Source of the DNA: Lutjanus erythropterus
Lineage: Eukaryota > Chordata > Actinopteri > Lutjaniformes > Lutjanidae
Assembly: GCA_020091685.1 (NCBI GenBank)
Contig: CM034607.1
Coordinates: 9,111,465-9,175,464 of the forward strand
Length of the DNA: 64,000 nucleotides
Reading direction: 5' to 3'
Under the pieces are notes generated by a model. It ran no database searches. It was not told the origin of the DNA and saw only the letters and a list, made by a program, of their open reading frames with translations. Below, piece by piece: positions 1-64,000 of this stretch (its first letter is position 1; every line of letters starts with the position of its first letter). The position numbers were made by a program, and so were the translations under genes.

Positions 1-434
1 CCAATATTTTTATCGGACATTTCCAAAAAGGAAAACCTCATGGTGGTACTAGAGGAAAAGACAGGTGATCATTGGGAAGTCATTGGGATTCACCGGCCTG
101 GGTACCATGAATTTTTGTTCATGACAATCTGTTGATATAATATGTTGAAATATTTCAGTCTGTAATGTGCAACATATTTAGTCAGTCAGCATTTGTGTGA
201 CCAGATACAACTAATTTTGGGTACAGAGTATCTAAATATGCCTCTGTACCATACATATGAAATGAAATACGTGGTGTGGTATTTGTCTAGAATATGAACA
301 GATTACCAAAAATGTGACGTGTACCTGCATCCAACATACAGCAACAGTCATATCGGAAAAATATGCAACTCCATATTCTGATAGTGTTCCAATATGAGGA
401 TAAAGTATGCTCCAGACTTCTTAAAACGTCATGA

Positions 435-840
435 TCAGAGAGTATCTGACATGGATTTCATCGTAAATGGGTCACAGTTTGAAATATCCAGGCAAAACCA
501 TCTCTGGATTCTGTGGTATTTTGTGAGAATATAACTGGTTTGTGTGGCAGAAGACTGAATTTTCTGCAGGAGGAAAAACTCCTGAAAGACCTGTTCTGGC
601 GATGTGAGCATGGGCTGGCAGACAAAAGGAGCCATGGGTGTTGGAAAGGGCAACTGGTGTACTGGTGTCAGCGGTGATGACGCTGGGGAGATAAAGGTTG
701 GGGGTGGCACATTGATTTCCACTCCGGTGTACGAACAGTTAGCCACGGCAAATTAATGTGACGCTGCGCAATCTGCCCCGCCTGTCTCCCATTACACAGG
801 ACTGGAGCCCTGACAAGCCACAGCTAATAGATAATGCATG
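435..840. other. Candidate conserved non-coding element
   Basis: Balanced composition, no repeat word, with TTAATGTGACGC, CCATTACACAGG and CTAATAGATAATGCATG. The minus strand carries a 103-codon proline-rich frame that opens on GTG, not ATG, and matches no family I know. Enhancer-like by composition only. Confidence 0.25.
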
Positions 841-1169
841 TGAGGGAGTGAGATTGAGGGGACGTGAAAAAAGCAGAAAAAAAAAAAAAGAAAAGGATAC
901 GGTGGGGAGTGGAACAGGGAGGAGATGAGCGAGTGGAATGAATTGTACAGGCAAAACTGGGAGCACAAAGGCGCACAAAGCGTCACACAAATGAGAGAGA
1001 AGTGAAGGGAAGGAGAGTGGAATCGAAGAAGGGAGGAAAAAAGCAATAAAGCTGTGGTGAAGAGATACAGGCTCGCTGTAAAGGTGGGGATGGAGATGGA
1101 GAAAGAGGCCTGAGGGCAGGCAGACAGGTCGATCGACATTTACCTCAGACACATAAGGACACACAGTAA

Positions 1170-1191
1170 AACACACACACACACACACACA
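1170..1191. repeat. (AC)n microsatellite
   Basis: Eleven uninterrupted AC units. Confidence 0.95.
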
Positions 1192-2254
1192 AACCAGGAG
1201 ACTTATCAGTTTGAAAAGAAGCAGAGTCACCCATGCATATATATGTATAACACACACACAGACAATCTGGGAATGTGTGCAATTAGTCACCGTGTCGATT
1301 AAACGTCTCCACACTCCACAGTCCCTCCAGGAAGTTGTGATGTTACCATTGCACCAATTTAGACAAACTGAACCAATGTCCCTGAATTCTGCATGACCTC
1401 CGATCACAGCAACTTTTACGTAAATTTGACCAATCATTGTAGCTCCCTGCAAATTCCCCATTCAACATCATACATGTACTGTATGTCTCAATGAATCAAG
1501 TGTTTTATTATTCACTGTTTTTGTCACTGTTATTGATGTTTCTCAATGCTCTGTGTGCTTTTTAATACTTTATAAATTTGTGCTTGCTGTTTTGGCTGAG
1601 TTTGAGCTGCAAAAAGATTTAACTTCTTTGTGGATTATACCTCTTGTGTGTTTCTTTGTTTACAGATAAAGCATAGTTTGTTAATGTTTTTGTAAGCCTG
1701 AGCCTTTTTATTAAGGTGACCCGGAACACTGAAAACACAATGCAGTTTTATTCTCCCTGGAAGAAGTAGATTTTTAATAAATTATGCTAAATAAATAAAT
1801 AAAAATCAGCTTTTTTTTTGCAAGGAGAGCAGGCTACTGCTGCTAGCACTGCGAAGGTTAGCCACACTGTGTGGCAGCTAACATCAGCTTCGGGTAAACA
1901 ATATCGTTTCTCCGTAGACGCTTTGATCCTACTCAAAAATGACAAATTCAGTGAGTTGTCACATTTTGTAGGATAATTTGCAAAGTTCATAAAGCACGGC
2001 ACAAAGTACCACATATTTTAGCGGCATTTCAAATATGATTTGGTTACTGAAGAATGAGGTTAACTGTTTGATCTTTATACATGCAATATTTTTTCTGGAC
2101 AGTGCTCATTTTTGCTCAGTTTTCTTTTTTATCAACAGGGATATTAGCCCCCAGGAACGTCCCTATTACAAACATACAGTACATTCAGTAAACCACACAT
2201 GTATATGTACACATAATGGAGAAAAAAACTCAGAGACATATTGTACAAACACAA

Positions 2255-2275
2255 ACACACACACACACACACACA
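2255..2275. repeat. (AC)n microsatellite
   Basis: About ten AC units. A GT-rich stretch follows at 2414-2440. Confidence 0.9.
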
Positions 2276-2759
2276 AAGATGCAGGGTGCTGATGCTCAGC
2301 CAGTGTTTGCTTACACACACTCCTGCAGAATGATTAATGTCTCTTTGCTCCACACACTGACCCATGGGGCACAGCAGGCCAGTGGCTGAACACAATTTAT
2401 TAAGTAGCACAAGTGTGTGTGTTCGAGTGTGTGTGTGTTTGTCGTGCATGGAAAGGGGACGTTTTTTATGCAGATCTTACATGCAGAGGGCTCTCCGCAG
2501 GGGTCTGGACATTCAGGGGTTTTCAATCTTCTGTGGAATAGGGCACGCCATCGAGAAGGAGAGAGAGACACGAGGAAGAACATGGGAAGAGGGAGGATAT
2601 AGCAGCGTTTCCATGGAGATTTGTGTCATCGTTCTGTCTCGATATACCATCCCATATGGATGGATCTAAAAAAGAAAAGGGAACAGCAGTCACCTGTCTC
2701 ACCTGGAGCTGACAGCCAGAGGGAGACAGACACATCACCATGACAGAGAGACATAGAGA

Positions 2760-2788
2760 AGAGACAGACAGACAGACAGAGAGAGAGA
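2760..2788. repeat. (GACA)n/(GA)n simple repeat
   Basis: GACAGACAGACAGACA followed by GAGAGAGA. Confidence 0.85.
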
Positions 2789-3739
2789 GCGTGAAAAACA
2801 CATCACATTCCTGGCATGTCCTCCTCAAGGTACTGAACCCTTATAACTGCTCCACTGCCTGGCTGCAACATGGCTGACCCTTTGATCCAACCCTCTGAGG
2901 AAATGCATATATGAAGGGGGACTATGTCTGCATAACCAGAGAGGGACATGCAAAAAAAATATCTCAATTACTTGTGCATGGTGGTAATAGGCTGTCTTCT
3001 TTTATTTAACAACATACAAGAGATGTATGTGTTTCATTTTACATTTGCTATTCTACCCCAGGCTGTGTTTGAAATCACTCCCTTTTGGTTACCTAGTAGT
3101 AGTCTGCATGCACGCATAAATCATCCACCCGCCACCCACCCAAATGTATTATTTTCTCCAATTTGGAGATTTTAGAGAGGTGCACCTGCACCTCTACCCG
3201 TCCCTGTAGGCTATATTACTCCTTAAATTATGTCGAGCAGCATGAGATTTCTGGATGATTTCGTTATTGTGTGTTGCATTTATTTAACAATTTGCTTTAA
3301 ATGACTGGAGAGGCTGATTTCAATCATTTTAAACGTCTCCATGCCTGCAGTAATGTCACTGCAGCAATTAGCATTAATATGTTAGCCAAAAAACAGAAAA
3401 TGTAGTTCTAAATGTGACAGGAAACAGAATTAAATAATCAAAGCAGTTGCACTGCTGTGCCCTGTGCATAAATGCACACACAGTGTCTCTAACTGGAGTT
3501 GTAGTCGTAATTGGTTGTGATAAATGATATTAGACATAAAACAGAGTCAGGGTGTTGCTATGTGGATGTTGGCTCAAAAGCTCTGCTACACTAAATGGAA
3601 TGGGACTTCAGTTAGTATCAGTGGTGATACTGTGTTTACTCTGCTGTTACATTTAATATGGCAGTCATGAAAAGGGAGGCTATATTGTTAGCCTTGGTGG
3701 CATCTAGACGCTGATAGTTTTGGTGTCCATCAGGGCTGT

Positions 3740-3948
3740 TTATTGGCAAGAATCTCACAATATGATACGTATCACAATACGGGGGGTTACCATTCAATTT
3801 ACTGCGATATTGCAATACGGTCACAGTAAAAAAAAACACACCACCATATGCATAACATTTGAAATCAAACAGTTAACTTTTTTATAGGTTTAAACGCAAC
3901 ACAAAATATCCCAATATAGTGTTTCGAGAATCGATACAGTATCACAAA
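3740..3948. mobile_element. CGATAC-rich MITE-like repeat
   Basis: TTATTGGCAAGAATCTCACA, ATGATACGTATCACAATAC, GCGATATTGCAATACGGTCA and ATCGATACAGTATCACAAAA are landmarks of a common teleost repeat with GATAC/GTATC symmetry. Right boundary is at the hairpin starting 3949. Confidence 0.5.
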
Positions 3949-3981
3949 AGCCCCCTAACCCAGCAACAGGGTTAGGGGGCT
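3949..3981. repeat. Perfect 13-bp hairpin containing GGGTTAG
   Basis: AGCCCCCTAACCC (3949-3961), loop AGCAACA, GGGTTAGGGGGCT (3969-3981). Arms are exact reverse complements. Confidence 0.95.
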
Positions 3982-4021
3982 CATTTATACTTCACGTTAG
4001 GCTCATTTATACTTCACGTTA
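3978..4021 (+). repeat. Perfect 22-bp tandem duplication
   Basis: Two identical 22-base units (3978-3999 and 4000-4021) starting GGCTCATTTATAC and ending TTCACGTTA. The first unit begins inside the right arm of the preceding hairpin. Confidence 0.95.
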
Positions 4022-6065
4022 GATATACATACGGATACAGAGGGAGCCTTGTGTCTGTACTCTGAGCTTATTTCATCAGTATATGTGCACATTTCTGACA
4101 GTTTACAGATATAGATGAAACGGAGCAGTGCCATAGTCGTGGAGAGAGTGCGCCAGTGCAGCCAATAGTTCAAGCGAGATAAGACCACAGGACTTGAAGA
4201 AGACGTTTTAAGTCAGCTTTTGGAAATGGTGCTCCTCAACATCACTACGATTGTTGTTGTTGCCTCTCTGTCTTCTTCTTTGGAGTAACTTTTGACTCTT
4301 AGCGACACCCTCTAGTGGACATATTTTTTAACCACCAGCATGAAGGACACATGGAAGTATTTGGGCGGTTACAGTGTTTGAAATGAATGTATCTATTTTG
4401 CATGGAAGCAGGCATAAATGAGGCTTAATATGCTGCCTTCAAGAGTCCATATAAACTCACTCAGCTCAGAGTTCACGCACTGTGACGTGTTTACTGACGT
4501 TTGCAGAAGTGGCATCTGAGGAAAATGATATTATGCCTGTGCATTTCCTGCATTATACCACCCGCATGTTAGCTTGTTAAATTGTTCGCCTTAATAGCTT
4601 CCAGACCCTGACAGTTTTGGCGTCGTGTTGCTGCTGCCTTACAGCGGTGTTCTCATGACTGAATCACTTGAAGGCAAAGCATATTGTGTGCACGATTACC
4701 CGCGTCGTAACCACATCCTCACAAGGCAGCAAGAGTGTAAAAGTTAAGCTAATGTTTCTGTGAGGCTGTTTGTGCGCTGAGCTAAATGCTAACAGCTAGC
4801 TACCATGCTCACAGTAACAATGCTGATATGCTGACATTTATCTAACAGATAAGTTAGAAAGTTGGACACAAAATAAGTCTTTTCAAAATAAACAAAGGAA
4901 GTTCAAATAAGTGAGAAGGACACAACAACTTGGTGGTAACCAGTCTTATATCCATATTGGAAATAATCCTCATGATCTTAACAAAGGCTACTTTTTTTCT
5001 GAGAATTGTACAGGCTAGGGACATTACAACACAGCAATACTTATTGGTAAAAAAAAAAAAATCACACCATGCAATGCTTCAATAGATGTGGAAAATTATA
5101 CAGTTCTGCAACACAACTGTGAAGGATGATGCAACTTACCATGTACACTATAGTGAATAACAGAGTGACAAATAACTGGTGCCTGGAAGCTGTATTTCTT
5201 CTTTTTTTTTTACAAGATCCTTTCATCCAGTGTAGTTTCTTTTACATCTTTGTTTGGAATGCAGAGATGGAAGGAGATTGCACAAGATGATGATGCAACT
5301 AGCAACAATTTTGTGAGGTCAAACACAATCTTGGGCATCTATAAATGAGACGTGATGTTAAACCTTCCCTCTGAAACTTTAACAGAAGCTTTAATAGAAA
5401 TACTTTCATGTTGCCAGCCAGTGTGCTTGTCATCCAGCTAGCCTGGGCTGAATGGTGTTTTAAGCTGACCAAATAGATGTGATTTGACAAGCTTGACTGT
5501 TTTTATCTCTGTTGTTGATTTAGCTAACGCTTTCATCAAGTCAGGATTACGAAAAGGGATTCCAGTAATGAGGCAGAGGCCTGGTAATGGACACTGAAGC
5601 CATGTCATTTGAATGTCTTCGCAGGCCTCTGTCTGACACACCAACCGAAAACTGAACCCAGAAAAAGGTGCGGGGAAAAGAAAAGATGGTGAGGTAGGGG
5701 ACAGTTTTGTGAAAGCTGGTATTCTGAAAGCACTGAAGGCACTGTCAAATCATTTCATCACCCCTGGAAAAAAAAAATGAGTGTCATACCAGGTCTCACA
5801 GCAGCAGGAGATAAGTGACAATACAGAGCAGGAGATGGAATCTGCGTCACTGTGGTCTGCCACAGGCCCACAATGAAGATGTAAGAAGTCAGGCTTTCAA
5901 GCTTTTGGTGAGGATTGCTGCACAAGACAAATAAAAAATATTGCTGGGTCAGATGACACGTCCTCCTGTCATCATGTACTTCACAACACACAGTGTGAGC
6001 CTGAAATATCCACAGAGACAGCAGAAGGGTGAGCGTTAGCGCCTGGCGAAAACAGCAACATGTCC
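4022..6065. other. Intergenic, no gene recognised
   Basis: Contains simple GCTAGC/GTTAGC-rich text near 4760-4860 typical of fish intergenic DNA. No supported coding region. Confidence 0.4.
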
Positions 6066-6191
6066 GAGGTTCCTGAGCATCCCAGGGTTCCCAACAAAGA
6101 TACACCTTTTCACAGACATATAATGGGAAGCACGGGTGTAAATAATAAAATTAGTGATGGCTGAATTCCATTTAGCTGCCTCAGGTTCAGG
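6066..6191 (+). repeat. Left copy of direct duplication flanking the hAT-like element
   Basis: Shares GGTTCCTGAGCATCCCAGGG, CCAACAA(A/G)GATA, AAATAATAAA(A/T)TTAGTGA and GGCTGAATTC with 7239-7368, in the same order and orientation, ending exactly at the element's left terminus. Confidence 0.8.
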
Positions 6192-7217
6192 CAGAAGTGG
6201 CAAAAGTACCCGCATTCTGTACTGAAGTGAAAGTAGTACATGACTGAAAAGGTGAAGGTAGAAGTCAACTGCTTAACTTGAGTAAAAGTGAGAAAGTCCA
6301 GGCTCTGAAATGTACTCAAAGTATAAAAGTCAAAAGTCGTCCTCTGAAGGACATTTCTACTGGTTGTTTCTGTGCACAACTGAACCTCAGCCTTTCTCTG
6401 CAGTCGAGTCTCCCTCTCCTGTCTTTTTACATTCTTAACGTAGTTTTTAGTGTCATTACGTCTTTTTCAGCATGTTAGGTTTTTTTTTTTTTTTTTTTAC
6501 TTTTTACGTCGTTTTAGCTGTTTTTATTTCTAGCGATGTCTTTTATGTTGTTCTTTACCAGGTTGTGTCTTTTTCATCTTGTTTTTTGTCTTGTTGTGTT
6601 TTTTTGTTTGTTTGTTTTATTACCTCTTTTTTTTAAATCTTGTTACGTCTTTTTGGTATTGTTACATCTTTTTCATTGTTTTTGTGTTGTTATGTCTCTT
6701 CTGTTGTTTTTTGTCCTGTTATGTCTTTTATGTTGTTTTTCACCATGTTGTTTGTTCATGTTGTTACGTCTTTTATGTTGTTTCTCATCTTGTTTGTTTT
6801 GTACTGCTACATCTTTTAAATTGTTTTTGTGCCTTGGTATTGCCTTCTTTTACACCTTTTCTTTTTCTATTGTTTTTGTCTTGTTATGTCTGTCTAATTG
6901 ATATTCTGTGCACTGATGGATACACCAAGAAATCATCTTTTCTATGTGTTATTGTCCCATCCACTAAGGTTTAAATCAGTTTTTGATAATGGGATAAAAT
7001 AAAAATAATCAATCATTCCACTCAAATGCATTGAAACTAAAGTAACAGGGCTCTTTTGAAAATGTGCTGAATAGAAAGTTCAGATATTTGTCTTAAAATA
7101 TAGGGTGTAAAAGTAAAAAAGTTATCAGAAAAAAAAACTCAAGTACTCAAGTAAAGTACGGATACCTGAATACTCTGCTGAAGTACAGTATTTGTACTAA
7201 ATTGATTCCCACCTCTG
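6192..7217. mobile_element. hAT-like miniature element with internal pyrimidine minisatellite
   Basis: Terminal sequences CAGAAGTGGCAAAAGTAC (6192) and CCCACCTCTG (ending 7217) are inverted, and subterminal AGTACTC/AAGTAC motifs repeat at both ends. This is typical of non-autonomous hAT elements of fish. No clear 8-bp target duplication was found. The middle (6480-6900) is a T-rich array of GTTNNGTCTTTTNNGTTGTT-like units. Two other copies of the family lie at 30681 and 49840. Confidence 0.7.
6480..6900 (+). repeat. Pyrimidine-rich degenerate minisatellite
   Basis: Recurring units built from TTGTTATGTCTTTT, GTTGTTTTTC and CATCTTGTT at about 20-40 base intervals, over 80% T+G+C on this strand. 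It yields long but meaningless Phe/Leu/Cys-rich open frames. A homologous array lies at 31180-31400. Confidence 0.7.
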
Positions 7218-7238
7218 GTTTTCTTCTGGTAATCTCCC

Positions 7239-7368
7239 AGGTTCCTGAGCATCCCAGGGTTTCCAACAAGGATAGGCCTTTTCCCAAATATGCTAGAGAA
7301 AGAAACGCACAGGTGAAAATAATAAATTTAGTGACGGCTGAATTCTATTTTGTTGCCTCAGTTTCAGG
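7239..7368 (+). repeat. Right copy of direct duplication flanking the hAT-like element
   Basis: Diverged partner of 6066-6191, starting about 21 bases after the element's right end. Roughly 80% identical by eye, with small indels. Confidence 0.8.
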
Positions 7369-7869
7369 GTCTTGGTATTGTCCATGCTGGCTCACTGTTA
7401 AACCGTCATGGCTTACTGGGACGCTTGAATAGAGGGTGGGCAAGGTTCATGTTATTAGTTATACCTCTGCTTTTCTGACCACAATATCTCATAGTCTTCT
7501 CTAATATGTTTACCTGCATTTCAGATGTGGTTCAACTGTTAATCTGTTGTGACATATTTCTTGAGATGTTCCTGACTGGGGCAATATATTTTCTATAATC
7601 AAGAAAATTCTCTTGCAAAGGCAACTGCTACTTTGATTTTAGAGATAAAGTTAAGTGAATCGGTAAATCAAAGACCAAATCACTGGACTCCCCAGTGAGC
7701 CACTATATCACCTTAAGGTCAACCACGCTATGCAGCAACCTCATCTTTCCAATTTGCAACCTGAACCTTGTTACCCAAAGTTTGTGTTTGAGGGTTTGGT
7801 TTGGCTCGAACATTGAACAATCACATATGGAAGCTGAAAATGGCTTTGCTTGCATTTTTTTTAAAGCTG

Positions 7870-8295
7870 TTATCTTGGCTCCTGAGTTAATTATTTCGTT
7901 ATATCTAGAAAAAGAGCTTTGTTATCTCAAGATAACAAGATAAGCTTCTCATTATCATGAAAAGTCAAAAGGTTGTTTCCTATTATTACTTATAATGTCA
8001 AAAATCAGGAGTGCCATGCGAGCATGCATGCTCTGAGGATGTGCCTGCAGCTAACAAAACTACACATTTTGAATAGCCTGATAGTTGTAACAGAAATCAG
8101 CTGTGATCAGCTGAACACTCGTTTTTGAGCTGTGATTTAAATAAAACAAGTTGTCCTCTCATGATACTTTAGCGCAAGAAATCTGCCTTTTGTTTTGTCA
8201 AGATAATGAGATAAATTAACTCATTATGAAAAATCTTCCTTTTCAAGATAAAATAATTGAATTGTGATCTTGAGATAATGACATTACAAAAAATA
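7870..8295. repeat. Repeat with TTATCTCAAGATAAC palindromes
   Basis: TTATCTCAAGATAACAAGAT (7921-7940), CAAGATAATGAGATAAATTA (8199 on) and ATCTTGAGATAATGACATTA (8267 on) bracket a 0.4-kb AT-rich segment. These motifs belong to a common fish repeat with inverted GATAA/TTATC ends. No coding. Confidence 0.5.
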
Positions 8296-9273
8296 TTGCA
8301 ACAAGAAGCAAGAAGACAGCCTCACCTTTTTTCAGCTCAGTCTATATAATGACTAAATGGTGTGCGGTATTCATATTTTTGCATTAAGGCAGCAGGATAA
8401 TTTACATCAGTGTAACTCAGTTTTCATCAAGTGAGGACGTTTTAGAGCACAGCAGAAAGCAAACTGAACACCGACACACCGAGGAGATGAAGAAGGAGAG
8501 ACAGCTCTGGACAATTCATCAACAGGACAGTTCAGAACAGTGTGGATGTCTGTGCAATGGGAACATGGGCACATGTCAGACTCATGGTGTGAGCGGTACC
8601 TGAGCGTTTTGGATTGGAGCAGGACAGAGAGAGGGGCGACTCTCCATCCTTTTAAAAAAGCCGCTCTACGCTCCATCCAACCTTCCACTGCTTGTGCTCC
8701 CCGTTCACTCCCGCGTAGAGGGCCAATGTTACTACTTGTAGCCTATGTGGGACTTGCTTTAGCTAGCAGGAAGAGGCGGAGTTACGGCTAATTTACATAG
8801 ACCGCCTCCAGATGTGTTCTGGCTAATCTGATAGAAATGATATCCAGACACAGATCACACATCAACACTGGGTGTGAGACTGATCTTAGTGTGGAACATC
8901 AGACACGTGATAACAGGTGATCACTTATGGTGAAATCCCAGGAAAAACTAATAACTGGAGTTTTGAACTTCCAGGCTGTTGGGAAGAAGCTATGACATGT
9001 TAGTGCTCACATATTGGCAACTGACTTTTTTTTAGGCACATTTTAATTTTGCTGCTATGAACAAACATAAATTAACATTTTGTAATTTAGATTTCTAAAA
9101 CCAAAATTATGTGTGCACAGCAATCTGTGAGAGTGCAGAATAGAAATACTGAACAGCGAATGGGTAGCAACAAACACAGAACCCAATAACTTGCAGGATA
9201 TAAATAATAAATGACTTAATAAAATAAATTCAAGGATTACCACTTTATTGAAGCCCCAGTCTTTTTTCATGTT

Positions 9274-9313
<40 letters not shown>

Positions 9314-10348
9314 GTTTTTTTTATTTCTCAACTGAGTAATGTAATTGAAATATGGCTACAATGTAAAGCGGACAATTACACATAAGCACATTGCATTTCT
9401 TATCAATATTGTGTTAAATGTGTACAATGTGCTTCCAGAGTGAATAAATTGCTTAATACTGAACTGAAATGAAATGCAATATAGGGAGAGCATAACAATC
9501 TGCCATTAATGCCAGTCAAATGTGACCACAGCCCTCTTGAGGGTTTTTAAGTCATGTCCACGTTTGAGCTGTACATCTGCCTGCATGTCCTCGGGTGAAA
9601 GAACAACATCACAATCAATGATTATCACAAAATGAACCACTGTCAAGAGGCGGTGGCAGATACGTCCATTAGCATTCTGCTGTAGTCCTCAACATCCAAC
9701 TCACGCGACCACACAAGCATGCACAGCCTCATACACAAGACTAATGCATAATTCATTGTAATATAGTAAATGATGTATAGTTCGGGGGGTGCTTCTGACA
9801 ATGTGTAATAATGGAGCAACAGTCACTGACAAATCTGCACATAAACAAATGATGGGGATGGTCATGAATAGAATGTATGACGCTTCAGGCGTCCTGACAT
9901 CTGTAGGATGGCAGATGTAAGAGATGATTTGGTGCGAGGGTAATTGCATTGATGTCATAAGAGAGAGATCGCTACATGCTTCTGTGTGTGCAGTTAGTGA
10001 TGGGGTTGCAAATTTGAGCTGAATTACACCACATTTCATTCATGTTGATGAAGTAACACGATTGTAGCTTGAGGATTTTTATTAACCCTCATCTAGCTCA
10101 GTAAAAAGCCTTGTATTCTCCCCGCTCATTTCCCTCATCAAGTTAGCTCAAGAAGATTACCAATCCATCCATTTCACCCATGATATATGAGTCCGGGATC
10201 ATAGAACACAGTCTCATGGTGGTTCATGAAATAGTCATGAAATTGAATCTATTAGATCCTCGTACATAGGCACAAATTTTCTTTGTTTTGTTCTTTTTTA
10301 GCACTAATTTCTAACTAATGTATTATCTACCATTGTTGTCAGTTCATT
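8296..10348. other. Intergenic; possible conserved block at 9690-10030
   Basis: 8400-8930 includes GC-richer sequence with scattered short frames and no family match. 9690-10030 has balanced composition with TAATGCATAATTCATT, GGTAATTGCATTGATGTCAT and CAGGCGTCCTGACATCTG, of the kind seen in developmental enhancers. No coding support. Confidence 0.3.
9276..9310. repeat. (GT)n microsatellite
   Basis: About seventeen uninterrupted GT units. Confidence 0.95.
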
Positions 10349-10796
10349 GAGTCCTTACCCCAACTAAGGGAATTCAGGTATCTTGGGGTCTTGTTCTCGA
10401 ATGAAGGGACAATGGAGCGTGAGATGGGCCAGAGAATCGGAGCAGCGGGATTGGTATTGCATTTGCTTTACCACACTGTTGTGACGAAAAGAGAGCTTAG
10501 CCAGAAGGCAAAGCTCTCGATCTATCGGTCAATACTCTTATGTTCATGAAACGTGGGTCATGACTGCGAGAATGAGATCGGCTGGCATCTCCCTTAGGGA
10601 CAGAGTGAGAGGCTGCGAGGAGGCCATGGAGGACTAGGTGGGGGGATTATATCTCCACCCTGGCCTGGGAACGCCTGGGGATCCCCCAGTCAGAGCTAGT
10701 TAATGGAGCCGGGGAAAGGGATGTCTGGGGTCGCCTGCTGGAACTGTTACCTTCGTGACCCAACTGGTTGAAGATGGATGGATGGATGGATGGTTG
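10349..10796 (+). mobile_element. Rex3-like (RTE clade) LINE 3' fragment
   Basis: Translation from 10349 gives ESLPQLREFRYLGVLFSNEG, then MEREMGQRIGAA, TVVTKRELSQKAKLSIYRS, and a stop at about 10550. This is the C-terminal part of reverse transcriptase in RTE-type fish LINEs. Later pieces resembling RDRVR, LAWERLGIPQSELV and ERDVWGRLLELLP are scattered over frames with an internal deletion. The copy ends in a GATG array (10773-10793), the known 3' terminus of Rex3. Dead, 5'-truncated copy. Confidence 0.8.
10773..10793 (+). repeat. (GATG)n microsatellite at LINE 3' end
   Basis: About five GATG units close the Rex3-like fragment. This is the element's own tail rather than an independent microsatellite. 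Confidence 0.85.
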
Positions 10797-11000
10797 TTAG
10801 TCCATGGTCAAGTCAGCAATAATAATAATGTAATGTTGGGTTTCACTTTCAAAATAAAGGCATCAAAACTACTTGGTTAGGTTTGCAAAAAGATCTTGGT
10901 TTCCTTCCGAGTTACAATAACTGACACTGGTCTCACACGGGCTCTGAATCAATATTCTATGTTAAAGTCCTGTGTTTGACTCACCCATCCATTCTGACTT
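10797..11000 (+). repeat. Dispersed repeat with ACTTGGTTAGGTTT motif, copy 1
   Basis: Contains CATCAAAACTACTTGGTTAG, GATCTTGGTTTCC and a tail of ACTGGTCTCACACGGG and AAGTCCTGTGTTTG. The same modules recur at 32150-32290, at 43495-43620 and, inverted, at 45390-45480. I recognise it as a common teleost interspersed repeat but cannot give its class. Confidence 0.55.
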
Positions 11001-11198
11001 CCTCCTTACTTCTTCTTTAGTTTAAAAGTAATGCTGACTGTCAGGAAAAATACTGAAAATGTATGTTGCTGTGCACAAACCTGTTCATTACATTTCTTGA
11101 CTGTTTCACTGCTGTGATACTGGGCTGGATCATAAGGCAAATGCCCCTTTTTCAACCACGTAATTCCAGGTACTATTTACATTTCCACAACATCTGAA

Positions 11199-11475
11199 GA
11201 AAAGCAAAGACAGCAGCCTTTAGGTGGCACACTTTTGCCTAACAACACGAAGGTAGCAGGTTCGAATCCCATTTCGGAAGAGGCCATTTTGTGTTGAGTT
11301 CCCTGGGTGCTCCAGTTTCCCTGATCATCAAAAACAAGCATGCTACAGTAGGTCAGTTCTCCGGTCAGTACCCCTGACCAAAGCGCTGGCTTTGAGTTGG
11401 TCCCCAGGTGCTGCACAGCGGCTGTCCACTGCTCCTAATATTAGTATGGGTTGAATGCAGAGATGGAATCTGACT
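11199..11475 (+). mobile_element. SINE-like element with tRNA B-box
   Basis: Starts near TTTAGGTGGCACACTTTTGC. It contains GGTTCGAATCC (about 11260), a match to the RNA polymerase III B box, and ends with CCACTGCTCCTAATATTAG and GGTTGAATGCAGAGATGG, typical of the fish family also seen at 20985. The B box makes a tRNA-derived SINE origin plausible. Diverged copy. Confidence 0.6.
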
Positions 11476-11716
11476 GCACAATTGTACTTTGAATGGTTAT
11501 ATATGTCACAAGAGACAAGACTTGCTTTTAACTATGCGTTTGTGTAAGCATGACATCTGCCTCATGTATCCTGCGTCCATTTGGAGCATCGCTTGTGCAC
11601 ATCCACAGAAATGAATGCTATGCATCTGCAAGATGCAATACACACATGACTGGTAGGGGCATTGTAGGATGCAGTGACAGGGTCAGGGGTCAGGAGATAT
11701 GTCACCAGCAACAACA

Positions 11717-11895
11717 ATGGCGGAAAATTTTGAGGACAGGCTCACTGAACAAGTCCACAACTATCCTCATCTTTACGACGTATTGTTGCCACTACACAGC
11801 GACAAACATGTCTGCCACAACAGCTGGCGACAGATAAGTTCGGTTTTGGATGTCGACATCAAAAAATGGGAACTGCTCAAAACTGCTATGTGCAC
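11717..11895 (+). pseudogene. MADF-domain fragment of a Harbinger-type transposon
   Basis: From ATG 11717 the frame reads MAENFEDRLTEQVHNYPHLY, then DVLLPLHSDKHVCHNSWRQI, SSVLDVDIKKWELLKTAM. The spacing of the hydrophobic/aromatic residues (L..V...P.LYD, WRQI, KKWELLK) fits a MADF (Myb/SANT-like) DNA-binding domain, about 60 residues of the usual 80-90. PIF/Harbinger transposons of fish encode a MADF protein beside the transposase. The third helix (R-W-K-x-L-R-D) is only partly kept, and downstream sequence becomes pyrimidine-rich with no transposase. Probably a relic; an exapted exon is less likely. Confidence 0.55.
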
Positions 11896-13080
11896 GGTGG
11901 AAACCCGTAATTCTTTTTCTTCTTTCTTTTGTTTTTAAGGGCCATTTATGGTCTGAGTTCTCTGTTATGCCCTCTGGTGGTGTTTTGCAGTAACATGCAT
12001 GGACAAGCAGCCACGTCATGAACAGTTCGCTTCATTACACAGCTGGTTGTCTACGCAAATGCATGGTCAAACAGCAAGTATGTCTCTGGCTTAACAGCTG
12101 AATACAACTAAACCTGTAGGGATGTGATATGAATGGTATGATTGTTGCACGGACTGACTAAGGTTAAAGAAATTTGGCGTACAGGATGCTAATGGGAAGT
12201 AGCAGGGTCCCGTTTTAGTGTTAATAAATATGTGATATCATAACAGTGCAGAGACGTGTGTACTTGCCAATACCCATCAAGTATTTTAGGTTGTAGCAGA
12301 GGCATTTCAGATGCTGGTATCAGTATTGGAACAGCCCTATCGGAGATGCAGATGTTTCCCTGTTTCCACTCCTGGCTACATCGACAGATTCTCTCCATAA
12401 CAATCACAAACAGAACTGGTGATTAAGTACAACTCTGGCAGAGCCCAACGCCCACAGATGATGCAGGTGCATCAGAAGAAACCAAAAAAAGATTAATGGG
12501 AATTCAAACTCAGTTTGCCCCTATTCCAAAATGGTAACTGCAGATGTGCCCCAGCCTGAGGCCTCTGTGGACATCGCAACAATACTATTAAAACCTTCTC
12601 TTTCTCATATCCATGCACCACGAGAAGATACACAACAAGAGACGCTACAAATCAAACGACTTGACCTGCCTTGACGTTGCATTCAATACCATTGATTTCA
12701 CCTGCTTGCCATATTACAAAGTCTTTAAATACAGAATTTGTCCCAGAGTCCTATGCAATAATCCTGTGTCTGAATTGTAGAGGAAACTGACAGCAAACAA
12801 ACAACACTGTTTAATTAATCAATACAGAATGTAAAATCTCTAGTATGTGCATCAACATTATTGCTACAGACAGTCCTTTAAAAGTTGTAAGCTTTGATCA
12901 CAGTAATACATCCTGCTCGCTGTGATCCCTGCCTAAGTTGTAATGTACTGTGCTTTTGCAGTCTCAGAGATAATCCCAACATTTGGAGACACACTGTGGT
13001 AGTTACGAGAGATTTGTCCTGCGAGTTAGATCCCTTCCTGCACCACTGTCCTTCTCTTTGAATCTGGATTACTCCCAATT
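11896..13080. other. Intergenic, no gene recognised
   Basis: Apart from the repeat at 12185-12345 I see only scattered short frames. Confidence 0.4.
12185..12345. repeat. Dispersed repeat with TGCCAATACCCATCAAGTAT
   Basis: CTTGCCAATACCCATCAAG and GATGCTGGTATCAGTATTGG resemble a widespread fish repeat made of CGATACC/GGTATCGG words. The open minus frame across it is an artefact of the repeat. Confidence 0.4.
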
Positions 13081-13445
13081 GAGATACCCTAATGATGACT
13101 TGTGTCCTCCAGTCCTCACTTTTTAGGCTAATACCCGCAGAGAGAATCTCCCGGCAACTGATAGTGTGAGGGAGAGGATAACAAATGAATGTTATTAGAG
13201 GAGAGAGGAGGAGAGCTGTGGCTTTGGAGGACAGATTAGCAGTAATGCCAGGTCATTTCAGCGTGTGGCTGTAAGACTCTAGCAAAACCTCAGTGGGAAA
13301 ATGAAAGTGCGGCATAATTACCTGAGTCAGATCACTAAGAACTTCCAGCCTCGCGGACCACAATTAGTTTGAGCGCAGAGGAGAGCCCAGTGTTCTATCT
13401 CGCTAATGACCGTAATCAATCATTTATCATATACAGAATCAAAGA
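13081..13445. other. Candidate conserved non-coding element
   Basis: Dense with TAAT-core words (GATTAGCAGTAATGCC, GGCATAATTACCTGAG, CCACAATTAGTTTGAG, CGCTAATGACCGTAATCA), balanced GC and no repeat family. Enhancer-like, unproven. Confidence 0.35.
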
Positions 13446-14395
13446 CTGGGAAGGGTTTGATTCTGTAGTAATTTAGTTTAAGAAGCTTTTGCCACCAGAA
13501 ACAATTGGCAGGGAGCTGATGCAGGGAAAACAGTGAGCCAAAAGCGGCTCACAGTTCCCTTTCAGCAAAGAAATTATTCTCATTTGCAGAAGTTTCACTT
13601 GCCCTACAGTACAAATGGATGTGCTTTATATGTAAAGCATGCTGGCTGCACTTTGGCCCTGCTCAAGCATTTTTTTTTTTTTTTTTTGGAGATCGATTGT
13701 TTTATTCTTTTCTTACTCATGCATATCTTTCCAAGGACAAGTAGGAATCCAATTCCCTTGTAATTCTTTCTAGGACTTGCATATACACACAGGCACACAG
13801 AACATGCATTAATACTTGAATTTGAATGCGGGAAAACAAACAAATACATGTATCAAAAATTCAGTGCTGTGACCTTGTGTGCTACTGCATCCATACACAT
13901 GTGTAAAGAATAAGAATTCTATGCCAGCAATCAAGATTTATTACTGCGTCTTGTGTGTGAGTGGGTGGATACCGGATGACCGGACTGGTTGGAATCATAG
14001 ACTTTCTTGTCAATGTTTTTTTTAGTGAAAAGGATGGATCAGTGTAGCCACTCATGGAGGATACTATCCTCTTCCTCCATGGCATCTCTGAATAAACCAT
14101 GACAGTTAGATTGTGTAAATGAATCATTCTTAAACTTCTTCATGTCAAGGATCACTAAAATGATACAAATTAGACCACAGACCCCAATCTGATAAGAGAT
14201 TGAAGCGTGTGAAATGGTGTCACTTTGTTACTTATGGATAGAATTACAATGAAAACAAATTATTCCACTTTTAGAGTCCCCCCCTTAGAAACCCCTCAAG
14301 AATCCCTGTTGGTCACAGGACTCCACTTTTTGGCCTTTTCCACCAACATGAAACTGCCCCCCTTCTGTTTCAAGCACCTGATTTTGAACTATTCA

Positions 14396-14560
14396 GGGCC
14401 CTGTTTCCCAGAGCCTCCTCAGTGCTATGTGCATCGAAAGCTGTACCTTCAGGCTGTTTCCCAGAGTCTCCTTGGCTAAGATATACCTTCTAAAAGGTTT
14501 AACTTTAGAAAAGTGGTCTGAACCATTCGTAAGCTGTCCCTTAGTGATGTGCTCTGTTCA
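14396..14560. repeat. Possible MITE end with GTTTCCCAGAG motif
   Basis: GGCCCTGTTTCCCAGAGCCT and a second CTGTTTCCCAGAGTCTCCTT 60 bases later. An inverted counterpart (AGTCTGGGAAACGCTCG) lies at 15157-15173. Together they may bound an old 0.77-kb element. Confidence 0.35.
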
Positions 14561-15380
14561 TCCTGTCACTGTTTTAGCTTTATTAGACCAGAATTATGGT
14601 TTTCAAATGGACAGTTGCAGCATAGTTCACATCCAGGCCACTTGCGCAAATTACATCATTAATTTAAAATTAACTTCATGAAAATTAATTATGAAACCCA
14701 TGTTTCTGTGCATAACACATCATGAGAATGTTGTCTATTAATCTGTCTATTCTTATCATGATGATACCCTAAAAAATACAGAACAGAGGAGCATAGTGCT
14801 GACATAGACTACATGCATGCACATATACACACACTGTGTAAATGTGGATATGCGGTGCCGTTTGTGTGACGACTTTTTGTTTGTATGACAACAAAATCAT
14901 CCATTCATTTAGGGGTCTAGGTCAAGGTCCCAATGGAGTCTTAAATAGATTAAGCAGATTATCTTTAGGAGTTATAGCTTCCTTTGCTGTAATATTTGAG
15001 TGAGGTAAAATGATTATGCCAACATTTGTTATGTTAAAACCTCATTTATGAGCCTTTACATGTGATCAATCCATGCATGAACTGCAACAAAAGACAGTTT
15101 ACAAATTAAGATGAACCTTAGCAGCTCTTCCTTACGGGCAGCTGCTAAGGGATAGTCTGGGAAACGCTCGTAGGAAAAAAGTTCCTTGCTTGACAATTAT
15201 CAAAGGTTGTCAACTTCATTATATTTATAAATGCTGATAAAACTGCAGAATGTGTGTGTGTGTTTAAATTTAGGTAACAGACACATTCTTACACTGACTA
15301 TTAAAAAATTATTTGGCATCTCTCTCTCAAAATGTAAATTATGATGCAGATTAATAGTAAATAGGTTTGTAGGACATATG

Positions 15381-15394
15381 GTTACCATGGTAAC
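15381..15394. promoter_or_regulatory. Perfect palindromic RFX X-box
   Basis: GTTACCATGGTAAC is a perfect 14-bp palindrome and fits the RFX dimer consensus with a 2-base spacer. A consensus CRE (TGACGTCA, 15439-15446) lies 45 bases downstream. No adjacent gene start is visible, so function is unproven. Confidence 0.5.
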
Positions 15395-18300
15395 AACACT
15401 TGGATAACAGTGATACGAGCACTCCTATTTTGCACTGGTGACGTCATTTGGAGTCTGCACAGTAGTTACCAGGGTTGGAGCCATAAAGTCAAGGTCCTGT
15501 CTGTTTCACGGCTGACCAAGCAGAACTCAGCTGTCAATTATGACGTGACACTCCTTTTTTATAGCATCAAATAACTAATTAAATCCACACTTATAAAAAA
15601 TATGTCCCATGTCTGGGAAGAGTTAATTGGACGTGTGCTTTGGTGTTTTAGTTTGGACCATGTCCCACCTGCTTACATCACAAGGGAGCAAGATTTATGA
15701 TCTATATTGCAGCCAGCCACCAGGGGGCGAGGGGATTGAGAGGATTTGGCTTGAGAAGCTCTCATATTGTCCATCTTTATGTAAGCCAGTGGTTTGCCTG
15801 TCAGGTTCAGGTCAGACTTGGCTATGACACTCTCAGACCTGGGGTATGTTCGGACAGAAATTTGCAGCCTGAGCAGCGCTCTAGTTTGTAACTCTTATTG
15901 CCTATATGATTTTAACCAGCTCTCAGCTGTGTCTCAACTCTGTGTCCTAGAAATTAGAAAGTACTTTTTACAATATACTATTTGCACCATAATTTACATT
16001 TTGAGAGAGATATGCCAATGTATGGATGTTTCTGTTGCCTAAACTTAACCCCATGCAGGATTCAGAACAAGCTCTCTGGACTCCAGTGCCACAGTCCTGT
16101 TATTTGAATCATCCAACCCTCCTCTCTATGACTTGTGTGCAGTTTGTAGAATACAAACATAATTTCTAAGAGACAGAGCTGGATTATCAGTTATTACTGT
16201 ATTACTCCCATCAAAGTGCTAGCAAAACACTTCAAGGTCATATTGCCTTTGAAACAGGGAAAATGTGCAGCCATCATTTGCAAGTGCTCTTCCCTGACAT
16301 GCAAACCTCATTTAAATCATCTTTTTGAACATTATGTTCACAGTTTCTTTAAATGTTGAAAGCTAGTGTCATTTTAAAATGTTAATAAGAATAATTGGGT
16401 TCATACTGACTAAAATAAATGAAATAATAAAACTGTCACAGAGTCAAAATAACTGATCAGTGAAAGGTCAAGATCAGTTACTTATGTTAGTTATGCCAAT
16501 GACTGTTTCTGTAAATTGTTCAAACCTGGTGTTTTCATGCACTGCTGGTGGCCTCAGTGATCCACACGCTGCGTTCACACATCCGGGAGGTAATTGAGGT
16601 CCCCCGGGCATCTCCTGTTGAAAGGATGGTGTGGATGATTTGGATGAGACCTCAGGACAGACCATTGACATGGAGCATGTTAAGCTAACCTTCAAATGCT
16701 TTGGGGCTCACCTGTAAGGATTAGATACCAGGAATTGAGATCAAAGTATTAAACAGTAATTTGTGCCACTAAGGAGTATTGTATGTCCCAAAAGCGAAGA
16801 TACCCTGTCCAAATTTTATTAACTCTACCGTGCAACTATCATAGCTAAATACTACAGCCAGACCTTTACTCAGCAACTATGCAGTGATTTATTTACTTTT
16901 CGGGATAAAAAACTTACAGTTTAACTGTGCCAATCCTGTGGATAGACCTGCAACCAATCAGGGTCACTGGTGGACTCTGGAGGGAGGGGGGTACATGTTC
17001 TAAAAAATCCAGCAAAAGTGCCCTTTTGGATGCCCCCTTGGTATAGAAAACATGATAAACTGCCCTCTTGGGTGATCTGATGTCCAAGATATGATTGAAT
17101 ACACTATAGGATCCCATTCAAGTGGACAAAATGTGATGTAGTGCCATAAGCTGCCTGACATGCTAGAAAATTAACCAGCTAGTAGTTCTCTGTGTGTTTT
17201 TAGTTTAGTTTAGTTGTTGTTGTTGTACTTTAAGTCACATATAAAATTACTTTAATCTAAACCAGGGATTGGAACTGTTTCACCGTATATGTATCACAAC
17301 TTTTGGCACTCTGTTGCCCGTTTTATTTTTTGTCGTCCATCACTGATTAGAGCAACAAAACATGTCACAATTATAGCCAAACAGACCACTAAAATGTGTT
17401 TCTGAAAACAACAAGATATAGGCAGTGTGGTAATGTATCTTGATTCATATCAGCACTGTCTTTTGTTAGCCTGCTGCATTGGGCTTTAAATGTTTGACTC
17501 TTCAAATCTGGACCTGTAACACTCCTCTGTCACTCATCGTATCAAACCCGTCCCCAGTATTGAATGGATGTGATTGGCCCGAATTGATCCGAGACATGGT
17601 TGAAATCTCTCTGAACGGGAGGGTGGCCAGACATTTATGCCAGAGCAAATGAAACATGAGCTCGGAGATTTGTCTGGTTCTCAGGCTTCTTATCCAGGCA
17701 TCTATCATCACGTCATTGTTGAGCGCCATTCAACAATGGAGCCTTAAAACTTTCAGTTTCTGTTTGTTCTGTTTCAAGCGGCACCTTTTCTTTCAGGGAA
17801 GAAGCTGTTTCAGAGAGTTCCATACTCTTTGCATTGGAAGGATGGTAAGTTTCACCACATTTATATTTTTAACCCATCTTTTCACTGTTGTAACTATCAT
17901 ATGCATTGAAAATTAATTTAGATTTTTAAGATTTAAACTTAAAAAGACCACCCCCAGGGGCAAGGGCTTCAAGACTGTGCTGGTAGCAGAGCTCACTGTT
18001 ACCATGGAAATATTTACCACCCCTGTATATGTGTAGTTCTGCTAGCAGGCTGGCTAGTTAGGTAGCTAACATGAATCACTAATAATTTTGTTATGCTGCA
18101 GTGAATGTAATTTATATATACACGCAACAAGATACTACAACACTGTCACTAACAATGTAAACATGAAAAAGTTAAATTTAAGAAGAAGTGGTATCATTCA
18201 CAGTATATTGTGGTATTTTACAGTTGTTTTTTTGTTTATTCCAAGTCAAATGCTTTTATGCTCACGATTCACCTAGTAGCTGGATGGATTGCCATTTTTC

Positions 18301-18517
18301 CCATCGTGAAGATGCAATTTTAAATACGAAATAATAACATCAAAAGAAGTTTGGATAAATGCTGTGATGAATTGCAGATCTGGTCAAATGTATACCTCAA
18401 ACATTTGTGGAGATAAATCCCACATTTCTCAGGAAAAAAAGTGGATACTAATAATTTTATTATCACGGGAAAACAATCAACTGCATCTCTTGTGAAAGGA
18501 ATGGAGATATATGTAGG

Positions 18518-18697
18518 CTTCTGTGTTCTTCCGGGTGGATGGCTTGTGTCACACAATACTTTGCATGCTCGCATAATGTGTCAAATCAGAAAGGATCTAA
18601 AGATTACGAGTCACCTGTACACTCAGGATCAAGCACAACATCAGTGAAATGGTAAGAGCTGATTAAGATACAATTCATTATGATCATTCCTTAGGCA
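18518..18697 (+). promoter_or_regulatory. Putative promoter and non-coding exon 1 of the lectin gene
   Basis: A good donor (exon end 18651, then GTAAGAG) lies 134 bases before the coding start and pairs with an acceptor (TTGCAG, ending 18756) that leads into the ATG exon beginning at 18757. This implies a 5' untranslated exon ending at 18651. Its start is not determined; a weak TATA-like GATATATG lies near 18507. The block is duplicated at 19747-19902, and the donor is kept in both copies. Transcript data would settle the exon; the sequence only shows the splice sites and the duplication. Confidence 0.45.
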
Positions 18698-18784
18698 CTG
18701 ACTAAATGATGCATTCAAGGTCTTGTTTGCAATTATTCCAATTATTATCATTGCAGATTAACACAGCAAGACAATAAAACAGCG

Positions 18785-21700
18785 ATGGGTAAGACAGGAC
18801 CGGTGATCTTGCTGCTTCTAGGTTAGTGCATAATCAGTAACAGTCCTAATTAATGGATCACTAAATTAATATGTGTGAATATGTTTTACAAGCTTCTGCA
18901 AACAGTCACTGAATTCATTTCCTTTCAGCACTAGCAACACTTTCCCTGGGTGTTTCCAGGGAATACCACATTGTGCAGCTGTTGAAGACCTGGAGTGGAG
19001 CTCGGAGTTACTGTAGAGAGCATTTTGCTGACCTGGCGACCATAGAGACTGTGGAGGACTGGGCGAGACTGAAAACAGTATTGAATGGCGCTGCCAGCAT
19101 TGCATGGATAGGGCTTCATGATGACATTCACAGCTGGAGGTGGTCCGCTGACGATACGTATCTCTACGGGGATGGAAACACTAATCTCGGGGGATGGTTT
19201 GATTTCGTAAACCAAGGTGGATACCACTGTGTGGACATATTTGGCAGCCAACTATATGACCGCTCATGTAGCGTTCAACAATACTCAGTGTGCTATAATG
19301 GTGAGTATGCACTTCTTTCACAGTATTTTTCATTGTCTGGAATTAATTATTCATTAACTTAATTGAGATTTAGTTGTGTTAATGAATTATGATCTAGAAC
19401 TGTCAGTCATTCCGTACACTTACAGGGACAATATAAATAATAAAATCATTTTAGCTGTAGAGCTATTTATCCATCCAGATTGTTTTGGTGTGAGTTGCCC
19501 AGTTTTGAAGATATCAGCAAAGAGGTGCCTGCCTTCTCTCGAATGTAATGGAATGGAGAAAATATCTTTGAAAAACTCAAGATAATCTAGACTTCATTTT
19601 GAGCAGTTTTACATGGGATTTATTTTCTTTCAGCCAAGTTACACCGACCAACTTGTCCCCGTGTGGAAGGAAGTGTGCATCTACTCATGGATGAGAGGTT
19701 ACAGCTCAGCTGTGGAGTATGCCCAATTACTTGCTTTTGACGCCATTGGAGTTCTCACTGTTGGATGGCTTTCTTCTGTTTCACAGTACTTTGCACATTT
19801 GCATAGTGTGTCAGAGCTGAAAGAATCAAAAGATTGAACATTAGCGAAAACACAACAGTAAGAGCTGATTAAGATAAAACTCATTATGATCAATCCATAG
19901 GATCTTTTGACGCCACTGGAGCATCGAAGAAGAATTCATTTACCAAAGTCGACTTTCGTGTTTTTAGGGGCCTCGCTGTACAAAAGCACAACTTTAAACT
20001 TTATTCATTGGGGTGAAACTGGATTATATTTTACCCACATTTAGCACTATTGGTGCATGCTTTCTTTCAAAACTTGGTAACTTGCACCAAAACAATAAAA
20101 ATAGGATTATTGGTACAGGTAAAGACCATGTTACAACATTACTAAGACAACTCCTCTCATGGATTTGCTGTATAATTTTCAGAGTTGACCAAGGAGTACA
20201 TTGCGGTTACGGTTCCTCTGACCTGGTGGTCAGCTCAGAGGCACTGCAGGGAGAAATACACAGACTTGACCAGCATGAGAAGCCAGCAAGAGAAGAAGGC
20301 GATCCTGAGCGTGATTGATGGTCAGTCACACTGGTGGGTCGGTTTGTCCAGAGTTACTTGGGGGTGGTCTGACCGGAGTAACTCTTCGTATAGACAGTGG
20401 TGGAGAAGAGAGCCCAATGGCCGAGGAAGAGAAAAATGTGTAGGTACTTTAATGGGAGGATGGGCTGATCTTCCTTGTGACCGGGAAATTCCATTCATCT
20501 GTTCAGGTAAGCACTCAAATTGCATTCCAATAAATCAACCAAATTTTAATTTCAAACATCAACAAACATAAATGATCTATGAAGAGGTTTGGGTTCACGT
20601 GTCCCACAAATTGTTACCTGTTTCTGTAGGTGTTTAAAGTAGTTTCTGTTGACACATTAAAGACACATTAATTATTATTTTTCTGCAGTTCCCATAATGA
20701 AGCTGTTGAAGGTTGTAGTGAAAGCTGAAGGATTTGTGGACCTGAATGTTCCCCCAGTACAGGAAGCTGTTCTGAACCATGTAAGTCTCATTCCTCCTCC
20801 GAGCGATTTGAGTGTGATCAAGAGTCTACTACAGCCATGCTAACGTCCAACAATGCTACTATCTGATGATTAGTAGTAGATTACTATAGTATTTAGTGTA
20901 ACATTTACCACGCCAAACCATTTTTGTTTATAATGTTAGCATGCTAACATTTGCTAAACACTAGTTTAAACACCTTCTTGCTGCCTCACAGCAAGAAGGT
21001 CCTGTGCGGAGTTTGCATGTTCTCCTCATGTCTGCGTGGGTTCTCTCCAGGTTCTCTGGCTTCCTCCCACAGTCCAAAGACATGCATGCTAGGTTAATTG
21101 GTGACTCTAAATTGCCCGTAGGTGTGAATGTGAGTGTGAGTGGTTGTCTGTCTCTATGTGTCAGCCCTGCAATGAACTGGCGAATTGTTCAGGGTGAACC
21201 CTGCCTCTCGCCAAATGTCAGCTGGGATAGGCTCCAATGAATGAGTAGTGATTTATGATGAAAAGTTTAGTGATCAACAAAGTTAGTCAACAGCAGCATA
21301 TTGCTGCCAAGCCAGAAAAAGAAAACCTGATCAGTATCATGTTACAGCATAAACATTTTATTATTATTAAGAAATATTCATGTTATTATGACCATACAAA
21401 CATGTCATGTTTTTTGTTATAACAAAATGCAATTTATTATCTTGTTATAATGTGAAACATTTCATATTGATAAGATTAAACCTACATAATATCTACATAA
21501 ACAAGTCATGTTATAATGGGATAACTTGTAACATGATAAACTGTTATAGCATAAAACATTTCATGCTACAAAGTGATATCTTATGTAAAGCAGCATATTG
21601 TTATAATCAAAATGGAAATGATCTTGTTATAACAATAAAGTTTTCATGTTGTAACATGATACTGAATTTTTTTGCTTTTGTTGGCGTGTCAGTGATTCAC

Positions 21701-22075
21701 TTCCTTTCAAGTCATACATGAACTTGAATCTGTGTCTCCAGTGTTATAGCAATCCATCCAATAGTTTTGAGATATTTCCAAAAATAAGAAACAAAATAAA
21801 AAATGTCAATCTCATGGAATTCATCATCTGAGATGACTGAAGATTCTGACCATAATTATCCAGGCCTGGAAATTCCTAAAATCAAATTCCATAATTTCCT
21901 ACAATGTGCAGGAACCTTGTCTTAGCTCTTATTTATTGAAAATGGTGTCAACAGTGTGTTTAATTGCATCTTGCAGATGGAGAAACATATGAGGCACCAT
22001 GGGATCAACCAGAAATTCAGACTGAGCTGGAGGAAGCAACCAAACGGAAAAATCTTTAATGAGAGAAAGGGTTAA
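18785..22075 (+). CDS. Secreted tandem C-type lectin domain protein (5 coding exons)
   Basis: Coding exons are 18785-18821, 18929-19300, 20183-20506, 20689-20780 and 21977-22075. They join to 924 nt (307 residues plus TAA), all with AG acceptors and GT donors, in phases 1,1,1,0. Residues 1-22 form a signal peptide (MGKTGP, then a Leu/Val-rich core). CTLD1 (about 25-135) has Cys41, Cys113, Cys126, Cys134 and the WIGL core (72-75) but no EPN or QPD. CTLD2 (about 140-243) has Cys158, Cys222, Cys235, Cys243, WVGL (188-191), EPN (213-215) and WAD (230-232) where calcium-binding lectins have WND. A 64-residue basic tail contains a DLNVPPVQE segment and SWRKQPNGKIF, a tail I recognise from fish proteins named macrophage mannose receptor-like. 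No transmembrane helix is seen. Inferred role: extracellular glycan binding or innate immunity, with sugar binding uncertain because one calcium ligand is changed. The ATG is chosen because it opens the signal peptide just after a good acceptor at 18755-18756. Confidence 0.85.
19301..20182 (+). other. Lectin gene intron 2
   Basis: Intron between the two CTLD exons, with donor GTGAGT and acceptor TTTTCAG. Besides the duplicated promoter block, it contains an open frame at 19613-19837 after a TTTCAG acceptor-like site. That frame has no recognisable CTLD landmarks in any phase, so I did not add it as an exon. An alternative exon cannot be ruled out. Confidence 0.6.
19747..19902 (+). repeat. Duplicate of lectin exon-1/promoter block, inside intron of the same gene
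   Basis: This block aligns with 18518-18697, including GGATGGC, ACTTTGCA, the GTAAGAGCTGATTAAGATA donor region and ATTATGATCA. It sits in the intron between the CTLD1 and CTLD2 exons, in the same orientation. The duplicate carries an inverted CCAAT (ATTGG, about 19745) and an octamer-like ATTTGCAT (about 19798) that the first copy lacks. It is bounded by a 17-base near-identical direct repeat (TTTTGACGCCA...) at 19735-19751 and 19905-19921. Confidence 0.75.
20985..21240 (+). mobile_element. SINE-like dispersed fish repeat in lectin intron 4
   Basis: The stretch begins CTGCCTCACAGCAAGAAGG and continues through TTTGCATGTTCTCC, CCTCCCACAGTCCAAAGACA, CTAAATTGCCCGTAGG and GTCAGCTGGGATAGGCTCCA. 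I recognise this as a very common teleost interspersed repeat. The copy is missing the B-box-like region present in the relative at 11199-11475. It lies wholly within intron 4. Confidence 0.7.
21350..21665. repeat. AT-rich repeat with TTATAACA motif
   Basis: Many variants of CTTGTTATAACAA, CATGTTATAA and TAACATGATA recur about every 30-60 bases on both strands, in lectin intron 4. The pattern is that of an imperfect palindromic, probably transposon-derived, fish repeat. No protein coding. Confidence 0.55.
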
Positions 22076-22869
22076 CCATAACTGTAAATGCTGTCTGGTT
22101 TCTTTTGTATTATACAAACAACACAGTCCCTGCTCAGACCATGAAGACTTTTTATTTAACAAGTTCTTAAAGAATTTAAATCTACACCAATTATGTACTT
22201 TTGTCTGTGTGTTTAAGTGGAGCTTTAATTACTGTTCGCCATACTGTTGTTATACTGGTACTTCTTACATAACAGGTCTGTTGTGCCAACCTTATTAACT
22301 CAGTTTTACAACATGAATTGTCAAATTACATTTCATCACTCTGAATAACAGTGTGTAATCTGCATATGAATTAGCAGTAAAGAGCACTGAGAAGTGTGTT
22401 TCTGCTTGTTCTTAATGAATGCATGAGGAAGCGGGTTATTTTTTTTAGAAAAGGATGGTAGATCACACTCTAAATGGTATCACTGTAGATTACTGTGACA
22501 CCATTTAGGCTGTGGCCCAGGGCCAGGATTAAACTCTGCCTATGTACACAGAGGTGGTTAGCCATTATAATTGGCCTTTAAAACCAAAACTTCCGTTTTA
22601 TTCTTTATTTCTCTTCAGCTGTTAAGTTTAATGTGGCACAGAAGCAGGATCCATGCGCAGTAAACAGAGGAGGAGGACTGGAGAAAGACTGTGAATGAGT
22701 TGAAAATCTTTGTCAACATTTGGGGTGTTTGGATTTGCTGTACTTGCTCCTGGATAGGCTTTATGTGGAAACAGGCATTTTGCTCTTTTGTATTCAAGAC
22801 ATGACTCACAGGAATATGGAGAGAAGTACGTTTACTGTTAAGCGCTGGCGTAAGTGTGGATGGTGGGTA
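22076..22869. other. Lectin 3' region, no further gene
   Basis: Presumed 3' untranslated and downstream sequence. I find no canonical AATAAA in the first several hundred bases after the stop. The nearest ATTAAA-type signal is near 22529. No other coding or repeat signal recognised. Confidence 0.4.
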
Positions 22870-23275
22870 TTAGAGCTGCAATGATTAATCGATTATGGAT
22901 TATTAAATTAATCCCCAACTGTTTTGATGAGGATTAATCATGAGGACAAAAATCTCAAAATTCCCTGATTCCAGCTTTTTAAATGTGAATATTTTCAGGT
23001 TTCTTTACTCCTCTCTGACAATAAACTGAATCTCTTTGGTTTGTGGAGTAAACATGACATTTGAGGACGTCGTCTTGGGCTTTGAAAAACACGGATCAAC
23101 ATTTTCTAATCAGTTAGTGGAGAAAATGATCAACAGATTGATAGATAATGAAAATAATCGTCACAGGAAAAGAGCTCCACATGTTTGGACCTATTTTTCA
23201 ACTGACAAAATTGTGACAGGAATATTTAGTTGATTAATCAAGAAAATAATTGATAGTATTGACAGTGATTGTAGT
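22870..23275. mobile_element. AGGGCTGCAAC-type MITE
   Basis: Starts TTAGAGCTGCAATGATTAAT and contains GTGAATATTTTCAGGTTTC and GACATTTGAGGACGTCGTC. The interior is the reverse complement of the copy at 40025-40353. The right end is ragged, with an extra partial TTGATTAATCAAGAAAATAA module at about 23231-23258. Confidence 0.65.
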
Positions 23276-25539
23276 GAGTATGGATACATATAGTATTTAT
23301 AATGACTTGAGGTGATGAGGAAACTGCCATGTTGCAATATGGGTAAAAAACTACATGGAAACCACTTTATCATAAGGCATCCTTTATTTAGAAGCTGCAA
23401 TTAATATGTTTATTACTGATTAATTCACCATTTATTCATGCTTTCTACATCAGTTATAAGTCATCAGTAAGCATGTTTGGATTACGAAATGTTAAAAAAA
23501 ATCTTACAGTCTAGTTCACCTGCAGCTGTAAATGACAAACCTGCAATAACAGTTTCTTTGTTATTTTGAGGGCAACAGAAACAGCCTGTGAATACAACAT
23601 TGACATATCATCACCTCTTCAGTTGAACCTGTTAGCAAACACTTGCCTATTTACACATCCAGCAAGCACAAAGCAACATTAGTGTTCATTTGGAGCTTGG
23701 GACGCCTGATTTTAGCTTTATTTTTGGTCTTTTTACCAACTCCTGAAGGAAACAGCTGGCTCCTGCCAAATGCTCCAGTATGTTCCCCAGCTAGCTGCTA
23801 ACTTTGTCTTTCTGCTGATTGGTGCTGTTTGCTGTATAGAGAAACAGTGCTGTGACACTGGTGATTCTTACTTATTGTAATAATAATAATTATTATTTTT
23901 TTAAAGCTCTTTCAAATTTCACTACATTTCTCTTTAAACAAATTTTTTCAGCTCTATTGCTGAAAACTGCGTCACGTAAGACAGAAATACACTTGTAGGC
24001 ACTGAGAAAGGAAGTGTGGGGTTTGGATTAAACATCAGTGGACCCTGAGATGATCAACAATGCTCATGGCATCTTCCAACCATCAGATCAGCTGGATGCA
24101 ACGCCGCAGACCACCCCAGGATGAGTGGGAGAAAGTGGGTGTAAGAGCCATGCTAACCCAGTTTAGCTTTAAGGCTGTTCCAGTTAATCTGATCATGAAA
24201 ATGAATGTAAATATGAAATGAGCAAATAGAAACTGCTGTTCCAGACCAGAATGGAAATTTCAAAGGAAAACATGTTGGCTGTAGTGTTGTTGTCAGAGAA
24301 CCCAGTAGTTCAGCTTAGTATGTTTCCTTAATCTCGGTCATGGTCATTTTATCATTCATTACAGTAAATATATGACATATTTTTTCTTTAAATATTTTTT
24401 AAATTGAATACAATGTATGCATGTCTTTTATTTTATTGTGAAAGTCAACAAATAATACAGGCAGTAGATGAAAACATGATATAAGATACCTACAGACACG
24501 ATGCATGACTTTTCTCGACAAAGTCATGTACGTGTCTACGTGTGCACTTAGAAGATGTATGGCCAGTCACTTGTTAAACATGCATATTTTAAGAGTTATT
24601 GATACCTCATTCTAGGTGTACATATATAATTCATTTACATATTCATATATATAATTCACCACCTCCAAAGGCTCCTTGTTCTTATTGACAGAATGGATTT
24701 GTCTTTGACTGGCTTTGACTTTGCGCCTGCCGCTGGAGCTAAATCCCCGAGCTCTCCTCAGTCTCCTCACGAGACAGCATCTAATGAAACATTGAAATAT
24801 TTATGTGTTGAAAGTTGTTTACCTCCCTCTCTGTGGTGTACTGTAGGGTGGACGGGAGGAAAGCTGACGCTCACTCTGTTCCCTTTGAGCAACGTCCTTT
24901 CTCTCTTGTTCCTCTTCCTTCACTTATCTGAGTTGGTGAATTAATGAAGGTGAAGACAAAAGAGAGGAGCATTTTCAAAGACCAAGGTAGGACAAATGGA
25001 GCCATACATTATTTTTAACAGTATTTTCTGTCACTGCCTCATCCTCCACCTTTGCCATGTGCATTCAAAAACCACCGGCTGCGGTTTGCGGGTTACTTTC
25101 GAAGTGAGACACAAAAATAAAAGAACCTGAGTGTGTTCTCACTTGCATGTTCATGTGCTCCTACAAGTCTTAAAAGTGTCATCATGATGACACTGAATTA
25201 ATTTTAAAAAAGGAGCCAATGGGAAAGGCTGAGAGAATACTTTAAGGGACAGTATGAGTATTTATTAAGAAGGTAATCTTAACTGTTTTGTGACAAGGAA
25301 AGAATTATTTTTTTAAGTGAGGTAAACCTTTTGCAAGATATAGGCTTTCATGTGCGCCATAGGCAGGGGCGTTACTAGCGTGGGGACATGTGCTGGATGA
25401 GCACTGGCCACCCTTGAAATCTGATTGGCCACCTCAGGTGCCACCCTATAATCCTCAAGTATGATTAGTTATCTATCTATCTGAGAGGAACCAACCTACA
25501 TACTTGTAATGTTGGTCTATGAGCCACTACGCAGTGTTA
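23276..25539. other. Intergenic, no gene recognised
   Basis: AT-rich, with short simple repeats. A GC-richer block at 24690-24950 has an 83-codon frame without family match. Confidence 0.4.
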
Positions 25540-26062
25540 GATCCTGCCGTTCCGAAATCGAAGTTTAAATCTAAAGGTGACCGTTCTTTTTCCATTAGGG
25601 CCCCTCGACTTTGAAACATTCTGCCTGAGGATATAAGGCTGCAAAATCAGTAACATCTTTTACATCACTTCTTGCAACCTGTTGTAATACACTTGTTTTT
25701 ATGTGATGTTGTCTTTGAAACCAATCCATCTTTTTTATTCTTTTTTCCTTTTATTTGTATTTATTTTTATTGACATTACACAGTGTCGTCTTATTATTCA
25801 TTCCATTTCTTGATATTTATATTGATTTCAACATTATGTGATGTCATCATTGCATTCTTTTCCTGTTCTGTCTTGTACAATATCTTTTGCTTGTGTCTAC
25901 TTCAGTTTTACCTTTTGTCTTGCTTCTGTTTGTCCTCATTGTTTTGGCTTTGTGTTTGTCACAGTGCCTCCTGGGTATCCTGCTCTTTTGCTTTGTCTGT
26001 TAAAGCACTTTGTAAAGTCTCTTTTTAAAGGTGCTATATAAATAAAGTCATTATTAATATTA
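25540..26062 (+). mobile_element. L2-type LINE 3' end
   Basis: From about 25555 the frame reads KSKGDRSFSIRAPRL, stop, NILPEDIRL, matching the last residues of L2-clade reverse transcriptases (RAPRLWNSLPEDIR) with Trp mutated to a stop. A 3' untranslated part follows, ending in AAAGCACTTTGTAAAG and GTGCTATATAAATAAAG, then TTATTA repeats (26012-26062), the standard L2 3' tail. Inactive, 5'-truncated. Confidence 0.8.
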
Positions 26063-26553
26063 TTTATTTTGCAAGAAGCCTACTTCTGATTTGTGAAAAA
26101 GGTTATTTACTGAGAAAATAAATCATTAAAAATAAAAGTATTTTTCATGATAGAGTGTGGTGGCTGAAAAACTGTTTATTTAGCAGCTCTGTCTTCAAAT
26201 TTAGAAGGTGGCTGTATTTCCACCTCTATGTTTGCCATGCATATATTGTTTTGAAATATCAGGTGGAAGGCTATTATAACAATAAACAATATATAAGAAT
26301 CAGCACTTGGATAATCTGCAAAACAGTTGTGTAACAGGTTAAAATTATATTTCTATACATTCATGGACATGACTAAAAATGAATTAAATGCAGGTGTGCA
26401 GTAAGTAATGGTTTGTTACTCAGAACCATCTAGGAAGCCATCCATAGAAGCTGTCTGGAAAAGGGCAGGCGCTTTCAAGAACACCTCTAGCAGGTGCTTG
26501 GATGAACCATCTGTCATGTCTAACATGGGCTGGCTTCAACCAATCAGATCAAC

Positions 26554-26754
26554 TCACTGAACCAAAGCTGAAGCCGGCCGGAAAAAGAGCAAAATTGTAT
26601 TTTCCATGTTGTCGATAAGAGCCTTCAATGTTGTTCTTTGCTCTTCTTTCAATGACAAAATATTCACCAGTTCTGATATAACTGATGCTATCACAGTAAC
26701 TACGCTAACCTTTTCAGGAGCCGCCATAGTTTGTTCGAGATGAGTTGTTTCCAT
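26554..26754 (-). pseudogene. RecQ-helicase-like N-terminal fragment from a repeat family
   Basis: The minus-strand frame reads MAAPEKVSVVTVIASVISEL, then VNILSLKEEQRTTLKALIDN. SLKEEQR(T)ALKA followed by a glycine/lysine-rich segment is how a repeat-borne RecQ-like helicase family in fish begins, just before its ATP-binding motif. Here the sequence diverges after the LKALID segment and no Walker A motif follows. The assignment rests on memory of that family's start and should be treated as tentative. Flanking sequence (26430-26550) may be the element's own 3' part after an internal deletion. Confidence 0.4.
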
Positions 26755-28838
26755 TGACGCTTCGTGCTACTGGCATACAGAAAACCATGCCTGTAGCTGC
26801 TGGTAGTCTCTCAGATAGATACGTTGGTGCCTGACAAGATGGAGTCTTGTGTGATCATGTGATGATTTGATCTCACAAATCCAGCTGCCTCGCAAAGTCA
26901 GGTGTGCAGTTGATGAGACAAAAAAATGCTTAATCAGCTAACGAGACTTTTTGTTTTGTGAAAGCCTACAACACAATCTTTGACCACTAAATTCACATCA
27001 GGCCAAAAGATGGGATGTCACTGAACCGCAATTCAAACAGCAATTCAGGCTGGCTGCTAGTTAGGACTTTAAAATGGATGACGTGCTAAAGGTAAAACTA
27101 GCCTATGGACAATATCAAATTGTGGACAATAAATCAAAGCAAAGTCAGACTTTTGGGAGAAATTTGGTGTGATGAGAGACCGTGAGAATAACATTGTTAC
27201 TGGCTTTGTTGTTTGCAAAAAGTGTCAATGAGTATTAGCTTTTGATAACTGCAAGCTAGGCACTGACGGGTACTTTTCTAAGAAAACAAGTGAGTGACCA
27301 TGTACGTGTGTTTAGTCACCAGTCAGGTCATGGGATCTATATTAACGGGTCTAAGCGAGCCTGGATTTGAGTTAGAGATAAAGTTTGCAGATGTGGGCAG
27401 TTGCATGTATGCAAAACTGTACGTGACCCCAATACTTTTTGTATTGTCCCTAAATAGAAACATCAAGAGAAAAATACAACTTTTCTGGGCTTTCTGGTTT
27501 GTCTTTAATTATTGCTGCTGATGAGAAAGCAAAAAGTTGCATGCTAAAGGGTCTCTGCATCTTAGATGAAACTGAACCACTGCCACAGGCCTTGAAGGGT
27601 TTTAAATTTCCGTGATTTGATGCAATAAATTATAAATGTATACATTTAAAGCGATGAGAGTCCTGAGAATAATTCACATTCTGAAACTGTCCTGCTCTGT
27701 GTCTTCAGTGGGGCTTTTGCCTCATATGACTGACATCACTATGCTGTTTTTTTTAAATAAAAAATATACATGTAAAAAATAATTGATAATAATAAGAATT
27801 TTTATATGCCATCATCTGCGGATGAAAATGAGCCTGTCTGGCTGAATCTAGCACATTTACAGGATGTAAGTGATCATTTTCATTAATGTGCATTGTCTCT
27901 TATAAAATGAAATAAGCATAAGCAAAAGAATACAAAAACTATGGTGGCCCTGAAGAACAAAACACACACAAGTAAAACAAAAAAAACAGCAAAATCAAAC
28001 AAAAACATTAAATGCACTACAAATCCAGAAATGCAGAAGTTGCCACAACACATATTTATGTGTACTACCTGTATTAAGAAAAATCACAAAATTATACAAA
28101 TACTAAAATACGAAAGTGCTAATACAAACAAAAATGCTCCAGGCTGCACATTTCTCTTGAAGCAACCGTTTGACCAGGAAATACGTGGATGTTGGATGAG
28201 ACGATTGACACAACTCTCATGGCTGTGCCTTTAAGTTAAGAGCTGGAACTAGTAGGGAGCTAGCTTAGCTTAGCATAAAGACTGGAAGCAGATTGAAAGA
28301 GCAAGCCTCTGTCCACTTGCCAGCACCCGTAAAGTTCATTGATTATATCTCATTTGTTTAAAGCATGAAAAAACTGCTGTGTACTAAGGACAAGCTGTGG
28401 CTTTATGGAGGGTGAAAAGATGTTTGAGGTTGTAAGGTACTGAGTGGCAGATTATGCTAAGCTAAACATCTCCTGGCTGCATCTCATATTTAAAATGTAG
28501 GCTGCATATTTCAGTCCTTTCATCTAACTATTAGCAAGAAATCAAATGAGCATATTTTGCCAACATGTAACTATTCTTTTCATGTCTCTGTGTGTTTGTT
28601 CTCAAAGGCCATGGTATTAATGCATAATGGATACCCGTTTTGCCATTCCATTAAAGGTGTGAGCATTTACCCATAAATACATGTATTTTATACGTTCAAT
28701 TATTCGGTGTCAACTTCTTACAGACAAATGTACACGAGATGTGAAAATGCAGCTTGTTGTCACCTCTGTGTCGAAGGCCTGAAGACTTCAACATGCTGCT
28801 GTTACAAAGTGCAGTACAGTCAGCGCAATATAATAATA

Positions 28839-28869
<31 letters not shown>

Positions 28870-30035
28870 TGATGATGTTTAATTTCTCCAGGACCAATGT
28901 CTCCTGCAGGTACAGTAAGAGGCACCATATTCACAGTGTTGCCAAAAAGTTACTATCACTGAAAGCAGAGACCAGTTACTTCCTAGTTTCTTCTTTGATA
29001 ACTGTATTTTCACCCACTATATCTTCATTTTGACTTTTTAATCACAATATTTGTATATAAATGGTGACTGACTGAAACAAAATGAAGGCTGTGAGCAAAT
29101 TAAGGTGCTCCCTGAGGTGCATCTGACCAAATTACCAAATATGTGCCAAAAACATGATGAGGCGCATCAACCTTCCTTCACGCCCCTACTCCTACAACGT
29201 TTCAACTTTTGACCATCAAATGAGGACCAAGTGATCAAAGCCAAATGTAAATGTAAGCTAAAATATGTAACATTTAGGCATTAAATTGTCTAAAAATCCT
29301 TGACATTTGTTATATATTTTGTTGAATTGTGTACTTACATAATCCCACACATACTTCCAACAATGGCCAAACCCAGAGAAATCTGTAATTTATTCTATGT
29401 AACAGTGTGTTTCCTCCTAGCCACTAGTTGCCATAACTTCCTGGAAAACACAGGGATGCATTAGGTGAATAAAACTTTATCCATCAACTTGTTTTTCATC
29501 TGCAATGGTGCTTGTTTAACAATGTAGACAGCAACTCCCATGATCCCACTCTATTCCAGACGTCATCAAACTGGCTCGTTTGTTACTGTTTTAATCCGTG
29601 AGCCCCCTTGTGGTCTAATGAACATATTGTACGTTTAATAGTTACATACATGCAAACTGAGTCTGCCTTGTAAGGCCATTTGGGCTAGGCATCTACTGAT
29701 GCAAGACACACTGACACGATAATACAGACCACCACATCTGAGTACTTTTTTGTTTTTGGATATAATCTGGTACACAGAAATTTTTTCTAAATAATAACCT
29801 TTTCCTAAAATACTGCTGATTCTATTTGCATCAATTGACACCCGTCGAATGAGACGCGTCAATTATCGCTTTCAGTGTGTTTAAACCTTAAGCTGCAAAA
29901 ACTCACTGCTCATTCTCTGCTCCCCTTCCAACATCAACCTGCAATTTCTGTTCTTTCATGGCTGCCCACGGTGGGTTTCATTTTCTCCTCCTTCCTCTAA
30001 TTAAGTTTCCCTTTTGCACAGCATGATATGAAACA
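26755..30035. other. Intergenic, no gene recognised
   Basis: AT-rich, contains the (ATA)n array and A-rich text at 27910-28140. An imperfect hairpin (AATTGACACCCGTC with GACGCGTCAATT) lies at 29833-29864. Confidence 0.4.
28828..28876. repeat. (ATA)n microsatellite
   Basis: About fifteen AAT units with one AGT interruption, then GATGATG. Confidence 0.9.
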
Positions 30036-30600
30036 TACTCCTGACATCAAAATAAACCCAGAAATGTTCATATAAACCTATAAATACGTCTCCATTTTGC
30101 TATTAAGGCTGGGTATATGAGCTGCAAAGAGAATAAAAGTGCCAATCAACGCTAAAAATGAATGGAACTGAGAAGTGGCCTTTATTAATGGTAGATTCAT
30201 CGAGGCAGAAAAGTGTATTCGTCATACGCCGCAATTTACGAATGAAGAACACAAGCCACCTCAACAGGGTGAAACTCAAAATGTGCAGCTGATTGGATTT
30301 TTGCAGGTAATGAGAGCAACTTGTCAGGCAAGGCATGTGAAAAGCTCAGATCCCTATAAACCCCCCAAAACCAATAGATGGGCTATTACCTGTGAAAAAT
30401 TCAAGGGAAACTACTTTCTCTCTATTGCCTTGGCAGAAAAGGGAGATGCTGCTTCAGCAGTCACACAGCGTAGATTATATTCAGACTTGTATCATTTATC
30501 TATAAATGCATAATCAGACAATAAATCACATATTGAGAAATGTAGAATTATTCTCCCTGCAGAAAAATGAATATGGCAAAATCATGATGGCAAAGGTAAC
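30036..30600. other. Candidate conserved non-coding element
   Basis: Balanced, repeat-free sequence, with a plus-strand frame open for 112 codons (30175-30513) that shows no known domain. Words such as CCTTTATTAATGGTAGATTC, GCCGCAATTTACGAATGAAG and CCAATAGATGGGCTATTACC look enhancer-like. It could instead be an unrecognised exon. Confidence 0.35.
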
Positions 30601-30680
30601 TCATAGTCAGGGTAAGGACTCTACATGTAGCAACCCTACGTTCATATACCCCTAATTTGCAGCTGCAAATGCCACACACC

Positions 30681-31404
30681 AGAGGTGGCAAAAGTACACA
30701 TATCTATCACTCAAGTAAAAGTACAGATACTTGTGTAAAAAAGACTAGTAAAAGTAGAAGTACTGGTTCAACATCTTTACTCAAGTAGAAGTGGAAAATG
30801 AAATGTGTAAAAAGTAAAAAGTCGGCCTCTGCAGGCTGTTTCTGTGCAAAGCTAGCTCCTCACTTTTTCTCCATGGTCGAGTCTCCCTGTTTTGCTTTGT
30901 GACATCTTTTATGGCGTTTTCTTTCGCTGCAATAATTAATAGATTATTTATTGATAATGATTATTATTAATCACCAGCAATTTTGATAATTGAGCTGTGA
31001 GTGAAACAAGACATTTGAGGACATCATTTTAGGCTTTGGGAAAAACCGATTGACATTTTTCACGCTTTTCTGACATTTTAAAAAATAATTGGCGGATTAA
31101 TCGACCATGAAAAAAAAATTGTTATTTGCAGCCCAAGCGTTTTCATTTTCTTACGTTTTTCCGTTTAGTCTGGTTATGTTGTTTCCGTCTTGTTACATCC
31201 TTTTCTTCTTGTTACGTCGCTGTTTTTGCTCAGTTGTGTCATTTTTGTCTTGTTATGTCTTATTACGTTGTTTTCATCTTGTTCTGTCTTTTATGTCTTT
31301 TTCATCTTTTCACATCTTTTTTGTCTTGTTTGGTCTTTCTCATCTTGTTATATCATTTCTGTCTTGTTATGTCGTTTATGGTGGTTTTTGTCTTGTAACA
31401 TCTG
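30681..31404. mobile_element. hAT-like miniature element, 3'-truncated
   Basis: Begins CAGAGGTGGCAAAAGTACAC with repeated AAGTA and ACTCAAGTA motifs, as at 6192. It also shares the segment around CTCTGNAGGNTGTTTCTGTG and the pyrimidine minisatellite (31180-31400). The right terminus is missing; a different repeat begins at about 31405. A second MITE is inserted inside it (30924-31138). Confidence 0.7.
30924..31138. mobile_element. AGGGCTGCAAC-type MITE, nested
   Basis: Runs from CGCTGCAATAATTAATAG to TTATTTGCAGCCCAAG. It shares the GACATTTGAGGACATCATTT and TTTTGGGCTTTGG-like interior with the copy at 22870. Inserted in the hAT-like element, so it is the younger of the two. Confidence 0.65.
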
Positions 31405-31925
31405 CACTTAGAGAATATTTTTTACAGATGAGTACAGAGGACTGATAGAGAACATTATGATGTCACAGTGAAGTTGACATTTCACCTTTGGGATATGAAA
31501 TGCCATCACCTCATCATTTTATCCTATTAGATATTAGTTTATGAATTCTTGAGTTACAGCCAATAATGCGTTAATAAGGTTACTGTGACCTTGACCTTTG
31601 ACCTTTGACCACCAAAGGCAAATTAAATCATCCTTTAGTCCAAGTGGACGCTTGAACCAAGTTTGAAGAAATTCCCTCAAGGCGTTCTTGAGATATCTCA
31701 TTCACAAGAATAGGATGACCTGAAGACGTAATGCCTGTGGCCACGGCTGTCACCAGCATGGAGCCATTAAAAAAAGGTTTTTTTTCAAAAAATCTGAATC
31801 ACAAAGGTCCTTCAGCATATAGACATAACACTACACATAAAACATATGAGATTAGCTCCAGACAAGATGCAGGTCCATTGATCACGCACACACTCATGCA
31901 CTCACTCACAGACACAGGGAAGCGA
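31405..31925 (+). repeat. ~0.5-kb dispersed repeat, copy A
   Basis: Shares ACATTATGATGTCACAGTGA, TATCCTATTAGA, AGTCCAAGTG, CAAGTTTGAAGAAA, CATAATGCCTGTGG, CACAAAGGTCCTTCAGCATA, GATTAGCTCCAGA and CATTGATCA, in order, with 47300-47830. The central part is a common teleost repeat of unknown class. The copies extend past it on both sides, showing a larger shared unit. Confidence 0.75.
31586..31611 (-). promoter_or_regulatory. Array of nuclear-receptor half-sites (DR0/DR1/DR1)
   Basis: The plus strand reads TGACCT, TGACCT, T, TGACCT, T, TGACCA. The minus strand therefore gives AGGTCAAAGGTCA, the consensus DR1 of HNF4, RXR and PPAR, plus further half-sites. It lies inside dispersed repeat copy A. 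Confidence 0.55.
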
Positions 31926-32149
31926 TCGCATGATCCTCTCCAGGCTTAAAAAAAAAAAAAAGAAGTAAAAAATGACTTAAATTACAAGAAACGTTGTGTT
32001 TATCTTCTTAGTTGTTTAGTAACTGACTTTAACTGAAACCACACTCTTTCTCAGACCTTAACCAAAGTGTTTTCTGGTGTTTTTTTTTCTTAGAGAATGC
32101 AGACGTGTCAAAGTCCTGCAACTTGTACGCCTAATCTACCATGGCAACA

Positions 32150-32290
32150 GAAATAAACATGAGGGTGAAATGGTTGCAGTTTGGTTATGTTTAGGCAACA
32201 AAACTAGTTGGTTAGGTTGAGGAAAAGATCATGGTACGGATTAAAATAACTGTTATGTGACGTTATGCAACGTAAAACTTTAAGTAATGT
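32150..32290 (+). repeat. Dispersed repeat with ACTAGTTGGTTAGG motif, copy 2
   Basis: ATGGTTGCAGTTTGGTTATG, TTTAGGCAACAAAACTAG, TTGGTTAGGTTGAGG and AAAGATCATGGT match the copies at 10797 and 43495. Confidence 0.55.
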
Positions 32291-32589
32291 TGAGTTTGCC
32301 TCTTACGTGGAAGTTTTGTATTCTTTCTTTATAGGCAACTACGCCACCTGACATTTCTTATTTTTTATTAGAAGGATTGGTGTATTACCTGCCTGCACAA
32401 CTGGGCTTTGGAATAGGCATTGCACCACTTTGGTTACTTTGAGTACTAACACTGGTTCCGTGGTCCTTGCAAATTTTCCAAGTGGTAATTTTAGAGGGTA
32501 TTGAAGCATACTACTGTGTCTTTTCTGGCACACAATTTTGAATCTGTGCGTGAACAAGCAGAAGTAGATGTAGACAAAGCAAGGAGAAA

Positions 32590-32765
32590 ATAACAGCAAA
32601 CCTAGAAAGGCACTTGGAGAGCGCAGACCTCCCCCAAGGCCAAATGCCTGATCTAGCAATGTTAATGAAAATGAACAATAATTCCTATATCCATGCTGTG
32701 TTTCGAATCTACTCAAGTCCTTTTCCATGATCCTGCTGACAGACAGACAAACGGCACTCCTTGAT
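32590..32765. repeat. Dispersed repeat with GCCAAATGCCTGATC
   Basis: CAAGGCCAAATGCCTGATCT, GCAATGTTAATGAAAATGAA and AATAATTCCTATATCCATG, then TGACAGACAGACAAACGGC. These are landmarks of a common teleost repeat. It explains the 160-codon minus-strand open frame here. Confidence 0.55.
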
Positions 32766-35660
32766 GGAGGTAACAATAGTAAAACAGTGCACATCCTAAT
32801 AATATGAACTGTGGAATGCATGGGCTAGAATAGATGTTACACATAATGATGATACATGACTGTGTAAGAGGATCTGACGATGAATTTCGTTTGAAGAGAA
32901 ACGGTGAACCCTGGGTGGATGTGTGTGTGTGTGCGTTGGCTCACACACGGTGAGGCTAATGTGTCCAGACACCTTGCGGGTCCCAAAGTGACTCTTGCAG
33001 TAACAGATCAATCAGGGCTGGCTGAGTAGACAAGCTCCCCACGCCTCCATTGTGATACCATTATCTTCCATTTAGGAAGGAAAAGTCATATTGATTCTTG
33101 CCATTATGTCACTGCAAATTTGGCTCTATTTTGTTCTTTCTAAGTTCTCTGTTAGCCTGGGAGGTAAAAGCTGAAAGCTATGGAGCTACGGGAGGAGTTT
33201 GTACACAAATGAATGGCTACATGGCTTTAAGTGGCACAAAACGTACTATTACATTGATTATCATACTGATGTATTAATACTATGACTTGTTTTGGTGCCC
33301 TGTGTGAGGCTTGTTTATTGGACATTGTGTGGGCCGTGTCTCCTTTATTCACAACACCATCGAAAGAAAAGAGACACAGCCACACAACTAGTGAGATGAA
33401 TACTCACATTGAGGACCTTTGGACAAAATGTTTCTATTGATTAGCCATTTGCACACAGTGGGGGTGCTTTTATCTAAATGCACAGTGTCCTCTGCACAGT
33501 CGAGTTTGGATTAGTGAAGAATGGAGAGAACAGGATGCTGACTGCAGTTGGCCTGGAAAAGTGATGGAGGGCAGCTGTGCTGCCACAGAGGGGGGGTGGA
33601 AGGGGAGGATAAAGAAAGCCCAGAGGCAAGGGGGGGTTGAGGTTACACTGTACTTCCAGTACAGTGGTGACAGTGAAAGCCTTTCATAAACTAAAAAATA
33701 CTGAACACTGACTGAAGCGCAAGAATTAGTCATTGATTATCAGGGAGCTTCAGCTGCCTGCTTATTGTTCCTCACTGTACAGCCAGAGTATAGAAACGGT
33801 GTAAGGACACAACCTGCAAGCACCTAAGTTGAATATGTAATTAACTGCCATAAGATGCAGCTGTTATAGCGTGAATGAAGTGTCATCACAACAAAGTGGC
33901 TGTGAACATAGAATTATAATGCTCTGTTCTATCAATTTAACATGCTAATGGAATAAAACTATACAAGGTTTGTTTATCTACATACGCTTAAAGGAATAGT
34001 TTGGATGATTAGGAGGGGTAGTTGTATGAGGCACTTATCGATAGTCTGTGTATTATTTATAGTAGATTGAGGCTGGTGCACCCCTAATTAGGAAAAGCAG
34101 ACAGAAGTACCAGCACAGAAGCTAAGCAATGTACTGCTGTGGATAGGATCAGCAACAAAAGGAAAAAAAAGTCCATCTAAAAAAACATTTAAGTTGAAGT
34201 GTATGCTATATTTAGAATATAACGTACATTACATACTGAGGCACAAGAACGTCATTTCAACATTAATCGACATTATAATGAACATAGTGTAAACTGTGCA
34301 TGCAGTGTGCAGCGCTGTGGCTGCATATGAGGATGAAATGCGAAGTTTAGCCTGTGATTTGTTACTGTTTGACTGAACAGCCTCATGGGAATGATATTTC
34401 ACAATTCCTCATATTTTAAACTAATAATTTTTTTAATATAATTAAGTCATTTGGTGTTTTCAACATCATGACATTAAGTTGAAACAGATTCCACATTCTG
34501 TTGGCAGCTGAGCGCAGCAGAGGGATCACACCGTGCACACTTCACTATTCAACATATTTGGCCCAGTAAAGTTAGTTATCACTCATAGTTAAAATGCAAA
34601 GCTCTTAAAAAGCTCCCAGTCACTTGGTGTGAGGCTTCGATTGGACTCTTCAGGAGATTTTGGCGTCTTTCTTCAGAGAGGGGGGCCTTTTTCCACAGCC
34701 AACTGCTGAAGGTAAATCCATCATAAGCTGCTTCACCCAGATGTGTTTTGGATAAACTATAAATCCAGTGTTTTGAAGCTTTGGGCTTTCACCTGGACTT
34801 TTGTCTGACATTTCAAATGTGGCAGCAAACCTCAGACCAGCGCATTTTATCCCTCCAGTGCAGCACACAGTTTACATCTTCTTTGTTTAATATTTTAAAG
34901 TATTTTCACACAAAGCCGATGTGTGGCTGGTGACAGACATTGTGTTGTGTATAATTCAGATGGCAGAGCCACAAGTTACTGTATTAAGTGTATTAATGAT
35001 CAGAGGTGTTTGAATTCATGGCACTTTGTGATTGTTCACTAATTAAAGCGTTAAGTGTGTTTATCAGGTAACACATAAGAACAAAACAGACACTACCCAG
35101 CATGAAAATGAAATCTTATGAATAATAAATGCACATGCTGTGATTTTCTTTTTCTTTCCTGTCAAATGACAATTAAATGCCTTGGTGTATGGCTATTTTA
35201 TAACTGCATTTTTTCCTGCTGAGCCTTACGATTGGTGGGTCGCTGTAACCCCAACTTCAACTTTGGGAGGCCATAAAAACCAACAACCTACCACTACCTC
35301 AACCTCTTAGTTTGTTTGTGTACTGTACACCACCAGCATTCATGTATCATGGTTAAAAGGATGTAAGAGAAGCAGGGAGCGACAGCAGGAAACAGGCGGG
35401 TAAACTGGGATGCAGCTCCCAGACTGAGCAACAGCCGGCATCACAGACAGGAGCCTCTCCACACATCAGGCACCCCAGCATGTACACAGCATGTTTAGTG
35501 CTGCTAATCACTTTAAATAGTCACATTTGAGACCAGACTTGGACAAAGCTGTACTGCTCAAGTGCAGCATGGTTCTTACCTTTAATGGAATCATCTTGAT
35601 TGGTTAAGAGCAGACTTGACTTGCTAGAGGAAAGCTATGTCTGTACTAAAAATCATCTTA
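32766..35660. other. Intergenic, no gene recognised
   Basis: A TTAAAGGAATAGTTTGGATG start at about 33989 is a single MITE end. 33470-33730 is GC-richer without a supported gene. Confidence 0.4.
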
Positions 35661-36276
35661 AAGGGACAGTTTTCCCCCAAATCAAAAATATGTTTCCCCT
35701 GACCTCTAATGCTGTTTTAGATTTTTTTTTTTGTGTGTGTGTGTGAGTGACTTTTGGAGGTATCCTAGAAATGCCTGCCTTCTTTTTAATATAATGGGAC
35801 TAAATGGCACTCAGCTTGTGGTGCTCAAAGTACAAAAATATATGTATTAGAAAATTTGAAAACCAGTGACTCTTTTCAAAAATCATGACCTGGTTACCTA
35901 CAAAATGATCCACAGACCTTATGAGCAGTTTCATGTAGGAACTACTTTCTTTCTGCAGTAGAATCTACTGGAACTACTTTATAATCTCCTGGAACTACTT
36001 TCTTTTCTTCTAGATATAAAACAGTTCCCACATGAAACTGGTCACAACAAGGTCTGTGGATTATCTTGAGTAAAAAGGTCATGATTGTTGGGAAAAGATA
36101 CCTTTTTTTTTTGGTGCTTTGAGTGCCACAAGCTGAGTGCCATGTAGTCAAATTATATTGGAGAGAAGGAAGACACCTCTGCTGCCAATATCGCCAAAAC
36201 TCTGCAGCTTATACCAAAACAGTCCAGATGATAAATAGTACTACAGGCCAGAGGAAAAATATGTAAACTGTCCCTT
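35661..36276. mobile_element. Long-inverted-repeat MITE with TA duplication
   Basis: Terminal AAGGGACAGTTT (35661) and AAACTGTCCCTT (ending 36276), flanked by TA on both sides. The interior is one imperfect hairpin: about 35775-35947 pairs with about 36000-36172 (for example CACTCAGCTTGTGG with CCACAAGCTGAGTG, and CACAGACCTTATG with CAAGGTCTGTG). Size 616 bp, no coding. Related to TTAAAGG-type fish MITEs, single-end hints of which occur at 33990 and 57661. Confidence 0.8.
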
Positions 36277-36419
36277 TATACCTGGAATAGCTTTTCATTA
36301 TTAACTAAATGTGATGCTAGTAATCAACCTACCTAAAGCGCTTTTTATGTCAGTAATTTCTGGGTTTATCTTTTTCTTTTCTTTGCTACCAAAAAAGAAT
36401 ATTATGCAGCTGTAGAGAT

Positions 36420-36995
36420 GGTGTTGTCTAGTCAGAGGAATGAATGGGCACATCGAGCGAGTGGGCCCAGCTGTGTACCTGAATGGAAGGTCATGAAGGC
36501 AGCTCCATGAATCACCTCAGCAGGGTTAGCCTGCCACAGTTCTCCATGATTTATCCCCGGCAGGAGAGCCCAGCCATGAGAGGAGGTCAGATGCATATAG
36601 CATGCAGCCGCGTCCACACATACATTGCATTCGCACACAAACACGTGCCCTCAATCATAGAGAACCGCACACACACTCAAACATACAAATACACGCAAAT
36701 GCTGTTCGCGCCCCCCATCCCCCAAGGTCATTAGCAGCACAGCTATCCCCTTGTTTGCTTATAACCAAGACAAACTGCCAACAAAAGGCCGATAAGCAGA
36801 GTGATCCATCTTTTGGGGCGTTTGGCGGCGCTAGTTGATTTAAATGGGTGCTAAGCAGTTACAGAGGACAAGGCGGGGGTGAGGTGACTCTGAGCCGAGG
36901 ATTCGGAGGGGAAAAGGTGATAATGTGACTCCACGGGAATTCCCTTGCACGGTGACAATCGGATTAGATGCAAAGCAGGAGAAAGGGAAGCATAC
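36420..36995. other. Candidate conserved non-coding element
   Basis: Balanced, repeat-poor sequence (CCATGAATCACCTCAGCAGG, GGTCATTAGCAGCACAGC, GGCGGCGCTAGTTGATTTAA) interrupted by CA-rich text at 36610-36700. No coding support. Confidence 0.35.
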
Positions 36996-37436
36996 CATTC
37001 TTCTAATTTACTCACTGAATTAGATGTACCTTTTTTGTTGACTTCCACAAGCTACAAACCCCACAGTTCACCCTATGGACAAACAAATAAAGGAAGTTTA
37101 GACATATTACATATGTATAGATTTTTTCTTTAATCTCTTGAATATGATACATTTCAATTTTCTATCATTCTTCTTTTTCCCGCAGGTTATTTTCTTGTTG
37201 TATTGCTTTTACTTGTTGGATCAACTCATTGTTTTTCAAATCACAAGTTATTCTTACCATACCCTAGAAGACTTTGAAAGACTTTAGTCTAGCAATCTCT
37301 CACATCTGAAGACAATTTGTCAGAAGTCACAGAGTTTTGTAGTCACAGACTAAGGTTTTGGAAAGACTGGAGATATTTACATTTTCAAGTATCTTGTTTT
37401 TGGGCGATGAGCAGACAGGATACATATTCAATGTAT

Positions 37437-38464
37437 CCTTTGCTAAGCCCCACTTCCACCAGCGACTGCCCAATCATAGTTTAGCAACCGTAACTACAGC
37501 TGACAAGCTTTCCATCTCTGTACATGTTGACGAGGTGTGCAGGAGGCTCGGAGAGGAGCGACGCTCAGCTTTTCATGAGTCTGGACGGTGACATCTTTTC
37601 TGTAGTCTCTCAAAAACATGAAACACAAAAGCCCATGTGCGCTGAAGGGATTAAACTCTGTCTTCATCTGCTCTAACATAAACTGCAACTGTTAGCATGT
37701 CCGGCTAAGTAAGACTAGCTTACTAGCTGCAGTAACTTTACCTCCAGCAAAACTTGTTAGATATCACTGCATCTGGATCTGTTCTGTGGGGGTTTGAGGA
37801 GGAGGGTGTGGACTGATGCAGAATCAAAGTGGGTCGACGACGATGCATCTCACTCTGGCTCGCTGTCTCAGGTCTAAGCTGAGTTAGCTTAGCTCTTATC
37901 CCAGCTATCTCCTGTGATCATGGTCTGGTTCATTTGGCTGAGTGACCTGTCTCCAAGTCCGCCGCACTAACTTAGTTAGTTAGTTAGTCCCTGCGCTTCC
38001 TTTTCCCAAGTTAATGGGTGTGTTTCTGTCATCATGAAGATATACCTGCTGTATTTCACTGTCCGACCAGTGTTTTCTGAGTTGTAAGCTAGCTTTAGCC
38101 TCAGTCTTTTAGCATTAACATTATACCATGTGCACAGCTATCAGATAACTTCACATTTTTCACGGGGTTCTTTTTTTTTTTTACAAGATGTCAGATGTGA
38201 ACATTAAAACAGACTTTTCAGCCGGGTTAAGGAGTTAGCAGTAGCTTACATCAACCAGCTACACTTATGAAATCTGCTTGTGAGTTATTATTTTAGAAAA
38301 TCCACCGTCGTCAGCTAGAAATGAGAAGCTGCTTTTGTTTACATCTCTAAGGATTCAAAGACCTTGTGTTTCAACAGTAAATGTAAACTGCATAAATGCA
38401 GTGCCAGAATGGAGTTTGGCAGGCTTAGCAACAGTAACTAAGGAGGGCGGGGCTTAGCAAAAGG
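37437..38464. mobile_element. Non-autonomous DNA element with CCTTTGCTAAGCCCC ends
   Basis: CCTTTGCTAAGCCCC (37437-37451) and GGGGCTTAGCAAAAGG (38449-38464) are inverted with one extra A. A second inverted pair (TTTAGCAACCGTAACTA with TTAGCAACAGTAACTA-type sequence) lies inside. Length 1.03 kb, no transposase frame recognised. Confidence 0.6.
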
Positions 38465-39224
38465 TCAATTATTCCATATGTGCAAAAGAGCAGAGTGTTG
38501 ATGATCTGGCTTTCAGGTTTTTTTGTGGCCAATCAAAAGCAAAACCCAATAACAACCTGAAAGTCACTTCGATAGTGAAGAGTCAATCTGGCTAATATAT
38601 TAGTCATTTACACATCCTGCAGCAATATAAGCATTTTATGTTTAATGCAAACATTCAAATTCTGACATAAGCAGGTGGTGAACCATGTCACTCAAAAGGA
38701 AAATGGTAGAATTGTCTTCTGACAACACTATTTACAGAAAACACATTTGTGGCAACACTCTGAAATAGAAGAGGATTTGAAGGATGGGACAGCTCAGCAC
38801 AGCATGTAATGAGCTTTACATATTAATTGGCTAAATCCAGTCACAGTTCATCTGTGCAGTTACCTTCCCCATAATGTCTCATTCTCCGGTTCTCACAGTA
38901 ACCCTGGACAATTCTCCAGCCTGTTTTGAAGTTTGTCAGTCTTTTTGGACGCCACGTGGGACCGCAACTAAACAAAGAGTCTGCAATGTCAGTGTGCTGC
39001 TGTAAAACCCGCTGCCGAATCTCTGCTGCGTCTGAATCTTAATCTTCCGTATTGTTTGCTTTGTCACCGCTATGAAATGCATCATAAACACACCACAATA
39101 AAAACATTAGCATTTTACATGCTAATCCGTCAGTGTTTGTGCAGCAGACTTCACCTTTAAAACAGAACAAAGGTATTCTTGTTTCACAGCTTCCATTCCC
39201 AGAGAAAAGCTTCCACAGAACTAT
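38465..39224. other. Intergenic next to the CTLD remnant
   Basis: I looked on the minus strand for the missing C-terminal half of the CTLD and for a second domain; none is recognisable. Confidence 0.4.
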
Positions 39225-39447
39225 TTTGACAAGTGGTTATTAAGCTGGCCAGCGTCCCAGTTGGTGAATGCCGAGCTGCTGTTGTCAGACCGGAAGGCCC
39301 AGGGCTCTCTGCAGAGGCCGATCCATTCCAGCGCGACCCCTGACGCCTTCAAAGTGAGCTGGATGTTGTTATTCTCCTCTTGGTTTCTTACGCTGGCCTG
39401 CTCTCTGTGGTACTCCCTGCAGTGTTGGCTTTGAAAAGTTTGAATGT
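39225..39447 (-). pseudogene. C-type lectin domain exon remnant
   Basis: The minus strand reads from about 39435 as QSQHCREYH, then ASVRNQEENN, then LEWIGLCREPW, FRSDNSSS and TNWDAGQLNNHLSK, followed by a stop (near 39225). This is the first half of a fish CTLD: the first cysteine after an aromatic/Gln run, the LASVRNQEENN-type helix 2, the WIGL core and a NWDAGQ(P/L)NN segment at the EPN/QPD position. An in-frame TGA lies just before the match, no acceptor AG is present, and the two C-terminal cysteines are missing. It is therefore a decayed exon, not a functional gene. It faces the opposite way to the intact lectin gene 17 kb away and is much closer to canonical CTLD sequence than CTLD1 of that gene. 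Confidence 0.75.
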
Positions 39448-40024
39448 CAAATCAAGTGAAAAATGATTATAAAATACCTTTAAGAAATGTAAGGATAAGT
39501 AATACAAGTAATATACTATACCATCATAGCATACAAAATGATAAGGCTGGCAGATTATTCATTTGCATTTTATTATCAAACACCACACAATGCTGATTTG
39601 CCTCAAAAATTATTTGGTTGTTCATAAAGTCAGCTTCTTGATCAACATAGAAATTGTTTTCCTCCACTACCAGTTGTGGGTGTTATCATTAAGCCCTCTC
39701 CATATCCGTTCATCATTAATCTCCATATCTCAGAAATAGGGAGAATTTAGAAACCAAAAAAATGTGAGTTTCATAGACTTTGGTGACTTTTAAAGAATGA
39801 AAATAACAAAATAATGAGTATACTGCAACATAATTTATATGTTAAACACTTGAACTTCTGTAAATATCTGGCATGAACTGATATTACAAAATGCACAGGA
39901 GTTTTTCTTTTCCTGAAAGTCTGGTTTGCTGAGGAAATAATAGACTTTTGTAGTCATAGGGATTATACAATTTGTAAAGTGCCTGAAATGGGTTGTGATA
40001 ATTAAAAGTAAAAAGGCGTGAAAT

Positions 40025-40353
40025 AGGGCTGCAACTAACAATTATTTGTATAATTGATTAATCGGTTGATTATTTTCCTGATTAATCGATTAATAGTTTG
40101 CCTCTAAAACGTCAGAAAATGTGAAAAACATTCATCATTGTTTCCTAAACCTCAAGACGACGCCCTCACGTTTTGTTTTGCCAACAACTCAAAGATATTC
40201 AATTTACTGTATATAGAGGAGTGTAGTAACCAAAAAATATTCACATTTAAGAAGCCGGAATCAGAAAACTTTGGCTTCTTCTCATAAAAATGTAATCAAA
40301 CTGATTAATGGCAATTTAATATTGACTATTAATTGATTAATCGTTGCAGCTCT
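40025..40353. mobile_element. AGGGCTGCAAC-type MITE, complete
   Basis: 11-bp terminal inverted repeats: AGGGCTGCAAC at 40025-40035 and GTTGCAGCTCT at 40343-40353 (one mismatch), with subterminal ATTAATCGATTAAT palindromes. Length 329 bp, no coding. Opposite orientation to the copy at 22870. Confidence 0.8.
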
Positions 40354-43300
40354 TGTGTGAAACTTAGTAATAAATCAGGAGAAAAGCAGGAGAAATGTGA
40401 TCCTGGGAGAAAATAGGGAGAATACAATGAAAGTTGTCCTGAGTCTCTCAGGACAATCAGGAGGATTGGTAAGCATGTTAATCTGATGATTGTTTCGTGC
40501 AAGTGTCAGAGGCTTTCTGGAGTGGACTCTATATGTAGCACAAGCAGAACCACTATACATATGAATCCACGGAGCTGTCTGTGGTGCTGAAGTAACTGCG
40601 CCTTTTTCACTCAATCAATCCAACCAAAAGTTGTTGAGATAATGCAGCCAAGAGCCAAAGTGGCTGCAATCTCCAGAGCCAAAAATGCTCTAAGCTCGGC
40701 CAAATGCAGCATTAACCTTTAAGAGCAGCTCGCGAGTGATCACATGATTAATGACATGTCAGCCAATCAGTATCTATCGTGCATCTCCTCTATCGTCCAT
40801 GTATGCCATATTCTGCAAAAGCAAAAATATCAGTGTTACTGAATTTAATTTCTGTCAAATCTTTAATGTTTCCAGAAGTAATTGACTCACACAATCTGAA
40901 CAATCGACATATTTATCATGTATGATTTGCACTGGGACAAGAAGAAATCGCTGCTGATCAAAATCAATGCCAACTTGTTGTTTGCAGTAAATTATAACAT
41001 CAAATATGCATTCAGAAACAATGCACATTTAATAATATTAATAGTAAATATAAAAATCTGCAAATAGCATTCTTAAACTGCGCTGTACACAACTTTAAAA
41101 AAATATTTATGAGCATTTGTTGCTCATTGATTTCCTTCTTCTGTATTTTATTTTTTAGTATAATAAATATTCTTAATTAAATAATATTCCTTAAAAAAAA
41201 TATACATTTTATGTAGCAGAAGTGTCTCTTGTTCCTGGCTCACCCCTCACATTTATCTGCCCAGCTCTTGTGGGGAACCCATCCCCCAGGCTGGAAACAA
41301 CTCTTTAAGAATGTGTGTTCACCTCTGGATAAAAATTGCTGCTATTTTTTCTCTAATTGTGACAGCTCATCACTTGAAATGAGCTTCAAGGTCTCCAGAC
41401 AATTTTCTTTCATATTCAGACATCTTGGTGTGCACGAACCTCAGACATTCAAAAATATCCTCACCTTTATGTGGATATAATAAAATGGAAAAAAGGTACA
41501 TGTGATCTCAGGACCCGAATGACACCAGTTTGTCTGAAAGCTGTTGCTTTCAAAGCAGCTCAGTTTTTATACCGCTGACCTGAAAGCAGTGAGACGAGTG
41601 TTGCTTCTTCCATATCGAGCTTCATTTACTGTATAATTTATATTGTCATCATGATTATTATTACATCCATCATTGTCACTAGAATTATCATCACCCACAT
41701 AATGGCCTTTATTACCATCATTGTCTAATATTTGAATAAATTGCCAGAGTGCTGTAAATGTTCTATGCATTATTAAAATATAACCTTCACACTAACATTC
41801 ACATTCATGTATTTACACAATATATACATTTTGAAAGGTGCAAATTAAGTGAATGATCTTAAATCACTGCATGTAATCTTTTGTTTTAAAGTTAGTAGTT
41901 CTGAGCCTTGATTATGATTGGCTGAGCCATGTTCGAACTCTGTAAACACACACCTGTGACCGCATTACATCAGTACTGATGCACCAGACAAATAACTTCA
42001 AAATGACAGATTTTGTTGTGCATTTCAAGTTTGGATGAGCGGCTGCCAGAGATGGAGAAGGAAGAGGACACGCTGAAATAAATGTCAAAGCTGGAAAAGT
42101 CAAGTAAAGAAGCCAGGACTGTTAAACAGACAATGCTGTCTTTTTTTTCTTTTGGGAACCGACTGTGACTGTCACTTTGTTGGAGAAATAGGCACCTCTT
42201 GTTGCTGCTGCCAAATACTGACGTATGGTAAGTTAACAATGTAAATGTAGCTAGTTTGCATGGAGGAGAAATCCCATTAGTGACGGGGTGTATGTCTGAA
42301 TCATCCCTGCAATCTTTTTTTTTAAATAAATATTTCTTGCAATATCTCTTTTGGGCTTTTATGCCTTTAAATGATAGGACAGCTCAAATGAGGACATGGC
42401 AGGGTGATGACATGCAGGGAGTCGAACCTACTGCTGCTGCAGAGGACTCTCAGCCTCAGCACTCAGGCTACCAACTGAGTGCTAACATACATACTACACT
42501 ACATCAATTTGTTGATTTTAAAGCCCCCTATGACAGAAGTAGTAGTGTTTCCACCACCACTCAGTCCTGACAAGAGGTGGCAACATAAGTGAAAACACCT
42601 GTGCATCTGCTCTTATGATAACACAAGGCAGAAACAACTACATGCACCAGGCTGGTAGAAGACATCACAAAATGGCTCCAAACCCATGCAGCACAGGCCC
42701 ACCAGAGGTCTGCACTTCTGTAAGCTTCTTGAACCATCTCTAACAAAAGCAAACCTACCAGCATACCAACCTACCACCTCTAAAATCATCCGCCTTCCCA
42801 CAGAGCCGTCACACACCTCACGCTCACAATGGCGAATGACACCGCTCACCCGCTCAATCGACACTTCACATGACTGCCATCTGGTCGGAGATACGGGACC
42901 TGACAATACAGAAGAGCTTCAGCTGGAGTTTGTCCCTTCTGCCAAAAGCAGCCCTGAACAAACTGCCTCGCTGACATTGTTGTGAGCTGGGAAACTGGAA
43001 GGGGTATGAATGTATATGTATTGTTTATATCTGTCTGTTTCTGTGTTGTACTTGCTCTGGAAACAAATCTCCCTCTGGGACAATAAATCTAAGTCACCAA
43101 AGTGCAGACTAGCAGGAGGACAGCAGGGCTCTGTTGGATCCTCTGTTGGATTCTGATGTTGTGTCATGATCTGACAGCTCACTGGAAGAATTTCCCCACT
43201 ACCACCTGTAGATCTGTTGTGTTAGGATGTTGGGCCACTTTAAACGGTTTTCAGCTCCATAATAAGTCATAAAGGAGAGAGCTAATAGGTTGGATAAATC

Positions 43301-43494
43301 TGGAAATGTGGCCTTTAATTTGAGGAATGCAAAATGCTTCACAACTACTGTAATAAATCATGCGAGGGGGAAAAAGATCCCGAAAAGGAGCATCACTCAA
43401 GATTAAAATCAGGCAACATGCAGGGGGACTTTCAGAACCAGAATGGTGGAAAAAAAACAAATATAATGTGATGCTGCCAGAAAAGCTTTTTCAC
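40354..43494. other. Intergenic, no gene recognised
   Basis: AT-rich with mixed fragments. CAAATCTCCCTCTGGGACAA plus TAAATCTA at 43063-43090 resembles the 3' end of a LINE but is too short to assign. Confidence 0.4.
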
Positions 43495-43620
43495 ATGGTT
43501 AATATTATAAAATGGTTGCAGTATGATTAGGTTTAGGCACCAGAACTACTTGGTTAGGTTTAGGGGGAGATCATGTTTTGGGCTGAAAAACGTGTATGTT
43601 ATGTAAGGGATAACGCAGAG
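43495..43620 (+). repeat. Dispersed repeat with ACTACTTGGTTAGGTTT motif, copy 3
   Basis: ATGGTTGCAGTATGATTAGG, AGGCACCAGAACTACTTGG and GGGGGAGATCATG match copies at 10797 and 32150. Confidence 0.55.
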
Positions 43621-44117
43621 TGAGTGGGTCATTATAGAGAAATAAACCCCAACAGGGTGATGGAGGACACCAGGACAAAGCAGAGAGATCTCACATGATG
43701 GCTACTTACTAAAGAAATTGATAGTTTGACATAAAATGTTGATTTAAATATGATTTTTTTTATTATTTAGAAAGGATTTCATTGCTTCCGCTTGAAAAAA
43801 TGGGCTGTTCATTTCTATGGTTGGAACTGCGTCCATAGCAACAGTAACTCCATAGCAAAGATTAGCCTACTTTGGCTGATTAGCATTATAATTCACATTA
43901 CACTGAACATTTCCATTGACATGAGACGTCTTTGGGAATATTGATGCTTACATTTCCTTCCTCATTCATCGCCATGTTTCCTCCTTGCTGTGGCTCTGAT
44001 CCGTGATCCACCAGAGTCGATCAGAACACACATAGCAATGGTCTGCTCTTCATAGCAATGGAAATAACAGAGCTTAGAATGCTGTAATTGACCAATCAGA
44101 ATCGAGCATTTAACAAT

Positions 44118-44670
44118 GCCTGTCACGGCCCTGGCTGTGTCACTAGTTTCTGTGTTTCTGTTTTTTTTCTTGTCCTCTGTTTCCCCCTCCCCCTGTCTGT
44201 CTCTGTGTGTCTGTGCTGTGGGCGTGGCAACTCCCTCACTCTCCTGGGTTCCTGATTGCTTCCTTGCTCCTCACCTGCTCCCTGCTGCTCACCTGAAATC
44301 CATCCAGTAATCAACCCTGCAGTATAAAACACCGGCTCTCCTCACCAGACCTTGCCAGATCGTTGTGTTTACCACTGCGGTACAGTCACGCTCCAGGCTG
44401 TTCTTTGAAATACGAAGTTTACTTTGTTTATGATAGTGAAATTTTTGTGGATTCTTACCCTGTTTTTTCTGCTGACATAGGATCACCACCTACCTGCCCG
44501 TCCTTCTGCCAGGCTTCCAGCCAGCCAAACCCCTCCAACCTTGTCTGCTCCCCTGCCATCGCTCCTCTCAGCCTCACTCTACAGCTACACTCACTTTTCT
44601 GTCACTCTGCTTTTGAGTCTGTGTTCTGTATTTGGGTTCTCCTAGTGGATTGCAACAATGCTGTGTAATA
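44118..44670 (+). mobile_element. Possible solo LTR or promoter-bearing retroelement fragment
   Basis: TGCCTGTCACGGCCCTGGC opens a C/T-rich stretch with GTATAAAACACC (TATA box near 44322) and TTGCCAGATCGTTG about 30 bases later. This order, and the wording of several segments, resembles long terminal repeats of a common fish retroelement. The right end is not defined and no target duplication was found. Confidence 0.3.
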
Positions 44671-44686
44671 AATTACATTACTTAAG

Positions 44687-45305
44687 CCATTTCTCAATGC
44701 TAAGTACGCCAAGTTCGGACTTACATACTAGGCAGTTTGGACTTGGGAGTACAGTCTCTCAAGGATGGGAGGACGCAGGACAGTCATTCTGCAATTGGGA
44801 CAGTAGCGTACTTGATGATGTCACCATCTCAGCTCGTCTTGGGGTAATATGAATACTAACCCCCCAGTCATCTTGCTAGCTGCCGAGGTATGCTGGCCAT
44901 CCCGTCAGCAGGGCGACACATCTCCAAAAACTTGGGAGCAAATTTTAAACGACGAGCTATTGTGATGAATTAAGCACAGATTTTAAGTTTTAACGTCTAC
45001 ATTCTCACATGAAATAATCTTAAAATTACATTTCGTGATACTAAAACAGTAGTCTTTCGATATTTGTGGGTCTTCTCCTCTGCCATTGTTGCTACGAAAT
45101 GCATGCTGGGATTCGTGGCTAGTCCACACAAGTCACCACCCAATGCATCCTCGATAAAACGGGCGGGGCAAAAACACATCAGGGTATATGACCGTACTTG
45201 GTGTGATGCATTCTTTTGAATTGGAACAGTAATTGGACTGAGACTGATGACGTTTCTCAAGTACACAAGAGCACAAGTACAGAGAAGAACGCATGTTGAG
45301 AAAGG
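44687..45305. mobile_element. MITE with CCATTTCTCAATGC ends
   Basis: CCATTTCTCAATGC (44687-44700) and GCATGTTGAGAAAGG (45291-45305) are imperfect inverted ends. Subterminal AAGTACGCC and GAGTACAG versus CAAGTACAGAG are also inverted. The interior (GCGTACTTGATGATGTCACC, CATGCTGGGATTCG) is a recognisable fish repeat. No coding. Confidence 0.55.
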
Positions 45306-45389
45306 GTCTTACATTATGTCCATCACGTGATGTATTTAAAACAAGATGACAGTCACATGACATAAGTTGCGTGGTGTACATAATGTTAT

Positions 45390-45480
45390 GTACCTTAAAA
45401 CTTTTATTATGATCTTGGTTTCACATGGGACACAAGCTCCGGCCTCCTGAGTGAAAGTCCCATGTTTCTATTCATCACAC
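45390..45480 (-). repeat. Dispersed repeat tail, copy 4 (partial)
   Basis: GATCTTGGTTTCACATGGGA, CACAAGCTCCGGCCTCCTG and AAAGTCCCATGTTTCTA match the tail module of the repeat at 10797-11000. Confidence 0.4.
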
Positions 45481-46309
45481 CTCCTTCATACGTGGACTTT
45501 CGGACTCTTTATACTATGTAAAAAGTCTGGTGTGTCTCATGCAACCGCAGATGAGTTGACATCAAGTAAGCTGAGAGCTCAGTGCATCTCAAAACATTGA
45601 GGACTGAGCATGAGAAGAGGCTGGCCTGTAAGGTCTCGCCCTGAATCACAGGATCATTTTAGAAACCCAGAATCTCCAAGAAACACCTGCAACATTTTTT
45701 TCAAAAGCCTCAGATGACGGGTATTAAAGTGCTGTTATTCTGTTCGGCCCCACAGGCGCTGCTATCAGCTGCAGCAGCTCCCCTGCACAGCAGACAAAAG
45801 ACATTTCAGAGGCGTACATAGTGTACTGTGCTCATCTTCTTGCTGCGTTGTTCTGATGAAGATGTGAGATATGTCTGTGAACCACCACCCTGATGAAGAC
45901 AACGTCTGAAAGAAAAAATACTATATTAGAGAGCAGTTAGGCCTCTATATCTTTCTGATAGTGATATCTGCTGAGCACATTACAGTTTAATAAAGTAAAC
46001 ACATATTGCCAGACAAGGAGTTCTGAACCAACCTCTGCTGCTATTCTGTGTTTAATAAAGACACTGCAGGCGTCTTCTTGGTTCCTGGAAACAGAGCAGT
46101 TCTGCCAAACACAGCTAATCAGATACATCTGGTTATGCCCTCCTCATTAGTGTCGACATAACAGAAATCAAACACATTGATAAAAGCAGTTTAATGTATA
46201 CTTTCTGAATCATGTAGGGTAGAGCAGATGGTGGCGTGAGGATAAACCTTGGATCCAGAACAGTCCACCTTCAGCTTCAGTGCATAAACGCTAATTAACC
46301 AATATAGCC

Positions 46310-46830
46310 GCAAGCAGGAATAATCGGGGTCCAAACCAATTGTGAAAAATTGTAAAATCTGACATTTTTAGACTTGAGAGATTAAAAATGTTGAAAGAAT
46401 TTTGACTCTAGAGAAAGTTGTTTTTAAGATGGTTATGAAAACTTTGATATCACAGTGCTACTTTGAGATCAGCGCGCCCAAGTAAAGAGTAAAATTTGAA
46501 ACCCACCTGCCAATGTTTTCTGTTTCTAGGTCTTAGAACAGTTGTATGACTTATTACTTTAATTTGAACCAAAATTAAAGGTGAGACTTTTGGACCAGTT
46601 ACAGGTCTTCCTAAATTGCTAGACGCAAATCACTTTGAAATGATGAAAGAATTTTGACGCTAGACAGGCATGTTTTTGAGATAATTGGGAAAACGTAAAC
46701 TTGATCATAACGGTGTTACTTTGAGGTCAATGTGCCTGAGAGGTGGGTGGAATTTGCAACCCACCTCCAATTTTTTGTGTAACTAGGTCTTACACATTTT
46801 GCTGCACAAGCACTTTCAGTTGATGTATCA
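46310..46830 (+). repeat. Diverged ~250-bp tandem duplication
   Basis: GAAAGAATTTTGACTCTAGA (46393) recurs as GAAAGAATTTTGACGCTAGA (46645). In both units it is followed by TGTTTTT(A/G)AGAT, a TACTTTGAG(A/G)TCA segment, ACCCACCT and AGGTCTTA. Preceded by CCGCAAGCAGGAAT, the opening of a common fish repeat. Confidence 0.7.
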
Positions 46831-47299
46831 AAATTTCTGTGATAAATTTAGATCAACAAAGTTGATGATGATCCTGACTCATGCCTTGAGATGTATGTTT
46901 CAGGTACTGAGATATTAAATGACATAAACTAAAAGGAGAAAACCTGAGGAGAAAGGCCCAGTGACACATAAACGTGTGAGACATTTACAGGCTTTAAAAC
47001 CAGAAGCGTGAACAATAACATGACCCCCACATATGTTGTCCGTGCCTTGCAGTTGTTCACCTCCACTAACCAGTCAAGTTCCAGTTTACATCCATGTCTG
47101 TCCAGACTCATAATGTATGTAGTGAAGACTGTGAGGGAAATGAATATGCAGCTTGCCACTATATTGACATGTTCCTCTGAAGTAACTTAATAAAAGGTAT
47201 TAAGTGTATTTTTTGGCGAAATAGAAGTTCTCATTGTACATGTGTGATTTCAGTAAATTTAATGTCAGTGAGAAACATCCTCATCTTCACTAGAGACTA

Positions 47300-47830
47300 T
47301 TTTTTCAGGGGAGTAGAAAGGACACAGAGAGAGCTGAACATTATGATGTCACAGTGAAGTTGACTTTTGACCGTTTGGATAAAAAAATAATTTAAAAAAA
47401 TAATTGTATCCTATTAGACATCTGTGTGTAATTTTGTCACAATTAGCATATGAATGATTAAGACAGGGCCAAAATTACCTTTGAAATTTGACAACCAAAA
47501 TCTAATCAGTCCATTTGAGTCCAAGTGAACATTTGTGCCAAGTTTGAAGAAACTCCCTGAACACATTCTTGAGGCACCACGTTCATAAGAATGGGAACAC
47601 CTGAAAACATAATGCCTGTGGTCACAGCTGTCGCTGGCGTGGAGCCATAAAACAAGTTTTTTTCAAGGATTTTTTTTTTCCAAAATTGTGAATCACAGAG
47701 GTCCTTCAGCATACAGTCATGAATGTGCACAAAAAATAAGGCTGACTGGTCCAGTAGCGTTCGAGATTAGCTCCAGATGAGATGCAGGCTCATTGATCAT
47801 GCATGTACGCGTGCAAGCTCATACAAACAC
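47300..47830 (+). repeat. ~0.5-kb dispersed repeat, copy B
   Basis: Direct-orientation partner of 31405-31925, about 75-80% identical by eye. The half-site array of copy A is degenerate here. Confidence 0.75.
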
Positions 47831-48089
47831 GTACAGAAGCATTATGGTGATTCTCAATGAAGAGGAGTAAAAAGTGTTTTTAAAAAGAATTCAATATGAA
47901 GCGGCTTGCCCATGAATACAATGAAATAATGTACTGACAGAAAAAAAGAGCAGAAATGAGTCAAATCAAATTAGCACCGAGGTATTGCCTCATTTTTCAA
48001 ATTTCATTTCAGATGCAAACAGATATGCAAATGTACTCACGCATGATCGAGCTGGTAGAACAAAACATTAAAATAATTTTGGAGGAGAT

Positions 48090-48640
48090 TAGTTTGATTT
48101 TGTGCTCATTAACACATGACTTGGATCCGGCCAAGCCAGAACACAACACGCACACGTGCACACATTCACACGGACTGCAAAACAAAGACAACCCCCCTGC
48201 AGACAGCGAGGGCAAGCATGCAGGCAGGAATAAATCAGAGCTCCAGCCAGGCAGATGAGGTGTATTTCACACTCAAGGAGTGGCCTACTCCGCGCAGCAC
48301 CAAGGATCATTAATCTCTCAGAGACAAGCCCTCTGGCCCGAAGCTGGCACAGGTAGACCTGAGCCGGCTGGACCCGGGCTACGAGCATACAACACTAATG
48401 GTCTCATTGTGTTATCAGTTGTCAGATAGTACAGAGCTGCTGCTGTTGACCTAAATGGAAGTGTCCCCCTGCCAAGAGCCACAGGGCCTCGCGGAGCAAA
48501 GGCAGCAGTGTTTGAGCTGGATCTGGAGCTACACTGTCGCCGGCTGGATCTGGACAGCGAGATAAGACCGCAAGGGCCAAGGTTTGGGCTGTAAGCATGG
48601 ACCTGCTACCCAAGGGAGCAGTGTTGGGCTCATTATTCAA
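48090..48640. other. Candidate conserved non-coding element
   Basis: GC-rich for this window (GATCATTAATCTCTCAGAGA, GAGCCGGCTGGACCCGGGC, GCCGGCTGGATCTGGACAGC). Open frames on both strands lack any family match, so a missed exon is possible but not supported. Confidence 0.3.
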
Positions 48641-49839
48641 AAGAAGTCACATCTATTATTTATTAGTCATTACTCATTTAAAAAGTAATTTCTGGATTTC
48701 ACTTATTATTCCACAGGAGCAGTAACTGTTCTGATTCCTCTCCAGAGCTGCCAACTTCGTTCTGTCTTTACTTTCACATAACTAAAAGGCCTGTGCGCTC
48801 AATCTGATGATCAATGGAGACCAATAACATTGATTTGTAACACTTTGGATCAGCTTAATGGCAACATTTCCACCCACAGAGACTCAGCTTCACTATCTTG
48901 TATAACTCTGAGCTCATGGCAGGCCTTTGTCAAATGAAAGCTAACTATGATGAAACTGGAAGTAAGGCTTTGAAGAAGTGTTGGCCCGAGAAAAACCAGA
49001 ACTTCTCAAATCAGCTGAAAACAGTTCTATGTAAAGCTGGTTTTGGGGCCCTTTCTCATCTATGGTGCGTGGTCTGAACCAGAATTACTGATGTGAAACT
49101 TTGGTCCAGACCACACAGCCAAACCCTGGTTCAACCATAACTGGTGGTCTTGGTCCTTTTGGATGATTCTGACTTTTGAACCAATTACAGGATGTTCTGG
49201 CAGACTGTGTATCAGAACCAGAGACAGGAAACAAAAAAAAACAAACAAAATGAGCCATGCACGAAGAGACGAAGACGAATGGAGGAAGAGACCAAATGTT
49301 TTACTAAAATCATTTGATCTGGCGACTTAATGAAGAGTCAGTTGGAAAAAACTCTCAAAAATTTCAGCACTTCTGAATTATTTCTCAAAAGGATGAAAGA
49401 AAAAGTAAAGGAATTAAAGTGACAACATGCATGATATCAGATGCACAAACCAATCAACTGCAGTATTGGGCGATGCGGCTCATGTAAGTGATTAATATGT
49501 GTATGTCACATATAATGTGTTTACATGATTTACATGTATTAATAAAAATAAATGACCCTTCAGAATAGTCAGACCTGACTTTTTGACCTCAGTGGTGAGA
49601 TTTGTCTTAACACACAATATGTTAATTCTGCCACTAGGGGTCTCTCTCACATTAAAACAAAAACAAAAGGTGTAATTTGATTATTCAAATTCCAATGTAA
49701 TGTAATTCAAATTACACGTAATATGTCATCAAATTTTCTGACCCCTTTCCTTACTCTCTGACGTACCCCATGTTTTATGGGACGTTACAGCAGCTAGCAA
49801 ATATCTAGCTAGTTATTTTTTGTCTGTTGTTATCATCTC
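48641..49839. other. Intergenic, no gene recognised
   Basis: No repeat or gene that I can name. Confidence 0.4.
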
Positions 49840-50020
49840 GATATGCCTTTTATACCTTTTACACTGTTTTTGTCTTGTCTTAAGTAACAAGCCTCTTCTG
49901 AAAATGTAAAGAGTAAAAAGTATAGAAATTTGTGTCCAAATGTAAGGAGAAAAAGTTTTCTTTTTTCGGAAAAAGAAATACTCAAGTAAAGTACAAATAC
50001 CTGAAATGTACCACAAACTA
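49840..50020. mobile_element. hAT-like element, right-end fragment
   Basis: Contains CTGTTTTTGTCTTGT, TCTTCTGAAAATGTAAAG and ACTCAAGTAAAGTACAAATA, matching the right half of the element at 6192-7217. No left end. Confidence 0.55.
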
Positions 50021-50720
50021 AGTCTGTAGTTTCTGCACAGTTCTGGGCATTTATTATAAACTCTTATACAGATAAAGTTTTTTGGGGAGACGGTTTTTAA
50101 ATATTTCTGGTGTGTATAAGAGAAACTAATCTTCCCTTGCCCAAAATTGTACTTAATCAGATGAAGCAATAAACACATAGATAACCACTGGATCTCTGCA
50201 ACAACACAAGAGCATTAGTCACATAGAGAGGAATATAGTCAGATGATGAATGTGGCCAGACAAATGATGCTGCAAATGAGGTTTAAATGTAAATGTGCAG
50301 GTTGTGTTCTTGGCTTGATTGACGAGTGAAAGGTGGACGTAGTTTGCCTTCAGCATCAACAGACTTTGAGCAGCAGCAGACAAACGTCATGTAGAGCAAC
50401 TGGACAGAATCAGGAGCAGCTGATTGATCTCTCAGACGGCAAGGCACCCGTGTTAAGCTCGCTCGTCTGCTTTACTATATTTGCGTTCGGCATGAGATGA
50501 AGCTGCAAGGCAAATTACGATGGCAGGTTAAGACCAAACAAATCACACCGGTGTGTCCTCGGATGCTGTTGAATTCAGCACTGCAGGCAAATGCTGTTAT
50601 ATCCACTGCAGCTTCTAGGTGTGTGTGTTCAGTGGTGTCTATACACCAGATGCCAGAGGAACTCAACAGTCACAGCTGGAGCAGACAGGACTGAAGAGTT
50701 CCTCAAAGCAAGTAACAGGC

Positions 50721-50813
50721 GTACTTTAAGAATGTTTTAGTACAGTCATTAACAGGTAATTAGTGACTGTACTAAAACACATTCTTAAAGTACAGTCACT
50801 AATTACCTGTTAA
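50721..50813. repeat. Two overlapping inverted repeats
   Basis: Palindrome A: arm 50721-50748 pairs with 50764-50793, identical except for a 2-base CA insertion, loop 50749-50763. Palindrome B: arm 50749-50773 is the exact reverse complement of 50789-50813, loop 50774-50788. The right arm of A and the left arm of B overlap at 50764-50773, so only one hairpin can form at a time. Both loops are 15 bases. Confidence 0.95.
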
Positions 50814-50890
50814 AAATGTAGTCAGTAACTTAATCCAGGTATCACAATATTAAAGTAATGTAACTTGATTACTTTCCATTACTTTTGGAC
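50814..50890. repeat. Fragment of TAATCTGATTAC-type dispersed repeat
   Basis: GTAGTCAGTAACTTAATCC, AGTAATGTAACTTGATTACT and CATTACTTTTGG resemble a common fish repeat whose other end appears at 51500-51555 (GTAATCTGATTACACCC, ATGTAACTTACC). Low-copy evidence within the window. Confidence 0.4.
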
Positions 50891-51078
50891 CAAATATAGG
50901 GAAACCGTTCGACCTAATAGAATGTTTTATGTTCATTGTTTGTTCAGCTATGTTTTTGTATACATGAATTTACTTTTTTGTGTGTGCAAATGCATGAAAA
51001 GATTAATCACAGTAATTGTGCACATTTAAATGTAATTTGTTTTAACAGTGTTGACAGGTTACCTAGCTAACTGGATTT

Positions 51079-51213
51079 CTGTGTAGCTAACATTAGCTGT
51101 TGGTTTGTGTGGTAACATTAGCAGTCTGTGTAGCTAATGTTAGCGATTGGTCTGTGGAGTGATCATTCGTGGTCTGTATAGTTAACATTAGCTGTTGGTC
51201 TTTGTAGCTAATT
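51079..51213 (+). repeat. Degenerate ~27-bp tandem repeat
   Basis: Four to five units around GTGTAGCTAACATTAGC plus TGTTGGTCT, with variable length and several point changes. Confidence 0.65.
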
Positions 51214-54200
51214 TTCTGCCACTGAACAGACAAGAATCTGCTGATTATTTGTCCACATGAGGGTATTTTACAGCACTACAATATACATAGAAAAAGCCTG
51301 TGAATAATACAGCTGTTTCTTTAAATCAGATGTCAAGTCCTTGGATGGTGACAGTATGTTCACAGCTGAAGGAAGAACTGTCACTGTACTGTGATGTTGT
51401 TTCTTTCTTGTGATTTAAAGACTCGATCTTGTGAAGATGCAAATTTCATGTTAAACCTTCACCCAGGGAATCACAAGAGGCCATGATAATGAACTAACTG
51501 TATCTGTAATCTGATTACACCCTTTTTCATGTAACTTACCTTTTTGAATCCTAATTACATAATCCCACTAAACACTAAAACTCTTGAAAGCCTGAATTCG
51601 ATAGGTGACCAGCCTGCACTCACTGTGGCAATTGAAGCCGAATATGACTTTAATTTTTGATCACAAAACATGACAAATCTGATTTCATTTAGGTTTGCAC
51701 ACATCAGGTTGGTGCTCAGTGATGTGTGACTCATTTGATTGCTCTTTATAGAGTGGTTTACAAAGAGAACTAAATCAAAAGTTTAATTTGGTTCAGTGTT
51801 CATTGTAAATCAATATTCTTAGAGATAGTATCGGTCTTCCTATTCAGTGACTTAAGTGCTGACTGGCTATTCTACAGAAGTGACTTAATCAACCACACTC
51901 ACAAGAAACAACAGACCCTATTTAATCTAGAGTTTCCACAGTGGTACAGTTCATTTTCAGACTGAACTCAACTATGAGTTATAGTCTAACAAAACCAACA
52001 AAATGGACCAAGTATGGAAATACAGCTGGTGACTTTTTATCCAGGGACCAGGGGAGGCGATAAAAAATGTACTAATGTATCACACAAGTATATTTAAATA
52101 TAAGTAAAAGGACTTTATTTGTATTTGCTGAGCAGAATGAACATATCATAATAAAACATCTTAAGTTCATTAAAGATACTTCAATTAGTGCATTTTTTTA
52201 CAATAACTACCTTTTATAATACAATTTGTTAGAATGAATGACTAAAGTAAGCAAAAAGTACCTCAATAAGTGTTAAAAATATGTGACATTTAAAATACTC
52301 ACTGCCATCATGATGCCAACCCAATGACTCAGTGGTTCAGTTTATTTATAGGACCCAACACCGCACATTTAGCTTCTGTCTTACCTCCAGTGGGGGAATG
52401 TACCTGAATACATTTACTCAGACACTGTACTTAAGTACAAGGTATTTGTTCTTTTGTTTTATGCTACTTTACACTTTTACTCCACTCAGAGTCAAATACT
52501 TTTTACTTTTTTTTTATTGAAATATGTCTGAAAACACATGAATCTAACATTATGTCATAAGATAAATCAGCCTATTTGTGAAAAACACAAACAGACAAAA
52601 AAAAAAAAAGCTTTAACGCAACACTGACAAACAGTTACCCATGAATCCTTGTGCTATCATGTGAGCTAGCTATCTTAGATCAGTATGCAGCACCTATCCA
52701 TAATAGTAGCTAGTTAGCTACATAGTATTAGTCAAAATTGGCCAGTTGGCTGTATTATTACCCCAGACTCAGACTCATTCAGACTCTCTGTGAGCCACAA
52801 TGGATCATTTCGTAGCCAAAGTGCCGAGGGTGGGGCTATCACAGCTACAGGTAAACACAAATGAGATAATGCCCAAAAATATTCAATGCAGTATTTGTAG
52901 TAGGGGGTCCCTGCTCCATCTCTCTATTATCAAAGAGGTCCATGACCTGAAAAACATGAAAGATCGCTGCTGTGTATCTTTAAGCTGAAAATGACAACTG
53001 AAATAAACAAGTTTGCAGATTTTACATGTCCATAATTCAAAACATCTGCCAGTTATCTACCCAAAACTGACTGTTGTTGTTAGTGTGACATCAGTAATTC
53101 AGTCTGCATAATTACCACTAAGAATTCTCACCTCTGATTGGCTGAAAGGTGTGGATTAAGTCTTGTCGTCCCAGTGAGGTTACCAGGTAAGGAAATATTG
53201 TGCTTGTCCAGAAACTTTATCTCTGTTTTGATTAATTTTCCTAAATTGTGTTTTTTTGGTGCACTTCAGGGAATATTAATCAAACTGTGTTGGGTTGTTT
53301 TCGATAAGATATCTAAACAATTTTTAATTTCCTGAATTGAGTTTTTTTTGTTGTTGTTGTTGTTTTTTAAATTGCACACTCAAGAGAATATCTGTCAAAC
53401 TGGTGCTGGCTTATATCTGTTTTTGCAAATTAACTCTCATCATCGTTTCCTATATTTGATTTGTACTTCTCTGGTAATTTTAATTTTATTTTCAACTACA
53501 ATCTCTTTCCAGCTATGTGTTCAGGATAGAGCATATGGAATAAAACACCTATGCAGGTGCATACCAGCCTGATTACACACACAAATGTGAACCTATCTAC
53601 ACTAACAGGCTGAATAACAGGACACAATAGTAAATTAAGAGTGGAGAGGGGTTCAGTACAGAGTAGGTGAGTGGCACTAAGCAGTAATGAGGATGGGGAT
53701 TATTCTTTGCAGTGACAATGGTGCACCTGTGTTCTCTGCAGACGGAAATACAGCATAAACACAATATTGAACAAAGAGCTCAAGATGTGTAAATCTCTGG
53801 GATATTTTTACCAGCCTCCTATTTTAGTGAGGTGTCTTCATCATCAAGGGTAACTGGAACATTGTCCTTGCATCCCAGTGTTATTTATGACCGTTTGATA
53901 ATTTACCACAAATACAAACAACAGTGCCTATATTATGCACACTTCCCAAAGCCAGCTCATTGTAAATCCCTTTTCTAAACTTTTGAGTTTATGGGCAGTA
54001 TGTATTTGAAAGTGGGAGTGGTGTATTTATTGTTCACCATATTCACATGGTGGCCATGGGTGGGAAGCTCATATGTCATGCTAATGTGTAAGTTACAATA
54101 TAAATACTGAGAATCTGAAAAATTGTTATCATGTCACTGCAACCAAAAAACATGGATAGTAAAAATCTAGAGGGATATTGGCCCAAAGACAACATATTGG

Positions 54201-54426
54201 ATAACCAATTAGCTTCAGTTAGACAATAGCAAACATTAGCATATATGACAACATGCCCAGTGGAACACATATATCTGTGTATTGTTCATACAGAATACAT
54301 CCAACACAAAAGTGTTAAAAAAAACATAAGATCCGACTATTTGTCAGATTGTTTTTGTTTTGTTCCATAAGATGACATTCCGATAATCCCTGTTACATGC
54401 CAAAATACTCTTTGTGTCTTGTAGTA
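51214..54426. other. Intergenic, no gene recognised
   Basis: AT-rich, with the hAT end at 52390 and short T-rich tracts. No coding support. Confidence 0.4.
52390..52515. mobile_element. hAT-like MITE end fragment
   Basis: GTGGGGGAATGTACCTGAAT, then TACTCAGACACTGTACTTAA, GCTACTTTACACTTTTACTC and CACTCAGAGTCAAATACTTT form the well-known left end of a fish hAT-type miniature element. Truncated at a T run. Confidence 0.65.
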
Positions 54427-54590
54427 TAATGCTGGCATCTGGCTAATGTAATGCTAGCATGTGGCTGGTGTAATATTGGCATGTGGCTAGTGTAATGCTA
54501 GCATGTGGCTAGTGTAATGCTGTCATGTGGCTAGTATAATGTTGGAATGTGGCTAGTGTAATGCTGATATTGGCTAGTATAATGCTAGTG
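54427..54590 (+). repeat. 22-bp minisatellite
   Basis: Seven and a half units of consensus TAATGCTAGCATGTGGCTAGTG (22 bases, shown as TAATGCTAGC plus ATGTGGCTAGTG), about 85-95% identical, one unit a base shorter. Confidence 0.9.
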
Positions 54591-55019
54591 TCCTTAATCC
54601 ATTTTTTTTCCCTCAGTTTCCCTTTCTTCCTTTTCCCCTGGGTTACTTTTAAGTTGTTGTCTTGCCCCTCATTCCAGAGCCAAACCTTGGGGTCGTAACA
54701 GTTGGGGGTCAGTTGGGAATCATCCCTCTAGACCAGCTTAGCTTAACATTACTTGGCCCAAACCTTCAGCAAGACCACCAGGCTTTGAAGCCAATTTGAC
54801 AGTGGCCAACCTGTGTAATGTTAAAGTCACACCATGCTCTAAGGCCAAAGAAGACTTTCTGCCCATAGATTTACATTGTCAAAGAAGCTGCCGCTCTTGA
54901 GGAGCCACACAGCTAAATATTTTTTTTTAGGTTATGTGAGCTCAGAGATGATGTCACCAGTTCAAAAGCATCATGTCACAGCTGATGACATCACAGTGAT
55001 GTCACAGGTGCAGAAGTTA

Positions 55020-55245
55020 GTATATATAGGTCAAGCAGATGATTATAGACTAAGTTCAAGCCAACCCGCTCCCTTACAGGATGACTTAAGGGGCGGGTTG
55101 CCAACAGGCCCGTGGCTACGATTACTGTACTCGTAGCCTGAGTGTTCCGTGTAGAACACTCATATGGGCCTGTTGCACCAGGAAGGTCTAAGCCTTCCTC
55201 TGGCTGAACGCAACCCGTTCCCTTACAGGTCAAGGGCGGGTTGCA
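55020..55245 (+). ncRNA. Candidate structured RNA: five hairpins including a three-way junction
   Basis: TATATATA (55021-55028) is followed by: hairpin 1, 55062-55076 with 55087-55100 (14 pairs, one bulge); an outer perfect 10-bp stem, 55102-55111 with 55166-55175, enclosing two perfect hairpins, 55114-55121/55131-55138 (8 bp) and 55139-55147/55154-55162 (9 bp), a 74-nt three-way junction; hairpin 4, 55180-55186/55193-55199; and hairpin 5, 55210-55217 plus 55220-55224 with 55232-55236 plus 55237-55244. Hairpins 1 and 5 share CAACCCG, CCCTTACAGG and CGGGTTGC. Upstream lie TGATGTCA at 54949 and 54997 and TGACATCA at 54986. I do not recognise a known RNA family. It could also be part of an unclassified mobile element. 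Transcription is inference only. Confidence 0.35.
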
Positions 55246-55275
55246 AAAGGGTCTTAGGGTAGGATGGGACCTGCT

Positions 55276-56226
55276 CAGTGGTGGACAGTAGTGAAGTACA
55301 TTTACTTGAGTACTGTACTTAAGTACATTTTTTGACTATCTGTACTTTACTTGAGTATTTGTTTTTTTGGAAACTTATTACTTTCACTCCACTACATTTG
55401 TAGGAAGGTTGTTGTTACTTTTCGACTGAGCTTTGAAGTCAGCTGTTGGTGTTTTTTTCTTTTCTAAAATGCAGTTGGTCACATGCTGTGTTCCTCACAA
55501 AAGAAATCAAATGGGATTGATGTAAAAGTGGAAATACATCATCCAGGCGCTCTCTGTAACAAGAACAAGCAAGCTCTCCCTCTTTCATTCAAACAAAAAG
55601 TGGTAATGGTGACGGCAGGAGAAAGACAAAATTAAATCTCAAGATGTTATTATAATTATTCATTATTCCAGGTAGCTTTTAAAGTTGGATTGTTTTTATC
55701 AGCATAATTCATGTATATACTGCCTCTGAGGACAGAAAGAAATCTCAGTTATTTAACAGACTTGGAGAACTTCTTACAGTTATCTTCAATCTAATGTTAT
55801 GATGTGATTTTAATACAGTTACATCAGAAAATGACAATAACTGTCCTTTTTGTTTTTGATTGTATTTCTATGCTGAAGTTTTTATAGGTGTTTCTATAGG
55901 CTTTGTGTAGCAGAGTGGTTCTACAAGCATCAGTGCATCATTAGATGGTTTCAGAGAGTTACAAGCTTCTGTAAATGCATCATGAAAACAATACAACATG
56001 TATTGATATTAGAAAATGTACTTTGTAATTTTTACTTTTGAATACTTAAGTATTATTAAAAACATGTACTGTTGAATACTTAAGTATTTTTAAAAGCAAG
56101 AACTCTAGTACGTTAACTCAAGTAAAATTTTGACTGAGCAACTTTCACTTGTAGTTGAGTAATATTTGACCAGGAGTATCTATACTTTGACTTAAGTACT
56201 GGGGTTGAGTACTTTGTCCACCACTG
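55276..56226. mobile_element. hAT-like miniature element, complete
   Basis: Inverted ends CAGTGGTGGACA (55276) and TGTCCACCACTG (ending 56226), with many subterminal AAGTACTTNA, TTACTTGAGTACTG and ACTTAAGTAC motifs. Length 951 bp. No transposase frame, so non-autonomous. The 8 bases outside each end do not match. It lies immediately to the right of the multi-hairpin module. Confidence 0.8.
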
Positions 56227-56399
56227 AGAATAACCAGCACTCATGTTACATCATGATACTGAGGAAACGCCATCTTGAATTAAAAAGAAATGACATGAGG
56301 AAACAAGGAGATAAGGAGATAAATTTGAAATATTAAAACAATAAAAGTATATATAACAATAAAAACAAAAATAAATACATAAGATAAAATAAAGTATTT

Positions 56400-56770
56400 G
56401 ACAAATAGAACAAAATAAATAAAATACCTAAAAACTAATCAAATTAAAAATTTAGTTAAAAGCCAGACTAAAAATGTGGGTCTTAAGTTTGCTTTTAAAA
56501 ATATTAATATTACATGTTGCCCTCAGATCTTCAGGCAGGCTATTCCATAAACGGGGGACATAGTAATAAAAAGATGCCTCACTGTATGTTTTAGTTTTAA
56601 CTTTGGGCACTGTTAAAAGGCCACTTCCAGAAGACCTCAGGGCTCTGCTGGGTTCATATGGTAAAAGCAAGTTAGATAAATAAGAAGGGGCAAGACCATT
56701 AAGAGCTTTATAAACCAATACAAAAATAAAATAAAATCAATTCTAAAACGTACAGGATAATGATAGCAAG
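56400..56770 (-). mobile_element. L2-type LINE reverse transcriptase C-terminus
   Basis: An open minus-strand frame (56718 down to 56452, 88 residues) reads VYKALNGLAPSYLSNLLLPY, then EPSRALRSSGSGLL, VPKVKTKTYSEASF and WNSLPEDLRA, ending KSKLKTHIFSLAFN and stop. This is the C-terminal tail of an L2/Maui-like LINE. Upstream (56719-56770) the frame is shifted but still encodes an RIDF-like stretch. Left of the stop is AT-rich 3' sequence. The intact 88 codons and low divergence suggest a younger copy than the one at 25.5 kb. Confidence 0.85.
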
Positions 56771-57279
56771 GAAGTGGTTGAATGCAAACATTAGCCGTTG
56801 TCTGACAGTGGCTAAAGGGTCATCAAATTTGTTGTTTTAGCTTGAAAAATGGCCTGATGTCCCACCAGAGATTCACTGTACATTGTCCTACAGTTGTTGA
56901 TCACTCAGGAAGTGATGCAATAATTATAATTCAATCATAATATTGGATTCCCCTCGTTTATATGACTTGGAGTCTTGAACACAGAAATACAACATTTGAG
57001 CTTCCTATCCTGCATGTGATGTAAGATGAAAATGGCCATCTTGTGAGTGTGTGTATGTGTGTGTATGTGTGTGTGTGAGTGGTAAATGGTGACTCACAGA
57101 ATCTAGCCAGTGTAACACAGTTACCAAGCCCCCTAACAGCTCTCAGACAGGTTGGAAAAATATCACAAAATGAAAATGTTCCCTGCTCACAACAGTAAAA
57201 ATCAGTGCAAAAAGAATTTACATGACATGATTTTTGAGGCATAATTCTCACGACACACACAAACCCTGAGGAAATATGT

Positions 57280-57620
57280 ATGACACTGTCACAGCGATTT
57301 CCCCATTCTCTCCTCCGCTTCCCCTCCTGCTATATACTCTCTTCTCCTTCCACCCACTCCCTCCTTCCTCGCTCTCACCAAACAGATGGAGGTGTCAGTG
57401 GATTTCCACCTAAACACAAGCCAGGGCGGAGCCACCGGCCTCATTTGCATGTTCTGGAGTGAGGAGTTGTCTGCTTGGGTCACAGAGGTTCCTCCGCTGA
57501 CCCAGCTGCGCGGTCTGTCTGCGCGGAGAGGTCAAGGATAGGTGAGCAGTGACAGGGACAGAAGCTCCGTGCTGCTTTTCTATTACTGCAACCTCTGAGC
57601 GCACCTTTTCTCCTTGGACT
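57280..57620 (+). promoter_or_regulatory. Possible promoter-like block
   Basis: C/T-rich sequence with TATATACTC, octamer ATTTGCAT (about 57444), CpG-containing CTGCGCGGTCTGTCTGCGCG, and a donor-like TAGGTGAGC at about 57539. Could be an isolated first exon or enhancer. Weak. Confidence 0.2.
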
Positions 57621-57739
57621 TCTCTCCTGAAGCCGATAAAAATAAAACACTGTTTTGAGCTTAAAGGTACAGTTGACTCCAAAAATAAAATCCTGTCCTT
57701 ATATACTCCGCCTGCAAAACTTCCTCAGTCTCCTATCTG

Positions 57740-57770
57740 ATGTAAACAATGTTTACATGGGGGGGGGGGG
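57740..57770. repeat. Inverted forkhead-like palindrome and G12 run
   Basis: ATGTAAAC-AAT-GTTTACAT (57740-57758) has perfect 8-bp arms containing GTAAACA on both strands, directly followed by twelve G. Confidence 0.8.
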
Positions 57771-60700
57771 CTTTAAATTGTTCACTTTCCTCAAAACTAT
57801 TTATTCTTCATCCTTAACTAAAGTCATTTCATAAATTACATATGTGCACCTTAAATCAGCAAATTACCTCTGATTGTTACATCTATCACTAGCTCATGTT
57901 ACAACCCACACCAGTGGTGGGGTAGGTTGTAACAAAAGAAATCCTTGTATTTGACATTAGTGGACATCCAAAAGACTTTTCTTTGTAGTAGACAAACATT
58001 GGTTCTATGTAAAGTTTGAATCAGAGATCTAACACAAAAAAACTACTGAGTTACTAGTGTTCAACCAAAAAGTGTTACAACCATCCCCGGTCTCCCCTAT
58101 CAAATAAGAATGATTGCATGAGTCATAACTGATGCATCATTAATGGTTATCAGACACAGATAATGTTAATTCTCTGGTAAAACAAGCAAAAAGCTATTTT
58201 AATAAGTCCGCAGTAAAAATGTGTACACTGTGCCATTGTTCACCGAATAAGCAAGGCTGTCTTTTTTTTCCCCATAAAATATGAAAACATATCCCAAGAC
58301 AACCAGAATATTTGGTGAAACCTACTTTGTTTTGATCAGGCTGACAGATGCTGCTCCAAATACACTTATTAAAAAGATTAATACATGCTCTCTCTGATAC
58401 TGAGATGAGATTGATGCCACTCTCATGTCTGTGTGATAAGCATGAAGCTGTAGTTGGGAAGTTCCTAATTTGGCAGAAATTAAGATTTTTTTTTTTTTGA
58501 GAACAGATCAAAAAAAAGAGCCACAACATGGTAATTAGTGAGCTTTAGAGATGCAGATAGGCGTATTTGGAAAGACACGCTAGCTGCTTCTTGTAGTTTC
58601 AGCTCTATTCTCACAAAGCGACATGAAAGTATTATTTTATTGTCTAACTCTTGCAAAGAAAGACGGTGAGCTTTTTCTTTAAACTAGGAACAGGGATCTT
58701 TTTACTTGTGGCATTAGTATGTCAGGAAACAGTTTCCCTGACTGTCTGGTATGTCACAGGCTACATTTTCTGGTGTCACAGCTCCTTCTATACACTGCAG
58801 TCAGTGAGGTTTGGTTTGGTTTGGTCCTCCAGTGTTGATGAAGGCGTGTTCTCTGTCAAAATGTTTTTAAAAAAACATCAGAACCACCCACCTACATAAT
58901 GTAATAGCCTCAGTTCTCCTGAGGTCTCCTGTTTCTGAGTTGCCTCGACCGGACTCAAATTACTCTGGAGACATCTTCTTTCAAAAGGGTCAAGTGAGTT
59001 TACACGTCTCCCTTTGCGTCCAAATGGGACTTCTGTTCCATCTGTGCTTGAGGTTACCTCAGACTCCATTTGCAGATGGGGTGCGGTTTGTTTAAAAGTG
59101 TTGTTTAGTTATTTAACAGGTACTGCACTGTGAGACTTGCTCTTGGATCTTCTAGGATATTTTTCTTCACTGTCTTCTTTCTACTGCTATCTGTCTTCTC
59201 TGTTGTCTCTTCCCTGCTGTCCTCCTCCGCCTGCTGTCTTTTTCTCTTCCTCTGGATGTATGTGTTTTTCCCCACTGATTACACCAACAGGATGGATCTC
59301 CGTCATCCATAAACTCCTCAAACCATTCCTTCTTCCAGGTCTCTGTCTGTCCAGGGGAGGATTTAAGAGGCTGTTACTTTTTACAAGAAGCTCATTTAAG
59401 CAAAACACAACTTCCCCTTAACTTTGCCAGTGGTAGCTTCTGAAAATATTGAAATAACTAAATACGTTCACACTGCAATTCTTGTTTTTGCTGCAGTGAA
59501 AAAATTCAACCCTTTCTAAGTCCAACCCATTTTAGTCTGTGCTCCAATACAAGTTGAGCAGTTTCATTTACTTAAATATGCTCAAGACATTTTTAGTTTC
59601 AAGATGGATAAAAGATGTTGCTGAGGGACCTGTAAAAGTGACATACAAAGTCAAATCTTAAATAAGCTAATGTTAGCAAAATGCAGGCTAACTAGCTAGC
59701 TAACAATTTATGTAGATTACGTTGCTGGTAAGGTAGCATTTTGAAAATAAAAAAGAAGTTACGCAACATTTTGCAAACATTAACATTAATATTAACATTA
59801 TCAGATGTAACTAACTAGCTAACAACTGATGTAGCCTAGCTAGCTAGAGAAGCCTAACACATCTATCATATCTAAGTAGGCCTACAGGATACAGGAACAG
59901 AGAAAGTTGACTGAGGTTCTGTTGGGTAAGAACATAGACTCATTACAGAACTAGACTGAGATTTGCTGCTCAGCACATCGGACATTTTTTTCCAGTGGCC
60001 ACTTGGGGTGAAAATTCCCCACGAGTCCAAAATTAATATTCCCCCACAGGCCGCCATTATAAAAGGGATGTCAGGACGCCTCAAACTGCAAACAAGGTCA
60101 GTTATGACTCTTTCTATTGGTTTTGTTTGTTTTTGTTCCATGGAATTTTTATATTTGTAAAACCTTTCTCAAGCCAAAAAACATGATTTACAAAATCTGT
60201 GACATCTTTGAAATGTAAAGTCTATGGGCCGAGCGGGAACTTGGGATGTGGCTATGGGAAGGGGTGGGAACACCTCTATGCATATTTAGTGGGCCGTATA
60301 ACCAGGAAGTAATCTAGACAACTTTATTTAAGGTTTATGTGCCAGGTGAACAACTCTCATTGGACTGAATGGGCGCCATCTTTGCATTCACTGTTTAGTT
60401 CATTATAATATATCTATGGGTAAGAAGCTTGCTGAACTGAAAAGGGGTGAGGTATGGGGAGCGTTACTCATTAATTACATTCCTGCAACATGCAAACAAA
60501 GGGGTAAATATGTCACATTTGACCAGACATGCAGTACTGCTTCATATTGGTTTTTAAAAGGTTGTTTAAAGCTAAAATTTTGAGATATTTTTCTGATAGC
60601 AAATGGAATTATAATGCCATTGATTATATTGTTCTAACAAATTTTGTAAAAACAAACATGGGGCAAAATGGATGAAGTTCAGATGCTGCTTCCTGTTTGT

Positions 60701-61227
60701 TCATCTAAATGTGCTCAGGTCAAATCTGCAAGCGGACAGTGTTTTTTTGTATGCCACATTTTGGTGTGCCAAAATAAAAAAATTTCAAATTCTACACTTG
60801 ATTTTATTGAATTCACTCAAATGCGGGCTGCAGTTTATTTATTTATTTATTTATTTATTTTTGAACTCACAGCTGCACACTGTGTGTATGGGTTGCCTGA
60901 TTTACTGAGGCAGCAGCTCATTATGCAGTCAGCTCCCGGACTGAACCTGACACTGAACTTGAGGTGCGTACTCAGAGTGAAGCAGCTCAGTCGGCACAGT
61001 TAAGCACTGAAATTTATCTGAGCGCTTTAGAAAAAAAAAATGAGGCCAGCTAAGAAAAACTGTTACTCATAAAATGATAATATTACAATCGATCGTACTT
61101 TATTTCAAAGTAGCCTAATATGACATAACAAGCCATACTTTATATCAAATTAGATAAAAACTAGAAATATAGTCTTTATTTGACAGTAATAGACTCTTTA
61201 TCAGAACATTGTTTGACTTTTTTAGAA
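57771..61227. other. Intergenic, no gene recognised
   Basis: Scattered GCTAGC-type text (59690-59850) and the ATTT array. No coding support. Confidence 0.4.
60834..60862. repeat. (ATTT)n simple repeat
   Basis: Seven ATTT units. Confidence 0.9.
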
Positions 61228-61446
61228 GGTAATTAGGGACACATTAGAAGAGAACTGTACTGTAAACTAAAGTGTATTATTCCCCGCTTTAAGACCCTTA
61301 TTAGACTTTATTAGACAGTATTAGACCCTTTATTAGACCCTTATTAGGGACACGTTAGAAGAGAACTTTACTGTAAACTGAAGTCACATGCTGCTACTGA
61401 GACCTGACTTTGGCTGGTCCCATACTGTAATGTGTCCTTAATTACC
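61228..61446. mobile_element. Small MITE-like unit with internal direct repeat
   Basis: Ends GGTAATTAGGGACACATTAG and CTGTAATGTGTCCTTAATTA are inverted (about 18 of 20). A 41-base direct repeat lies inside (61233-61273 and 61344-61384, 38 identical) with AGACCCTTATTAG iterations between. Confidence 0.6.
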
Positions 61447-62193
61447 CTCTAATGAAGAACATATTTCAAGTTTTGCAAAGTATGGTACAAAGTACATCTC
61501 TCCACATCTTAATAGTGTTCTGTAAAAGAAAGTGCGACTTCACAAGCTTTAAATTTTATTATACGCTATAGGAGCCAAACATTTGTTTTCTGTTACAAAA
61601 TAATCAGATATTGTGCTCATTGATGATTATGGCTCCATTTTCTCCTTTCTAAGAATCCCTTTTAAGTATTGTTAACTTTGTTTATTTTCAGATATCTGTT
61701 AGAGTGCAGCTCTTTGGGACTTTTTAGTGTGCACTCACTCTGTGTTTGCTGCCATTTAGATTTCTGTATAAAAGCAGAGTTGTTTTTGCCATTACAGCCT
61801 TCTTGTAAATTCCATTTATGTCCTCTGTGTTTACACCTGCTTTTCAGAGCTGGAAGATTTTTTCCCATGAAACAGACTTTTGCTGATTGTACATAGCAAG
61901 TTCCTGTTATCATCCTCGGTGGCACTGACATGTCACCACAATTATTTGCACAAATGGTAAATGGACTGCACTTTTATGGCTTTTTTCTACCTTAACAGAC
62001 AAAGTGCTTTACAATTTGCGCAAACATTGAAGGCATCCGAGGCACTGAACTGCCCAACACCATTCATACAGAGGACAACACAGAGGTGTGACCAAGTCTG
62101 CTACTAAAAGATGCACTGTATATTTTTTATTTTCATTTTAATTTGCCAGTGTGTGTTTTAATCATCTTCACAAACTGATAATCTGATTTTAAG

Positions 62194-62448
62194 TGGGGGT
62201 GGGCAGATCGATCCCAAAATATCAATACAATATCACATCTTGATTTGAAGATCAATTCTGGCAACAATAGGATTGATACAAAACAGGGATCAGTTTCTGT
62301 GTTGTGCAGTAGTATTTCATCAAAGAGCAGAACTGTCTGCTGTGTAGTGCAGGTGCTCTTTCCTTCGCTATTGCTGTCTCATACAATGCACATGTTATGC
62401 CCACACAGCGCATCGAGGTGCCCTTACCAGTTTAGTCCAACACTAGGG
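62194..62448 (+). mobile_element. Element A, forward copy
   Basis: Runs from GGGTGGGCAGATCGATCC to CCAGTTTAGTCCAACAC and is the inverted partner of 62748-62985. Shared words include AAAGAGCAGAACTGTCTG, GCAGGTGCTCTTT and TGCCCACACAGCGCA. Confidence 0.65.
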
Positions 62449-63231
62449 GTGGACGGTACAATAAAATTTGGTTTCGATCTGATACCAAGTAATTTAGGGC
62501 CAGAATAATGCCATTAAGGATACCGTTTATTCTAAAAAATGCCTTATGTATCTTCATGTAGTTGAAAGCAGTGTGTTACTATTTGAGATCAATTGGCTAA
62601 ATCTGCCTAATAAAGGAATCATTTCACAGTTACACAAAAAGATTATTTTTACATTCCACCACTTACATATTTCAGCTTTAATATGTTTTTTCCAATTCCA
62701 TGAAAATTAAAGAAGGTCCTCTTTCGTTCGCCCATCACTATGTGTCAAATTAAAGTGGTCAGGGTGTGCACTGGGGTGCGCCGTGTGGGCATGACGTGTA
62801 GTTTGAGACAGCGATAGAGAAGCAAAGAGCACCTGCACCACACAGCGGAACGTTGTTTGCACAGACAGTTCTGCTCTTTGATACAACAAAAGAGAAATTG
62901 ATACTGATCCCTTTTTTGGTATCAATCCTACTGACGCCAGAATCTGAAGTATCAATATTTTGGAAGCGATCAACCCACCCCTACCCAACACATAGTGACA
63001 AATGAACAAAAGAGGGCCTTTGTTTGATTTCCTTAATCTTTTAGTGTAACTGTTATAGGATACCTACATTTGGGCAGATTTAGCCTTTTGATCTCATAAA
63101 GAATGGCACACTGCTCTCAACTACATGAAAATAAATAAGGTGTTTTCAACAATAAAAAGTATCTCTGGTATTCTGGCTCTGAATTACTTGGTATTTGATC
63201 AAAATCAAATTCTATGGTAATGCCCATCCCT
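62449..63231. mobile_element. Palindromic MITE B with element A inserted in it
   Basis: TAGGGGTGGACGGTAC at the left and TGGTAATGCCCATCCCTA at the right form inverted ends. The left arm (62449-62640) and the right arm (63046-63231) are inverted copies over roughly 185 bases (AATTACTTGGTAT, ATCTGCC(T/C), GTGTAACTGTGAAA-type words). The middle contains a reverse copy of element A (62748-62985). Confidence 0.65.
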
Positions 63232-63472
63232 AATTTTAAAAGAGGTTTTCCAAACAGTGTCACTGTCCTGATAATCTTTACATTGTGCACATGTATCTGT
63301 TCTCCACTGTGGTAGCTTGACTTTCAGTAACAACTATGAAATGAATTTATCAGAGGTGGGAGGAAAGATAAGACTGTGCTCTCTAACCAGATGAAATGCT
63401 CTGCAAAGAAGCTGCAATCCAAACTCTCTGAGTTTTCACCAGTTTAGCTGAAGAAAAAAAAAAATACAGTAT

Positions 63473-63486
63473 GTTGCCATGGAAAC
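63473..63486. promoter_or_regulatory. X-box-like motif
   Basis: GTTGCCATGGAAAC matches the ciliary-gene X-box consensus. Weaker relatives occur at 17998-18011 (GTTACCATGGAAAT) and 32136-32148 (CTACCATGGCAAC). Confidence 0.4.
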
Positions 63487-63758
63487 TAAAACTTGGTAGT
63501 TGTCCAGACAGAGGGAAAAACTGAAGATGTGGATAAAGTCACAGACATGATAATAAGAAGAAAAGAGAAAGAAGAGGCAGAATGGAGGCGGAGAGTGGCC
63601 AAACAAAGCTTTTCACTCTGACGTTATTAAGCAATAAGGATCACGCCAAAGGTCTGCGACCTTGCGAGACACTGCACCAAATTGACCTTTACTTAAACAT
63701 CTGATGTCTGCTCACAGTAATCCTCTTTTCATATCTCAGATCAAGCTGCTGGTAGCAG

Positions 63759-63760
<2 letters not shown>

Positions 63761-63793
<33 letters not shown>
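63761..63793. repeat. (CA)n microsatellite
   Basis: Sixteen uninterrupted CA units. Confidence 0.95.
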
Positions 63794-63795
<2 letters not shown>

Positions 63796-64000
63796 CGAAC
63801 CAAGCTCTCAGCAGCCTCGGTCTCAGCCTCTGAGGTCTGTTCCTGAAGTGAGTGGAAGACTTAGCGGGATACTTGTGATTCTCTAATGAACCATCTGTCT
63901 CATCAGCTGAACATCACACAGTTTTTTTTTTTTTTTAAGATGCTTTGACGCTGACAAAACTGAAAATCTCCATATGTTAACACACACTTTTTTTTTCCTT

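Follow-up and report, generated by a model that had tools for sequence, protein, structure and literature searches.

The hairpin module described here is very probably part of the cargo of a young, non-autonomous composite hAT transposon, in which two non-coding MITEs enclose a tandemly repeated unit and move with it as one block. The module was found in a 64,000-nucleotide stretch of the genome of Lutjanus erythropterus (contig CM034607.1 of assembly GCA_020091685.1, positions 9,111,465 to 9,175,464), referred to below as the window. A sequence-only reading of this DNA had left the choice between a structured transcript and an unclassified mobile element; the latter idea proved right in substance, as the module is dispersed inside hAT-type composites with target-site duplications.

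Structure of the hairpin module

The hairpin cluster is real and far beyond chance. All the features that had been described from the letters alone, namely the set of hairpins and its three-way junction, were recovered at the same positions (Table 1), including the TATA box, which lies 34 bases upstream of hairpin 1. The earlier judgment that so much nested pairing would be unlikely by chance agrees with the RNA fold of positions 55050-55250 (201 bases), which has a free energy of -109.2 kcal/mol and a z-score of -9.10, with 0 of 200 shuffled sequences as stable. A DNA fold of 54940-55250 gave a z-score of -12.07 (0 of 100 shuffles as stable), and the module emerged as the strongest structure outlier in the whole 64 kb when 1276 windows of 200 nt were compared after GC correction. 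The hairpin stretch has a GC content of 55%, versus 39% across the window. In the window copy, 73 of the 75 base pairs are Watson-Crick and 2 are G-T. Hairpins 1 and 5, previously noted as near copies, have 18 of 19 bases in common over CAACCCGyTCCCTTACAGG; the seven loop bases absent from hairpin 5 in the window are present in the other copies spanning that loop.

Table 1. Coordinates of the features of the module, its neighbors and the related loci (window positions unless a locus is named)
Feature	Position	Strand	Evidence or remark
Segment A (CRE-like array, TATA box, hairpin module), recurring unit	54920..55275	+	genome matches
Three CRE-like octamers, TGATGTCA, TGACATCA, TGATGTCA (starts 54949, 54986, 54997)	54949..55004	+	
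TATA box, TATATATA	55021..55028	+	15/16 aligned copies
Hairpin 1 (CAACCCG...CGGGTTG)	55062..55100	+	sequence and fold
Three-way junction, perfect 10-bp closing stem CAACAGGCCC/GGGCCTGTTG (55102-55111/55166-55175)	55102..55175	+	
Junction arms, 55114-55138 and 55139-55162	within 55102..55175	+	
Stretch X, GGGCCTGTTGCACCAGGAAGGTCTAAGCCTTCC	55166..55198	+	probably related to 5' region of a Harbinger-like element
Hairpin 4, AGGAAGGT-CTAA-GCCTTCCT	55180..55199	+	
Hairpin 5	55210..55244	+	near copy of hairpin 1, 7 loop bases missing
GACCTGCT, end of A	55268..55275	+	in relatives flanks T on both sides or directly precedes S
T, 951-bp non-coding hAT-type MITE, ends CAGTGGTGGACA (at 55276) and TGTCCACCACTG (ending 56226)	55276..56226	+	
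Spacer S, 215 bp, (TTTA)n and AATAAA in hairpin loop	L012:4870-5084		
Block target duplication, L014			CACGTGAC
Block target duplication, L016			CATACACC
Block target duplication, L023			AGAGGAAC
Block target duplication, L038			CAAATAGC; block without A
Block target duplication, L039			ATGAATTG; block without A

The search of Rfam that had been suggested for this stretch returned no family at the gathering score, either in the window or in six relative loci, and permissive scans of 54900-55300 and of a 1241-base tandem stretch of locus L011 gave sub-threshold matches only, the best of which in L011 were miRNA models falling on palindromes of the CRE-like array. ARAGORN, run with bacterial settings, reported no tRNA or tmRNA gene. 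Consistent with the initial remark that no tRNA, snRNA or ribozyme was recognizable, no matches were found for any of these classes, and all three were set aside. We also rejected a parvovirus-like terminal hairpin (no long closing stem and no coding context seen) and a LINE/SINE-type retroposon with a (TTTA)n tail (the copies extend past the tail). Exact-pattern searches of viral contigs gave no matches, and the phage records returned a 28-base match at E = 4 in two records of one phage.

Elsewhere in the window, the second most structured spot (50601-50800) displays palindromic, repeated TTAGTACAGTCA/TGACTGTACTAA-like arms and is probably another MITE. A 22-bp minisatellite of 7.5 copies (54422-54586) sits just upstream of the module, and two open frames on the + strand (18916-19360 and 20179-20570) contain C-type lectin domains (PF00059, E = 2.1e-14 and 1.1e-16, respectively).

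A young repeat family built from three segments

The module is part of a young non-coding repeat family and is not unique. A DNA search of the window's own genome (938 Mb, 444 contigs; all match counts are lower bounds) identified at least 39 matches, and at least 16 of these, the window itself included, cover at least 260 of the 311 bases at 86-100% identity. We compared 9.9 kb around 20 places, 6 kb around eight, approximately 6 kb around four, and five short stretches. In 12 of the first 20 loci (the window's own locus apart), homology to the window begins at 54909-54922; in most loci it reaches 55275 or nearly so, with a second block starting at 55276. Three segments describe the loci: A, S and T (Table 1). 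A and S alternate as a tandem unit of approximately 590 bp, with spacings between successive A starts of 590, 599 and 583 bp in L011, L012 and L016, respectively. A tree built from 16 copies has a star-like shape and short branches, and the masked flanks of 20 loci have only scattered repeats in common, recurring at no more than three other loci per 100-base bin and with a single match longer than 350 bases.

Several loci (L010, L011, L020, L022, L024, L025 and L028) lack a complete T alongside, and their endpoints vary; these T-free copies may be decayed composites, or pieces spread by another route. At L024 (4613-5088), the hairpin region is present, together with S, as two partial copies in inverted orientation; they lie inside a larger inverted repeat, the outer flanks of which are likewise inverted.

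Insertion of T and probable movement of T-bounded blocks

T contains no stop-to-stop frame of 120 amino acids, and its terminal inverted repeats are of the CAG...CTG type (CAGTGG...CCACTG), with the same ends found at its relatives. CAG-type ends and 8-bp target duplications are hallmarks of hAT elements. The T-S joint in the loci reads CCACTG-GACCTGCT-GCACCAA; because GACCTGCT stands before T or S and again between T and S, we conclude that the insertion of T split the A|S joint and duplicated eight base pairs there. In a pattern search, the T|GACCTGCT|S joint was found with 0-2 mismatches at seven family loci among 48 matches in total, the remaining 41 of which had 2-3 mismatches (a reversed control gave eight). 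Three short stretches of the window (7096-7199, 49937-49999 and 52388-52439), which match the left end of T at 75-79%, represent older relatives of the T family.

Six loci carry T at both outer ends. In five of them (L014, L016, L023, L038 and L039) the whole T-...-T block is surrounded by perfect 8-bp duplications, agreeing at 8 of 8 bases, so that two T copies bound the cargo and have one target duplication in common—the arrangement that defines a composite transposon. At the sixth (L040), the outer T ends are truncated and one of the eight flanking bases agrees. At L021 the left T has shrunk to a few bases, yet ATCAAAAC is present on both sides. The window copy consists of one A and the right-hand T, with the left side lost entirely; no exact counterpart of its right flank, AGAATAAC, occurs on the left within 2 kb. 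The perfect duplications around T-bounded blocks argue that the module is mobilized as cargo, with a hAT-type MITE on either side.

We infer a history in which a tandem S-A array of approximately 590-bp units came first, its founder already containing the hairpins. T would then have inserted once at the A|S joint of such an array, and unequal exchange would have supplied a second T, giving T-S-A-S-A-T. A hAT transposase provided in trans could act on the outermost T ends and move the whole block, each move leaving a new 8-bp duplication, and the copies would later lose parts. The cargo, with its promoter-and-leader layout, would be carried passively, i.e., by hitchhiking. Against plain hitchhiking stands the divergence outside CpG sites at seven loci, which amounts to 1.9% in the left part of the cargo and 2.9% in the hairpins versus 4.6% in T; the hairpins are less diverged than T in 17 of the 21 pairs of these loci, the pairs not being independent of each other. 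T may have been overwritten by other T copies.

Proposed Harbinger-like ancestry of part of the cargo

Sequence comparisons within the genome lead us to propose, with moderate confidence, the 5' end of a Harbinger-like element as the ancestor of part of the cargo. Allowing up to three mismatches, stretch X was located at 26 places: at 24 it is accompanied by other parts of A, and at the remaining two, L029 (3006-3042) and L030 (2975-3049), X alone is embedded in another palindromic, GTAGCAACC-rich repeat. Copies of that GTAGCAACC-rich repeat at L041 and L042 are without X at that point. Two other loci, L043 and L044, are diverged relatives with 157 bp in common at 78%. When the S-A unit was compared with the 5' regions of L043 and L044, scores of 45 and 41 were obtained, versus maxima of 26 and 25 in 100 shuffles; the resemblance concerns X and the A|S stretch. 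Without X, the terminal stretch of L044 scored 26 and beat all 200 shuffles (maximum 24), whereas that of L043 did not.

At L043, an open frame begins just downstream of the 5' region; judged by eye, we take it to resemble the first part of a Harbinger transposase. Queries of Pfam and PDB with this frame gave nothing of note. Some 600-740 bases further on lie three degraded pieces, one of which has a DDE_Tnp_4 match (E = 1.4e-4) at 21.9 bits, below the curated cut-off of 24.8.

Promoter-like layout and the question of selection on the fold

The sequence-only reading had interpreted the three CRE-like octamers as products of CpG deamination. Among 14 aligned copies with letters at these positions, the undecayed octamer TGACGTCA is found at the middle site (54986) in eight, at the third (54997) in one and at the first (54949) in none; because of these counts, the deamination idea is borne out for the middle site only, with no clear support at the other two. 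Across A and S, the cargo presents in order the CRE-like octamers, TATATATA, the hairpins, (TTTA)n and AATAAA, the last of these in the loop of a short hairpin (CCAACC...GGTTGG) that lies upstream of the CRE array when the tandem is read through. Transcription between the TATA box and AATAAA would yield a putative RNA of approximately 430 nt. The RNA fold of the corresponding stretch of L011 (5140-5575) has a z-score of -7.32, with the signal residing in the hairpin stretch and the CRE array.

This layout could be taken to mean that Pol II transcribes the S-A unit: CREB/ATF sites and a TATA box would direct the synthesis of a structured, approximately 430-nt RNA with its 3' end downstream of the AAUAAA of the hairpin loop, and the fold of this RNA would be selected for the spread of the element or for the host. 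We consider this explanation unlikely, with evidence pointing in both directions. The TATA box, 34 bases ahead of hairpin 1, is kept in 15 of 16 copies, the AATAAA lies in the S hairpin loop, the L011 stretch folds strongly, and the cargo, as described above, is less diverged than T. Moreover, variable columns are rarer in stems than outside them (20 of 142 versus 24 of 76, P = 0.004), and substitutions preserve the fold beyond random expectation: when substitutions were placed at random in 16 copies, the summed folds were less stable than observed (0 of 100 as stable), and 42 unique events, compared with CpG-matched placements, cost 1.44 kcal/mol on average versus 2.31 expected (0 of 2000). 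However, the mean cost rises to 1.77 versus 2.24 kcal/mol (P = 0.07) when the loop at columns 79-84 is left out, and to 2.03 versus 2.30 kcal/mol (P = 0.21) when the loop of hairpin 5 is omitted as well; the loop-over-stem substitution signal thus rests on two variable loops. The fold of L013 is worse than 99% of its substitution simulations, and Rfam provides no match.

A covariation test, of the kind put forward earlier, was run on 18 copies from this genome, and the result was no better than in shuffles. Pairing was observed in 99.0% of cells, versus 98.9% in shuffles, and both-sided change was seen in 1 of 71 pairs, a level reached by 120 of 500 shuffles among copies too alike for much power. 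As regards the proposal of a structured transcript whose structure matters, the fold itself stands; a role for it gains no support from the covariation, equal to that of shuffles, from the stem protection, which disappears without two loops, or from Rfam, where no family matched at threshold. Matches confined to a transposon and devoid of paired substitutions had been named at the outset as the result that would count against the proposal, and this is largely what the genome contains. Neither selection nor neutrality of the fold is proven by these data.

A second explanation, which we regard as quite improbable, places the relevant structure in the DNA: palindromes derived from inverted transposon ends would form hairpins or cruciforms that promote tandem duplication, rearrangement or excision. 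The two strands of 55051-55250 fold nearly equally well (-109.2 and -109.1 kcal/mol), almost all pairs of the window copy are Watson-Crick, and both the inverted duplication of the hairpin region at L024 and the tandem copies at L011, L012 and L016 would fit such a role. Yet 13 of 18 copies have G-T instead of A-T at two stem positions of hairpin 1, which is poor for a DNA stem, and the blocks at L038 and L039 still have target duplications without A, though these may be later internal deletions. Finally, it is most improbable that the S-A unit is the LTR of an uncharacterized retroelement, with E-box-associated CREs, a TATA box, a long structured R region and AATAAA: the layout, similar to that of deltaretroviral LTRs, is all that favors it, whereas the units abut in tandem, T-free copies end at differing points, the target duplications belong to T, and, when the tandem is read through, AATAAA comes ahead of the CREs and is distant from the TATA box. 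Comparison of 20 loci revealed no direct repeats around a coding interior, and no coding or other flank or interior in common.

Relationship to known mobile elements

Transposition as a composite, the reading we favor, relates the family to several known systems. T resembles non-autonomous hAT MITEs in its short inverted ends, its 8-bp target duplications and the lack of visible coding capacity; unlike the usual members of this group, two such elements here bound tandem cargo and move as one block. In bacterial composite transposons and in Ac/Ds macrotransposons, two copies of a smaller element mobilize the DNA between them. The fresh target duplication around the whole T-bounded block is a feature in common with such composite or 'macro' transposons. 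The present element differs from them in having two non-coding end elements around a cargo made of a tandem, promoter-like and hairpin-rich unit; its transposition is deduced from the duplications.

Judging from the available portion of the report concerned, the coral CMITE group is the closest described analogue that we found (PMC2872659). In that portion, CMITEs and CMITE-IN are described as having interiors whose origin is unknown and whose conservation exceeds that of the ends; tandem arrays and a new element created through MITE insertion are described as well (PMC2872659). A conserved interior, tandem arrays and an element made by MITE insertion are thus common to both families, whereas the coral elements have piggyBac-type ends instead of the hAT type seen here, and the same text portion mentions no promoter-like or multi-hairpin cargo (PMC2872659).

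As to the PIF/Harbinger, ISL2EU and NuwaI elements, the likeness consists in X and the A|S stretch resembling the 5' region of the local Harbinger-like element; in the parts of the source at hand, the ends of NuwaI and ISL2EU start with GGG or GG, and these elements are found in fish (PMC4482050). Unlike PIF/Harbinger elements, the composite uses hAT ends for its movement and generates 8-bp duplications, and a Harbinger relationship is proposed for only part of its cargo. Extracts of two further papers describe three imperfect CREs overlapping E-boxes in BLV (PMC7601775), and TATA, AATAAA and long stem-loop R regions in LTRs (PMC3601003). The cargo recalls the deltaretroviral LTRs of BLV and HTLV-1, as far as these extracts go (PMC7601775), in its three imperfect CREs near E-boxes, TATA box and structured leader—a likeness of layout only; no LTR ends or coding interior were found here. 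In the open-licence PMC literature, no paper, judged from its listing, concerned the exact strings of the module, T or X, and queries on MITE stem-loops, composite hAT MITEs, foldback satellites and macrotransposons yielded no matching element among the matches listed.

Implications

The family provides a well-bounded, vertebrate-type composite element with two MITEs, tandem cargo and perfect target duplications, and it illustrates how the cargo of a transposon can come to look convincingly like a 'structured RNA behind a promoter'. A bolder scenario, which we deem very doubtful, would have two non-coding hAT MITEs capture a tandem cAMP-responsive promoter unit and structured RNA, partly from Harbinger ends, with the composite spreading because promoter and folded transcript help it, e.g., by opening germ-cell chromatin. 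Should the cargo indeed be transcribed and selected, the element would represent an unusual DNA transposon with an RNA part.
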